64,000 nt of DNA from Diplonema papillatum. Its lineage: Eukaryota; Euglenozoa; Diplonemea; Diplonemida; Diplonemidae. The position numbers were made by a program, and so were the translations under genes. The stretch is from NCBI GenBank assembly GCA_030068145.1, contig JAPJBO010000064.1, forward strand, positions 56,001 through 120,000, written 5' to 3'. This document shows positions 1-64,000 of the stretch, one piece after another. The notes beneath the pieces were generated by a model. It saw only the letters and a list, made by a program, of their open reading frames with translations. It did not search any database and was not told the DNA's origin. How positions within the stretch are numbered: position 1 is the first letter of the stretch; the number at the start of each line of letters is the position of its first letter.

Positions 1-1837
1 TCGTCCCTTACAGCCGGAGCACGTGGCTCTCCCCAAGCCTCTGGGAAGGTGGCGGAGCTGGGAAGACGCGAGAGAAAACCAAAGTAGCGGCGGCCGACCT
101 CTGTCTGCAAGCACGTCTCTGGCAGGGCAGTCGGCACCAAACGGAGCACAGTACCTCTTCCAAAGCAGTCGGCTGAAGCGGAGCACAGTCAATGGGCATT
201 CAGAGAGTGCAAAGCATGTCTCTTGTAGGGCAGTGGGCAGCGGGCTTTGAGGGAAAGGTCAGCGCGGTAGCGATGACCAGGAGAACTCATACAGATGGGT
301 GGGGAGAGGCCCTGGGACTAAGGCGTGACTACCCCCGTCCCTGTCCCTCCCAGGGCGCCACCCCGAATCTAGCCTGGCTCCACCACGGTGAAGGCCCACA
401 CCTGCGGTTTCCGTCCCTCGTATGCTTGTGCTTGGCACTTCTTGGGCCAGACAGTGGTCAACATGGTCGCTCATGGGCCAGCCAGGGGTCCACCAGTGGT
501 CGAACCCAAAATACTAGTGTCAATTTCGATCACACTCTACAACGCTCGACTACACTCTACTACACTCTACTACACTCGATTACACTATATTACACTCGAT
601 TACGCTCGATCAGGGGGTGGGTGAATTGGCTCATGAGCGCTTAGCAACGCCCGAACTAAGCGTCACTCGAACTTAGCTTCACCAGCATTGCCCGAACTTA
701 GCTTCGCCCGAACTTTAACTGCTGCCTCCAGTCTCGCCACGCGCCGGCCTTAGCCGAGCGCACGTACTCTTCCCACCCCCGCCTCAGCTGTCAGCTGCAG
801 ACTTAAGAATCGCCGGTGTAAACACCGCGCCACGCACGCAACCTGCACGCAGTGTGATGGACCTTTCTTCGGAGGGGCTCACGCACTCAAAGTTCGACTT
901 ATACACAACCTGCACCCTATGTTGCCCGGCTCCCCTCAGGGGAACAGGCAGTAGCGCCTGCTCAGAGCACAACCGGTTGCCAACTAAACTAACCATAGAA
1001 GGTAAAGCGACCCGACTGGGAAAGAGAAACTATGCTCGAGTTTCGAACCTGTGCCAACCTACAACCTCAACTAGAAGGAACCAACTACCCCCCGGGTAGT
1101 TTGACACCTCCTGTCTGTGAGGGAAAATAAAAAGGTATCCGCAGTTGCTTTGCGACTGATACCAATCCCGCCCCCCTTTAAACAACATAACATTCGTAAG
1201 ATACGTGGTCTAGTAGTAATTTCTGTCCCTGAACGCCTTCGGGGACCCCACAAGGTTTCACATCGGAGTGACACGTCACCCGAAACGAGACACCTTCTCA
1301 CTGTTTCAACTCTTCCAACTCTCCCCACCCAAGCCTCCACTCAACCGGAGACTTTAAAATACAGATCACCCAATCCATTAATAACGCTCGAAAATGGACA
1401 TGAAATTTTGAAGTTACACGAACGTGCATCTAAAAAGGTGCAGGAAACAGAAGGAAAACACGAGCGACCCAAGTTGGGAACAACACTATAAAATTGCTAT
1501 CCCCCGCGTGCCCAGACTCTGACCAAACCTTACAACGGACTCTACCCGTCCCCGAAATCATTCGGAGACTTAAAAAACGCATGACTGCTCAATATAAAAA
1601 AGGTCGAACGACACCAATCTGTACGCCCATCGGACAGTCAGCAAGAAAAAAAGGAAAATCGTGGCAAAAGTCCTAAAGGATCCTAGATGTTTATCTCATC
1701 CCCCTGTTAAAAAGCCTGGCCTTCGTACAACACAACAAGAATCTCCCCCCCACGTGTTCGCTGACAGAGTGCCAAAGTAAACGACTAGTCAGTGCGGTCT
1801 ATCGAGTGACAGTCGCAATCAGGGCGGGTGAGTTTTT

Positions 1838-2080
1838 CAACTGATTGCTCAAACACGGTTGTTTTGGGGCCTTTTCTCCGTGACGGATTCGCCTGTGCTC
1901 TAGTAGAACGGGTGGTCCTGGTTGTGACAAGCTACGAGCAGCGCCTGACAAACCAGACTCACACTGTTGTCCTGTCTGCAGGCACACAGGTTCCGCGCTG
2001 ATGATGGTCCAGAGGACCGAAACACGGCGCAGACGGGACCAGTGCGGTGTTGAGCACGTATCCTTTCCAAGCACGTTTTT
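1838..2080 (+). repeat. 240-bp dispersed repeat, copy 1
   Basis: This block begins around tgattgctcaaacacggttg and ends around ccaagcacg. It recurs with indels at 3024-3262 and, for its distal half only (gaccgaaacacggcgcagacg onward), at about 39790-39870. A related stretch lies inside the EF-hand gene at 8582-8660. No coding signature is visible; it behaves like an interspersed repeat of unknown class. Confidence 0.7.
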
Positions 2081-3023
2081 ACAAACCCCGCCGTGTCGCT
2101 GAGCGTGTTCAGCCTTCGAAGAGGGTCTGGCGAACAAATAAGGGAACGAGTCGGCACGCCAGTATAACCAATCATCGAGGCCGGAAATGATGCGTACACG
2201 GTAGCTGGCTGCATTGTCCGGACGGAAAAATTGCATGCCGCACACAACTACACACCGGGTCAAACGAAAGACGACTGGGTGTGCTACAATGATCAGCAAT
2301 CGTTACTCTCATGGGGGCAGGTGTGTGCCCGTAGATTTACATCGAAAGAGTGACACCATCACCCTCGAGAAACAAAGACGTGCAGCTGTCGTGGCGGCCG
2401 AAATCTCGTGCAGCCAACTCCCTGCAAGATGAAGATGCAGAAGTCTTGAGCCAAAAGCGGCGTGTTGGAAGCTCAAAAACGGCTGGCGACAACGACGCAA
2501 GTGAGACTCTTTTAGCACTAACAATCTTGCGGGTTGCCCTTCAATGTATTGTGCAGGCTAAAAATCCCCCCGCCATACTCAAGCCTCCACGGTCAACCGG
2601 AGACTTTAAAATACCGACCTTCTAATCCACAAATAACGCTAAAAAGACGTAGACAGCGTGTTTTGGTGATTCCTTACCTGAATATACACAGGGGAAAACG
2701 ATCATCCTTCACGCACAAACGTAACGAAGCGCCTGTCTTTTTCGCATCAGACGGTTACCCACTTTAAGCCATGAACTGAAACCCACACACACACACACAC
2801 AAAGCCGAACAAATTGCAGCACTGTCTGCCACTTGGGGTAAAGGCACGTCGGACGCATCGATTGCGCTTCCCACCCTTGCACCATCTTTTTCGCACTTCC
2901 TCCCTTTTGGTGTGCAAGAGTCGATAGCCGGCGGTCTTTTTTTGCCGCGTGTCATCGTCATGAAAGGCAGTGTTATGCCTGCGCAGCGAACTATCCCCCC
3001 CCTCAGCTCCAAGCACCCCTTTT

Positions 3024-3262
3024 AGCTGATTGCTCAGACACGGTTGCAGGGGCCCCCCCGTGACGGATTCTCCTGTGCTCTGGTAGCACGGGTGGTCCTG
3101 GCTGTGACGAGCTCAGAACAGCGCCTGACAAGCCAGACTCACTGCTGTCCTGTCTGCAGCAGCCGCGAGGATGGTCCACCTTATGTCCGTGGCTTAAGGG
3201 ACCGAAACACCGGTGCAGACGGGACCAGTGCGATGTTTGAGCGCATATCCATTCCAAGCACG
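3024..3262 (+). repeat. 240-bp dispersed repeat, copy 2
   Basis: Second copy of the block seen at 1838-2080, with shared anchors tgacggattc, gtgctct, ggtggtcctgg, gcgcctgacaa and a matching end (catatccattccaagcacg). It carries a short extra segment (tatgtccgtggcttaa) that is also present in the 39.8 kb copy, so those two are the closer relatives. Confidence 0.65.
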
Positions 3263-5332
3263 TCCTTGCAATCCCCCACCCCTTTCCCCAGCTCCAAGCA
3301 CCTGCTTTCACTCCTCCCCCCGAGTCCTTTTTGGTTCCCGATACGTGCCCAGCTTGGTCCGATTTGCCAGACTATGTTTGCCTCCCTAAATCCCCTTTCC
3401 CCCTTCCCGAACTGAACTGACGGCGTGTTATGCGATCAACTGCAGTCGAGGACAGAGGAGAGAGAGGGTGGAGTCCCCCGCGTGCCCCCTTGAGGGCGCA
3501 AACCAACAGGTGCTCGCACTGCTGAGACCGGGCGTGTGTATCCGCCCTCCTCCCGCCTCGGCTGCAAACGAGGCCACCAGGCCCGCTGCATGCCGTCGCG
3601 CAAAGAACCGTTCCCACTTCCCTTCCCCCCAACCCCATGCCTCTCCCACGGACGGGCCTGGTTGTTGCACAGGCTGCAACTGCCACCTGACGCCCGGGAT
3701 TCCAACATCGCTGTCCTGTCTGGAGGCTACTGAAGACAGAAGCACGAGCAGACGGGACGACGGCGTTGGGATTCACGCGCAGTCTACATCCCCACCCAAA
3801 GTACTCTCTCCAGAAGGGAGTTGCTCGCAGTTGTGTGGGTGGTCCTGCTGGCGAGCCCGGAAAGCCCAGCCACCTGCCATCTGCTGTTCGATTCTGGCAC
3901 CCAGGTTCTCGCTGGCCCTCCTGCTTGTCCATGGATGTACCAATATTGAAACATGGAGCAGATATATCTCAGGGCTGAGCGCATATTGTTCCCAGCACGT
4001 TCTTATCGTGCCCCGTCCGGGGCTTAAAAGGTAAGATGAACACGGATGCAGTGAGCGACAGAACCTTACACAGAATCGTGGGAAACGATGCACGTTGGCA
4101 GCGGGGTAACCTCTAGAATCGCAGGTTATACTGCACGAACTTAACCCATGCCGCACCTCCATCTTCCAGCTCCTTGCCTATCCCTTTCCCTGAACCGAAC
4201 AGTGGCGAGCCTGCCCCGTGTCCCAGAACACGGTGTACGAACCTTTAGTCGCAGATAGTATCCCTGCCAACAAACAGCGCTCACGGTTCGTGCAGCGTGT
4301 TTTTGTTAATGCGGGATTTCATACACATACACAAGCACCCACACACACGAGGTCTTGCTTCGTTTTACTTCTTTGTGGAAACCCACCCGCGTCGATCCCG
4401 ACTGTCCGATTTCGATCACGAGGATTTCGTGCATGCAGTGGTGGGGAAGTTGGCCAAAGCCTTTTGCAACTACATGAAGATCCCTGGGTATGGTGTGCAG
4501 TCAGACCCCACTTGACCTGAGACAGCTGAGACCGCGTGGTGGGCGAGACTTCGCAAAGAAAGACGACCGCGTGCCAACCATCAAAATGCATGTGAGCGCT
4601 CCCATAGCAGCTGCATCCAGCGCGGCGGAAGAGACTCGATCTCCATACTGTGTGGCCCACTTGTCCACTGCCAACCCCGACGGGTGCTTGCACCGAAGTC
4701 AGGCCAAGCTCGTTGCACGAAGCGTGCTTGCCACATCCTCGGGTGAGATGTGCCGCCTGTGCAAGGACATTTAGCTCAAGGTTGCGACAGCGTCGGAAGC
4801 CCGTGCAGCGAACGGCAAAACGAAGATGCAGAAATTTTGAGCCGAATGCCCGTCCCTCGAAGGACCCACCTTTCGCAGAAAGCAGTCAGAAACTCAAACT
4901 TCGGCTGGTGGTAATAAGTGGACTTTTCTTCTGGCTTCTGTTTTGATGCAAGTGCAACCCTTGGGTTTCGTTACCTGTCCAGAAAACGAAAATTGCAGTC
5001 AGAAGCAAAAGCCAGCCAGCCAAGCCAATCACACGTGCGATTCAATTCAGAAGCCAGTGTCTGGCTTCGCTTGACTGAAGGGGGCATTTCCGGATCGAGG
5101 GCCGCACACGGAAAACCTTTCAACCGTTTCAGTACAGGGTACTTGCTCGGGGAGCGAGCGCGCGAGTTTTTGAACGCCCGCCCCCCAAGTAGTATTCCTA
5201 GGATGCACCTACTCCCATTCCCATTCTGCGCTGTCGTTTCTTCGTTTCCGGAGCCGAACGCTGCATAAGAGCAATCTCTCCGGGCAAATCACCGCCATAA
5301 CGTCCGGTGCCGTATCTGCAATGGTAAGGAGC

Positions 5333-5505
5333 GCAGGCATTACGTCTAGTGCCCACACGGCAAATTATATTTGCAGTGTGGGCGGAGCGCAGGCATTTGC
5401 ATCAAGTGCCACACGGTAAATTACATTTGCAGTGTGGCGGAGTGCAGGCATTGCATCTAGTAGTGCCCACACTGTTAATTACATTTACAGCGCGGGCATT
5501 CTGCT
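5333..5505 (+). repeat. three tandem ~56-bp units, each a hairpin
   Basis: Three consecutive units begin gcaggcatt (about 5333, 5389, 5444). Each contains a self-complementary pair around an AT-rich loop: GCCCACAC...GTGTGGGC in unit 1, GCCACAC...GTGTGGC in unit 2, and a decayed GCCCACAC...GCGCGGGC in unit 3. The stem bases co-vary in length between units 1 and 2. No protein is supported. Confidence 0.6.
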
Positions 5506-6665
5506 GTTATGATTCGTATCAGCGCCCGCACACGACCGGGATGGAAAAAGGTATTGTATGTGTGGGTTCAGCGAGTAGGATCGGCCACCCAAACAGTGTG
5601 TCGCTGTGGTGGGCAACTACATACGGGCACAAAACAAACGTGTATCGTGCCGTGGCAAGCGTCGCACACCAGACTCTGCAGAGGGCCGCGCTTTACTTAC
5701 ATTGGCATTTCGGATATGGCACCACTACTGAGACAATATGCTCTGCTGTGGCGAAACAGCGAATTCTCCGCCCCTTCGCGATATATACCGCTTCCCTTCC
5801 TCGTTTCCGTTCTATCTCTCTTCAGCTTTGCTTGTCGTTCTTCAGTCAAAATGGGATAAGCTCTGAAGGGTAATGCGACCACCCTGTGGATTGTTGCCCT
5901 TGGAGAGCGCGAGTGGGGACCTCGACGAGAGCAGCGTTGTCTGAGGAGGGACTGGTAGGGGGCACTTGTGCCTCGGGCCAGCTCACGGAATCGCGGTACG
6001 CCCGCTCCCCGCTCGCGCCATCTCGCCATTCGCTTTCCACATCGCCTTTCCCCCCTCCCCAACAGTTGTCTGCTTTGCAGTTTCCTTCCGCCGAGAGCCC
6101 ATCCGCTCACGAGAAAGTAAATAAAAGGTATAAATGGTCGGTTCCTGCGTTTTGCCCCGTTTCGACGTAGAAAACCCATTTTACCAACGGTCACACGGAG
6201 CCCCTAAACCCCCGGCTTTTCAAGCGAACTATAACTCCAAAACCAGGTGCGCGCGAATATCACTTTTCGGTGCTTGGTCCTAGAAGACCCGGGGCGGAAG
6301 GAGATGAAGCGCGGTGACTTCGGCCATCGGAAATAACGTCGGCGTGCAAGTCTCAGAGTCAGTGGGTTATAATTATGCCGGCAGACCAAAGTGGAAAAAG
6401 GAACGGGCGGGGTGCTTTGTTTACACGCGCTCGGGAAGTTAGTGTAGGACTACATCTTAATACTCGATATGCAGCCGGTGGCTGACTGTGTGTCCAAACG
6501 GTCCGGACAGGGTTTGTAGTCCAGGATTTGTGGCAACAAAACGCACCTGGCGATTTGCATACTGAAGTCACAAGAACAGGACATCGCAACCGACGAGAGT
6601 TCCAACAAGAATATGACGAACTGACGTTCATCATAGGTTGGGAAGTGCTTCTGGTACACCGTGCA

Positions 6666-7440
6666 TCAAGGTGTAGGCGGCCGTTGCGCGTCGGCTTTCT
6701 TCTTCTCGGCGTTCGCTAGGACGTCCCAAAGGTGGCGGCTGCCGCCGCCGCGTGCGCGGCGGTGCGTCGCCCGGTCGTGTCTTGCCCGTGCCTTCCACTT
6801 CTCGCCGCTGTGTTGCCACCCCCGTGGGTAGTGGGCCTGGGGTCGGAAGCTGCCGGTCAGGACACCTGCCTTCTCCCAGTGGCCGCTCTGGTGACCCCGT
6901 CCTTTGTTCGCCATCTTTTTGGGCACGTGCCGTACGGCGGCGACTTCGAACGCCCGCATCACCGCTTCGAAGGCCTCCCGGTTGTTGATCTGCGGCCGTT
7001 TGTTGAGGCCCTGGAGGATGGGTCCCCCGAGGCTGGTGAGGTGGTTGACGCGCGTCTCGAGGGCCGGGTGGACGGCTTTCACGCGCGCAATCTTGCCCAA
7101 CCTGTTCAGCGCGGTCCTCATCGCCCACCCTTTCGCGGTCGCCGAGTCGCTGTAGGCCTGTGCCGCCTGTCGCTGTGCGGTGTCCATGGCGCGGTTGGAC
7201 AGTTCGTCCGCATCCTTGTTGAGCTCGCGAGGAATGTGCACCGGCTCGATCGTCGTCCGTCGGTCGTGCAGCTTCGCCAACAGGTTCTGCGCCTGGTCGT
7301 AGTATCGCCGGAGTGTTTCGTTGCACCTCTTCGTGCCCTTTATCTGCCCAATGACAAGTTCGCTGTCGCCCTTGACGACGATGGTGCGGGGTGTCGGCGG
7401 AATCTGTTGCATTAGTGTGATTGTCAGGCCTTCGGCTACC
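6666..7440 (-). pseudogene. RNase H-domain remnant (retroelement-type)
   Basis: Reads on the minus strand as about 257 residues. The first ~75 residues match the C-terminal two thirds of an RNase HI-like domain: RVAEGLTI carries the acidic residue of helix 1, VKGDSELVIGQIKG the next aspartate, and HIPRELNKDADELSNRA the final aspartate motif (N-x-x-AD-x-L). The first catalytic aspartate strand is missing and would be on an upstream exon or is lost; a plausible AG acceptor (gttgctcag) sits exactly at the 5' end. The remaining ~160 residues are basic and unrecognised. The strand is opposite to every host gene. It could be a retrotransposon remnant or a domesticated RNase H-like gene. The domain call is fairly firm, activity unlikely. 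Confidence 0.6.
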
Positions 7441-7717
7441 CTGAGCAACGCACTATGCTATACCAGTGTATCTTGGCTCTCGGAACGATGAAGACCGCGG
7501 CCAGACGCGATAGTTGCAAAAGCAAGACTCATCAGGCCGTCGAACGCATTAGCGGGCTGGGTTCGCCCATGCCCATCAGAATTTGAGTGTCGCTTGAAAA
7601 TCGAATCTCTCAGCTAGCCCACACCCACACCAAACCCTCAACCGTGACGGATCCTTAAAACCCGAAACAGTCAATAAACACACAGGTCTGGTACGTACAT
7701 CTCCCCCCCCAGACCCC

Positions 7718-10700
7718 ATGCGGCCGCCGTGCGTGTACAGTGTGGATGTATACGCAGAGCAGGTGGAGTACCACCCGAGTTTGCCGCTCGGCCACGTCGA
7801 AGTCGCGCTGGTGGCGTGCTTGTGGGACTTCCCGCCCATCCGGATCCGGGGCCGCGCCGGCGGAGCGCCCGGGTTGATCCGGTGCGACGAGGGCAAGTGC
7901 TGGCGGTTCGAGATGGCCCCGGGCGACCTGCCGCGGTACCTGCCCGCCGCCATAACCGTGCAGCTCGTCGCCGCGGCCGCGCCCGAGCGCGTGGTCGCGA
8001 CGGGGCAGGTCCCCATAGGGACGGGCGCCCGCACCAGCCTCATGCGAACCCACGAGGTCCTGTCCGTATCCTCGGGGGAAACCCCGCTGGTGGACGCCGC
8101 CGGCAGCCAAGTGGCCGTCGCGTATCTAGACGCTCGGTTGAAGCAGGACACTTCGGCTCCCTCGGCCCACCTGCACAGCCCCGCCCCTACGCCAGTCTCG
8201 CACTACACGCCGACTCCCGGCGAGGTTTACGGAGTCTCCGCCGTGGGCCACGCTCAGGACATGGCCCACCTGCACGCGCCAGTCTCGCACTACACGCCGG
8301 CTCTTTTCGGAGCCTCCGCCGTGGGCCACGCACAGGACCCGGAGCTGCAGGGGGGCGCGTTCTTCGCCGCCCGGGAGGTGGCGGACGACGGGCAGCAGCC
8401 GCCGGTCCGCAGCAGCGAGAGAGAGTGGCTCTCGACCGAGCTCCTCACCCGCCCGCTGTCCGCCGGCGGCGCCTTCGGCGGGGCGGCGGCGGGCGGGAGG
8501 GCCGCGGCCGGCGCGCGGCGGAAGAAGCGGAAGCCCGCGCCTCGGAAGCCGGCCCCCGCAGCGCGCTCGCCGACCTCCTCCGAAACACGGCGCAGACGCG
8601 ACGACTCGTGCGGGGTTGAGCGCACGCCCACCCCAACACACACGTTCTCGCAAACCCCCCCTGGAACCGGCGGCGAAGCCGCGGCTGGAAGCGGGTGGTC
8701 GTCGCCTGGGCCGCCGGCCGCGGTGGAGGCGGCGTTGGGCCGCGGGTGGCGGGATGCGCGCGTGGGGGACGTCCTGGCGCGCCAGCGCTGCGTCCTCGTG
8801 GAGGCGGCGAGGGCCCTCCGGGCGGCGTTTCCCTCGGACGGGAGCGACCGGCGGAGGCTGCGCGACTGCGGCGGCGAAGCCGCCGACTTGCTCGCGTCCC
8901 TTGCCGCCGCGGCCGGCTCGGCGCGCGCCGCGGCCGAGCGGTGCCGCGGCGCGTTCGGCGGGCAGCGCCCGGCGGCGGACCCGTTTTTCGACCCGAACAC
9001 CGAGTCTTTCGACGAAAAAACCGCGTCGCCCGCGAGCCCAGCCATCCCGCCGCCGCCGCCGCCCCGCGAGCAGTGTAAAAGTCGGCGGGCAGGCGAGAAA
9101 AGTCTTGCCTTCGGTGTTGGTCGCGGGTGGCACGACTTGGCCGAGGCCGCTGCCGCACAGCCCAGTCCCCGGTCGCCGCGAACGGTCGTGTTCTCCGCGC
9201 AGGGGAGCTGCCCGGCAAAGCTGCGGCTCGAGCCACCCGATACGGAGCTCAGCTCGCCTCGGCGGACGCTGAGCGGGATCCTGAAGAAAACGTCGTTCAC
9301 CCGCGGCACGCCGGCGGTTGGCCAGCAGCTGCAGCAGCAGCCGCCGAAGGCAGCGGCAGCCGAGGCGGAGCCAGGCCCCCCCCGGCGCGGGTTCCCGGTC
9401 GCCTTCCCCCCGCCCCCGCTGCTGCAGAGCTCGTCGCAGATCTCCCTGCTGACCGACGACCCGAGCGGCGTGTCGAGTCAAGGGTCGCCTAGGGCCCGCC
9501 CGCGCGGGCACATCTCCTTCGCCGATGGGCTCGCCGAGATCCCCCGGGAAGACGCGGCCACGCCGCGGGGCCGGCGGGAGGTCGCGCACCTCTCGCGTGT
9601 TGAGAAGGTGTCGTCCGGCGTCATCAGCCTCGACGAGAGCATCCCCGAGGTCAGCGTCAGCGCCGCCGCCCGCCAGCAACCCCCCCAGCAGCCCGCCGCC
9701 GCCGAGACACCCCCCGGCGCCGCGGCCGAGTGGAGCTCTGTGCAGGCAGCGCTCACCGCGTTGCGGAAGCACGTTCTGCAGCTGTACCCGACGCTCCGCG
9801 CGGCGTTCGCGCAGTGGGACGTCGACGCGAGCCGGCGGCTGACCCGGCGGGAGTTCCTGCAGGGGCTCACCCAGCTCCGGCTGGGCGCAGCGCCCGGCGG
9901 CCCTGCCGACGAGCGCGCCGCCGCCGCCGTCGCCGCGCACCTGCGCACACTCGACCCGCTCGAGAGGAAGCAGCGCGTCGGCCTCCGCGACGTGTACATG
10001 GGCGACGCGGCCCACGTGTGCTGGGCCGCAATGGCCGACGGAAGCAGGCGGGCATTCGAGCTGAAGCCCGCCGCCGGCGGCGACATGGAGGTCGCCCGGG
10101 AGCTGCCGGAATGGCGCTGCGGGCGGGGCGACACCACCCGCCAGTGGTTCGCACCGGAGACCGGCAAAGCGATCTTCGCGTTGCTCGACGAGAACGGCGA
10201 CGGGTTCGTCGGCAAGGAGGAGTTCCTCGCGATGCTCGAACGGGAGACCGAAGACGCCGCCGGCAGCCTCTCGGCGCGGAACTCCCTGCGCGAAGCCGAC
10301 CGGGCGGCCCGTGAGGACGCGCGCCGCGGGCTGGAAGCCTCGAAAAAGTCGCTCGACGACCAGAAGCTCGCGACGCTCGCCCTCCAGCAGGGCATGACGC
10401 GCGGCGATTCGCTCAGCCGGGCCGTCCTCATCGCGCAGGTCACCGATGCGTTGCAGGTGGGGCACGGGTCGCTGCGGGGGGCCTTCGCGGACCTCAACAC
10501 CGACGGCAGGTCCGGCGACAAAACGCTGTCGCTCGACGAATTCCGGGCGGGGCTGCGCGGGTTGGAGCTGGACCCCGCCACCACGCAAGCTGTGTTCCGC
10601 ATGCTCGATCTCGACGGCAGCGACACGGTCGACCTGCACGAGTTCAACTCGACGCTGCGCTGGGTGGGCCGCGTGGTGGAGGTGAGCAACGACGAGACGG

Positions 10701-10981
10701 TGGTGGAGCGTGCCTTCAAACGGGCCCCGCCGCCTTCGCCGAAGGCGAGTGGAGGCAAGCTGGGGTCGCCGGTGGCGTGGAACTCGAGGAACCTGAAGCG
10801 CTGTGGGCAGCGAGCGGTCGTGCTCGAGCGGAACGCGGGTGGGCTCATCAAGCTGCAGTTCCACAACGACGGCTCGGACTGGGCAGGGCCCCACAAGGGG
10901 TGGTGGCCCGAGGCGTGCGTCAGAGTGGTCCCCGGGGCGTCGCTAACAGCCAAAACGGCGCTTCAGGCGCCGCATCCTTGA
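7718..10981 (+). CDS. EF-hand calcium-binding protein (1087 aa)
   Basis: Single uninterrupted exon from ATG 7718 to TGA 10979-10981. Residues 1-145 are beta-rich and could be a C2-like domain (not proven). Residues 150-690 are low-complexity, Pro/Ala/Arg-rich. The C-terminal third has EF-hands: a degenerate loop at D701 (DVDASRRLTRRE), a canonical loop at D824 (DENGDGFVGKEE), an expanded loop at D925 (DLNTDGRSGDKTLSLDE) and a loop at D964 (DLDGSDTVDLHE). The last ~50 residues form a compact Trp-rich module (WAGPHKGWWPE). Known of the family: such loops bind Ca2+ and act as sensors or buffers; the partner is unknown. Oddities: an internal duplicated SHYTP...SAVGHAQD segment (about 8190-8340) and two stretches matching dispersed repeats (8582-8660, 9067-9169). 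Very high GC throughout. An intron-free real gene seems secure. Confidence 0.85.
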   Translation: MRPPCVYSVDVYAEQVEYHPSLPLGHVEVALVACLWDFPPIRIRGRAGGAPGLIRCDEGKCWRFEMAPGDLPRYLPAAITVQLVAAAAPERVVATGQVPIGTGARTSLMRTHEVLSVSSGETPLVDAAGSQVAVAYLDARLKQDTSAPSAHLHSPAPTPVSHYTPTPGEVYGVSAVGHAQDMAHLHAPVSHYTPALFGASAVGHAQDPELQGGAFFAAREVADDGQQPPVRSSEREWLSTELLTRPLSAGGAFGGAAAGGRAAAGARRKKRKPAPRKPAPAARSPTSSETRRRRDDSCGVERTPTPTHTFSQTPPGTGGEAAAGSGWSSPGPPAAVEAALGRGWRDARVGDVLARQRCVLVEAARALRAAFPSDGSDRRRLRDCGGEAADLLASLAAAAGSARAAAERCRGAFGGQRPAADPFFDPNTESFDEKTASPASPAIPPPPPPREQCKSRRAGEKSLAFGVGRGWHDLAEAAAAQPSPRSPRTVVFSAQGSCPAKLRLEPPDTELSSPRRTLSGILKKTSFTRGTPAVGQQLQQQPPKAAAAEAEPGPPRRGFPVAFPPPPLLQSSSQISLLTDDPSGVSSQGSPRARPRGHISFADGLAEIPREDAATPRGRREVAHLSRVEKVSSGVISLDESIPEVSVSAAARQQPPQQPAAAETPPGAAAEWSSVQAALTALRKHVLQLYPTLRAAFAQWDVDASRRLTRREFLQGLTQLRLGAAPGGPADERAAAAVAAHLRTLDPLERKQRVGLRDVYMGDAAHVCWAAMADGSRRAFELKPAAGGDMEVARELPEWRCGRGDTTRQWFAPETGKAIFALLDENGDGFVGKEEFLAMLERETEDAAGSLSARNSLREADRAAREDARRGLEASKKSLDDQKLATLALQQGMTRGDSLSRAVLIAQVTDALQVGHGSLRGAFADLNTDGRSGDKTLSLDEFRAGLRGLELDPATTQAVFRMLDLDGSDTVDLHEFNSTLRWVGRVVEVSNDETVVERAFKRAPPPSPKASGGKLGSPVAWNSRNLKRCGQRAVVLERNAGGLIKLQFHNDGSDWAGPHKGWWPEACVRVVPGASLTAKTALQAPHP
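8582..8660 (+). repeat. dispersed-repeat segment inside the EF-hand exon
   Basis: The coding sequence here (residues about 289-315) aligns with the 3' part of the 240-bp dispersed repeat at 2018-2090: 17 identical bases GAAACACGGCGCAGACG, then gttgagc, a CCAA...CACGTT block and CAAACCCC. The frame stays open through it, so a repeat seems to have been taken into the protein, or a piece of the gene seeded the repeat. Confidence 0.6.
9067..9169 (+). repeat. second repeat-related segment inside the EF-hand exon
   Basis: Residues about 450-484 are encoded by DNA that recurs at 33068-33175: shared blocks cgagcag, gtcggcgggcagg, aagtcttgcct, cggtgttggtcg and ggcacgacttggccgaggcc. The 33 kb copy is non-coding in context. 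Similarity is high enough to be recent. Confidence 0.65.
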
Positions 10982-11141
10982 GCGTCGTAGGCTTCTCTCC
11001 ATCGTGCAAACGCTGCGATCACGCAAGCACTGTGTCTTGCATCGCATGGCCCGACTCTTGAAGGCACTGGCACGGTCGACACTAGCTCAACGCTGCACTG
11101 GATGAGTCGGGACATTGTCGGACGGGATTTTGACCCGCAAA

Positions 11142-11213
11142 CTGGTAGGCAGAGGATTTGCCGATTTCCGTATCGACCTGGTAGGCAGAGGATTTGCCGA
11201 TTTCCGTATCGAC
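11142..11213 (+). repeat. two perfect 36-bp direct repeats
   Basis: The unit ctggtaggcagaggatttgc... occurs at 11142-11177 and again at 11178-11213 without differences except at the edge. The length is a multiple of three, but no protein context is seen. Confidence 0.85.
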
Positions 11214-12954
11214 GCTAGCTGCTTGCGTGTTGCCAGCGGGTCGCAGATCGAAAATGAAAAAAGACTTTGTTTGTGCGCACTTACTTCAAACCTGTTTTGT
11301 TCATCTAACGGGAGTGAGGATAGTACGCTGCCATCGACCTGTTTTTGTTCTCGACAAATTGCATTTGTTAGACACAAAAAAGAAGCACAAACAGTCGAAA
11401 GACACTGTACGCCCAGACGGGAAACAAAAATAGCCAGCCGGAAAATGCTCGCGCGTAAAAACGTGTTGTTCCCTAATTCCATCGGCAACACCTTGCGGCA
11501 TGCACAGTGCGCGCAGCCGACGCCGGAGGGAAGTCAGCAGCTTGCTTTAGTCGTCCAGGTCGAAGACATACCGCCCCTCTGAACGAACTCGGAAGGCAGT
11601 TGAAACTAATTCGATGCAACAAAAACCACTCCAGAAGAAAAAGAAATGTGAAAACGGGTTTTTGCCTAGAGGCTTTTCGTGTTAGTGTTCGTGAAAGAAT
11701 GACCTCCGCCAGGGAAGTCTTCACACTATTATTAATTACTATTCCTGCGTGACGTCGCTACCAATTTAAAAGTGTTTGGAGGGAGATCGTTCGGCTGTTT
11801 GCTACTGATCTTACACTGAAGATGTGTTATCCACAAACTTCTGGTCATTAATATGCTAGCCATGACTACTTGCAGAATACGCGGTCGCACGCGACCGCGA
11901 CGGGACCTTTTTCCAACCAGCAAGACCAGCAACAAGTCAAAAGCGCGCCCTTCAAGCTACTTCCCTGAACGCAGCCGACTAAACCGGCGAACAACAAAAA
12001 GTCTGCACATGAATAATAAATAAACCGGATGGACCCTAACGTGCTCTAAAGCAGGGACCGATCTCCCACTTTCGTGAGAAAACGCGAAGAAACCACGCAT
12101 CTTTTTTACCCTACGCCGGCTAGTTGTTGTATTCGAGGAGCAAACTGTCAAGAGATCCGCAACTATTCTCGCTACAAAAGTACTGCTTTTCAAGCCACCG
12201 CCCATCTGGCCATTGGTACCCCGCCTGATGACACAGCACCCAGCAATGGTTCTTGCCATGCCGGTCCACTCCTGTCCCCTGAAACCGCACCGCATTGTCT
12301 GCCCTCTCCATCACCTAGTGACTAATGCAGGCCATCGCTACCCGTCGGCCCCTTGTTGATGCGTTAGCGGAGTCATTTTCACTCAAATGAGTACCACTAT
12401 CATCGGAGATGAACCGACTTACGGTTTAGGATGCATTATCTCTTGCTAGCACGCGGGTACATATGGGCGATGTTACCTGCATGCACGCATTACCTTGGGC
12501 GGTGCCGAAAAAGGAGCCCCTGCAACTAATCAGGAAGGACTACCCATGCGCAAACCAAACTCAAGCAACTGAATTTTCTGAAGCCACGGGTCAAACTCGA
12601 CGAAGACCTGGCGGTTCGTTTAGCCCAGAAGCGGCTTCGCTTGCGTGCCTGGGAACATGTTTACTCAGCACCCCAAGCGCAATGTGCGTCCGTCAGAAAG
12701 CCGTTTCAGACAAAAATCTCTACTTAGAGCCATGGTGCGAACAATGGACCGATACGGTTTACAGGGCAACTCCTGCTCAACTTGTAAGACGTGGGGAGCC
12801 CAAGAACACTCACCTAACCTGGCGAGAACTTGGTGTCGGTCACAAATTGTTTCGAACCTGACTCGCCAAAGCGACCAAGTAAGGTGTACACGAAAGAAGC
12901 CATGCATGCCCCCACAAACCCACCCGTATTAGCTTTAAAAGAACCCATTCGACG

Positions 12955-13010
12955 AAAGTCACCCGGAGACTCTAAAATCCCGGATTCTCAAGCGAACTAT
13001 AACTCTAAAA
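12955..13010 (+). repeat. short dispersed element (complete-looking copy)
   Basis: Near-consensus copy of the short element: cgacgaaagtcacc, then GGAGACTCTAAAATCCCGG, then CTCAAGCGAACTATAACTC and an A-rich end. Other copies or part-copies lie near 1345, 2590, 6196, 18860, 29434, 30490, 36475, 55518, 55997 and 63898, with a possible minus-strand copy near 26546-26585. Confidence 0.75.
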
Positions 13011-13263
13011 AAATGTATAGCCGACCTATCGGCCTTTGTGCGAGCGCTCTTGTATAAAGAGTATTCGGGCTTACCACCTAACATTATTATGCAAGCAAAA
13101 CAAATATCGCAAGCAACACAAGTCTCGCAAGCACTTCACTTTGACCAAGGACGCTTGCCTCACTGCCTTACAGAGTGAAAATGTTCGTTGTCTTCATTTG
13201 CTTTGCAAGAAGGCGAATCCACAAGCGAATCACGAAGTAAGGCACCACCAAGCAGGCATCTTA

Positions 13264-14050
13264 GAGTTTTGCTTGTGATGGTGACCTCCAGCCAAGCGCC
13301 CTGCAAAGCCAGTCTAAGCCGGCCAAGCCAACACCAGCGAGATTTCGTACAACAAAAAGAAACAGACACCCGCTCTTTTCTGCAGGAGAGCCCGCGTGAA
13401 ACACAGGTCCGGATTTCCTTGAGAACTGCCACTCGTCGACTCCTCACGAGTAGCTGTCCCACGATTTCTGAGGCTGCTCACGAATCTTTACGTTCGGTGC
13501 CACTTCAAAACCCTCATTTTTTCGAAGGCCATTGTCGTCCGTCTTCTGCTCCGATGGCATGAAGCATAACCGGAAACCTTCTCTCTTTCTTTGTATAAGC
13601 ACCTGCTTTGCAGGAAATACTGGTGGATGCTGCCGGTTGCGAAATCTCAAAGGAGGAAAATGTGCTGCAGGTTAGTGTACTACTCGTCAGCATGCCGATG
13701 ACTTCCCTACTATCGCAACAGGAGTCCAATCGCGAAAGAGGAAAATGTGCTGTATCCCACACGAAACACAGGTAGATCTGGATTTAGTGGCGAGCGTTAG
13801 CGCTCAGCACAAAAGGCCCCCCCTGCAGCTGTATTGTTTCTCCCTCTCTAGCCTCCTTCGAAATATGCACACGGCAACCTCCAGAGTATCTTTGCAAGGG
13901 TCTGCTCCAAGCATCCTCAACAACGACAAACCAACCTTGTTTCGCGCGGCAGGAAAATATGCACTTTGTTTGCATTTTTTGATCTAGAAGCCTCTCTCCC
14001 CATACCCTAGCCTCGAGCCGAGTTCGTAGCTTTTAGGCATGTTTGTGTGA
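13264..14050 (+). repeat. segmental duplication, unit 1
   Basis: Starts at gagttttgcttgtg. The same order of sequence reappears directly after it (14051-14646) with few substitutions. Unit 1 holds an extra ~190 bp (about 13740-13927) that is the 3' half of the MITE-like repeat; unit 2 lacks it, so unit 2 suffered a deletion or unit 1 an insertion after duplication. Confidence 0.8.
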
Positions 14051-14646
14051 GAGTTTTGCTTGTGCTGGTGACCTCCAGCCAAGCGCTGCAAAGCCAGTCT
14101 AAGCCGGCCAAGCCAACACCAGCGAGATTTCGTACAACAAAAAGAAACAGACACCCGCTCTTTTCTGCAGGAGAGCCCGCGTGAAACACAGGTCCGGATT
14201 TCCTTGAGAACTGCCACTCGTCGACTCCTCACGAGTAGCTGTCCCACGATTTCTGAGGCTGCTCACGAATCTTTACGTTCGGTGCCCCACTTCAAACCCT
14301 CATTTTTTTGAAGGCCATTGTCGTCCGTCTTCTGCTCCGATGGCATGAAGCACAACCGGAAACCCTCTCTCTTTCTTTGTATGCGCACCTGCTTTGCAGG
14401 TGCTACTTGAGGAGGCTGCAAGTTGCGGAATCTCAAGAGGAAAATGTGCTGCAGGTTAGTGTGGTACTCGTCAGCATGCCGATGACTTCCCACTATCGCA
14501 ACAGGAGTCCAATCTCGAACGAGAAACCAACCTTGTTTCGCGCGGCAGGAAAATATGCACTTTGTTTGCATTTTTTGATCTAGAAGTCTCTCTCCCCATG
14601 CCCTAGCCTCGAGCCGAGTTCGTAGCTTTTAGGCATGTTTGTGTGA
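14051..14646 (+). repeat. segmental duplication, unit 2
   Basis: Tandem copy of 13264-14050, shorter by the internal ~190 bp segment. Both units end with the same gcatttttgatctagaag...gcatgtttgtgtga tail. Confidence 0.8.
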
Positions 14647-15099
14647 CGCGTAGAAACGCAGTAGTCCAACCCTTCCGCTCCCTTCTGCTTTTTCAGCCAC
14701 CGGCCAGCACAGCACCGTAAGGAACACGGAGTGCAAAGCACCGTTCAGCGGGTCGAGTCACGCTGCACGCCATGCTGGGGGCTATCTCGGGTTCTGTTGA
14801 GACCTGCCGCATTTTTGCCAAAATGCGCCAGTTCACGGCATGGTGCTGCACGACCTCGATACCATGCATGTTTGATGTCAGCATCAAGTCTTCTTCGAGG
14901 AAAAAAGAGCGAGACAGGCGAGTGCAAGACAGCGGAAGCTGGGAATGAGCCCATGCGGGGGGCTGGGACCCTCTGGCTTTTTTCCTGTTCTTCGCCGTGC
15001 CATGCGCACCCAGTTACCCTTCTGGGGCATCATATGCTAATCCGTGTGCTAAAAACCCGCATACCTGCTGCTACACTACGCCGTGAAGCCCAGCCTCGG

Positions 15100-16720
15100 G
15101 AAGCTGGAGTTAAAGAGGGTGTGCCCGGGTCACACCCGAAAAGCGGGTGTGCTCCAAACAAAACGCGTGTAAATGCGCAGCCGAAAAGCGGAGGGGATGT
15201 GACAACCACTCTTTAGCTCCAGCTGCTGAGGAGGTGCTGTGTGATGGACTCCGCCGTGCAGAGGTGTGCTGGTACGCACGCACCAGACGCGTTGTCGTTG
15301 CTTGCCGAGCTGCGTCACATCGCGGGACCCCGACCCCTCCTTCTGTTTCCAGTATCTGCGTTTCGAACCTCCACAGCAGGGGTAGGAAAAGGGGCAGCGG
15401 GGAAGGCGGAGCCCCATGAGAGCACAAAGTTGCAAGAAGCTGGCATGGAAAGGCACCGAGAGGAGTTGAACAGGGTGTGCCCGAGTCACACCCGAAAAGC
15501 GGGTGTGTAAATGCACACCCGAAACTCGGGTGTAACACCCGCTTTTGAACTCCAGCTTCTGAGGCTGGACTCGCTTGAGTCTCCTCCCCTTCTTCTGTTG
15601 GTGGGTAGCGCCCATGAGAGCGCAAAGTTGGAAGAAGCTGGCATGGGAAGGCATCGAGAGGAGTTGAACAGGGTGTGCCCAAGTCACTCCCGAATAGCGG
15701 GTGTGTTAATGCACACCCGAAACTCGGGTGTAACGCCCGCTTTTGAACTCCAGCTTCTGAGGCTGGACTCGCTCGAGTCTCCTCCCCTTCTTCTGTTGGT
15801 GGGTAGCGCCCATGAGAGCGCAAAGTTGGAGAAGCTGGCATGGGAAGGCATCGAGAGGAGTTGAACAGGGTGTGCCCAAGTCACACCCGAAAAGCGGGTG
15901 TGTTAATGCACACCCGAAATCGGGTGTAACGCCCGCTTTTGAACTCCAGCTTCTGAGGCTGGACTCGCTCGAGTCTCCTCCCCTTCTTCTGTTGGTGGGT
16001 AGCGCCCATGAGAGCGCAAAGTTGGAGAAGCTGGCATGGGAAGGCATCGAGAGGAGTTGAACAGGGTGTGCCCAAGTCACACCCGAAAAGCGGGTGTGTT
16101 AATGCACACCCGAAATCGGGTGTAACGCCCGCTTTTGAACTCCAGCTTCTGAGGCTGGACTCGCTCGAGTCTCCTCCCCTTCTTCTGTTGGTGGGTAGCG
16201 CCCATGAGAGCGCAAAGTTGGAGAAGCTGGCATGGGAAGGCATCGAGAGGAGTTGAACAGGGTGTGCCCAAGTCACACCCGAAAAGCGGGTGTGTTAATG
16301 CACACCCGAAATCGGGTGTAACGCCCGCTTTTGAACTCCAGCTTCTGAGGCTGGACTCGCTCGAGTCTCCTCCCCTTCTTCTGTTGGTGGGTAGCGCCCA
16401 TGAGAGCGCAAAGTTGGAAGAAGCTGGCATGGGAAGGCATCGAGAGGAGTTGAACAGGGTGTGCCCAAGTCACACCCGAAAAGCGGGTGTGCTGCCACTG
16501 TGTAAATGCACACCGAAACTCGGGTGTAGCACCCGCTTTTTGAACTCCAGCTTCTAAGGCTGGACTCGCTCGATTCTCCTCCCCTTCAACAAAACTACGC
16601 ACTTCTTCTGTCCGTATCTGTGTTTTCAACCTCCACCGCAGGGGTAGGAAAAGGGGCGGGCTGAGGGTGTGTGCAGCGGGGAAGGCGGGGGGTGGGTAGC
16701 GCCTATGAGAGCGCAAAGTT
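15100..16720 (+). repeat. tandem array of ~196-bp units with hairpins
   Basis: The anchor ttgaacagggtgtgcc falls at about 15466, 15664, 15861, 16057, 16253 and 16450, giving spacings of 196-198 bp; a divergent first unit begins near 15110. Each unit has two perfect stem-loops, CACACCCG-aaaag-CGGGTGTG and ACACCCGA-aa-TCGGGTGT, and a third, TCCAGC...GCTGGA. Each also has gcccatgagagcgcaaagttgg, the same sequence that surrounds the possible start codon of the downstream GNAT gene (16705). Inner units are nearly identical, meaning recent or ongoing homogenisation. The many open frames here follow from the repeat and are not genes. Confidence 0.9.
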
Positions 16721-16955
16721 GGAAGAAGCTAGCATGGGAAGGCATCGAGACAGAGGGCATGAAGGCCGTGCGTGAGAGGCTCCGGGAAGAGCGGCTGGTC
16801 TCCCGCATCGTGCGCCCGCAGGAGAACCCGTCGTTCCACAGGTTCATCGACGACACCGCCACGTGGCCGGTGCTGGACGACAGGACAAAGCAGCCGGGGC
16901 TGCCCTGGAGAAGCCGCCTGAACCGTGACCGACCCTCCGCTGACATTCACCCCGG
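16705..16955 (+). CDS. GNAT-like acetyltransferase, exon 1 (putative)
   Basis: GC-rich open exon. Two in-frame ATGs are possible, 16705 (within the repeat-derived sequence) and 16759; the latter gives 65 codons. It ends before GTCTGC at 16956, leaving two bases that join the G at 18453 in frame. The peptide is basic and not recognised by itself (RERLREERLVSRIV... to ...SADIHPG). The link to exon 2 rests on matching phase, same strand and coding-like base composition, so it is less sure than exons 2-3. Confidence 0.5.
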
Positions 16956-17221
16956 GTCTGCTTCCACCTTAATTTGAGCCAGTTCACCTACCCCCCCTGA
17001 AAACGATCTGAGCTCGATTCCGGCAATTGCACTCGGAGACCGACGAGCCAGAAGGTAACAAGCGCCGGCAACATGACACGGCGCCTGAGAGGTAAGTACA
17101 CGAAAAAAGTGAGCAGATGCAGAGATTGTTTGCATTCTAACCCAAAACGATTCCACTTTTTCCCACCACAACCCCAACCGCGTATTTTTTTTTTGATTTG
17201 CGTTTGAAACACCCCATCATC

Positions 17222-18241
17222 TTAAGCAAATTTAACGCTAAACATCGACAAAAGGTTGCCCGGAGACTGTTGACCCCGGGAATCTCAAGCAAATTTAACT
17301 CTAGAAATTGACAAAAGGTTGCCCGGAGACTGTTGACCCCGGGAATCTCGAGCAAATTTAACTCTAGAAATTGACAAAAGGTTGCCCGGAGACTGTTGAC
17401 CCCGGGAATCTCGAGCAAATTTAACTCTAGAAATTGACAAAAGGTTGCCCGGAGACTGTTGACCCCGGGAATCTCGAGCAAATTTAACTCTAGAAATTGA
17501 CAAAAGGTTGCCCGGAGACTGTTGACCCCGGGAATCTCGAGCAAATTTAACTCTAGAAATTGACAAAAGGTTGCCCGGAGACTGTTGACCCCGGGAATCT
17601 CGAGCAAATTTAACTCTAGAAATTGACAAAAGGTTGCCCGGAGACTGTTGACCCCGGGAATCTCGAGCAAATTTAACTCTAGAAATTGACAAAAGGTTGC
17701 CCGGAGACTGTTGACCCCGGGAATCTCGAGCAAATTTAACTCTAGAAATTGACAAAAGGTTGCCCGGAGACTGTTGACCCCGGGAATCTCGAGCAAATTT
17801 AACTCTAGAAATTGACAAAAGGTTGCCCGGAGACTGTTGACCCCGGGAATCTCGAGCAAATTTAACTCTAGAAATTGACAAAAGGTTGCCCGGAGACTGT
17901 TGACCCCGGGAATCTCGAGCAAATTTAACTCTAGAAATTGACAAAAGGTTGCCCGGAGACTGTTGACCCCGGGAATCTCGAGCAAATTTAACTCTAGAAA
18001 TTGACAAAAGGTTGCCCGGAGACTGTTGACCCCGGGAATCTCGAGCAAATTTAACTCTAGAAATTGACAAAAGGTTGCCCGGAGACTGTTGACCCCGGGA
18101 ATCTCGAGCAGATTTAACTCTAGAAATTGACAAAAGGTTGCCCGGAGACTGTTGACCCCGGGAATCTCGAGCAAATTTAACTCTAGAAATTGACAAAAGG
18201 TTGCCCGGAGACTGTTGACCCCGGGAATCTCGAGCAAGCTT
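17222..18241 (+). repeat. 63-bp satellite, 16 near-identical copies, in an intron
   Basis: ttgcccggagactg recurs every 63 bp from 17256 to 18201 (16 occurrences). Copies differ only at the edges and by one A-to-G change near 18111. Since 63 is a multiple of three, long open frames (332 and 366 codons on the minus strand) arise and should be ignored. The unit contains CCGGAGACTG, CCCGGGAATCTC and AAATTTAACTCTAGAAA in the same order as the dispersed short element, so the array looks like a tandem amplification of it. It occupies most of the inferred first intron (16956-18452) of the GNAT-like gene. Confidence 0.95.
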
Positions 18242-18452
18242 TAACACGGAAACAGTCTGGAAAAATTCAAGTAACTTAAGCATGCGTTAGTCTAGCCCGA
18301 TACAGCAAAAGCTTCGTACCGCCCACCGACCGCCTGCACCCAAACTGAACCTCACAAAACAAACAAAAGGTCGAGACACACCAATCTGTACGCCCCACGG
18401 GATCGTCGGAAACACAAGCCGCAGTCCTAAAAAAAAGTCTCTAAACCACCAG

Positions 18453-18735
18453 GTTGCGCCCGTGGGACAGCCGGGAGCTCTTCAGGGACGTCCCGACCCC
18501 TGCAAACGTGGCGCAGGTCTTGGCCAACCCCTTAAAAGTCGGCGTTTTCGAAAGCAAGTCGGACTCCCCCGAAAAGCTGATCGGCGCCCTCGTGTACGAC
18601 ACTAACGGGGCACTCGAGGGCAGTCAGTCCGGAATCTTTCAGCTGGTAGCTACGGCGCCGAGCCACAGAAGCCGGTCCATCGCGACGCTTCTCGTCCTTG
18701 GCATGCTTGAACACATGAGGCTGGAAGGGTGCGAG
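18453..18735 (+). CDS. GNAT-like acetyltransferase, exon 2
   Basis: Internal exon between acceptor accaccag and donor GTATGC. It encodes the core of a GNAT-like fold: KVGVFES and KLIGALVYD (beta strands), GIFQLVATAPSHRSRSIATL (motif A, where the family's R/Q-x-x-G-x-G/A loop reads R-S-R-S-I-A) and the helix LLVLGMLEHMRLEGCE. Proteins of this family move an acetyl group from acetyl-CoA to an amine; the substrate cannot be told. The loop lacks the usual glycine, so activity is open. Phase 0 at the 3' end agrees with exon 3. Confidence 0.65.
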
Positions 18736-19172
18736 GTATGCTGCCGTCTATCACTGTTCATCCTATTTTGCTGGGGTCTTGGTTGTTATCGAGGCACCAC
18801 AGCAAACTTCGCTCGTACGCACAAACAACGGTCAACTACCCCTACAGACGGGGCAGCATCGTGGAATCTTATAGAATCTCTTCTAATCCACAAATAACGC
18901 TAGAATCTCGTTGCTGAAATGTAAGCGAAGACGACAAAACAAGTGTCATTAGAGACTCAACAGAATGCGGGTTCTGAGCAAAAGAAGGGGTGTCCTTTCG
19001 CATTCTTATAGCCAGAACGTCGTCAAATCGTGCAATGCTGTAGAAACTGTGGTTGAAAGGTCAGAAAATGTACAAATGCCATGAGAACCGCACCCTTAAC
19101 TTCCAACACGTACAGTCGTGCCACGCTATGGTGCCTCCTAGCGACGTTCTCACTCGACCGTGGCTGCTGCAG

Positions 19173-19286
19173 TGGCTGGAGCTCCTCGACTTCGAGACCG
19201 CCGACGCGACCCGTGAAGGCACCGCCATCTTGAATACCGCCGCCTTCGGCACCGAGTCTTTTGTCGCCGACAAGCTGGCCGACTAG
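19173..19286 (+). CDS. GNAT-like acetyltransferase, last exon
   Basis: Follows acceptor gctgctgcag and reads in phase 0 from the previous exon: after ...RLEGCE it continues WLELLDFETADATREG and ends ...ADKLAD with TAG at 19284-19286. The beta-strand right after the motif A helix is the order expected in GNAT proteins. The whole three-exon protein would be about 197-215 residues, a normal size for a single-domain GNAT. Confidence 0.6.
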   Translation, partial: WLELLDFETADATREGTAILNTAAFGTESFVADKLAD

Positions 19287-21830
19287 GGGGAGAGTTCACC
19301 AGCCGCCGTCCCCACTTTCTCCGGCAGCTTGTCCGTCCGCAATAGCTGCCATCTTCACCAGCAGCTCTTGTGCGCTCTCACCAGTGCAGCACTTCATTTT
19401 AAATCGGGTTACATCGGGATCGGGAATAGTTCAGATCTATCGCTTCTTCGGTGCGATCACCCCTTGTGTGACAAGGAAAGCGTCCGACCAACGTTTCAAT
19501 GAGTGGCCCTACCTTTCCGAAGCGAACCACGAAGCTAGTAGTCCACTGGCACATACCTCGCACCTTATTCACAAGGCAACGAGTACAGAGCAGTCGACGC
19601 GCAGACGAGCAGTAACGCGGCCCGCGTCGCAGGTGGCACTAACCGAAGAAGCCCGTGCGGCAGGGAGTGGAGACGAGGTGATGCAAGACGAAGGGGAAGC
19701 GCGAAGCGACCAGCCCGGACGGACCAGCAAGACGCAAGAAGGAGGGGGACGCGACCCAGAGACCCGGGCTAAGTAGCCTGGAACTAGTGTGATGGACCGT
19801 TCTTCGGAGGGGCGCACGCACTCAAAGCTCGACTTATACACACCTTATTCACAGCTCATGACTGACGGCGTGCTTTGCTACGTTCCCGGAGCCGCTCGCA
19901 GGCACATGCCAGACACAACGTTTTTCTACTACCGTCTTGAAACACGGACCAGGAGTCTAACGCGAGGCTGAGGGTGGGTGTCAAACCCACAAGCCGCACT
20001 GAACAAGGTTGAGGAAGCAACACAGCCCGATTCTGATTTACTGGAAAGGGATTTGAGGTCAAATCGATCTGAAAGATGGTGGCCTGTGCCTGGATAGGAC
20101 GAAGTCGGGGAAAACCTTGGCGGAGGTCCGTTGCGATGTTGACGTCCACCCGTCCGCTCTTGGCCGTCTCGACGGGCTCGTGTTCAGCCCAAGCTCCAAG
20201 TACGCCGCGCATTGAATTGAAGCTCTTTGATTTGGGGAACCGGTGACCACTTGTCTCGTAGGTTCTCGGTTCTGCAGCACCACCGAACACGTGAAGCATG
20301 GCCCCCGTGTACGGCTTTCCCCGGCACACTTGTGCTCACAAAGAAAGGGGAGGTCGCTGCTCACCTGCCAGATCCATCCCCGGCCGGATCCAGCTGCTAC
20401 CCCCGTCACTACCATCATGGTGCTGATGCACATAGGCTCTTGCGGGCTTGCGCCTGGCTTGTGTCTCTTGACCTGCTTTCATTAGCACACGGCAACGGTC
20501 CATCCCCCCCCTCCTGATAAACCGGTGATGATCTTGTAATGGACAGCTCCAGGCAAAATCTATGCAGCTCCGGGGGATAGGGATGGACCTGGCAGAAAAC
20601 TGAGAATCACACGGAACCAAAAATGGTTTTCGGACGAAACAGAAGCTGTTGCCTTTTTCCCCAGCGCGGCCCGTTTCCCGCGTTCTTCTTTTCTGTTTAC
20701 TCAACCTTGCGGGGTAGCCTTAGAGTGCGTTGTGAAAGCTTCGAAGCCGTATTCGGCTGTTTCGCGGAAATGACGCCACCTCTCCTTGCGATGTTGCAGA
20801 GGTCGTTATCACGGACGTTATGTATTCAGAAGTGTAAACCGACCTATTCGCCGAGGCTGCTGCGAGCCTAGCTCGAGAGGGACCACTGAATGCACAAGAG
20901 CTGCACGTGTGTGTTGAGTCTAGTTCCGAAGGGCCATGCCTACAATGCCCGAGCCGCGAGATTCAAGACCAGGCGACCAAGAGAAGGAGGGGGACGCGAC
21001 CCAGAGACCTGGCGAAGTAGTCTAGGTCCCGTGTGACGAGCCTTTCTTCGGAGGGACTCACCGTCAACGTTTGACATGCAGCGAGAGCCAAGACCAGGCG
21101 ACCAAGAGAAGGCGGGGGACGCGGCCAGAGACCGGAGTCCTTCTTCGCAGGGACTCACGCAGTCAGGGTTTGCCATGCAGCAGTAGCGGAGTGTTCCAGC
21201 CCGAACTTGCCTTCAAACACGCTTACACATCTTCAGGGTCCTCCGCTTTTTTTTGCTGCTCTTTGCAATTACCTTCGTGCACGTTGCATGTGAGCTACAA
21301 TAAAGAAACCGAGCGAGTGGAAGAACCCGGGGAGTCGGAGGAGAGAGGACGGTGGACACTGCGAAACATCAGTAGTTGCATCGCCCTCTTTGCCCATCCC
21401 TCTCGCCCCCCCTTCCCGGGGGACGAGGAGGGAAACCGCCGAGGCGAGAAGGGGGCAACACAACAAAAAAGAAGAGAAAAAAACCGCAAAGAAAAGAAAC
21501 GCGCACGTTTTTTTTTTGCTCGCCCGGCGGCAGTAAGAAGACAAAAAAAAAAAAAAAAAAAAAAAAAACGCACATACAAAAGGTCGAAAGACACCAATCT
21601 GTACGTCCATTCGGGATCGTCGGAAACACAAAAAAAACCGAAGCGCGCAAACACGACAAAAAGAAATACCACACCTCCCACACTCGTGTGTTACCTTTAA
21701 GAAACCCTTGCTTGTCCCCAGTTGCCAGCGATTCTCGTCCCAAGGGGGAGCGCGGGGCCTGTTGGGAGTCGGAAGCGTTCGAATCTGTGGCCCTTGCTTC
21801 GTGCGAAGTGTTGGGCTAGTCTGACACTGT
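19287..21830. other. repeat region without supported genes
   Basis: Contains a repeat with gatggaccgttcttcggagg (19790; relatives at 855 and, more diverged, 21030 and 21140), a block at 20130-20345 related to the duplicated repeat at 59.1-59.6 kb, and purine-rich and poly(A) tracts (21465-21575). No exon-like stretch is convincing. Confidence 0.5.
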
Positions 21831-21840
21831 GAAGTAAAAA

Positions 21841-21990
21841 GGGGGGTCGAATAATAACACCTGTGTTATTATTCGATTTGTCGAAATACTAAAAGAAGTT
21901 TCGGGTAGCCGAACAGTAGCAGGATCAAATAGTGGTAGTGTTTTTAGACAACCAGACGCGTGTCGAATAACTGTTATTATTCGACCCCCC
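21841..21990. mobile_element. 150-bp MITE-like element with 19-bp terminal inverted repeats
   Basis: Left end GGGGGGTCGAATAATAACA and right end TGTTATTATTCGACCCCCC are exact reverse complements. The left end has a second inner inverted copy (tgttattattcga), giving a nested hairpin. No coding capacity, so it would need a transposase supplied in trans. It lies about 220 bp upstream of the gene at 22211. Confidence 0.75.
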
Positions 21991-22210
21991 CCCCCCTTTA
22001 AAAGAAACAACACCCACACCACGCACACACATACACACCCACGCAACACAAATCGCTGGCAGCACAAAAAAAGACTGAGAGCGGATTGGAAAAGGCGTCC
22101 AACCGCAGTCCGCGGCACGGCACAAAAAAAAGGAAAAAAAAAAAAAGAAACGAGGAGGAAGCCGAAGACAAAAGCAATAAACGGTCCGCGGGGCGACGCC
22201 GTGCCGGGCC

Positions 22211-23683
22211 ATGTCGCCCGAAAAGTTGCCCCCGCGCCTCTCGCGCGCGGGCGAGGCGGCGGCGGCTGCGGAGGGCGGCGGCCGGTGGTCTATTTCGCCG
22301 GAGGACGCGCAGGGGCAGTCGTCGGCGGCGGCGGCGGCGGGCCCGCGGCAGCTGAAGCGGCGGCGGAAGCAGGACGAGAAGATGCGCGTCGAGGCTGCCC
22401 TCGCGCTGCTCGACAGCGCGAAGGCGCGCGCCGCCGCCGACTTCGACGAGTACCGACAGTTCCTCCGCTGGAAGGTCAAGAAGCAGCGAGCGGTCCGCCG
22501 CGACCGCGTCGCCGAGGACGCCGACCGGCAGCAGGCCGCGAACGAGCGCTGCCGCGCCATCCTGCGTGCCCACCGAGACCAGCAGGCCGTCGAGCGCCGC
22601 CGCTGGGCCGGCTACGCCGGCGGCGTCCCCACCACGGCACCCCCCCCTCCCCTCTGCCAGCCGACCCTTGGCGACGAGCTCTACGAGCGCTTCGTCCGCG
22701 AAAAGCGGACGAAGCGCCTCGCGCGGAGCGCCTCTCCGCCGGGCGTCAAGGCCGCCGCTGGCAGAGACGCGGCGGCGCAGCCGCCCGCGCCGCGGAGCGT
22801 CCCGGACGCGAAGCCGGACGCGGCGGCGGCGGCGGCGGCCGAAAAGCAGCCGCCGGCGCCGCCGGCGGAGGCGACGGCGGCGGGCGCCGCGCCGCACCTC
22901 GCGGACTGCATCTGCTACGAGGACTTCCAGCAGCTGCTGCGGGGCGACCTCGCGCGGCGGGCCGACAAGCAGGCGTCGTCGCAGGAGATCGTCGAGCGCG
23001 AGACGGCGCGGAAGCGGGCGGCGCGGCTGCGGCGGGAGGAGAAGGTGGTCGCGATGCAGTCGTTCGCCGGCGCGCGGCGGCAGGTCGCCGCCGAGAAAAT
23101 GCTCAAGGACCCGCCCGCCGACTGCCTGCTGGACTACGACATCCTCAAATACCTGCCTCCGGACTTCATCGAAGAGCTCCGCTCTGCCGTCGAACTCAAC
23201 GCGACGTCCACCTACGGCGCCACGAAACTATCACAAAAGACGGGCAAACAGCTGCGCGACCGGTCTATCGCTCACCCAGGCTCCGACTCCCACCAGTTCT
23301 TCCTGACCGCCGTTTCGCCTGAGGGCGACGAATCCGGGCAGCGTGCGTTGGTGCCTGTGTACGCGGGCGCCGCGCGGTCGCCTCGGTTCCGGCGGTCGCT
23401 GCTACGGGGCCCGCTCGGGTACTGGCACTGGATGGAGCGGCTGCCGCTGCCGGCGCCGGTGCCGCCGCCGCCGCTGTCGCCGGAGGGCATGCGCGCGCGG
23501 CAGGACAACGAGCGGGGGCACCTCGCCCAGTACCTGGACGACGTGACCAAAGGGTACGCGAAGACTCTCAACCGCACAGAGCACCACGGCAGGCGGTACT
23601 CCTGGGCCCGCCTCCAGCGCCACAACCTCCCGCAGACCAAGCAATACTTCGACTCGCCGGCTGCGCCGGTCGTGAAAGCCTGA
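22211..23683 (+). CDS. unidentified 490-aa Ala/Arg-rich coiled-coil-like protein
   Basis: Intact frame from ATG 22211 to TGA at 23681-23683. Residues 1-50 are Ala/Gly-rich; about 50-150 is a long charged helix, likely coiled coil (KRRRKQDEKMRVEAALALLD...); about 180-250 is Pro/Ala-rich linker; about 255-320 is another charged helix (DKQASSQEIVERETARKRAARLRRE); the C-terminal ~170 residues look folded, with aromatic clusters (GPLGYWHWMERLP and YSWARLQRHNLPQTKQYFDSP). I do not recognise the family. Extreme GC and Arg/Ala bias match the EF-hand gene. The last ~115 codons also occur as two broken copies downstream. Good evidence for a real gene, none for function. Confidence 0.7.
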   Translation: MSPEKLPPRLSRAGEAAAAAEGGGRWSISPEDAQGQSSAAAAAGPRQLKRRRKQDEKMRVEAALALLDSAKARAAADFDEYRQFLRWKVKKQRAVRRDRVAEDADRQQAANERCRAILRAHRDQQAVERRRWAGYAGGVPTTAPPPPLCQPTLGDELYERFVREKRTKRLARSASPPGVKAAAGRDAAAQPPAPRSVPDAKPDAAAAAAAEKQPPAPPAEATAAGAAPHLADCICYEDFQQLLRGDLARRADKQASSQEIVERETARKRAARLRREEKVVAMQSFAGARRQVAAEKMLKDPPADCLLDYDILKYLPPDFIEELRSAVELNATSTYGATKLSQKTGKQLRDRSIAHPGSDSHQFFLTAVSPEGDESGQRALVPVYAGAARSPRFRRSLLRGPLGYWHWMERLPLPAPVPPPPLSPEGMRARQDNERGHLAQYLDDVTKGYAKTLNRTEHHGRRYSWARLQRHNLPQTKQYFDSPAAPVVKA

Positions 23684-23743
23684 CACAAGGCACCGCGTGT
23701 TTCGAGTTTGTAGCGACAAGCATGTGAACTGCAACGACACGAC

Positions 23744-23970
23744 AACTGGGCGTCAAGCCGCCTTTGCATAGTTGTTCGTGCAACACACGCTCATCCCAGC
23801 GTGGCTACTGTGCAGCAAGTTGGTGTCAACGATATCTTTGCAAAGCAGCGTTAATGCCACTGGGCGTCAAGCCGCCTTTGCATAGTCCGTGCAACACACG
23901 CTCATCCCAGCGTGGCTACTGTGCAGCAAGTTGGTGTCGACGATATCTTTGCAAAGCAGCGTTAATGCCA
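23744..23970 (+). repeat. two ~113-bp tandem repeats
   Basis: Units beginning actgggcgtcaagccgcc at about 23744 and 23858 share the core gctcatcccagcgtggctac and a tail tttgcaaagcagcgttaatgcc. Pieces of this unit reappear in front of each decayed gene copy (about 23968, 24365 and 24465), showing the duplication unit was gene tail plus this repeat. Confidence 0.7.
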
Positions 23971-24055
23971 CAGGGCGTCAAGCCACCTGAGCACAGTGTG
24001 TTCATCAGCGCAACACACGCATAATCCATGCCAGAATGGCTGCTGTGCAGTGAGT

Positions 24056-24345
24056 TGGTGCCTGTGTACGCGGGCGCCGTCGCCTCGGTTCCGGCGGTCG
24101 CTGCTGCGGGGCCAGCTCGGGTACTGGCACTGACTGGAGCGGCTGCCGCTGCCGGCGCCGCCGCTGCTGTCGCCGGAGGGCATGCGCGCGCGGCAGGACA
24201 ACGAGCGGGTGCACCTCGCCCAGTACCTCGACGACGTGACCAAAGGGTACGACAACCTCCCGCAGACGAAGCAATACTTCGACTTACCGGCTGCGCCGGT
24301 CGTGAAAGCCTGACACAAGGCACCTCGTGTTTCGAGTTTGTACCG
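24056..24345 (+). pseudogene. decayed copy of the 3' end of the 22211 gene
   Basis: Aligns with 23340-23715 (tggtgcctgtgtacgcgggcg onward and the shared cgtgaaagcctgacacaaggc). It has a small deletion near its start that breaks the frame and a large internal deletion removing the block between ...aaagggtac and gacaacctcccgcag. Confidence 0.8.
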
Positions 24346-24544
24346 ACGAGCATGTACGGCAACAGGACGTCAAGCCGTTGTTCTTGCAACACAGCGTGAC
24401 TACTGAGCCGCAAGCGTTGGTGTCGATGAGCATGTGTTATCTTTGCAAAGCAGCGATGTTGTCACGGGGCGTCAAGCCACCTGAGCACAGTGTGTTCATC
24501 ACCTGAACACACGCGTGATCCATGCCAGAATGGCTGCTGAGCAG

Positions 24545-24880
24545 TGAGCGTTGGTCCGGTGTACGCGGGTGCCGCGCGGTCGCCTCGGTTCCGGTGGTCG
24601 CTGCTGCGGGACCCGCTCGGATACTGGCACTGGATGGAGCGGCTGCCGCTGCCTGCGCCGGTGCCGCCGCTGTCACCGGAGGGCATGCGCGTGCGGCAGG
24701 ACAACGAGCGGCCCAAAGGGTACGCAAGACCCTCAACCACACAGAGCACCGCGGCAGGCGGTAGCCCTGGCGCGCCTCCAGCGCCACAACCTCCCGCAGA
24801 CCAAGCGATACTTCGACTCGCCGGCTGCGCCAGTCGTGAAAGCCTGACACAAGGCGCCGCGTGTTTCGAGCTTGCAACAA
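24545..24880 (+). pseudogene. second decayed copy of the 3' end of the 22211 gene
   Basis: Aligns with the same tail (cgcgggtgccgcgcggtcgcc through cgtgaaagcctgacacaagg) but has lost the ggcacctcgcccagtacctg region and other bases. Its deletions differ from those of the 24056 copy, so the two decayed independently. Confidence 0.8.
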
Positions 24881-24899
24881 CGAACACGTGTCATCTTAC

Positions 24900-26330
24900 G
24901 TCGCTGCAAAGCAGCATGCACATCCAAGAGACCTGCAAAGCATCTGCCCGTCGCGATAGCGTGAGCTATCTGGGTAACAGGACACCCCGCGTGTTGCCGG
25001 CTTCTGTGCAGACTGCAGTGCAAGCCTGAGTTTTACAAGCATGTCTTCTCTTTGCAAAGCAGCTATATTGGAACTGGGCGTCAAACTGCGTAGCCAGCAA
25101 AGCATCTATGTTGTTGGTTCTAAAAATAAGCAGGTGGCAGCGTACTACATGCAACTTTTAAAAGCAGGTGGAGTTCCGCTCGTGCGAACAGAAGAAAGCG
25201 CCGTAATATGTTTGCTACCACAGAAATGCGACCCCAACAGGAAGAAGGAAGAACCAGCCCACAGATCAGGCAGCGGGCCCACACTGCTCAAAACAAAACG
25301 TAGTACAGTACCTCCCCGCCCCCGCCCCGTACCAATCCTGCGATACCCATTGTTTCACAGGAATAGGCACCGCCATCTAGCCTACCGGAGCGGAGGGCCG
25401 GGCATGCTTTTCCCGGAAAATGCTCCGTTTTTGGAGGTAAACGAGCAATCTTCACAGACTAGCTCGCAAGAAAAGGGGACGAGTCCCGGCATGAAACGCG
25501 TTGCAACGTGTACTGGTCAACCGCCCGCCGTCTTGACGTTCAAAGAACTGACCGGTTAAGACCGCTGCGCAGACTGGTCCCCTTGCAATTGATCGCACTG
25601 CCTGCATCAAGTAGTGCCAGGGCCCATCCCTATCTCCTTGAGGTATTGATTGCCTGGAGATGTCTTTTATGGCGCGGTCTATGGCCGGTTGGTGGGTCAA
25701 GAGGTGCGGTCGTGGCCACGATCGAGTCCCAGCGTAAAACACGTTGCAAGGTGCACGTCAAACATGCCGGGTGCGACATTGCCTGCCTTTCGACCCCTCT
25801 AGAAGTTGGCCGACTAAGACCGCTACCCTGCGGCCATTTCGTCAAAAACTGATGGGTCAAAAGGTGCGGTCGTGCCGAAGAACCGGTCCACTGTGGATTC
25901 CCGTGTCCAGTGTACAATCAAACACAAAGCCTTGCGAACTCTCGTGCTTACGCAGAAACGATCGGTAGGGTTCTGTGATCAAGCGAGCTTCAAATAGAAG
26001 GAGGGTCGTATCTCTCTCTGTCTCTCTTTTTCGCGGTTTGGAAGCTCATTTGAAAACAGCTGCGACAGTCAACCGCGTGTTCTAGCAGCTTCGGATGCAG
26101 CCTTTGTACATACTCGTCAGGTTTACCTTAGCAGTCCGCACGGTTGTCGTCGCCCCTTCTTCAGCGTGGACGGGCAGAGCGTTCTCTTCCGTCCCGTACT
26201 CTTCGGTGTTCAGCTCGTTCAGCCTTTTCTTCTATCCTCGAAAGTATGCAGGCCTGTCGGTGACTGGCGTTCCCCAGGGTGTGAATTTGGAAGTTGCCGT
26301 TCGCCGAAGCTAGTCGTGGTCCGATAAATG
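24900..26330. other. intergenic region without supported genes
   Basis: Contains one member of a dispersed family at about 25135-25205 (gcaggtggagttccgctcgtgcg; relatives at 38.94 and 56.98 kb) and two diverged copies of an approximately 250-bp segment (about 25500-25700 and 25740-25930, sharing gtgggtcaa, ggtgcggtcgtg and ctaagaccgct-like blocks). No exon is convincing. Confidence 0.45.
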
Positions 26331-26339
26331 TGAGTAACT

Positions 26340-26490
26340 CACGCATCCCTCTAGACTGGATTCTGGCTTAGAGGCGTTCAGCCATAATCCATCCAGTGGT
26401 AGCATCACGGCACTGTCCGATCGAACAACCGTAGATACCAGGGACTAGAAACGGGAGTTCCTCTCGTACTAAGTAGCCTCCAATATGCGT
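26340..26490 (-). rRNA. 3' fragment of cytoplasmic LSU rRNA (domain VI)
   Basis: On the minus strand this reads through the sarcin-ricin loop, AGTACGAGAGGAAC (complement at 26457-26470), followed at normal spacing by CTACCA...TGGATTATGGCTGAACGCC and TCTAAG-CAGAATCC, all landmarks of the LSU 3' end. Similarity stops abruptly about 20 nt 5' of the sarcin-ricin loop. No other rRNA parts are nearby. It may be a separate rRNA piece, as in organisms with fragmented LSU, or a dispersed pseudogene. Conserved bases are intact, which mildly favours function or recent origin. Confidence 0.75.
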
Positions 26491-27251
26491 TTTTTGACCA
26501 GGTGGTCGAAAAGTGGAATTGGACTGCAAATTCTTGTTGTGGTTTAAAAAGTTCGATGTTTTAGGGTCTCCGGTCGACCATTGAGGCTGGGAGTCGGGTT
26601 GTGAAAGGGATGCAGACGTATTTGCACACTTTAACTAAGGCTAGCCAAGTTGGCGACTACTTGGTTTTGGTGTGTCCACAGAGCAGGGTGTGTTATGAGT
26701 TTGAGTCGCTGAGCCAGCCAGACTTGCAGTGCATTCCGATGGCGTGTTGATGAGGAGAGAAAACCCCCTGGCAGCGACAGCAAAGTGTCAAACTGGTCAG
26801 TTGACTTCTTTGGGCAGGTCTCCCCTGCCGGGGGAAGTTGTTTTGGTCGGAGTCTTTATTTTCTAGAGTTCCAGTTTCATTTCGTGCGGTCGACGAGTCA
26901 CGCCGTTCATAATTTGTGTTGCCGACAATCAACCGGGATTGATGTGCAGTCTGGTGTCTTTCGACGTTTCTTCGTGTGTTAAAACATGGCGCGAACCAAA
27001 CGGAATTGACGGTAGGGTCTGGCAGTCAAGCTACTCTGTCTAGGTGTATACAGACAACGATTCCGGTTGTGCACCAAGGCGGGCTGCTCGTGTTCGTCTG
27101 TCATGCACACACCAGTGTCCGACCGAGCACTCCACCCCCCCCCCCAGTATCTGCAGGCCCTGCACTGAAGGCGTCCACTGGGAGCCTGTACCAAATTCCA
27201 CGAAAACAAGGTACAATTGTTTGTCCTATCACCGGAGAACCCCTTTCCAAC

Positions 27252-28982
27252 ATGTCCGCGATCCTCAAGGGGACCGTTGCCGTTCTGGTATTCACGGTGG
27301 CCGCAATGTCGATATCGCGGGGTGCGAAAAACCAAAAACCTTTGCGTGACGTTGTCAGAAAAAGTGATGCGAAGACAATGTTGGCGTTGCGAGACTCGGC
27401 TGTCCAGGAAGGTGATGCGAAGACAATGATGGCGTTGCGAGGCTCGGCTGTCCAGGAAGGTGATGCGAAGACAGAGTTGACCCGAACAAATTCTACACAG
27501 CTAGTCCCACACCTATGGTTCAACATAGAGCGGTCGCTATCCACCAGAAGAGGTTCTCGCGTAGCAAACGTATCTTACGACGCCGTCAACGCCACAGCAC
27601 GGGGCGCGTACTTGGACAATATTCTGAAAGCGGCCTCCAATATCACCGTCCGGTCGGCAGAGTTCATTGACTTGGGCGACGATGCATCGATTCCGCCCAA
27701 CGCTATCAACGCCACCATTGCGACAGACTCCCTGGCAGCGGCGGGTATCTCCCGGCTGTGGTTCGAGTGCCGCTTGATATCCCCGATCACGGGTGCTTTT
27801 GTCGCCTGTTTCGCGAAGTTGCTCGAGAGGGGATCGGAGCAGGTCTACGGCGTATCAGCGCCCTTCATCCCGCACGCGGGGGTGTGGCACCTGGTGCTGA
27901 TGGTGGCGCAGGTCGGCGAGCGCGGTGCCTACCCCAGACCAGGCGACATTGTGGAGGGTGTGCAGTTTGCTGCTTTCGAGTGCCACCCGAGGCCCGTGAT
28001 GACCTTCCAGCTGGCGAAATCTGCGGAGAGCTCCTGCGGGTACTGGACCATCTGCGAAGGATACGATCCGTTTACGCTGTTCCCATTGCCCGGGGTCAAA
28101 GAGAACAAGTCGAAGTGTCTCGAGCCGGCCACGTGGCATTCCTGCCACCTGCCCCCCATGGAAATTGGCAAGGAACTCGCGCTGCCTTCGAAGGTGCTGG
28201 CGACGGCCGACCACCAAAAACACTTGGTCCTCCTCGGCGATTCCCACCAGAGCTCGTGGCGCACTTCCGCGGTTGCGGCCGCAGTGGGCAAATGGCTGGG
28301 CTTCTTGCCAGTGGGCACGATCCAGCGCTTCGACCCTATTTCGTACGTGTCGTTCGAAAGCATTGAACCGTGCCTCAAGCTCGACTCCAGAATCCCCGGA
28401 CACCTACGGGCGTTGTTCCTGGAGGTTATGATCGGCAAGCTGCGCGGCCACCTTGAGGAAGTGATTGCAGAACTTGCGGAAAAGCGAGGACAAGGCAGCC
28501 AGACGCTCTCGGTGGTCGTGGTAGTGAACTTCGGAACTTGGGACCTAAGGGATGTGTCCGTCGGTGAGTACTGCGGCAGGATAGAGAAGCTGCACCGGAT
28601 TTTACGACAGGAGTCGCTGGCACCATCAAGAGACTGGGGTCCTGGGGTGTCTGTGCGATGGGTGTGGAGGACGGTGCCCGCGTACTCGTATGGCGGGACG
28701 AGATGGAGGGACACCGACCTCAGGACGAACGAGAATATAATGGACGGCAACGCCTGCGCCGTGAAGGCGCTGCCAGACCAGTGGCGAGTGCACGACACAT
28801 TCGCGTACACATACCCCTCGTTCCTGGGTCCTTGCGACTCACACCATTTCTTGTGCCCGCCGAACAGACAAAGGAAGACCGCTGATTGCGTGCTCAAGTC
28901 CGACAAGAACGGCGAAGTGATCGGGTGTGGCTGTCCTGGCAAGTACGATCTTCTGGATTTTCTTTACACGCAGATGTCGTGA
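27252..28982 (+). CDS. type II membrane protein with SGNH/PC-esterase-like domain (576 aa)
   Basis: First sensible ATG at 27252 (the frame is open further upstream without an ATG that fits). Residues 5-22 (ILKGTVAVLVFTVAAMSI) form a signal anchor, so the rest should lie in the Golgi/ER lumen. Residues about 37-80 contain a 16-residue repeat (DAKTM-ALR-SAVQEG). The catalytic domain shows GDSH with nucleophile Ser331 (block I), NFGTWDLRD in the middle, and DSHHF with D529 and H531/H532 near the C-terminus, the S...D-x-x-H arrangement of the PC-esterase/TBL/CASD1/NXPE group. Members O-acetylate or otherwise esterify glycans. N-glycosylation sites (NVS, NAT, NIT, NAT) fit a lumenal protein. Family assignment is by motif, substrate unknown. 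Confidence 0.75.
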   Translation: MSAILKGTVAVLVFTVAAMSISRGAKNQKPLRDVVRKSDAKTMLALRDSAVQEGDAKTMMALRGSAVQEGDAKTELTRTNSTQLVPHLWFNIERSLSTRRGSRVANVSYDAVNATARGAYLDNILKAASNITVRSAEFIDLGDDASIPPNAINATIATDSLAAAGISRLWFECRLISPITGAFVACFAKLLERGSEQVYGVSAPFIPHAGVWHLVLMVAQVGERGAYPRPGDIVEGVQFAAFECHPRPVMTFQLAKSAESSCGYWTICEGYDPFTLFPLPGVKENKSKCLEPATWHSCHLPPMEIGKELALPSKVLATADHQKHLVLLGDSHQSSWRTSAVAAAVGKWLGFLPVGTIQRFDPISYVSFESIEPCLKLDSRIPGHLRALFLEVMIGKLRGHLEEVIAELAEKRGQGSQTLSVVVVVNFGTWDLRDVSVGEYCGRIEKLHRILRQESLAPSRDWGPGVSVRWVWRTVPAYSYGGTRWRDTDLRTNENIMDGNACAVKALPDQWRVHDTFAYTYPSFLGPCDSHHFLCPPNRQRKTADCVLKSDKNGEVIGCGCPGKYDLLDFLYTQMS

Positions 28983-30133
28983 AAAGCCTTCGTCTATAGC
29001 AAGGTCTACGATCTACGAGGCGCTGCCAACCTATGAGTGAAAACTGCTGCTCGCAGAAAAGAAGGAAATTGATCCGGACAGAGAGCCGGAAAGAGATCGC
29101 CACCATTGCGAAACAGTCGATGCCGACGCAGCATCCGGTGTGCTGCCACACCGACGGTCTCAGCGAGAAACTGTTCTGAACCATCAGCCGATTGGCGAGT
29201 GGCAGAGTTCTGCGGTCGGCTCCGATAACACTATGATGGTGATGACATCCTTGTCTCGAAGGGCCAGCATCGTTGTGTCCGCCACCATTTGTCTGTGGGA
29301 CCTAGCTAGCATCCAGGTCCACGGCCCTCCACGGTCCATCGCGCCATTGGGATGGCATCTTTACTGATGTCAAATGCCCCCAACGAAGCGTAGAGCAGAA
29401 ATGGAAACTAACAAGAAACTTAGACAAAAACAACGATAGGAGACCCAAGCCCCCGGAATTTCGAGCGAACTTCAACTCTAAAATAGAACACGCAAATAAT
29501 CAGGTGCCGCCGGTCAAGTTTCCTGCGCTTGGGATCCTAACAAGTTGTCCTCAAATGCCGCCATCGTAGCGTGACAACGGAGTCCAGCAACCCGTTCGCG
29601 AACTTGTTCGGTGTGGGTGTGCACGAACGGACCTGCGAACGGAATTCGGACGACTGCAAAGCCCAATCCCAGACCGAAACTAGCCCAGCACCTAACTGGC
29701 GCGCCTGACCCAGCGAGCTACGAGAGTCAAAAGAAATAGCATCTACCCCCTTTTTTCAAACAACCTTTTCTCTCTTCCTCCTTACTTTGCTCACAGGTGT
29801 CACGGCAAGTTTCCGAGAACGACTGTAGTTTTGCCTGCAGAAAAGAGAACCTGGGGTACAGACCAGGGCCCCACGAAGCCTTGTACACAACACGGCTACA
29901 ACACGAGGATGCAGCCGTGCTTGGGTGTGCACTCAGCCATCACAGGCCATTGGCTGCTAAGCAGCACTTAAGTTCCGCGTCGCGTCAGATGGGGGATCGG
30001 CGACCGCAACTCAATTAAGGTGCGGTCAACAGTGTCGCCTCGTGAAGGCCCCCCCATGACACCCTCATCACTATAGGCACGCGGCGGGAAACCCAAGAAA
30101 AAGCTCGCGGCTCGAAAGCGCAGCATTCAAAAA
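28983..30133. other. intergenic region with dispersed repeats
   Basis: Holds a repeat at about 29310-29425 (gggatggcatctttactgatg; second copy at 32015-32130) and a copy of the short element at about 29434-29485. No gene seen. Confidence 0.5.
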
Positions 30134-30466
30134 ATGGAGCTGGATATCACCAGCCTGTCATCATCGTGTTCGTCCGCTTCGAGATCGTCTTCGGACGAAC
30201 GTTATCAAGTAACACTAGCCTATGACAAATGCAAGCCTACCCCTTGTGGTACCTGCATTTCAAGTTCACACTGCTCAACAGTGCTCGCCTGCCTTGATGG
30301 CACTTGCACTTTACAGAACTCAATGCTCAACACGGAGCCCCTGGTCACATTCATTTTGAGTGTGATCGTGGTCGCAATAGTCGCTTTGCTAGCCAAAGCG
30401 AGAGATAGAGAGAAAAAAGAGCGCCAGAGAGAAAAGCCAGAAAAGAAGGGTTACGCGAACCCCTGA
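30134..30466 (+). CDS. small Cys-rich single-pass membrane protein (110 aa)
   Basis: ATG 30134 in a purine context (aaaaaatgg), stop TGA at 30464-30466. A Ser-rich N-terminus is followed by six cysteines (C-x4-C-x2-C-x5-C-x5-C-x4-C, residues about 33-59), then a hydrophobic segment PLVTFILSVIVVAIVALLA and a highly basic/acidic tail (KARDREKKERQREKPEKKG). No signal peptide and no family recognised. The combined pattern is unlikely by chance, but expression is unproven. Confidence 0.5.
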   Translation: MELDITSLSSSCSSASRSSSDERYQVTLAYDKCKPTPCGTCISSSHCSTVLACLDGTCTLQNSMLNTEPLVTFILSVIVVAIVALLAKARDREKKERQREKPEKKGYANP

Positions 30467-31509
30467 AAAAATAAATGACAAAAAAATCAAGTCAAGCGAA
30501 TGTTAACTCTAAAATAAAACACAAACCGACGAAGACCCCCAAAACCTTTTTCAACCTTTCCCTTCAAGCTACAGGGGGGGGGGGTAGGGGGGGTCAAAAG
30601 GTCTTTTCTTGCGTCAAAATGGTGACATTTTCAGCCTGTAGACTTAACGGCAGTTTAAGGCTAAAAAACATGCAACCCGCCTCAGAAATGCCCGGAAACG
30701 TGTTTTTGGGGGAAGTTTCATGGAAAATGGCCCAGGGGGGGGTGTATTAGTTGATGGTTTTAGGGTGGACACCGTTTGGTACCGGCTAGCAGCCTGTGGG
30801 TGTGCTTCACTGTTCATACCATGCAAAGATGAGACTACAATCACGTACAGGCAGCCACAAATGGAAGCAACAAAAGGGCGAACGACACCCAGGAGGAAGG
30901 CAGCTATGAACGTTGCTCGTCTGGATGGTTAACAACGTCCCAAAAGGTTCTCTGGGTCTTGCGCAAGCTGAGGTGTTGTTGACACCGCAGGCAGCAGCTC
31001 TTCCCCGAACTTCTGCTAGAGCGATATTCACAAAGTTCGATGTCTTTCCGAGAAAAACAATGAGATGCTCTCATCCGTAGTGGGATTTCCCAGATCCCAA
31101 CGTTTTTGTTGAAGGGATGCACGCGACAGTGTCTTTTATTCAAGTTCGCCTTTTGTACACCACCCCGAAATCTGTACACAGTACACGACCCTTGATAGCA
31201 CTTGTCCACGTGGCTGCAGGCGGACCCGACGAAAATAAGGGAACAAGACATCCTTCTGGTTCTCCTTGGGCGTGCACAGGGAGGTACAGGGAGATACTAG
31301 CCTTCAGCAAGTGTTCCCTCCCACTTTCTGGGGCCCCGGGCATGAAGATCTTGCCCTTGTGGCTCGAGTGTTCACAAGCCGACCCCACACTCGGAACCCC
31401 ACAGCAGCGCCTAACTCACGTTTGATACACGTTTGACATGAATTTTGCAAACGCAAACGTTTGCCAAACGTTCAAACGTTCAACGTTTGCCATGATCACT
31501 GCCCTAGGG

Positions 31510-31798
31510 GGGGGGGCTAAATACAATTGTGCACAATTGTATTCCAAAGCACGCACGCCAATCCCTGCCCCGGCAGAACTTGACAGTTGTTGAATAGAAT
31601 TGTCTTGGAATACAATTGTTTCTACAGAAGTCGCCTTGTCACGCGGCCAAGACGGAGACAGTCCGGCCCTCCGGGACTCCGGTCCCGGAGGGCGGAGTCC
31701 GGACAACATGTAGCCAAGCTGCACGAGCCGATTTCGTCACCAATGCGCCACCTACAAACGCTCCGCCGACTTCCAAGACAATTGTATTTAGCCCCCCC
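31510..31798. mobile_element. 289-bp MITE-like element with 21-bp terminal inverted repeats
   Basis: Ends are perfect inverted repeats of 21 bp, starting with a run of G and then GCTAAATACAATTGT (left 31510-31530, right 31778-31798). Inside are further inverted copies of ggaatacaattgt and a strong hairpin of ccctccgggactccggtcccggagg. No coding capacity. The G-run plus AT-rich end resembles the element at 21841, suggesting one superfamily. Confidence 0.8.
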
Positions 31799-33067
31799 TG
31801 TAGACCGTTATACAGCGACCCCCCCGTGCATAAGATGGATAGCCAAACCCCCTTGATTAAGTTGGATACCGGCCGAGAATGCAAATCCATCCCATGCAGC
31901 ATGATTGGTTTTGGTTGCTGTTCGCGTACGTACGCTTACGCCAGGTTTCCAGTCCCCACAGCCCCACGGGGGAGGGGGCCAGGGGGGCGCAAGGGTACCA
32001 TGAAAATCGACGTCCAGGTCCACGGCAATCGCGCCATCGGGATGGCATCTTTACTGATGCAAATGCCAAAAAATAAATAGCGAGATCGTAACGCGCGTTT
32101 CACTACCATGGAAATGGAAAACCAGCAAGAAACTTAAACAAAAAAGAAGGCAAATACCGTATTTCTAAAAATGTTGGCCGGAAAAAATGTTGGCCGGAAA
32201 TAAACCTGGCGGTTTTGGGGGGGCCCCAGACTCGCCCCACACTCGGGTAACCTCCGACTCGCTTCACTCGCTCCAGACTCGCCCTCCGTACACGTTCAAG
32301 GGCGCACTCCGCCCCGATCCTGACGTGTTTGCCGCTGCCACGGTCCCGAGGGGCTGCCGATCCTGTTACGGCGCATGAGGAAAGGGGTAGCATGCACATG
32401 TCGGGAGCTTCCAGGTTGTCACGTCGGCGTCGTTGTCGTCGACAAAAGCATGACTACCACGCAGCCGCAACAGTCGGTTGACGAATGTCTGCGGATCCAT
32501 GGAAGCGCAGCGTATCTGCTCCATGGCGTTCGTCATCGAGAAGACGCAGTCGACCCCCGTCACGCTTAGCGGTGCGGCCAGCACCGCCGTGACGTGGGTC
32601 GACAGCGCGGGAAAGCTGACTGCTGCCTTTCCTACCCAACGCGTGTTTCTGCACCAGAATGGGGGTTTTCATCGGCGGGGTCTTTGCCCAAGTTTTTGTA
32701 ATAATCCCCCGCACTTGAGTGGGTCGGAAAAGGCACAGTAGTTTGACCCTGCATGGTACTGAGGGCGAGTGAAGGGCGAGGGCAGACAAACCTGGGCGAG
32801 TCGCGACTCGCCCGCCATCTATGCCTAGGAGGGACCTATGTGGCCCCTCTCGGGCCCTTTCTTCTTTGCCACTTTGGAAAACTCGAGCAAGAAAACAACC
32901 TTTCGAGTCAAGAAGATGGCTTTTCCACCTGCCAGACGACTCTGACGACACTGCGAGAGGCTACTTGCAGGCACAGAACTTGCGAGGCCCTTGAGGCCGA
33001 TGCTCGGCTTGCAAGTGCTGAATTGATGCGGAGACCAAAAGTGTCTTCAGTGTAGAAAAGTAGACCA

Positions 33068-33175
33068 CGAGCAGCCAAGTCGGCGGGCAGGTGAAAGAAG
33101 TCTTGCCTCGGTGTTGGTCGTGGGGGGCACGACTTGGCCGAGGCCGCAAGGCCAAGCGTCGCACAGCCAAGTCCG
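33068..33175 (+). repeat. non-coding copy of EF-hand gene segment
   Basis: Matches 9067-9169 within the EF-hand gene, with a few indels that would break the frame. Only these two copies are visible here. Confidence 0.65.
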
Positions 33176-34005
33176 GTGTGGCGCATACAAACAAACACAC
33201 GCCTATTCTTTTTGCCGTGCGCCGCCAGGGAAATAGCTTCACTAAATTTGCCGGTTTCAAAACTAGAAACTGCTGGTTTGCTGGTTTGGGAAATTAAACC
33301 CTTACTTAACGGGAGGAGTCTACACAACTTCTATCAAACTTCTACATTACACAGGGGGTGTCACTTTTTATCCCGATATCTACCACACGTATTTTGGAAC
33401 AGCCCAGCGGAAAACATACCCTTACCGTGTGGCCCCTAGCTAGGATGCTGGCCAGGGGTGGTCTATTTAGCCCTTGGCACCAACCAATCCAGGACAGGCT
33501 CGGTAGACATCCTGTCCGGAGCTGCTGCCGAGGGCTACCGTGTGTATGCCACATGGAAGACTTTCAAATGCGAAGAGCGCAGTTGCAAGAGTCACGAAAT
33601 CTCGAAGGCACCCTGAAAAGGTCTCGAGACCGCTAAAAGGGACGGTGACCACGTCAGCAACGCCGGTAGCCCGTCGTTTTGGCGCGACTGCGTAGCAAAA
33701 CGGACCGGCTTCAGCCACCGCGATGAGGTCGCGGATGGCGATAAAATACCCTGCGTAGACAGCTGGTCCTGCATTTTGTCCTTCGTCATGGCGAGGGTAT
33801 CACCCTGGGCGACGAACTCTCTCAGCATTCGCCCCGCTTTCAGTATCTGCTGAGGGCAGCCTTCATGCGAGTGCCCAACATCTTGTGGGGCATTTGTGCT
33901 GGGCCCGTCGCCGGACCCGTTTATCTGCCACGCGACACGGCCCTGTGCTTGGCGGAAAGGTCGATTCACAAACACAAAAGGGCCGCTGCCCAACAGCAAA
34001 ACAAA

Positions 34006-34830
34006 GCCAGCCTGCAGCCAGTCGCCAAGCCAGCCGCCCAGCCAGTCGCCCAGCCAGTCGCCCAGCCAGTCGCCCAGCCAGTCGCCCAGCCAGTCGCCCA
34101 GCCAGTCGCCCAGCCAGCTGACCAGCCGCCCAGCCCCAGCCAGTCGCCCAGCCCGTCGACCAGCCAGCTGACCAGCCGCCCAGCCAGCCGTCCAGCCCGC
34201 CGCCCAGCCAGCTGACCAGCCGCCCAGCCAGCCGTCCAGCCAGCTGACCAGTCGCCCAGCCGTCCAGCCAGCCGCCCAGCCCGTCGCCCAGCCAGCTGAC
34301 CAGCCGCGCCAGCTGACCAGCCGCCCAGCCAGCCCTCAGCCGGCCGTCCAGCCCGTCGCCCAGTCAGTCGCCCAGCCAGCTGACCAGCCGCCCAGCCCCG
34401 GTCAGCCGCCCAGCCGTCGACCAGCCAGCTGACCAGCCGCCCAGCCAGCCCTCAGCCGGCCGTCCAGCCCGTCGCCCAGTCAGTCGCCCAGCCAGCTGAC
34501 CAGCCGCCCAGCCCCGGCCAGCCGCCCAGCCGTCGGCCAGCCAGCTGACCAGCCGCCCAGCCAGCCGCTCAGCCAGCCGTCCAGCCCGCCGCCCAGCCGC
34601 GCCAGCTGACCAGCCGCCCAGCCACCTCAGCCGGCCGTCCAGCCAGCTGACCAGTCGCCCAGCCGTCCAGCCAGCCGCCCAGCCAGTCGCCCAGCCAGTC
34701 GCCCAGCCAGCTGACCAGCCGCCCAGCCCCAGCCAGCCGCCCAGCCCCAGCCAGCCGCTCAGCCAGCCGTCCAGCCAGCGGCCCAGCCAGCTGACCAGTC
34801 GCCCAGCCAGTCTCCCAGCCAGAGCACCTA
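34006..34830 (+). repeat. GCCCAGCCAGTC-type minisatellite array
   Basis: About 0.8 kb of variants of a 12-base unit (gcccagccagtc, gaccagccgccc and relatives), perfect at the 5' end (34020-34110) and mixed with higher-order blocks later (for example two copies of ccagccagccctcagccgg about 110 bp apart). Because most units lack stops, all frames are open and encode QP-, SPS- or GW-rich strings. I see no flanking gene that would make it coding. Confidence 0.85.
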
Positions 34831-34839
34831 CTATGCGGA

Positions 34840-36460
34840 GACAATCCAGCTGTTTCTTATTGTTCTCAGGTGCCTTTAATCGCGTGTTCACAAGGCACCC
34901 ACAACCGAGGACAGCAGGTGCAGGAGAGAATGGCGTCCATGCGGGCACACCTCCGGAACCACTGTGGGTAGTAAGCTGGACTTAAATAGACGTTTGGAGG
35001 TTGACCATGAGAAAGGTAGATGGTGAGAGGTATTTGGTCGCGCGAAGCACGAACGTCTTTTTTTCTTGAACGGGAAAAACACGCAGTCTTTTATCCCCGA
35101 GGTTTTATTATCCCGCAATCGAACCAGGTGAAAAATACTAATACCTAAGCACATACACACCTTCTCCGGTAGCTCCCGGTTCAGACTTCCGCGGTCTTCT
35201 TGCAAGATAAAATCCCGCAGCAAAACCAGCAAACCAGCATTTTGAAACTGCCCCTTTGAAGCTACTTCCCTGCCCGCCCACAAAGGGGGAAAAAATAAAG
35301 AGGAAAAAAGAGGAAACCAACCAAATCATATTCGCAAGGTGTGTGATCCACAGTAAGATACTTAACTTCCCATGCACTTCCCAAGTACTTCCCGCGAACA
35401 CCCAAATATGGGGGGGTGGATGCAAGGAAGATAAAATACACTAGCTCAGCCTGGATAACATAAAGGGTCAACGACAAAACGGATTCTATAACTGGATTGC
35501 GACAAAGTGGATTTATAATCCGCTTTGTCGCGACAAACTGGATTATAATCCACTTTGTCGCGACAAAGTGGATTATTAGTGGATTATGATCCAGTAATAA
35601 TCCACTCTGTCGCTTTTGATAATCCACTTTGTCGCTTCTGGCAACTGGCATGAATTGTATAGGGGGACCCTTTCACAAAAAGTTCCCCAGGGAAAGTGAC
35701 TATTTTGAGCTGTTTGCGTTCATTGAAACCATCAAAAATGACCGTCTTTTAACCGCGAAACGTCATCACAATCTTTTGCGCCTCTCGTCCAAATTCGTCG
35801 CGGCTCAACACAAATTGTGTTGGGAGATTTCCCCATCTCTTTGAGACTCTCAAACGTGAAAAATGGGCCTTTCGTCTTCACAATTCACGCTGTCGCGCAC
35901 GGGTCACGGGTACCGTCTCCGGCTGCTTCGGCAGACGACACATTCTACTACTACGGCATAGTACTAACAATCTTACGGGTTGCCCTTCAATGTATTGTGG
36001 CACGCACAAACAAAACGAAGCGCCTGTCTTTTTACGAGCACTCTTGCGTGTTGCCCGTCGCCCCACGTGTATGAGCCCACGAGCACCCCATGCACACAAG
36101 GCCACCGGATCCTGCCCAAGTTTTTTGTGGAATATTCTTGTTGTAGAAGCACCTGCTTTGCGAGAAATGCTTGAGGAAACTGCCAGTTGCGAAATCTCAA
36201 AGGTGTAGTGTGGTACTCATTGGCATGCCGATGACTCCCCACAATCGCAACAGTATTCCAATCTCAAAGGAGGTAAATGTGCTGTAGCCCACACGATCGA
36301 AAAAAACAGGGGTTAACGTGTGTACACCCTGTTTTGAGTAATATGGCAGACAAACAAGTTTGTTCTGATACTGTTTTGTAGATTGGGCCGTGTGCTGATG
36401 CTGACTCTTTTCATTAGCTTTGCCTTCAGCGTTTTGTGTCTAACAAATGCAATTTGTCAA
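34840..36460. other. intergenic region with palindromes and partial repeats
   Basis: Contains the palindrome cluster at 35470-35640, a dispersed block at 35965-36045 (relatives at 2518-2735 and 59961-60125) and a partial MITE copy at 36130-36295. No gene is supported. Confidence 0.5.
35470..35640. repeat. cluster of nested GTGGATTATAATCCAC-type palindromes
   Basis: At least four inverted pairs built on GCGACAAAGTGGAT and its complement ATCCACTTTGTCGC alternate through 170 bp, so several mutually exclusive hairpins can form. CGCGACAAA...TTTGTCGCG junctions repeat. It looks like overlapping inverted insertions of a TIR element. Confidence 0.75.
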
Positions 36461-36464
36461 GAAC

Positions 36465-36540
36465 AAAAAAAACCCCATAACGACGAAGGTCACCTGGAGA
36501 CTTTAAAACCCCGGATTCACTCTAAAAATATCGCTAAAAA
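36465..36540 (+). mobile_element. short (~66 bp) element insertion with AAAAA target duplication
   Basis: The flanks (gtctaacaaatgcaatttgt upstream, gatggcagcg and cgttagatgaacaaaac downstream) match the reverse complement of 11300-11385, where the two sides are joined by only AAAAA. Here the same point carries 71 extra bases: about 66 bp including ctggagactttaaaaccccgg plus a second AAAAA. Compared with fuller copies (12955) it lacks the middle CTCAAGCGAACTATA part. Confidence 0.85.
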
Positions 36541-36654
36541 CAGATCGATGGCAGCGTCCTAACCTCACCCCGTTAGATGAACAAAACATGTTTGAAGGAA
36601 GACGAATGCCAAAAAGCTCATCATTAAGCAAACAGATCAGGGGATTAGTTTACG

Positions 36655-36885
36655 TTACATCGATCTAAATCTGCAAACCGGACTCGGCCGGAGAGCCACA
36701 GGCTCTTCTGCGGTGACCACCCTTGACAGGATGGTTGTTTTGGCCCCCCTCAGGGCGCTTTCCTTGGCCCCCGCCATGCGAGAGTAAGCGGGCCTGGCCA
36801 CGTCAGGCCCCACCATCTCTTCGACCCAGTCTTTGAAGTGCTGGGCCGGGTCCGCGGCCACGCGCTGCCATTCCTCGGCGGTCAT
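36655..36885 (-). CDS. possible 76-aa ORF or exon (unidentified)
   Basis: Minus-strand ATG at 36885, stop at 36655. It begins MTAEEWQRVAADPAQHFKDW and is clearly GC-richer than its surroundings, as true exons are in this window. No family recognised; it could be an exon, a retroelement piece or chance. Confidence 0.3.
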   Translation of the reverse strand: MTAEEWQRVAADPAQHFKDWVEEMVGPDVARPAYSRMAGAKESALRGAKTTILSRVVTAEEPVALRPSPVCRFRSM

Positions 36886-36906
36886 CCCACGGTCATTGCA
36901 TTCGAG

Positions 36907-37430
36907 AAATACTCGAGGGAGACTGCCTTGTGCTTACTTCGAAGGAGGCTAGAGGGGGAGAAACAATACAACTACAAAGTGGGTCTTTTTTGTTGAACGC
37001 TTACGCCCGCCACTGAACCCAGATTCACCTGTTTCGTGTGAGCTACAGCACATTTACCTCCTTCGATCTTTTGCAGCTGGCAACCTCCTCAAGTATTTCC
37101 TACAAAGCCGGTGCTTATACAAAAATACTCGAGGGGCTGCCTTGTGCTTACTTCGAAGGAGGCTAGAGGGGGAGAAACAATACAACTACAATTTCTGTTG
37201 AACGCTTACGCCCGCCACTGAACCCAGATTCACCTGTTTCGTGTTAGCTACAGCACATTTACCTCCTTTGATCTTTTGCAGCTGGCAGCCTCCTCAAGTA
37301 TTTCCTACAAAGCAGGTGCTTATACGAAGCTGCCTTGTGCTTACTTCGAAGGAGGCTAGAGGGGGAGAAACAATACAACTACAATTTTTTTTAAGTGGGT
37401 CTTTTTTGTTGAACGCTTACGCATCAGGGA
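36907..37430 (-). mobile_element. three head-to-tail copies of the ~220-bp MITE-like repeat
   Basis: Minus-orientation copies start at about 36907, 37124 and 37331 (aatactcgaggg... or gctgccttgtgcttacttcg). The first two are nearly full length, the third is truncated at its inner part. Head-to-tail placement suggests unequal exchange or repeated insertion at the same spot. Confidence 0.75.
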
Positions 37431-37745
37431 CCACGCTGTGGCTACACCAAATCTGAAGACGGAGCAAGGTCCTCCGCTTGAGGGAATTCGTCTGCGCGCC
37501 GTTGTGCAGGAAACGTGAGCGGAATAACACGAGGAATAAACCGGAGCCAATGCCGGGAACACGAGAGGAAACGAAGGATTGTGAGAACTAAACTAACGAG
37601 GGGGGCATCGCGGTGCTTGCATGTTATGCAGCAAGCCGCCAGCCAAAAAGAAGATGTCCAACCCACCGCCACCACCACCCAAACCTGGGCTCATGGTGAG
37701 TTAGGGATCCAACTCTGCTTGCAGAATTCCCTTAGTAAACTTAGA

Positions 37746-38030
37746 CGACCAGACGCCCTCTGGCGTGTCGTCCTCTCTTTTTGTTGAACGCTTACGCATC
37801 AGGACCCCCAGGGACCACGCAGTGGCTACACCAAATCTGAAGGCGGAGCAAGGTCCTCCGCTCGAGGCGACCAGACGCCCTCTGGCGTGTCGTCCTCTCT
37901 TTTTGTTGAACGCTTACGCATCAGGACCCCCAGGGACCACGCAGTGGCTACACCAAATCTGAAGGCGGAGCAAGGTCCTCCGCTTGAGGCGACCAGACGC
38001 CCTCTGGCGTGTCGTCCTCTCTGGCTAGCA
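37746..38030 (+). repeat. 122-bp tandem repeat, 2.3 copies
   Basis: cgaccagacgccctctggcg starts at 37746, 37868 and 37990. Each unit carries a fragment of the MITE-like repeat (ttgttgaacgcttacgc) followed by unique sequence also seen once at 37404-37480, so the unit arose from a MITE-flank junction. Confidence 0.85.
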
Positions 38031-38290
38031 CCCCGCGGGTGTACGTCGGCTCTCTGTTTATCAGTCGGAACCCACTCGGCGCTGATGACAAGGCCGGCCG
38101 CCCGTGCAGCGTCAAAAACTCTCTCCAAAAGGACATTTGCTGCAAAGTTCTTCGAGTGCCCATTGATGAGACACTGGACAGCCGGGAGGTTGGCAACCAT
38201 GAGTCTCACGCGCGTATTGTGTGAAACCGTGCGGTCAGGTTTATGCCCCTAAGGACCGCAAACAACTCGAAATCAATAAGCGGCTTGCGT
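38030..38290 (-). pseudogene. retrotransposon RNase H remnant, frameshifted
   Basis: On the minus strand one frame reads ELFAVLRGINL and the next frame continues RLMVANLPAVQCLING...VLLERVFDAARAAGLVISAEWVPTDKQRADVHPRG. The ELFAVL, central VQCLI and terminal WVPT-x-x-x-AD-x-x-R pieces are the order found in RNase H domains of Ty3/DIRS-type elements. A one-base shift joins the two, and no reverse transcriptase remains upstream. It differs from the remnant at 6.7-7.4 kb. Confidence 0.6.
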
Positions 38291-38299
38291 GCACGCATC

Positions 38300-40080
38300 G
38301 TTCAGAATAAGTGCGTTCTAGCACTAGTCTCCGAATACGTGCTTGTTTTGCCCTACGTTTGCGTAACAGTTGCCATCGGCAACGAAAGCAACATAGTAAA
38401 ACTTGCACTCTAAAACAAGGCTCGGAAAAGTGCTTCGCGGAAACGAGCAAGGGAGGATTAACCTTGCTTACCCACACTCACATTTCGAGAATCAGAACCT
38501 TCAAAGAAACCTCAACTGAACCTTCAAATGAAATGCTCGACGATGCTGCCAGACTAAGAACCGAAGGGATCCCAAGTGCTGTAACTACCGAACCACGTGT
38601 TGAACAGACGTGCGGTCAATGCGGGTCTACCCCTACACGACAAATTACACAAACACAACAGGTCAAACTCCTGAGTGAGAAAAAAATAAGCGAAGCACAA
38701 GTCAGATTGTGTTTGTATTGTATTTGCCCCCTACCTCTATATTTCCTCCTTTCCATTCGGAGTCAAAGCAGCTACGTCGAGTATTTTAAAATGGCTCCTG
38801 GGCATATTTTCCAAAGGGAAATGTGCCTAAGGGCACATTTCACATTGAGAATAGTCCCCTAAGGCACCTTACCCTACTTTTTCGTGGCTGGTTCTTTTGT
38901 GTTAACAATGCATTGTTGGTACTAAAAATTAGTAGTTGGCAGCGTACTAAAAGCAACTCACCAAAGCAGGTGAACAGCCGCTAGTGCGCACAAACAAACG
39001 GAAGCGCCATACTAATTTTTTTCTCCAAACAAATTCTCTGCCTTTTCCGCTGAACCGTGCCGTACTACTAGTTTGTTCCAGCAGAATATCACGGGAGTCA
39101 CCCCCCCCAGCCGACCCCACACTCGGATCCCCACTGCAGGCACTCACGCTTGATACACGTTTGACATGAATTCTGCAAACGCAAACGTTTGTCAAACGTT
39201 CAAACGTTCAATCAAATGCATCGCCTTTCTCACCCCACCTCCTTTGGTGAGTTTGCAGGAGCCGGATTCAGTTTGCAGGAGCCGGATTCAGTTTGCAGGA
39301 GCCGGATTCAGTTTGCAGGAGCCGGATTCAGTTTGCAGGAGCCGGATTCACTTGCGCAGTTCCGAAGCACCGCACGCGCGAATGGCGTAAAGGTGATAAG
39401 GTTGTTATTCGAGACCCCCTGCCCGACACCCGTGTATTTTGTATAAGCACCTGCTGTAGGAAATACTTGAGAAGACTGCCAGTTGCGAATTCTTAAAGGA
39501 GGACGATCGCGCCCCCGCGTCGACCCAGCTCGTCCCTTCACGACTGCCGCATCTCGCCGTACCACTCGGCGGAAACGGGAGAACGAGGACCCGGTTCTGA
39601 CTACGAACCCGCCACTAGCTACCAGCAACCGTTGCAACCGTCGCGAGTTGCACAGCGTCAGAAACGCGCCAAGAGTGACCCTTCCGGAGTCACGTGGCAG
39701 ATGGGTGGATGGTGGTACTTATCGGCATGACGGGGAATCCGTAGACAAACCAGACCAACACCGCTGCCCTACTCAGGTTCTGCGCTGGCTTATGTGTCCG
39801 TGGCTTAAAAGACCGAAACACGGCGCAGACGGGACCAGCGCGGTGTTGAGCACATATCCATTCCAAGCAATCTTCCCAACTGTAGTAGTTGAGGAAGGTG
39901 CAAAATATGGAGACCGCTACAGTCCTGCACGACACTTGGGCACGTGCCTCGTGCGGGGCAGGTGGGCCTGCGATCCGCTTTGAGAACCCTGGAGTCCGGC
40001 ATGTGTGCCGTTTCCGGTACATGTCGGCTTCCTGCTCATGGGGGACCAACCGTCTCATACCTCAAACATAGGACAAGCCA
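38300..40080. other. repeat region without supported genes
   Basis: Contains a family member at 38935-39020, the repeat 39090-39215 with overlapping AAACGTT palindromes, the 20-bp tandem array at 39251-39350, a partial MITE copy (39438-39505) and the partial 240-bp repeat (39790-39870). Confidence 0.5.
39251..39350 (+). repeat. five perfect 20-bp tandem repeats
   Basis: GTTTGCAGGAGCCGGATTCA is repeated exactly five times. The unit is not a multiple of three, so any protein reading would cycle through frames. Confidence 0.95.
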
Positions 40081-40084
40081 CTAA

Positions 40085-40262
40085 ACCCAGATTTACCTGT
40101 GTTTCGTGTGGACTACAGCACATTTACCTCACATGGGCGGCCCTGAGATTACCCCCTCAGGTGACACCACTTTATCTTTAGCCATACTTCAACCTCCTTT
40201 GATCAATCGCAACTGGCAGTCTCCTCAAGCATTTCCTACAAAGCAGGTGCTTATACAAAAAT
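40085..40262 (-). mobile_element. MITE-like repeat, partial minus copy
   Basis: Matches the ~220-bp repeat from aacccagatttacctgtg to agcaggtgcttataca in inverted orientation, with a ~60-bp foreign piece (about 40132-40185) inserted after the catttacctc block. Confidence 0.65.
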
Positions 40263-41127
40263 AAACTTGGTTCTTTGAAGACTAATAATAGTACGAACGA
40301 CAGATTTGCCGCTCCAATCCGTTAGAAACAACGTAGCTTGCTTCCCCTCCCTCCCTTCCCACTTGCTTCATTTTTCTTCGGAGTTCCCGTGGCACCACTT
40401 CATGTGGTCAGCAGCAAGATTAGCAGCTTTCTGGCTTCACCTTTTACTCCAACCATACAGCGCGCTAGGAGTGAGGATTTTATTAGTCGTATAAGATCTT
40501 AGAAGATTAATACTATTCCGACGAGAACTAACACTTGTACAAAGGTTATTACCCCGTCGCTCTCGAGAAGAACACCGTAATTTTACCCCTCTTATCGCAA
40601 GAAGAGTGAGGCAGCATCGTGATTTGGCGTCGCCCCTGCTGGATGACGACAGATGAGTGGCGTCACCTCCCCAAGAGCGAGCAACGCAGGACGCGACGGG
40701 AGACACTAACCCCCTCGCCTGATCAAGTACGCGTTCAACAGAAAAAAAGACACACTTTTTGTAGTTGTATTGACTCATCCCTGCCTCCGTCGAAATAAGC
40801 ACGAGGCAGTCCCGCCGCGCTTGTCGAGTTTCTGCCAGTTTCGCCATTATCAACGGGATCACTGATGTAGCTGATATGCGTACCACAACGTATCAAGCCA
40901 ATTTGGTACACGATGAGTGATCCGATCCTTGCGTCGACGTCGATGGGTCAGCAAAGTGGGTGAAAGGGATGTACCAAGCAGAAAATACGTCAGCCAGCAG
41001 TTAAACACACCCACCCATCTTCCAAGAAGAAAATCGCCGCCGCAGGAACTGAAGGTAGAAAGGGCTAGGAAGAAAGCTATCGCAAAAGAAAAGTAGCACT
41101 AACGTCTAACACTCTGGGTTATGTTTT

Positions 41128-41355
41128 TTTGTATAAGCACCTGCTTTGTAGGAAATACTTGAGGAGGCTGCCAGCTGCAAAAGATCAAAGGAGGTAAATG
41201 TGCTGTAGCCCACACGAAACACAGGTAAATCTGGGTTCAGTGGCGGGCGTAAGCGTTCAACAAAAAAGACCCACTTTGACAGAAGTTTGTAGTTGTATTG
41301 TTTCTCCCCCTCTAGCCTCCTTCGAAGTAAGCACAAGGCAGCCCCTCGAGTATTT
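41128..41355 (+). mobile_element. MITE-like repeat, near-complete copy
   Basis: Runs from tttttgtataagcacctgc to cccctcgagtatttt. Its ends are imperfect inverted repeats: AAATACTTGAGGAGGCTGCC on the left versus AAATACTCGAGGGGCTGCC (complement of the right end), with one mismatch and one indel. Internal landmarks: gtgctgtagcccacacgaa, gtggcgggcgtaagcgttc, gtagttgtattgtttctccc. No coding capacity. Confidence 0.8.
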
Positions 41356-41699
41356 TCCGGGATTTCTCAAAGATTTCCTCGTCCCGAAGGCTCCCCGGCA
41401 GCCCTTCATGACGTTCCCCAGCTGCACAGCACACTTGCTGTGCTGTGTTCTCAAGAACACATTGCGGCACGCTCTACACGCGTACCACGTAGCGTAGCCG
41501 GCCGTACCGGGTGTCGGCCCGCTCGGCTGGCTTGCGGGGGGGCTGCTCTCGGAGGATGCGAGGCCGGTGGGCAAGCGTGGTGCATGCTTAAGGCTAGCTT
41601 CCCTGCCTTCGCTCCAGGCTTCGAGGCCAATTTCCAACTTTTTTTTGTCGTATAACATCGCAGATATTAGAAGATTAATATAGGTAAATTTCCCTTATA

Positions 41700-41830
41700 T
41701 CCCACCCCAAACAAATTTGTGCCCTTATATCCCACTTCAAACAAATTTTGTGCCCTTATATCCCAATCTGGGATGTAAGGGCACAAAATTTGTTTGAAGT
41801 GGGATATAAGGGCACAAAATTTGTTTGGTC
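41700..41830. repeat. long near-perfect palindrome
   Basis: Left arm (about 41707-41767) and right arm (41770-41828) are inverted copies of ccaaacaaattttgtgccct / tatatcccacttcaaac-type sequence, separated by only a few bases near 41768. The arm itself is an internal duplication (cccttatatcccac...cccttatatccca), so the structure is a double repeat folded on itself. Confidence 0.85.
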
Positions 41831-41924
41831 GTGTAAAAAGTCTTTTGAGGGAACCGAACCGGCCACCCATGGTGCCGGTGGCGTGCGTGCTTTGACTCGG
41901 CCACAACATTCAAAAATTCCAGGG

Positions 41925-42265
41925 CAAAATTTTCGACCAAAATTTGCCCCAACATTTTGCCCGCAAAATTTTGCCCAACGAGATTTTGACCAAAAATCTG
42001 GACCCAAAAATTTCGACCAAAAATTTCGATGCCAAAAAATTGGACCAAAAAATTGGACCCCAAAAATTTCGACCAAAATTTGAACCCAAAATTTGGACCC
42101 AAAATTTCGACCAAAAATTTTGGACCCAAAATTTCGACCCCAAAATTTGGACCCAAAATTTTCGACCAAAAATTTGGACCCAAAATTTCCACCAAAGATT
42201 TGGACCAAAAATCTCGACCAAAATTTTCGACCCCAAAAAGTTGGACCCTAAAAAATTCGACAAAA
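41925..42265. repeat. AT-rich minisatellite (AAAATTTGGACCC / AAATTTCGACC)
   Basis: Imperfect alternation of caaaatttggaccc and aaaatttcgacc over about 340 bp, with frequent one-base length changes. Open minus-strand frames rich in F, G, N and W come from the repeat and are not genes. Confidence 0.85.
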
Positions 42266-42472
42266 TTTTTTGACCCCGTCCAGCCCCTTCCATCCGTTTT
42301 TGGTGTTTCCTTGTCCGTAGGCATAAAGCTGGCTTCAATGCCCTAAGACTTGTACAAGGTTAATAACCCCGTCGCTATCCCGAAAACATTGTAACTCCAC
42401 CCTTCGCTTGCCCACTCACCCTTGCCCCTTTTCTGAAGCCGTGTCCTGAGGCGTCACGACGATTGTGACAAA

Positions 42473-42575
42473 TGCAATGTGTGAGGGAACTGCACCGCCC
42501 AGTTCTGATCATGTTGCCAATTTTCCACGTGAAACCACGTCCCGGATTTGGGCTCAGGGTAGTGCGGTCAACGAA
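42473..42575 (+). repeat. dispersed ~100-bp repeat (copy also at 52323-52440)
   Basis: Shared blocks: atgcaatgtgtgaggaa, ctgaaccgccca/ctgcaccgccca, tgccaattttccac, tgaaaccacgtcc and gatttgggctcagggtagtg. The second copy lies in ATR intron 1 with a small insertion. Confidence 0.75.
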
Positions 42576-42685
42576 AATTGACTTGAGTGCAAGACGCTTA
42601 TGTGTAGCTCCAAGGGGTCCCCTGAATTTTTCAACAGGGGAGTACGAGGGGCAGAGCCCCCCGGCGAACGGTGCGGTACATTCAG

Positions 42686-42916
42686 ATGGAGATCGAATCT
42701 GCACTTTTCAGTCCGTTTGTCGCGTTGAACATAGCGGCCTACATACTGGTGGCACTGTTTGCCACCTGGACCTGGCCCTGCGACCCTCGCCCCGCTCCCG
42801 GGTGCAGACTCCTGAAGGCAACAACCCATTTCAATTTCATCCCCGGATGTTGCAAACGTGGGATCATACAGAACAAGGCATTTGTGTCAACTCAGAAAGA
42901 AGAACCTGCGAAGTAA
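42686..42916 (+). CDS. possible 76-aa membrane-type ORF
   Basis: ATG 42686 to TAA at 42914-42916. A hydrophobic segment (FVALNIAAYILVALFATW) is followed by cysteines (PCDPRPAPGC and PGCCKRG). No family recognised, repeats on both sides. Weak candidate. Confidence 0.25.
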   Translation: MEIESALFSPFVALNIAAYILVALFATWTWPCDPRPAPGCRLLKATTHFNFIPGCCKRGIIQNKAFVSTQKEEPAK

Positions 42917-43261
42917 TCAGGGGTTGCTTCTGAGTCTCGACTCTCTCACTCGGCCCAGCCCCCGTGGCAGCCCTAAACTTCGCCAGCCAGCCCATCGTGC
43001 CGGCGACCCACCGGCCGCCCCTGACTGCCAGCCAGCTTCCTGGCACAGCGACCCTAACCCATGCCTCCACCGGACCCTCACAACTTTTTTTATCGAAGGC
43101 AACCTATCAAGCCAACACTGCGGACATCCGATTCGACTTGTATTCTCGCAAATCTTTGGTATTGGGGGTCGTGGCCCTCCCGCATGGATTCCCTGATGCT
43201 AAGTTTGGCGCCAGTACCCGGGGGGAGGGCCCCCGACTTCGTTCGCCCCAGCCTGGCACTT

Positions 43262-43870
43262 TTTTTTTTTTTTTTTGGAGCGCGGGACCAGGGATTTATA
43301 AGGGGATTTCGGCCTAGAGCAATAGTCCATGTAGATGGACGGGTACCCGTCTTTTGCACCGGGGTGCCGAGCACGTGTTTGTCGACCCCCCAGACCCCCC
43401 CCCCCCCAGTGGTGGTCCAGCCTGTCCAGCCACCCCAGCCAGCCCTGCAAAGTCGTTGAGGGCCCGAAAATTAGTGCCACCACTGTCCTCCACTGTGGAT
43501 CACTATGCACCACCATGCGCTATCGTGTCACTGTGCACACCGCACTAGCGTGGATCACTGTGCATCACCGTGCATCACTGCGCACCGTGTATAGATTCCG
43601 AGCCAGATGTTCCACTGAAGTTCGGCTGTGTCTCGCCGGGTTGGGCCGCTTGCTCGCCTCCATGACCCCCCCCCCCTATGACCCCCCTGGGACCCCCTAT
43701 GGACCCCCCCATGACCCCCCTATGGACCCCCTATGGGCCCCCCCATGACCCCCTATGACTGCTGTGGTAGCCTACCCACACCCGCCAGCCCGTGGGTTTT
43801 TTTTTTTTTTTTTTTTTGAGGATGGACGGGTGACCCGCCCATCTAGACCGGCGTATAAATCCCTGCGCGG
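43262..43870. repeat. pair of poly(T)-headed repeats (retroposon-like)
   Basis: Poly(T) tracts at about 43260-43277 and 43797-43816 are each followed by related but inverted blocks (gggatttata...gacgggt at 43290-43350; gacgggtgacccgcc...tataaatccctgcgc at 43822-43875). Read on the minus strand they end in poly(A), as retroposons do. A (C/T)-rich ccccctatgacc microsatellite lies between (43664-43760). Confidence 0.5.
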
Positions 43871-44207
43871 GATACTGTACTTGCCATGTTGGTACAGCGG
43901 GGCTGCCGGTATCCGGTTGCTTCCGGAGCGGCACACTGTGAACGCCTTCTCAAAGCGACACGGGACTGGCCTGCGCGTGACTGCTAACAGGTCCGACCCG
44001 GTAAAAAAGCCCGCGATGCAGTGACTCTACCCCCTGCATCAGGGTGGATCCGCTTCGTCCGGTTTTTTTTTTTCGAGACATTGCAATGTGTTCCAAAAAT
44101 GTAAGCCTGAGCAATGAGCGAACTAACACCAAACTGAAGATTCATGTCACTGTCACAGTTTACATGTCCGTGCTTCACATGGAGATCCCTAACTCAAGAC
44201 ATACCAG

Positions 44208-44257
44208 GTGAAAAAGAAGAAGAACAACCTGAAGAGAGGCCTGAAACTCGGCCTGCT

Positions 44258-44292
<35 letters not shown>

Positions 44293-44669
44293 CCCGCCCT
44301 CAGGACCCCAGCCTGAGCAAGAGCGCCCAAAACACCCAGGTGCAGCAGCAACCTCACCCGAGGCACTCTCCCAGACCGGTCGCAAGCCGGTCGCTAGTGG
44401 AGGGTGTCTCCCCGAGTGAGTTGAGCGGCGTGATCGTACCCTTGCCACAGTCTGCCGGTTCAACCGGACTCGCCCAGACTGGACGATCACCAGGTACCCC
44501 AACGACCGTAGAAAAACGGAATTGGGGACCGCCAAGCCGCGCCACAGCGAGCGCAGGGGTTCCGACGCAAGATCCGGCTAGCCACCGGGCACCCCTGCGG
44601 CAGACAGCGCAAGGACTGGCCAAGTCCCGCGTGGAGGGTGGCCCCTCCATCGCGCCGCGTACACGGTGA
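44208..44669 (+). other. open frame across a 32-base A tract, unlikely gene
   Basis: The frame runs from a Lys-rich start through poly(A) (about 44259-44291) into a GC-rich Ser/Pro/Thr-rich stretch (44300-44669). The GC-rich part could be a degraded element ORF, but no motif is visible. Confidence 0.25.
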
Positions 44670-44904
44670 GAACCGTGGGTAGCGACCTCTGCATCTCTCG
44701 AATCTCTGAGTTTTGAGTTTTAGTGGGTAAGTCCCGACGGAAAAACGGACAGTCCCACACTCACAAGTTTGGTCCGGCTTGTGGTCGTGCGTCACGCATT
44801 TCTCCCCTCAGTTACCAAAAAAAAAAAAAAAACAGGGGTCTCTGTGTGGATGCGTCAACGCAACAGTTTTTGAAAGGAAAGCGAAAGAGAGAAGGCATAT
44901 TTTT

Positions 44905-45130
44905 GTTTGTATAAGCACCTGCTTTGTAGGATTTGCTTGAGGAGACTGCCAGTTGCGAAAGATCAAAGGAGGTAAATGTGCTGTAGCCCAAACGAAACAC
45001 AGGTAAGTCTGGGTTTAGTGGCGGGCGTAAGCGTTCAGCAAAAAAAAAAAAAAAGACCCACTTTTGTAGTTGTATTGTTTTCTCCCCCTAGTCTCCTTCG
45101 AAATGAGCACAAGTAGTCTATCGAGTATTT
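44905..45130 (+). mobile_element. MITE-like repeat, near-complete copy
   Basis: Same landmarks as 41128-41355, with expanded A tract in the middle (cagcaaaaaaaaa) and a diverged end (gtctatcgagtattttt). It is followed directly by another dispersed family at 45131-45245 that also occurs at 40486-40600 and partly at 42346-42400. Confidence 0.75.
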
Positions 45131-45600
45131 TTGTCGTATACGATCTTAGAAGTTTAATACTAGTCCAACGACGGAACTAACACATTTACAAAGGTTATTA
45201 CCCCGTCGCTCCCGAGAAAAATACCGTAATTTATCCCTCGCAAAAACAGTAGTTGTGGCCGAATGTGACTCTGATGCCGTTCATCCCGTGTTCGAACCCC
45301 GCTGGCTGCTTTGCCAAGCAATCTTGGCGAAACCCCATAAAGTTCATCTGCCCCCCTTTCCAAACGAAGGTCCTTCCTCCGCCCCTATTTCCGGCAGCCA
45401 AATGCGTCGAACCTCCGCCCCCAGCAAAGCAACAACAATCAGGTGTACACGGGGAGGCGGGAAAGGGGGAGCGTTCCCATTTCAAGGAGAACTTGATGTC
45501 AACCTCGGCCGCATAGAGGTGAAGCGAAGGTAGTGCCGAGCATACTTTTTTTTTTCTCGAGGAAAGAGCCCTTGTCGTCCGGAGCCGGCGGGGTGAGAAG

Positions 45601-48600
45601 ATGGACTGCGAGCTGAACCTGACCGAAGTCGTTGGGGAGGTGCGCGAGTTGTTCGCGCCGGGGCAGGCGTTCAATGCCGACCGAATCGCGCACCTGTTCC
45701 GGCAGAAGCTGCTGCCCCACCTGCGGCCGGCCATGCAGACGATGGACGAGGTCGACAAGCTCGTGCTGATCCGCTTCCTGACGCAGCTTCGTCGCGCGAG
45801 CACGCCGTTCCACCACGTCGTCGAGCTCTACCTCACGTTTTTCCCCCTCGTCCCCCTCACCGAGCAAGGCGACCAACGCGCCCGCGCCAGCGAGCTCCTC
45901 AAGTGCATCACCGCCGACCTCTGCCCGACGCAGGCGCAGCCGCTGGCGGAAGGGCTGCTCGACTTTCTCGCGGCCCTGCTGGAGGCGGCGTGCTCCGTGC
46001 TGCCGGTCGAAGTCGCGTTTCTGAACGCGTTCGCCCGGTCCATTGGCATCCCGCCGCCGGCGTGCGCGCAGACGGCGCGGGTCGCCACCCGCGACGATGC
46101 GTTGGTCCTCGCGGAGGTCGCGCTGCCGTGTGCGTCCGCCGCCGTCGCCCAGTGCCTTCCCCCGGGGTCGCTGCATGGCGACCTGGTCGGGCTGGCCTGC
46201 GGCTTCGTGAAGCTCGGGCACAGGTCCGCCGGGTTGCGCGCCGAGTGCCTGCGGGCGCTGGAGGCGGCGCTGCCGCAGCTGCGGGTCGCGCCGCACTGCT
46301 GCGGCGCGGTCGGGCTCGTCGCCGCGACCGCCGCGGAGGCGCTCGCCTCCGTGCTGCCGCCCGCGCACGCGGCCGCGGTCCCGGACGAGCTGCGGCCGAC
46401 GCTCGCGGCCGCGTCGCGGCTGCTGCTCGGCGCGCTGCGGCACGCCCCGCGGCAGGCCGCAGCCGGCATCGCCGGCGCTCCCGCCGCCGCATCCGCCCTG
46501 GCCAGCACCGTCGGTCTGTTCTGCGGCGACGCCGACCCGGCGTGGCTCGCCGAGCTCCCCCGCGATGCCGTCGAGTGCCTCTTCGCGGGCGTCCTCACCG
46601 CCGCGCAAGCCGCGGCCAGCGACGACGGCGCGCTGGGCGAAGAGCTGTGCGCGTTGCTCTGGTCGAGGTGGGGCATCCGGGAAAAAGGGTGCGCCGCGAG
46701 CGCCGGCGCGGGTGGCGTCAAGGAGGAGCCCGTCGACGACGACGAGTACGAGCACGGGCAGCGCCGTCCGCTGCCCGACGACTTGATGGACATGCTCGCG
46801 TGCCTGCGAGACGCGCTGCACGAGGTCTCCCTGCGCGTCATGGAAGCAGTGGTCGAACGGTTGGTCCGCGCAGCGGAGGAGGAAATGTGCGCGGCCGACT
46901 GCGCCACGGCTTGCTTCGAAGTCGGCAAGTCGGCGGGTCGCCACGTCCGGGCGTTCCCCGGGGAAACCCTTGGGGACGTGGGGGGTCCTTTTGCTCCAGG
47001 GATCAACCTGTCGGTAGCGAAGCCGGCGGCGGTTCCCGCGAGGCTGTCGTTCGCGTCTCTGTGTGCCCCCGCGACCGACTTCATCCACGAGTCGCTGCTG
47101 CGCCCGCCGCTGGCTGGCGACGAGCAGGCGAGCGTGCTGCTGCAGGTCTTTGGGGCGGAGCACGCGCGGGCGTTCGTGACGCCAGCCCTTGCGGCGGCCC
47201 ACCCGCTGCTGCACCGGCTCTGCCGCTGCTTCCTGTCGGCCGCGCCGGTGGTCCCCGACGTGGCGGGCACCGTCGCGCGCGTGTTCCTGCGCCTCGCGCG
47301 CCGGAACGTGTTCCGGAGCCCGCACCTCGAGGAGATCTGCCAGCTCTGCCTGCACTCCGCCGGCAAAGGCGGCGCCGCGCACGGCTGGCTCGCGGCGCAG
47401 GTGGACGCGGGTTCGCCTGCCGGGCAGAACGTCGTGTGCGCCATCGTCGAGGTCGCGAAGGCGGTCGACGCGCGGCTGGTCGACGCCGGGAGGGGGTGCG
47501 GGGAAAAAGCGGTGGCCCTGCTGCTGGACCTGGCGGAGGGCGTCAAGCACGAGGGCGGCGGCCAGGGGCGGAAGCGGGTGCGCGAGTTGGTCTTCGGCGC
47601 GGTCGGCGACCTGTCGGGGTCGGTCATGACCGAGAAGCACCGCTCGGCGCTGCTGCGCGGGCTGATCGGCGACGTGAAGGCCTGGCGGGCGGACGAAGAC
47701 GCCGACGAATCCTCGCCCGCCAGCCTCCCGCGGCTGATCCTGCGGGTCTGCTCCCAGATAGCCGCCCACGACTCCTCCTCCCGGCAGCAGGTCACCGAAG
47801 CGATTCTTTCTCTGAACGAGCGGGCGCAGCGCTCTCTCTTCCACGAACTCCCCGCCATCCTCGACGCCCTTTTCCGACCCTCAACCACACCACCTCCCAG
47901 CGACCCCCACGCCAACCCGGAGCCGCACCGCCGTTCCAAGCGGAAGACACCCCCCGAGTCTACCCCCCCTACCGCGCTCACCCTGTCGGCGCTCCCGTTT
48001 TCCTTCACAGCCTGGGCGACCCTGCTGCGCCTCCTCCCTTCTTCCCCCCACGCCAACCCCGACACGCCCGCCGCGAAGCGGCGGGCAAAGGCGGGCAGGG
48101 CGGCGGCGGCCCCGCCGTCGCAGCCGGCGCCGGAAGGCGCGCCGAAGGCCCTCGTCCTGCGGGTGGTGGCCGCGATGCTCTCGATCGACGGCTGCGCGCT
48201 CGCGGCGGACGAGGAGCGGGACTTCGTGGCATCCGCGTTCCGCACGCCGGCGGGCGGGAAGCCCGGCGGCGACGGGCCGCCGTGGCAGCGCCTGGGTGCA
48301 CTCGGCGACGACGCCGGCGACGTGCGCGACGCGGCGGGCGGCGTGGTGGGCGTCTTGGTGGAGAAGCCGGAGCTGCTGGCGGCGGTGCTGCCGCCCGGCG
48401 CCTCGTCGAGCCTCACGCGGCTGGTCGAGCTGCTGCGGCCGTCGCTCGCGGACGAAACGATCCCGAAGGCCGTCCTCAAAAGCTTGCTCGGCGTCGTGGG
48501 CAGGGTCGCCCGCACTCTCGCGTCGACCGATCCGGCGCTCGGCGCCGTCGTGATGCTGCTGGTCCAGCTGCAGAAGGAGCAGTACCGCTCCGCGTTCGCG

Positions 48601-50898
48601 ACCAACTTCGCCCGCCACGAGCTCTCGGTCCTCGAGGGCAGACTCGACCTCCAGCTCTCCGACCTCTTCCGCTCGTTCCCCGATGCCTACCCGCTGCTCC
48701 TCGACGAGCTGCCGGCCTACAACGAGACCCGCTCCGCCGCGTCCGCGCCGCTGCTGACGATCGTGTCGGACTACAACGACCAAGACCTCGAAACGTTCAT
48801 CCTCGAAAACCTCCCGAGCCTGCTCACTTTCATCCTCAGAACCCCCGACCTCGGCCCCCCTTCCCCTCGCATCCGCAGCGTGTGCGCGTGCATCCAAGAG
48901 CTGCCCCCCGAGAAGCTCGAGGCGCACCGGGTGTCCTCGTCGCGGGACCAGGCGCTGATGGTCCGCGAGGTCGTCGTTGTGAACCTGCACAGCGTGATTT
49001 ACGGCATCCTCACCGCGACCGAGGGCTCGTCGTGGGACGACTACTACAAGCGGGCTCGCAGCCAGCTCGTCTTCGTCCACGAGCAGACCGGCGACATGTA
49101 CGCGCAGACGGTGAAGCTGCGGATTCTCCCGCTGGCGAAGGAGATCCTGATGTCTGTGGGGGTCGCGACCGCGTCGTTCGAGGCGTCCGTGGCGCGGGCG
49201 GAGTGCGCGCTGCAGATGGCGCACCTAGTGTACAACTCCGCGAAGGAGAGCTTGGACGAGACGCCGGCCGGGTCGCCGATCCCGCGGGCGCGGTGCGTGG
49301 AGCCGGAGGCGGAGCGGGCGAAGGGCGCGCGCGAGAGGATAGCCGCCGCGTTCTTCAGCGTGTTCGACGGCCTCGGCGACCTGATGGGCGCCGCGACCTC
49401 CCGGCTGGGCACCTCGCCGGCCAACATCGCGCAGGGGCTCCGCATCCTCCACGGCATCGTGCGCCTCCTCGGCCCCGAGACCGAGCGGTACACCCGCAAG
49501 ATCACGCCGACCCTCAACCTCTGCTTCGAAACCCTCCGCAACCAGCCCGCCGCCGACCCGGCCCACCGCGCAGCTGCGCGCCTCCTCGAGGACACCTGGG
49601 CGGCCTACCTCCAGAACCTGCCGCCGGCGACCCTCCGAGAACACCTCGACACCTTCGTGGTCGAGGCCGTCGGGCTCCGGGTCCTTTCCGAGGAGACGTC
49701 GGCCGCGCTGCTGAAGATCCTCCGCGCGAAGACGAAGAACTGCGTGGAGGACTGGCTCAACGTCCGGCACTTCCTCCCGTCAGGCAAGCGGTTCGAAGAC
49801 ATAGCCGCGGAGCTGACCGGGGGGGACGCCGCCGCCTCCGTCGACGACGCCCTCCGCATGATTCTGAAGGGGTTGCACTCGGTGTCGAAGGAGTGCCGGA
49901 GCGAAAGTCTGAACGCGCTGCACGACCTGTTGAAGGCGAAGCGCCGGGTTCTGCTCGACCTTCTAGCGGTGGAGCCGCTGAACGAAATCGTGCGCGAGGT
50001 GATCGGTTGTTTGCTTCGCATGGCGAGGGTGTGGGACGTGAGCTCGTCGATGTACGTACGGGTCATGTCCGCTCTCGGGCTGCTGGGCGCGGTGGATCCC
50101 AACAGGGTGCGATACGACGCGGGGGCGATGAGTGAAGAATCGAAGACGCTGGAGGACTACACCGACGACGTCTTCGCGGTGAAGCTCATCAACAACTTCC
50201 TGGTGAAGACCCTCGAGCTCCCGTGGTCGCACGCGGGCCGGACGCCCGCCCACGACAAGGCCGCGTACGCGATTCAAGAGCTCCTGAAGAACCTCCGCTC
50301 CCGCAGCCGCTCGCGCACCGCCAGGGAGTTCGAATCCGACCTGGCCGAGGTGCAAAGCTGCGACTGGTGGCACCTCATCGACTCCGCGCACCGCCCGAAA
50401 GTCCAGGCGTACCTGGACACGAAGTACGTCATCCAAATCACGCACCAAAGAAACGCAAAAGCAGTGGAGTTCAGCAGAGGCATGCCATTCCGGGTATGGC
50501 TGAAGGCATGGATGGTGAACCTCATAGGCAGAACCTCCGGACCTCGCGGAGCGATCATCCAAGTAGTCCGCAACGTGGTTAAAGACGACATCGACATGGC
50601 GCTGTTCGTGCTGCCTTACCTAGTTCTGAACGTCGTCATGCACGGAGGCGAAGCTGGCATCTCGCTGGTCATTCAAGAGATCGAATCTGTGCTTCGGCAC
50701 GCCGACGCGCATCCAGGCGAGTCAGCTGAGCATGTCCAGGTTCTTTGTTCCCTCATTGACAAACTCAACGCCTGGCGTGCCTTAGTCGAGGGCAGGGTGC
50801 AACTCAAACGCGTGAGCCCGAATGTAAAGGTCACTGCCGACGACGCGAAGAAGGTGCACCAAGTTAAGGCACTCCGGGAAAAACTGCCCTACGTCTTG
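45601..50898 (+). CDS. ATR: ATR exon 1 (HEAT-repeat N-terminal region and start of FAT approach)
   Basis: 1766 codons from ATG 45601 to donor GTATGT at 50899. The N-terminal ~1,400 residues are helical and Ala/Leu-rich, as expected for HEAT repeats, with low sequence conservation. From about residue 1480 similarity to ATR is clear: a block corresponding to MYVRVMSALGLLGAVDPNR, then HDKAAYAIQELLKNL, TKYVIQITHQRN, FRVWLKAWMVNLIG and DIDMALFVLPYLVLNVVMH. A disordered Pro-rich insert sits at residues about 760-850. The exon ends within the segment leading into the FAT domain (VKALREKLPYVL). Confidence 0.88.
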
Positions 50899-53800
50899 GT
50901 ATGTGCCTCTGCGCGGCTCTTTGTTTGTTGAAAAAGCAACCGAGAAGGCCCCCGAGCGTTGCGAATTGCAAAATAGCGTGGTACGCATCAGCACGCTGAT
51001 GTCTTCCCGACAACGCAATAAGAGCGAGCGTCCAGTGAAGCCATGCGTCAACATGACCCAATGGCTGAAGCATTGCCAGTGCCGGGCGCTAGCGTCTGGC
51101 ACGAGCAAGGATGGCTGGAAAGTGAGCCGACGAGTGGACACTTCCACTAAAGCACACAGTGGAAAATTGGCACACCAATGTCTCCCCACTCTGCGACCGT
51201 AGTTCTAAACACGAGAACATCTGCGTTTAGGGCGTGTGCCTTGATGCGTCGCGACGTTATACCTCTCGGGGGCATCATGTTTCGGTTTCCCAGCTCCGCA
51301 GCCCATTTTCTTCGCTCACACTGCAGGTGCTTCAGTGTAGCTCGACTTGCAGGCACGACTTGCAGTGCAATTTTGATCTTTGTGCAAACAGCCAAAGGAG
51401 AAACGGGGACAGAGTCCTGAAGCTCAAGCGGGCGACGTCACCGCCTGATCGACTTGCTGCTTCTGGAAAAATCCCGCACGGTTTCCAGAGAGAGTGTGAG
51501 CCATGCCATTGCACAGACTTGAGGGTGGTCCTAGCACCACCTGCAGGGTATAGCAGCGCCCAAAAATACACGCAGGGGCTGACAGCTGAGAATTGGCTTT
51601 TTTTGCGTTTTGCCATCCTCCTCGGCTGACGAATAGCAAAAGCCTTGCCAAAAGGCACGAAACAAAAGTCAGAAGGGCAAAATGCATTTCTTTATTGGTG
51701 TCCCACTCACTGTTCGAACTTAACACAACAGCTCGCGCGCGCATGTAGAGTAACAAATCCTGCCCGTTCTTTGCTTTACACCGAGCTGCACTTGCGCAGC
51801 ATCCGATCGCAGGCAAAAGAACAACGACAAAAGCGCATGACGCAGCTCAGTCAAGTTGGGGTATCTTGTCTTTGTTTTCTCCCAAACTCAATACAGTCAT
51901 GTCCGGGGTTATCTTGTCTTCTGGGTTTTGCAGTTTACTGAGGGAATAGGAGCAAGGCGCATGGCTAGATGAGCACGACCACCTCGAATCGACACCAGGA
52001 GAATTCGGGTGGGGCTGGCTTCGACGACTAGAAATATCGGTAAATGGTAGCACTCCTGAACTAGCTCAAACCAACAGGATCGAAGAATGTCAGTCCAACC
52101 TTCCCGATTCTTTTTTTGAAAGTAGGCCAATACTGCAGGGAATAGTTGACTAGACCTCTTGAGTTTGTGCTAGCCACGAATTGGGGAGTCGGGAGAACCA
52201 ACAAAGCCAAAAGCAGTACCGACCCCCCGTTCGTGAGAAAAAGCGAAGAATAAAATCACCTTCTTTTTTCCATCTATCTTTGTCAAGAGCTGCAACTCAA
52301 CTATTCTTTTTTTTTAGCCACATGCAATGTGTGAGGAAACTGAACCGCCCAAGTAGGATCTTCTGATCATGATCATTTGCCAAATTTTCCACCTGAAACC
52401 ACGTCCAGGATTTGGGCTCAGGGTAGTGCGGTCAACGAAAACTCTAGTTTCCCTTTCTACTTTCTCCTACTCTCGCGGTGTACGTTTTTTTTTTTTTTTT
52501 TGTATAAGCACCTGCTTTGTAGGAAATACTTGAGGAGGCTGCCAGTTGCAAAAGATCAAAGGAGGTAAATGTGCTGTAGCCCACACGAAACACAGGTGAA
52601 TCTGGGTTTAGTGGCGGGCGTAAGCGTTCAACAAAAAAAGACCCATTTTGTAGTTGTATTGTTTCTCCCCCTCTAGCCTCCTTCGAAGTAAGCACAAGGC
52701 AGCCCCTCGAGTATTTTTAAATTCAAGTCGGGGGGTATCTGTCTTTTGTCTTTAGCGGTTCTCGCAATGTCAGTGCTCTGTGATTGCGAGGGCCTGCGCC
52801 TTTAGGCACGGCCTCCAAGCACCACGCGCTCAATTAGACAAGGTCTCTTGTTCCCCCCTATAAATTTGACGAAGGCGTTGCGGAAATTCGAGCGACCTTT
52901 CACTCATGAAAACACGCAGGTTCACAGCTGGTGCGACCAAAATGACCTTCGACTGTACCAGGATGTGTACTCGAAGCTTCAAGAGCCAGACGGGCTGCTT
53001 GGAGTCCGGTTCTTGCGACAGCAGAACGAGTTCGAAGAGCAACTCGAAGAGCAAGCGGTCGATCTCGAAACTGGAGGGGTCTGCTTTTTCGATCTCTTTT
53101 CCTTTTGGCAGTTTCAACCATTGGTGCTACAGACGGCAACCCCGTGTCGACTGTGCTTTGCGGAGTTTACTGCGCACATTACACCGCAAAAAGAAGACAA
53201 GTTGAGACAAATCGTGCGGTCTAGCGAGGGTATAGCTGATTGCTCAGACGGTTGTAGCCATGACTGACTACTTGCAGGCGGGACTGCGAAGACGTGACTG
53301 CTACCCCCCGCCTCCCGAGCCGCCCCGGGGATCTATCTGTTCTGATGTGCTGCTTTCACCCTGGTCGGTGTTTTGCGTGGAGCTGCCCTCAACTTCAATC
53401 CAACACAGATGTGGTCCGATGCTGCGCAACGGTACGAACTGCTGATCGAACAGAATCCGGAGAATCCCCATTTTCAAGTATGCTGGCGTTCGTTGGTTGT
53501 TTTCAGCGAGAAATCCACAAAACGATTTCGTTTGCCGTCGGTGCCATTGCGCAGAGTTCAGAAGGTTCGGGCGGCGGTTGCTTGTGGTTACGGTGCCGTA
53601 TGCACCCACAACGCATTCAGAGCACTTTCTTTGGCTGACGAGAGACAAGAACGGCGGGTCGCACGCCAGGCTACAAGCACACAAACACACACCGCGCCTA
53701 TCATTTTTCATCGTCTGCCAAGAGCTGACAAAACTCTGGGAACGTGCCGGTATCGAACGGCGGCGATCCCCCGCGAGACGAGCTCACCCGCCGGCCAGAG

Positions 53801-56800
53801 CGCCCGCTGCAGCACCAACTCCGGTGCCTCCACTCACTGCAGCAGAGCCGCAACTTGCAGCGCGCCTCCGGAGCGACTTACGCCCGCCGTAGCAGCACGA
53901 AGAGAAGTGAAGAGACCGGAAACTCCCCAGAGGGATGGTCCCTGCACTCTAACTCGTCTCTCTCTCTCTCTCTCTCTCCCTCTCTCTCTCTCGAACTTTT
54001 TTCCGGCTTTGTGCGACACACAATTACACAAAACGCTACAAGATCAGACTAAGGATTTCATCTTATATGGCTATATACGCTTTTCCGCTCAGTTGTGGGT
54101 TGCAGCAGACGCGAACAATTTGCATTGCGCGACTCAGCTGTTCCCACCACCACGCACCGCCACACACGTCGACAGGAGCGCATGATGGAGTGCCTGCAAT
54201 CTCTCGGCCAGTACTCCGTGATGATCGCGTACTCGGAAAACCGCATCCACCTGCGGCGGTACACGTGCCAGGCGGCGTGGCGGCTGAACAACTGGGACCT
54301 CGTCGAGGCGTGCCTGAAGAACACGCCGGACGCCGGCGAACTCGACTTCGAAACGGGCCTCGCGCTGTCCCTCCTGCACATGAAACGCGGCGATTACCGG
54401 AAGGTCCCGCAGACGGCGGACCGCACCCGGGCGGGGATGCACTCGGATTTCGTGGCGGCGTGCCTCGAGTCGTACGAGACTGCGTACAAGCATTTGGTGA
54501 AGCTGCACGCGCTGACCGACGTGGAACGTGCGGCGGAGGTGGCGCAGGAGGTGAAGGACAACGTGACGCCGGGCGTCACGGGGTTGATGACCACCGAGCA
54601 ACTCCGCGCGGCACTCGTCGACGACCTGCGCCGGCACGCGAACCTAACGGAGCAGAGCCCTGAGACCCGTGACACCATCCTCGCAGTCCGTCGGGGGGTC
54701 TGCTCGGTGCTCGGCCTACACAAGGACGCGTCGCGCACGTGGCTTGAAGTCGCGAAGCTCTGCCGGAATGCGGGGCTCTTCCAGGTCGCCGAGGGCGCGC
54801 TGCTGCGCGCGGAGCGGCTGCCGAAGCTCGCGCACAGGCCGGAGGGCCTCCTGCTCGAGCAGGCCAAAATGCTCAAGGCGCAGCACAAGGTCCACGCCGC
54901 GCTGCGCATCATCTGCAACCCGGACCCGTCGACCCTGAAGTACGAGCGGGCGCCGGAGACGGCGGTGGCGAGGCTGCGCCTGCGGTCGATCAACTGGCAG
55001 TCGGAGATCAACAACCTGCCCGCGAACGACGTCATGCAGGAGTATGCTTCGCATCTTCTCCTCTACGACAGCTTTTAACCCCCATAATACAGGAAGAAGA
55101 GTCACTAAACTTTAGTCTAAATCACGGAACGTAGCACGAGCCTAGGACACACCCTTTGCGAGTCTAGAGAAACCATGTTGCTCAGGGCGGCGAACGATGT
55201 AATGGAGGACTATGCTCTGTTTTGTCTCCTCTCGAAAACACGTCACAGTCCATGGCAAACCATGGCAAAGAAACCTCAATTATTTTGTCGCTGAAGGCAC
55301 TAAACATAATTATCTTGGCGATAGCGAAGAGTAAAATAATAACGCGCGCTGCGAATAAAGGATGAAACCCGGAGTTGCAGACGCACTTTGCACTCCTGTA
55401 ACGATGCGAAGATTACTGGCTAGCCAGTACTTGTAATGAGCGTGTGCACCTACAGCCTGTAGGCACCCCACCAACCCCTCATTACTTGTTTGTTTTAAAC
55501 CCCCCACATTTGACAACGGCCGGAGACTTCAGAATCCCGGAATCTCAAGCGAACGTTAATCGAAAAACAGGTACCAAAGCATCGCTGCGAAGTGGCCGAA
55601 CGAGGAAGTGTACCATGCGTGGGTTCCTTTCTGGAGAAGATCTTCACGTCGACGAAGGAAGGCACCCCTGAGACGAACAAGGGGCAGGCCCAGCTCGAGG
55701 AGCAGGTGAACACGGTGAAGGAGTCGGTGCCCCGGATCCTCCGGTACTACGCGCGCTCGCTCACGCTCGGGATGAAGTACCTGTATCATTCCCTCCCGCG
55801 ACTGCTGTCAACGAGCTCTGCGAATAAGAGATGAAATCAGTCACTTCAAGAAACCCGGAGTTGCAAGCGCACTTTGTACGCCTATAACGACGCGAAGATT
55901 ATTGGCGAACCAATACTAGTAATGAAAAGTGTAGACCTAGGAACCTGACCAACCCCTATTTACTTGTTTGCTTTAAAACCCCACATATTTGACAACGGCC
56001 GGAGACTTCAGAATCCCGGAATCTCAAGCGAACGTTAATCGAAAAACAGGTACCAAAGCATCGCTGCGAAGTGGCCGAACGAGGAAGTGTACCATGCGAT
56101 GGGTTCCTTTCTGGAGAAGATCTTCACGTCGACGAAGGAAGGCACCCCTGAGACGAACAAGCGGCAGGCCCGGCTCGAGGAGCAGGTGAACACGGTGAAG
56201 GAGTCGGTGCCCCGGATCCTCCGGTACTACGCGCGCTCGCTCACGCTCGGGACGAAGTACCTGTACCACTCCCTCCCGCGGCTGCTGTCGATCTACGTCA
56301 ACGAGCTCTCGGGGCTGGTCGCCGCCTCGCAGGAGTCGAAGTCGGCGTCGAAGGCGAACGTCAACCTCTGCGGGAAGACCGCCGCCGTCCTCAACGCGGC
56401 CATGGAAGAGGCCCTGTCGACGCTGTCGAGCCCCGTGCTGTACACTTCGCTCAGCACGCTGATCCCCCTCCTCACCCACCAGTCGCCGTCGGCCGTTCGC
56501 CTGTTGGCCCGTTTCGTCCGCAAGATCCTGAAGCAGTACCCCGAGCGTGCCGCGTGGTCGCTGATGTGCTTCATGTTCTCGTCGCGGCAAGAACGCATCG
56601 ACGTGCTCGACTCCGAGGTCATGGTGCCGATGGCAGCGAACCGCGCCGAATTCGGCCGTGCCCTGGAGCTCATCGAGGAGGCGAAGGTCGCAACGACGGC
56701 CATCAACAAGCTCGCCGCCCAGAAGGTCCCGCCGGGGACGCGCCACGTCAGCTTCCACACGTTCGACTTCGCGGCGCCGCTCACGCGGCGCCTGCCGCTG

Positions 56801-58439
56801 CAGCTGGTCGTGCCCATCAAGGAGCAGCTCATGCTCACCCTCCCGCCCCGGTTCTCCGCCGCCGACTCGGATCCAGGCGAGGTCTTCCCGCAGACCGAAG
56901 GGTATGCCCCCGACCAGTGGGGTTCTTCGTGTTAATAAGTGCATTGTCGTTGGGACTGGGACTAGAAGTGACTTGTAGTTGCATGAAGCTTTCCGCAGCA
57001 GGTGGAATCCGCTAGTGCGCACAGACGAAAAGAAAGCGCCAGACTAAGTTCTTTCGACACACAACCTGTCGCGACTTGCTGTACTGCGTTTTTTTTTGCG
57101 ACCGAGATGCGTCGCTGCAACGTGCGTTGTTGAACACTTGAGCAGTCATCGCACGCCATCATTGGACAAGCAAAGCGATGCCAAGAGTAGGGGTATTTCT
57201 TCTTGCGGCCTCTACCTATTCTACACCTCTCGTGTCACTGCACAATGTCAGGCTAGAGTCAAAACTCCGTTTCCTTGAATGCTGTTTCGCCAGATAGTTG
57301 GTAGAGACAGAAGGAATCTCATCGTTCCTTTTTTTCATGCGCGTCTTCAATTAGAAGACGATGCATTTGGCGACCTTAAGAGCGTCATACGAACAATGCT
57401 CAACATGCCACGCAACAGGTTCAAATCTGTCGTCGACCGGGCGCAGGTCATGTCCAGCTTGCAGAACCCGAAACGCGTTGCGATCGTCACAACGACAGGC
57501 AACACCCGTTCGTTCCTTTGCAAAGCACGCGACGAGCTCCGGAAGGACCACCGCATCATGGAGCTCTGCCACGTGATGAACCTCCTCCTTCGGAAAAACC
57601 CGGAAACCCGGAGGCGGAACCTCTACACGCGCACCTTCTGCGTGACGATGACGGGCGACGCTTCGGGGATGATCGAATGGGTCGAGAACGTGAAGCCGTT
57701 CAGAAGCATCCTCGACGACCTCTACGCGCGGGCAGGGCAAGGGCTGCGGACGGACGCGATCAAGGCGATCCAGAAGCAGAAGGAAACCCGGAAGCTCACG
57801 CCGATGAAGGCGTTCGAAAAGATCCTGCAGGCGTTTCCCCCCGTGATGCACAAGTGGTTCGTCGAGGCGTTTCCCGAGCCGACCGACTGGTTCCGCGCGC
57901 GGAACACGTTCACGAAGAGCGCCTCCGCCTGGAGCATGATAGGACACATCGTAGGCCTCGGCGACCGACACGCTGAAAACATCTTGATAGACTTCAAGAC
58001 GGGCGACATGGTCCACGTCGACTTCGCGGTACTGTTCGACAAAGGCATGTCGCTCGCAGTGCCTGAAGTCGTCCGTTTCCGTTTGACGCAGAACGTCGTC
58101 GACGGGTTCGGAATCTGCGGGGTCGAAGGTGTGTTTCGAAAGTGTTCGGAACTAACGATGTCCGTCATGCGGAGCAACAAGGACATCGTGATGAGCGTGA
58201 TGGAGCAATTCGTGCACGACCCTTGCATCGAGAAGGGCGAGGGCATGGAGCTGCCGAACATCGGACGGCGGCTGGACGGCTTCTTCGACGAGCCGAAGGA
58301 GCTCGTCCGCCGGAAGAAGAAGCAGATGACGGGCGGCGTGCAGCTCGGCGTGCAGGGCCAGGTGCAAAAGCTCATCGAGAATTCTTCTTCCCACGAGAAC
58401 TTCGCCATTTTGTACGTGTGGTGGATGCCCTGGTACTGA
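45601..58439 (+). CDS. ATR: ATR-type PI3K-like checkpoint kinase, whole gene
   Basis: Multi-exon gene for a serine/threonine kinase of the PIKK family that senses replication stress through RPA-coated single-stranded DNA. Phase-consistent exons: 45601-50898, 52806-53078, 53409-53477, 54176-55041, 56050-56901, 57419-58439; about 2,790 residues, close to the ~2,640 of the human protein. It is assigned to ATR rather than ATM, mTOR, SMG1 or DNA-PK by stretches that follow ATR closely: DKAAYAIQELL, LLGAVDPNR, EPDGLLGV, a PRML-like SLPRLL block, SSLQNPKR, and the GLGDRHAENILID kinase core. The FAT, kinase and FATC parts are all present and unbroken. Introns are packed with repeats. One boundary (start of exon 2) has an unresolved frame conflict. 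Confidence 0.9.
50899..52805 (+). other. ATR intron 1, repeat-filled
   Basis: 1.9 kb between GTATGTGCC and CTTTAG. It contains the ~100-bp repeat (52323-52440) and a complete MITE-like copy (52499-52718). Short open frames inside (for example 51178-51420 and 51234-51629) have no conserved signature. Confidence 0.7.
52499..52718 (+). mobile_element. MITE-like repeat inside ATR intron 1
   Basis: Full-length copy from poly(T) and gtataagcacctgctttg to cccctcgagtattttt, closely similar to the copy at 41128. Sense orientation relative to ATR. Confidence 0.8.
52806..53078 (+). CDS. ATR: ATR exon 2 (FAT domain start)
   Basis: From about 52866 it reads LTKALRKFERPF...DLRLYQDVYSKLQEPDGLLGVRFL and on to LEEQAVDLETGG, matching the FAT start where ATR has ...RAVMHFE and MHEPDGVAGV. 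Donor GTCTGC at 53079 keeps phase 0 with exon 3. The first 60 bases do not fit in this frame: another frame reads GTASKHHALN, which matches ATR better but ends in TAG before position 52838 (see findings). Confidence 0.75.
53409..53477 (+). CDS. ATR: ATR exon 3 (23-codon FAT micro-exon)
   Basis: Acceptor caacacag, then MWSDAAQRYELLIEQNPENP and HFQ, donor GTATGC; phase 0 on both sides. It corresponds to the TPR-like helix pair that in ATR reads DATACYDRAI...EPDQ. Confidence 0.8.
54176..55041 (+). CDS. ATR: ATR exon 4 (central FAT domain)
   Basis: Acceptor gtcgacag, then ERMMECLQSLGQYSVM, RYTCQAAWRLNNWDLVEACL, ESYETAYKHLVKLHALTDVE, RDTILAVRRGVCSVLGLH, SRTWLEVAKLCRNAGLFQVA, and ...NDVMQE. These follow the ATR FAT domain helix by helix. 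Donor GTATGC at 55042 leaves two bases (GA) completed by the G at 56050. A frame open to 55078 is read-through into the intron. Confidence 0.85.
55345..55821 (+). pseudogene. duplicated intron end plus broken copy of ATR exon 5
   Basis: A ~480-bp direct duplicate of 55822-56300: the same intron 3' end (ctgcgaataa...gagttgca...), the same short element (about 55518-55565), the same acceptor AAAAACAG (55563-55570) and ~260 bp of exon 5. One A is missing after accatgcg (near 55619), shifting the frame, and the copy stops at the ctgctgtc/aacgagctc junction, where nine exon bases are lost. It has a usable-looking acceptor, so it could act as a decoy exon. Confidence 0.85.
56050..56901 (+). CDS. 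ATR: ATR exon 5 (C-terminal FAT to kinase N-lobe)
   Basis: Begins with one base completing a Glu codon, then YQSIAAKWPNEEVYHAMGSF, LRYYARSLTLGTKYLYHSLP, the conserved ARFVRKILKQYPERAAWSLM block, and lastly the linker LQLVVPIKEQLMLTLPPRF into the kinase. Ends ...VFPQTEG with donor GTATGC at 56902, leaving two bases. Confidence 0.85.
56975..57060 (+). repeat. dispersed ~75-bp repeat in ATR intron 5
   Basis: gcagcaggtggaatccgcta...gcgcacagacgaaaagaaagcgcc; related sequences at 25135-25205 and 38935-39020. Confidence 0.6.
57419..58439 (+). CDS. ATR: ATR exon 6 (kinase catalytic and FATC domains)
   Basis: Acceptor cgcaacag; one base completes Gly, then FKSVVDRAQVMSSLQNPKRV. The ATP-binding lysine is in FLCKARDELRKDHR; the substrate-side loop is EWVENVKPFRSIL; the catalytic loop is GLGDRHAENILID (D, N intact); the metal-binding motif is HVDFAVLFDKG, the PIKK form of DFG; activation segment VPEVVRFRLTQNVVDGFGI. 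The FATC tail VQKLIENSSSHENFAILYVW ends WWMPWY, stop TGA 58437-58439. All residues needed for catalysis are visible. An upstream ATG-less open frame (57279) is intron. Confidence 0.92.
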
Positions 58440-58480
58440 GAACTTCGCCATTTTGTACGTGTGGTGGATGCCCTGGTACT
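58395..58480 (+). repeat. 43-bp tandem duplication across the ATR stop codon
   Basis: gagaacttcgccattttgta... is present at 58395-58437 and exactly again at 58438-58480. The TGA at the junction ends translation, so the second copy, which repeats the terminal FATC codons, lies in the 3' UTR with its own stop. Confidence 0.95.
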
Positions 58481-58482
58481 GA

Positions 58483-61300
58483 GGCGGAGGTAGAAACAGC
58501 TTGAACAACAGGGGCGGTATTGATCAAAGTTCTAGGTCAAAACACATCAAAGTCGGAGCCGATTTAGACCCGCTCTTCTGCATTCACCTGCATCTGAAAC
58601 GACCGTGCATTGTCATCCGTCTTGAGTGCCTGACCACATTCGAACATACTCATTGAGAGCTCTTCTTCGAAGAAGTGCTGAAACTCATTGAGAGCTCTTC
58701 TTCTTTGTATTGGTGATAAACTGTGGGTGGGAGTGGCGCCACTTCCTCCCGTACCTTGTGAAAACAGCACTTTGCTCGCTGGGACCCTTCAGCTCGAATG
58801 CTAGCTGCCACTTCTGCACGCTGCTAGAACAGCAGTCACCCGAGAATGTGTCAGTTGGCGAGTGCATGCTTGCGTTCGTGGACACTCGCCAGCGAAGGGC
58901 TTTTGCCCTCTGGGCGCGCGGCTGTAGCCGTTGAGTGTTATGCACGACATTGAAAACGGACGGAAGGCACGTGGCAAGGTACGTACGGGCAAGGAAGAAG
59001 AAGAAGAAGAAAAAGAAGAAGAAAAAGGCCGCTCCTGGTCCAGGAACGTGACGGTCAACCACAGCTTGCAAAGCTTGAGTCGGAGGCAGCACAGTGCCAC
59101 AACCCCGTCCGCTCTGCCCTGTGGCTGACCGTCTCGATGAGCTTGTGTTCAGCGCAAGCGCCAAGCCACAAGGTGCGCCACGCCTTGATGCTTTAGTTTG
59201 GGAAATCGGTAGCCACTTGACCCGTAGGCCCGTGGCTCTGCAGTACCGCCGAACACGTGAAGCTTGGCTCCCGTGTAGCAGGCTTTCCCTGGTACCGTAC
59301 GGGCAAGAAGAAGAAGAAAGAAGAAAAAGGCCGCTCCTGGTCCAGGAACGTGACGGTCAACCACAGCTTGCAAAGCTTGAGTCGGAGGCAGCACAGTGCT
59401 ACAACCCCGTCCGCTCTGCCCTGTGGCTGACCGTCTCGACGAGCTTGTGTTCAGCGCGAGCGCGAAGCCCCAAGGTGCGCCACGCCTTGATGCTTTAGTT
59501 TGAGAAATCGGTAGCCACTTGGCCCGTAGGCCCGTGGCTCTGCAGTACCGCCGAACACGTGAAGCTTGGCTCCCGTGTAGCAGGCTTTCCCTGGTACCTC
59601 GTACGGGCAAGGAAAAAACAAAAAGCAGCAAAGGCAGCGACGAACCAGGTTGGCTTGCGAATATCCCGCGCGTTCTTCGGCGCGCGAGAGAAACGAACTG
59701 CCCGACATTCTTTTTGTTGAGTAAGCACCTGCTTTGTCGGAAACGCTCGAGGGGGCCGCCACAGTTGCAAAATCTTAAGTTCCCTTCCGGAGTCACGTAG
59801 CGTTCCTCAGCAGCATAGCCGGTAACCCCCCCCCTGTGTTGCAGCAGGAGTGAGCGTCTGGTGAAACCCGTCGTCAATACCACCCAACGGCTGTGACATG
59901 CGTTGCACAATACCAGGCCCTAGCGTCCGGCAGAGGCACGCACGGCACAGCCGTATTTTTAGTACTAACAATCTTGTGGGTTGCCCTTCAATGTATTGTG
60001 CAGGCTAAAAAGACGTAGGCAGCGTGTTTTGGTGGTTGATCAGAGTTCCTTACCTGAATACACACAGGGTAAATACAAGTGGGAAAACGATCAACCGGCA
60101 CGCACAAAACGACGAGAGGCACCGGTTGACTCTGCCAAGGACAAAACCACTCCTGCAGCAAAAAGTCTCAAGTCCCAAAGGAGGAAAAATGTGCTGCAAC
60201 CCGCGGGGAGCACAAGTACATCTGTGTTCAGCGCCGGGCGTAAGCGTTCACCCAAAACGACCCACTTTGTATTGAGTTTCTATCTCCATCGAAGCACCGG
60301 GCGGCCCTTCGAGTATTTTCTGACGAGGCAGGAAAAATGCAATCCAAAAAGGGCCGCGAGCAGTTGCACGGCTTTCCGGTGCCCAAATCTGCGCCCTACA
60401 TTCCCGCTCGCATCCCCCTTGCTCGAGCGCGCCGAGCGCGGCTCTTTATCACGCGACGACCTCTGGGTCCCAGACTTAGATCCTGCGAGGAAACGTAAGA
60501 ACGCGCGAGAGAAAGAAGAGCGTGCAAGCAACGCTCTTTTTGTTTCCCAACCCCCTTTCGCGCTCGGAACCCGGGTTTGCTGCTTGCCGTCCTCGCCTGT
60601 AGTCACTGGTCTACAGGGGGGCGATGCATGGCCGCGCCCTTTCTAGTTGGCCGCGGTGATTTGTCAAGTTGATTCCGCTATCGAACGAGATCACGACTCT
60701 TACAGCCAAAGACTTTATAGCCATGTGGTACCGGTGGGCACTGCTTGTCCTGTCCTGTGGTTAGTAGTCTACAGGACGCGGGATCCTTCGGAGGACGGAT
60801 AGAGAGCGTGGGAGGCTGTCAGCTTCTCCATCCGGCACTCGGCTCAAGACCTTCTGTTTTCATTCTTGCGGTGGTTGCTGAACGGGGGTTTCGGCCTCGT
60901 TCGCAACACTTTACACGGGCGGCACATCTCACCCGAGGAAGTGGCAAGCTCTCTCTGTGCAATGAGCTTGGCCTGACTAGCTGTTCCAAACTTCAGGGGC
61001 AAGCACTCGTCATGGTCGGCAGTCACAGAGTCCTGTTCCGAGACTCGCCCGCACGGGGAAGTGCGCGAATCGCATGTCGGCGCACAATGCAATGCTGACG
61101 ACTGCTACTACCCTGCTACCCTGCATGCTAATTCATGTGGTTCATGTACTAAAATAACTCAGTGCTACGTGTGTACGTGTGTGTATGTTTCCTCAAACAG
61201 GACCTCCCTCCCTCCCTCCTTCCCTCCTTTTTTTCGTGAGAAAAAGCGAAGAATAAGGTTGAGCCTCCGCAAAAGCCAGAGAGGACCTGGGGAGCCGCGG
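58483..61300. other. intergenic repeat region
   Basis: Includes the duplicated ~300-bp repeat (59019-59610), a partial MITE copy (59718-59785), a dispersed block (59961-60125), a diverged MITE part (60178-60325) and the minus-strand block at 60860-60985 related to 4706-4800. No gene is convincing. Confidence 0.5.
59019..59610 (+). repeat. ~305-bp direct duplication preceded by GAA/A-rich tracts
   Basis: Two units (about 59019-59300 and 59325-59605) each begin after a gaagaagaa-type tract with aaaggccgctcctggtccag and end at caggctttccctggtac. A shorter copy of the first ~50 bp lies in the CHCH gene intron (61550-61610), an inverted copy at 62300-62430, and a diverged copy of the second half at 20130-20345. 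Confidence 0.8.
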
Positions 61301-61301
61301 A

Positions 61302-61496
61302 ATGGCAGGCATCGAAAGGGAGGACATCCCCGAGAATCCTCTGTGGAATGCGGCCGCTGAGGAAATGATCAAAGAAGAAGAGAAGCGGGTCGACTTGACC
61401 GTCGCGTTGGCGCGGAACCACGAGCGCAACTACTTGCGGTGCAAAACGGAATACGAGCGCGTGCGAACGCAGGAAAAACTCGAGGAGTGCGCCGCG
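61302..61496 (+). CDS. twin-CX9C (CHCH) protein, exon 1
   Basis: ATG 61302 (ggaatggcagg), 65 codons to donor GTATGT at 61497, phase 0. It encodes an acidic, helical N-terminus with NPLWNAAAEEMIKEEEKRVD and two cysteines (LRCKTEYERV and LEECAA) that may add to the disulfide set. No mitochondrial presequence, in line with Mia40-imported proteins. Confidence 0.65.
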
Positions 61497-61757
61497 GTAT
61501 GTGCAGAATAATCCCTGCCCTCTCTTACCCCCCTGAACACAAAGAAGAAGAAAAAAAAGGCCGCTCCTGGTCCAGGAACGTGACGGCCAACCACAGTTTG
61601 CTGGGGGCGCAGTGCCGAGCAAGCAGCATTCACAGCAAGCTTCTTGCACCATTCTCCCCTTCCCAACCTCTCTGCCTTAAGAATTGCAGTCTTTAGACGA
61701 AACGAAGACCGGCCTTCTAAACCCGAAAACTGCTACAAAATCTACCCAATTCCACAG

Positions 61758-61967
61758 CACCTGAACGCGTACTCGTCGGAACTCGGGAAGGCATTCTGCC
61801 CGCTGGAGTACCGGGCGCTGGTCAAGTGCGCCGAAGGGCAGAACCCGAACTGCAGCCAAGAGCAGACCGGCTTCTCCCGCTGCATGGAAGCGTACGCCGC
61901 CATAGGCGGGTTGACCCAACTCCGCGCTGTGTTCGACCTGGATCCCTTCAATCTGAGGCAGGCGTGA
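61758..61967 (+). CDS. twin-CX9C (CHCH) protein, exon 2
   Basis: Acceptor aattccacag with phase 0 from exon 1; stop TGA 61965-61967. It contains C-PLEYRALVK-C and C-SQEQTGFSR-C, two exact CX9C motifs separated by seven residues: the helix-hairpin of CHCH proteins, normally oxidised by Mia40 in the mitochondrial intermembrane space (respiratory-complex subunits or assembly factors). Whole protein about 134 residues. It may be a complex I PGIV/NDUFA8-like or assembly protein, but I cannot pick one. An alternative exon 2 start farther upstream is possible as the frame is open. Confidence 0.7.
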   Translation, partial: HLNAYSSELGKAFCPLEYRALVKCAEGQNPNCSQEQTGFSRCMEAYAAIGGLTQLRAVFDLDPFNLRQA

Positions 61968-64000
61968 AAGGGCGGCCTGTAGTGCCAAGAGTCTATACCC
62001 ATCCGCGGCTCGCATCAACCGGAGTCGGACGGCTATCCGGCGAAGACTGTTTAGTCGTGATGAACGGTAGGGCGCCAGTGACTTCGCAGTGTGGCCCACT
62101 CAAGAGACGAAGACTAGGGTCGTGATGTTCGCACCACAAAACACAGAAGACAGTGAAATGGTCGTTCCCTGGTCGGGTTTCGCTCGCGACCGTTTCCTGA
62201 ACAACCCTTCACTAAATCCGCGGTTAAATAACCTGGCCTCAGTGGTACAAGCACCACGCGCTCTTCAAACCCAAGAAACATTTCCCCCCCGGGTACCTGG
62301 ACGCTTGTTTCTTGGTACAGGGCGCAAGGTCAGCCGGAGGGCAGAGCGGACGGGGTTGTAGCACTGTGCTGCCTTCGACTCAAGCTTTGTAAGCTGTGGT
62401 TGACCGTCACGTTTCAGGACCCGGAGCGGCCTTTCTCTTTTTCTGGTGGGGGCAGGTTGTCTTACCTCCGCTAATTCGAGAAGGAGCACCCAGCCTAGCC
62501 CTATGCTGTCAGTGTACGTACGCGTGCCCGTACGCCAATCTTTTTGTATAAGCACCTGCTTTGTAGGAAATACTTGAGGAGGCTGCCAGCTGCAAAATAT
62601 AAAGGACGTAAATGTGCTGTAGGCCACACGAAGTGAATCTGGGTTCAGTGGCGGGCGTAAGCGTTCAACAAAAAAGACCCACTTTGTAGTTGTATTGTTT
62701 CTCCCCCTCTAGCCTCCTTCGACGTAAGCACAAGGCAGCCCCTCGAGTATTTTTTTGGCGTACGCGTACGCGTACCAGGGGTTCGTCCATGCCTATCAGC
62801 AGTAGTGAGTCGCTTGAAAATTGGATCTCTCTCAGACTCCGCCCGACTCTCGATTCAGCAACGATTGGCTTGCTTGACCATGTTTCAGTCGATCCATTTG
62901 ACATGAGAATGTGGCGGCGCAGAAAATAATTTTTCCGATGGATGGTCTGTCCGGATTGAAATCCAGGACCCGACAACGAGCGTCGCCACTCCAGCGACTG
63001 AAAGAACACCAGCGACAATGGGGGCGCGAGCACCGCAACAGCACAAGCCAAAGGAGGATTGACAGCCTGTGGGGCAAGTCTGCCCAAAGGTTACATGTGG
63101 TGACAGAACGCGGGGCCACGAAGTCATCTGCCAGGGCATTTCTGCGGCGTTGAGCTCTCGGACTATCCTCGTTCCTCATCCGGATAGTCTACTCGCCCTG
63201 CTTCCTTGCCCTGCTTTATGTGCACTACATAGCGTGGTTACGACGTACGAAACTTTAGACTCCGATAAAGCTATAGGCGTCTGCAGAACAACGAACATCC
63301 TCTAGACAACCCCCCGTTGAACATTTCTTTCGGTCGAGCGGACGAACCATCCAGAGCGCCCTTACCCAGCACGGACTCGGCTCGCTGCTTAAGGTTCTTA
63401 CTCTGCACGGCCTTTATTCCCCAGAGTCAGCAAGCATGTCGTGCAGGAGCGTGTCACACGGAACACCACTCGCCCCTGTTGTTGTCGCGCTACCTATCCA
63501 ACGGCGGGAAGACGGCGGCTCTGTCCTCAGAGGCCACCCATACTAGCCCCTTCTATCAGTGTCCGATCAGCGATGGGCGAATCGCTGCCTGGCGGGACGA
63601 CGGCCGCAGCCGGAAAGAAATGGGAGACCGATCGGCCATTCACATGCGTTTTGCCCAGGCAGCCGGGGGGGGGGCGGGGGGGCTGGTGCTTGTTTGGTGT
63701 TCGTTCGTCGCTCGAACCAAAAGGTTGGACGAGCGGCGCGCCTCGAGTGCCGCGTTTTCGCTTCTTTTCCGCTCTTGGCTCGAGTTCGCCGACCAGTTCG
63801 GGCTCCCGGGCCCCGGCAAAACGTCTGATGCACCAGTCCAGTACCTGCAGTTGTTCTGCACCTGCTTTGTAAGAAAGAACCAAGAGAGAACCCATTTAAC
63901 ACGGAGACCCTAACATCCCGGAATTTCAACCGAACCTTAACTCAGAATACCTACGAAATCTCAAAGGATCCACTGCTGCACAACCGAAGAAGGAGTCCAA
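61968..64000. other. terminal region with repeats
   Basis: Includes an inverted copy of the 59 kb repeat (62300-62430), a MITE copy (62543-62755), a block at 62780-62842 shared with 7568-7620, a GC-rich stretch at 63560-63850 with open frames on both strands but no known motif, and a short-element copy at 63898-63950. Confidence 0.5.
62543..62755 (+). mobile_element. MITE-like repeat, near-complete copy
   Basis: Runs from tttttgtataagcacctgc to cccctcgagtatttttt with both terminal inverted repeats. A small deletion removes the gtgaaacacagg portion. It is flanked by cgtacgcgtacg-like sequence on both sides (62506-62535 and 62758-62775), possibly a target-site effect. Confidence 0.75.

Follow-up and report, generated by a model that had tools for sequence, protein, structure and literature searches.

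Euglenozoa with one-way gene clusters carry short, non-autonomous, high-copy retroposons, among them SIDER1 and SIDER2 of Leishmania, RIME, and NARTc. Within Leishmania gene clusters, sense copies of SIDERs are about 4-fold commoner than antisense copies, according to portions of PMC2689281 and PMC2424063. Introners, as presented in part of PMC9860276, are short and dispersed, with duplications of 3-9 bp in some families. For the genome of Diplonema papillatum, sections of PMC10161547 report 52% repeats, many of no known origin, and a commonest motif with about 6000 copies at 90% identity or more. Here, we describe a family of D. papillatum sequences, the core family, that is likewise short, non-autonomous, and present in high copy number, and that appears to resemble the Leishmania SIDERs in its behaviour.

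The window, that is, the whole stretch of 64,000 nucleotides that was analysed, contains a directly read insert of 66 bp on the + strand (36470-36535), which copy comparison places in the core family as a 5'-truncated copy. It lies between two AAAAA (36465-36469 on the left and 36536-36540 on the right, both +), recognised as a duplication by direct reading and by comparison of copies of the host repeat, and it includes the core GGAGACTTTAAAACCCCGG at 36496-36514 (+), located by pattern search of the window. Read directly, the occupied site has the layout ..GTCAAGAAC-AAAAA-(66 bp)-AAAAA-CAGATCGATGG.., and the empty site at 11.3 kb, on the opposite strand, has the layout ..GTCGAGAAC-AAAAA-CAGGTCGATGG.., with a single AAAAA (11342-11346, - strand, read directly) between the flanks. 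Both sites are copies of a repeat that we call F, the left part of which at the occupied site (36436-36464, +) consists of 29 bases with 336 exact copies in the genome. The pair of occupied and empty sites described in an earlier note on this DNA is therefore real, and its statement that no terminal inverted repeats are visible agrees with a search for inverted pairs of at least 12 bp, none of which was reported in 36300-36700.

To establish which state came first, F copies from the window and from sampled loci were read from a left anchor, after removal of rows with identical left 25 bases and content. In this sample, which is biased because the search query itself carried an insert at the A-run site, 25 copies were readable across the site, 20 of them empty (at most 9 bases between fuzzy anchors) and 5 filled. 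The anchors are 3-4 bases apart in the empty copies and 74 (36.5-kb copy), 79, 238, 71, and 50 bases apart in the filled ones. The filled copies (L031, which is the 36.5-kb copy, L032, L033, L034, and L036) carry inserts of differing sequence, all at the single A5 of F, between AAGAAC plus A5 on one side and A4-A5 on the other. A5 flanks the insert on both sides in L031, L032, and L033; the right-hand run is A4 in L034, and the left-hand one reads AATAA in L036. Since 20 of the 25 copies are empty and differing inserts occupy the same A5, the 11.3-kb state is ancestral and the insert is derived; on the same observations, a precise deletion was rejected as the source of the 11.3-kb site. On this comparison the earlier note was right to see a mobile insertion, to take the empty site as ancestral, and to recognise a duplication of 5 bp of A. 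The F copies themselves (L032-L060) mostly share one common end, T-run-GTGTC, and have another end of two classes, ..ACAAACAAA or ..GATCCG-TTTTT.

The short retroposon families to which the insert is related share a 3' end, ..GGAGACTTTAAAATCCCGG..CTCTAAAAA. In the 271-Mb, 2910-contig genome, exact matches to the core GGAGACTTTAAAATCCCGG number 47, and 5605 places match it at up to 2 mismatches, compared to 0 for a reversed control pattern. The window holds 7 matches at up to 3 mismatches, whereas 100 shuffles yielded 0.00 on average. Both comparisons indicate that the core is not a chance word. A profile search of the window (E ≤ 0.1) gave 18 hits, 9 inside a tandem array of 63-bp period and 9 outside it. 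The "at least ten other places" claimed for the core earlier is an overstatement, as there are 6 others at up to 3 mismatches and the profile finds 9 places outside the array with the 36.5-kb copy included. Copies detected by the profile on the + strand lie at 6175-6243, 29452-29484, and 63899-63950, with a fragment at 1341-1360; that at 2586-2645 belongs to subfamily B and ends in ..AACGCTAAAAA, and that at 12941-13012 belongs to subfamily D, with similarity over about 256 bp left of the core (profile and copy comparison). The main-text parts of PMC10161547 examined do not describe this family, its truncation, its target, or its orientation, and among the matches listed for titles and abstracts on diplonemid SINEs or short retroposons, D. 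papillatum repeats or introns, and introners there was no such family. It may already be an unnamed entry in the supplements of PMC10161547.

We compared the ends of 96 copies, each with an exact match to any of three core variants and including some near-duplicates, viewed over up to 480 bases to the left. The right end is constant in 80/96 copies, with a median alignment end at +43 to +52 from the core start, and 5' truncation is variable, the left ends being scattered from 2 to 435 bp upstream of the core. The 36.5-kb copy is among the 16/96 copies that lack the common right end, a few of which are explained by locus ends or duplicated loci. The sharp common ends anticipated for the family are thus present at the 3' end (80/96) and absent on the left, where the ends range from -2 to -435. 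Several subfamilies have a 3' tail of about 65 nt in common, core included, which stops at ..CTCT (or ..CGCT) beside an A-run, and the core persists even where subfamily bodies are different. On the right, the similarity among A and D members breaks off at one shared point, whereas on the left the point of divergence varies. Several A copies have about 250 bp upstream of the core in common (up to 395 bp in the longest), similarity in D extends as far as 435 bp, and the family similarity reaches about 440-480 bp in some copies. The outermost left segment of some A copies belongs to a second family, H, with an A-terminal end of its own elsewhere; subfamily A may therefore be a composite of uncertain true length. 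An open frame of 47 residues in subfamily D gave no lead, and the longest open frame among the rows listed has 249 aa.

These results bear directly on the nature of the 36.5-kb insert, which retains 26 bp left of the core and has an atypical tail, part of the common tail being missing and an extra ..ATATCGCT end preceding A5; this end resembles the ..ATAACGCT end of subfamily B. The insert is the 3' end of families similar over at least 250-300 bp, so the element is not one of only about 66 bp as had been supposed. It is a genuine, derived insertion, a shortened copy of a larger and very abundant family, and the apparent 66-bp transposon becomes a case of strong 5' truncation. We consider it extremely unlikely that the family consists of MITEs, i.e., non-autonomous DNA transposons that make 5-bp AAAAA duplications. 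The duplications at F sites do have this length, but terminal inverted repeats were not found in 36300-36700 and the left end is not fixed among the 96 copies; a DNA transposon was rejected on these grounds.

Target-primed reverse transcription with early stops would be expected to leave a constant 3' end beside A-runs, 5' ends at scattered positions, and short duplications. We consider it likely that a short non-LTR retroposon, SINE-like and non-autonomous, gave rise to the insert as a 5'-truncated copy by target-primed retroposition at A-runs. The retroposon RNA would pair an A-terminal 3' end with a nicked T-run of the bottom strand, reverse transcription would begin at this T-run and usually halt early (after 66 bp here), and joining of the second strand would duplicate the A-run; the enzyme would be supplied by a separate autonomous element. 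Of the readings offered earlier, the small retroposed unit is the one that survives.

The junctions were also compared in the wider sample, where 67/96 copies were testable; left junctions were estimated, which makes this test weak in either direction. Words shared between the two junctions average 4.18 (n = 67, left junctions estimated), exceeding all 200 re-pairings (mean 3.50, maximum 4.14), and shared words of at least 7 bp show no excess at these estimated junctions (4/67 versus a mean of 2.45 in re-pairings). A-runs of at least 4 occur at 19/67 estimated left junctions and in 11/62 nearby windows. A-rich 5-bp duplications, expected at many copies, are seen as A5 at the F sites; outside F the duplications are weak, with an effect on the mean shared-word length only. 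Because the duplication and A-run signal of the wider sample is weak, the A-run rule rests mainly on the F set, which is query-biased. An improbable alternative is patch repair, in which short pieces of RNA or cDNA are captured by microhomology at A-run breaks without a dedicated nicking enzyme. It would fit with the shortness of the pieces, with the ending of several families (core, B, and H) at A-runs, and with the lack of an excess of long duplications, but A5 flanks the inserts on both sides in F and a constant 3' end in 80/96 copies requires a single priming polarity.

Compared to SINEs in general, the core family is alike in its shortness, in the lack of a long open frame among those seen, in its constant, A-flanked 3' end, and in its 5' truncation. 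It differs in having no tRNA, 5S, or 7SL head in the loci scanned, by Rfam (seven loci) or ARAGORN (six loci), and no partner LINE tail in 15 reverse transcriptase loci. We call it SINE-like rather than a SINE because the scanned loci have no Pol III-type head; an origin from an Rfam family or a tRNA was rejected on these scans of few loci. Folding of the core RNA was no better than that of shuffles. Whereas SIDER, RIME, and NARTc have the 79-nt Pr77 at the 5' end as their hallmark, the core family shares its 3' end. A scan with Rfam models at E ≤ 5 gave 0 hits in four copies (L105, L111, L116, and L122), and no HDV-like ribozyme, the other feature of the SIDER/ingi clade considered, was seen in the few loci scanned. 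The duplications differ too, being 5 bp of A at F, whereas the screen described in part of PMC4035085 was for 7-11 nt. The 15 reverse transcriptase loci, read out of 4330 first-look candidates and including several close relatives, yielded no autonomous partner, with the core in 0/15 within 4 kb downstream (best profile E-value 1.2); their 3' ends were therefore discarded as the source of the tail. Seven of these loci (L081-L085, L087, and L089) are LINE-like copies in which a T-run of about 14 or more lies within 1-5 bases after the poly(A) 3' end. The T-run follows the poly(A) end in 7/8 reverse transcriptase loci with an end visible in 420 bases, a kind of junction that differs from that of the core copies.

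The earlier note had also considered the insert introner-like. Introners and the core family are alike in being short and dispersed, but introner similarity extends up to both splice boundaries, in the part of PMC9860276 that we drew on, and core copies share one end only. In the ATR gene, two apparent acceptors, judged by eye, directly follow a copy or a relative: a core-family copy at 55985-56039 (+, profile) stands directly before that of the exon at 56050, and a diverged, core-less relative at 52864-52919 (+, by eye) directly before that of the exon at 52920. These two cases and the sense orientation described below would suit an intron-making element. However, the left end of the 36.5-kb insert lacks GT, left ends are scattered, no enrichment of CAG is seen downstream of the 3' end (2.03% versus 1.80% further on; 71/89 distinct copies), and other ATR acceptors, near 54175 and 57420, have no recognisable copy by eye. 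There is hence very little likelihood of an intron-making element, and the introner-like label falls on the first three of these points. On present evidence the copies are not intron-making, though an acceptor may occasionally be provided or displaced by one.

The 18 profile hits in the window all lie on the + strand, and so do the coding segments of the window, located with a codon model trained on window ORFs, with the exception of one RNase H-like stretch. For the first 100 cores listed (contigs C1-C9), strand agreement between neighbours separated by more than 5 kb is 56/69, compared to 14/33 for F and 12/32 for reverse transcriptases in the same test. By distance class, 62-89% of all core pairs agree, the lowest value being 10/16 at 5-20 kb. 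F is an imperfect unbiased control, since 7/8 F places on C2-C8 share the strand of the nearest core. The second A-terminal family, H, has 1491 places in the genome at up to 2 mismatches, including window 21582-21607; it has a constant 3' end, ..GTCGGAAACAC-A-run, and follows the gene strand too. In 35/40 pairs, H agrees with cores 2-50 kb away, the pairs not being independent. Compared with protein kinase genes, core, H, and D together matched the gene strand in 11/12 cases within 100 kb and 22/26 within 200 kb (a subset), and within 300 kb the agreement was 13/15 for core, 14/15 for H, 10/11 for D, and 13/21 for F (subsets); neighbouring kinases were on the same strand in 14/14 pairs (a subset). 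Coding segments within 1.5 kb of 95 copies were sense in 19 and antisense in 6, with no clear coding segment near the other 70; the 19 sense cases represent about 15 separate loci, 2 of the 6 antisense cases are one duplicated locus, and 20 loci are only 0.6-1.6 kb long. Given this strand coherence and the agreement with kinase genes and coding segments, the orientation of the sampled copies is that of transcription, in a genome whose genes form long one-way clusters; such clusters fit D. papillatum as presented in sections of PMC10161547.

In the sampled places, the core family thus has a feature of the SIDER/ingi clade, a sense bias within one-way gene clusters, which counts in favour of the retroposon reading and has a precedent in Euglenozoa in the about 4-fold excess of sense SIDERs. 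A large diplonemid repeat family points with transcription, whereas the reverse transcriptase loci in the same test do not. This orientation, the retention of the core although subfamily bodies differ, and the SIDER precedent (part of PMC2689281) would also suit an RNA signal for processing or regulation that selection maintains in the sense strand of polycistronic units, with its spread being secondary. We regard such a signal as very improbable, as movement of the sequence is evident from the existence of both filled and empty F copies, and 70/95 copies have no clear coding segment within 1.5 kb, 20 of the loci being of the short kind noted above.

Target supply explains only part of the sense bias, because A5 and T5 runs stand at about 60:40 (129:84 in the window and 249:173 in oriented flanks). 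Strand asymmetry of A-runs was accordingly rejected as the sole cause, at about 60% compared to about 85% agreement with the gene strand. The bias may come from selection or from the insertion step. Our suggestion for selection is that an antisense copy would place a T-run followed by AG in the pre-mRNA, a possible trans-splice acceptor. Orientation could instead be fixed at insertion and not by later selection, through transcription-coupled retroposition, e.g., if T-runs nicked in the template strand of polycistronic units served as primers during active transcription; we put this forward tentatively, as rather unlikely. If it were true, thousands of tiny copies would record the direction of transcription. 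If the sense bias held genome-wide, DNA alone would suffice to map polycistronic units. It could then be asked, as it can for SIDERs, whether selection or the insertion step gives rise to the bias.

Derivatives of the family are also found in the window. The tandem array of 63-bp period (17093-18337, +, profile) has a diverged core element as its unit, with 16 registered start points and about 19 units by length, and is a retroposon tail become satellite. Possible tail-only copies lie between A-runs at 30487-30510 (about 24 bp, +) and between A4 runs at 38402-38411 (10 bp, +), and L029, L103, L044, and L052 show candidate tail-only pieces between A-runs, 10-20 bp long and in some cases arranged serially. 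Tail-only copies of 10-24 bp (those two, L044, and L052) look good singly, but as a class they were rejected as not above control, with 4 core-less hits versus 3 and 3 for two control patterns. The ATR-intron copy recurs at 55508-55560 (+, profile) in a 479-bp tandem duplication (55508-56100) that spans the intron end and the exon start and resembles the repeat-bounded genes of D. papillatum in sections of PMC10161547. By eye, the ATR introns have GTATG donors, which fit the diplonemid splice sites given in part of PMC12621601; its introduction describes D. papillatum as genetically manipulatable. Fragments of rRNA, 5.8S-like at 7455-7592 and LSU-like at 26341-26490, lie 19 kb apart on opposite strands, and such dispersal fits the scattered 28S pieces of D. 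papillatum reported in sections of PMC10161547.
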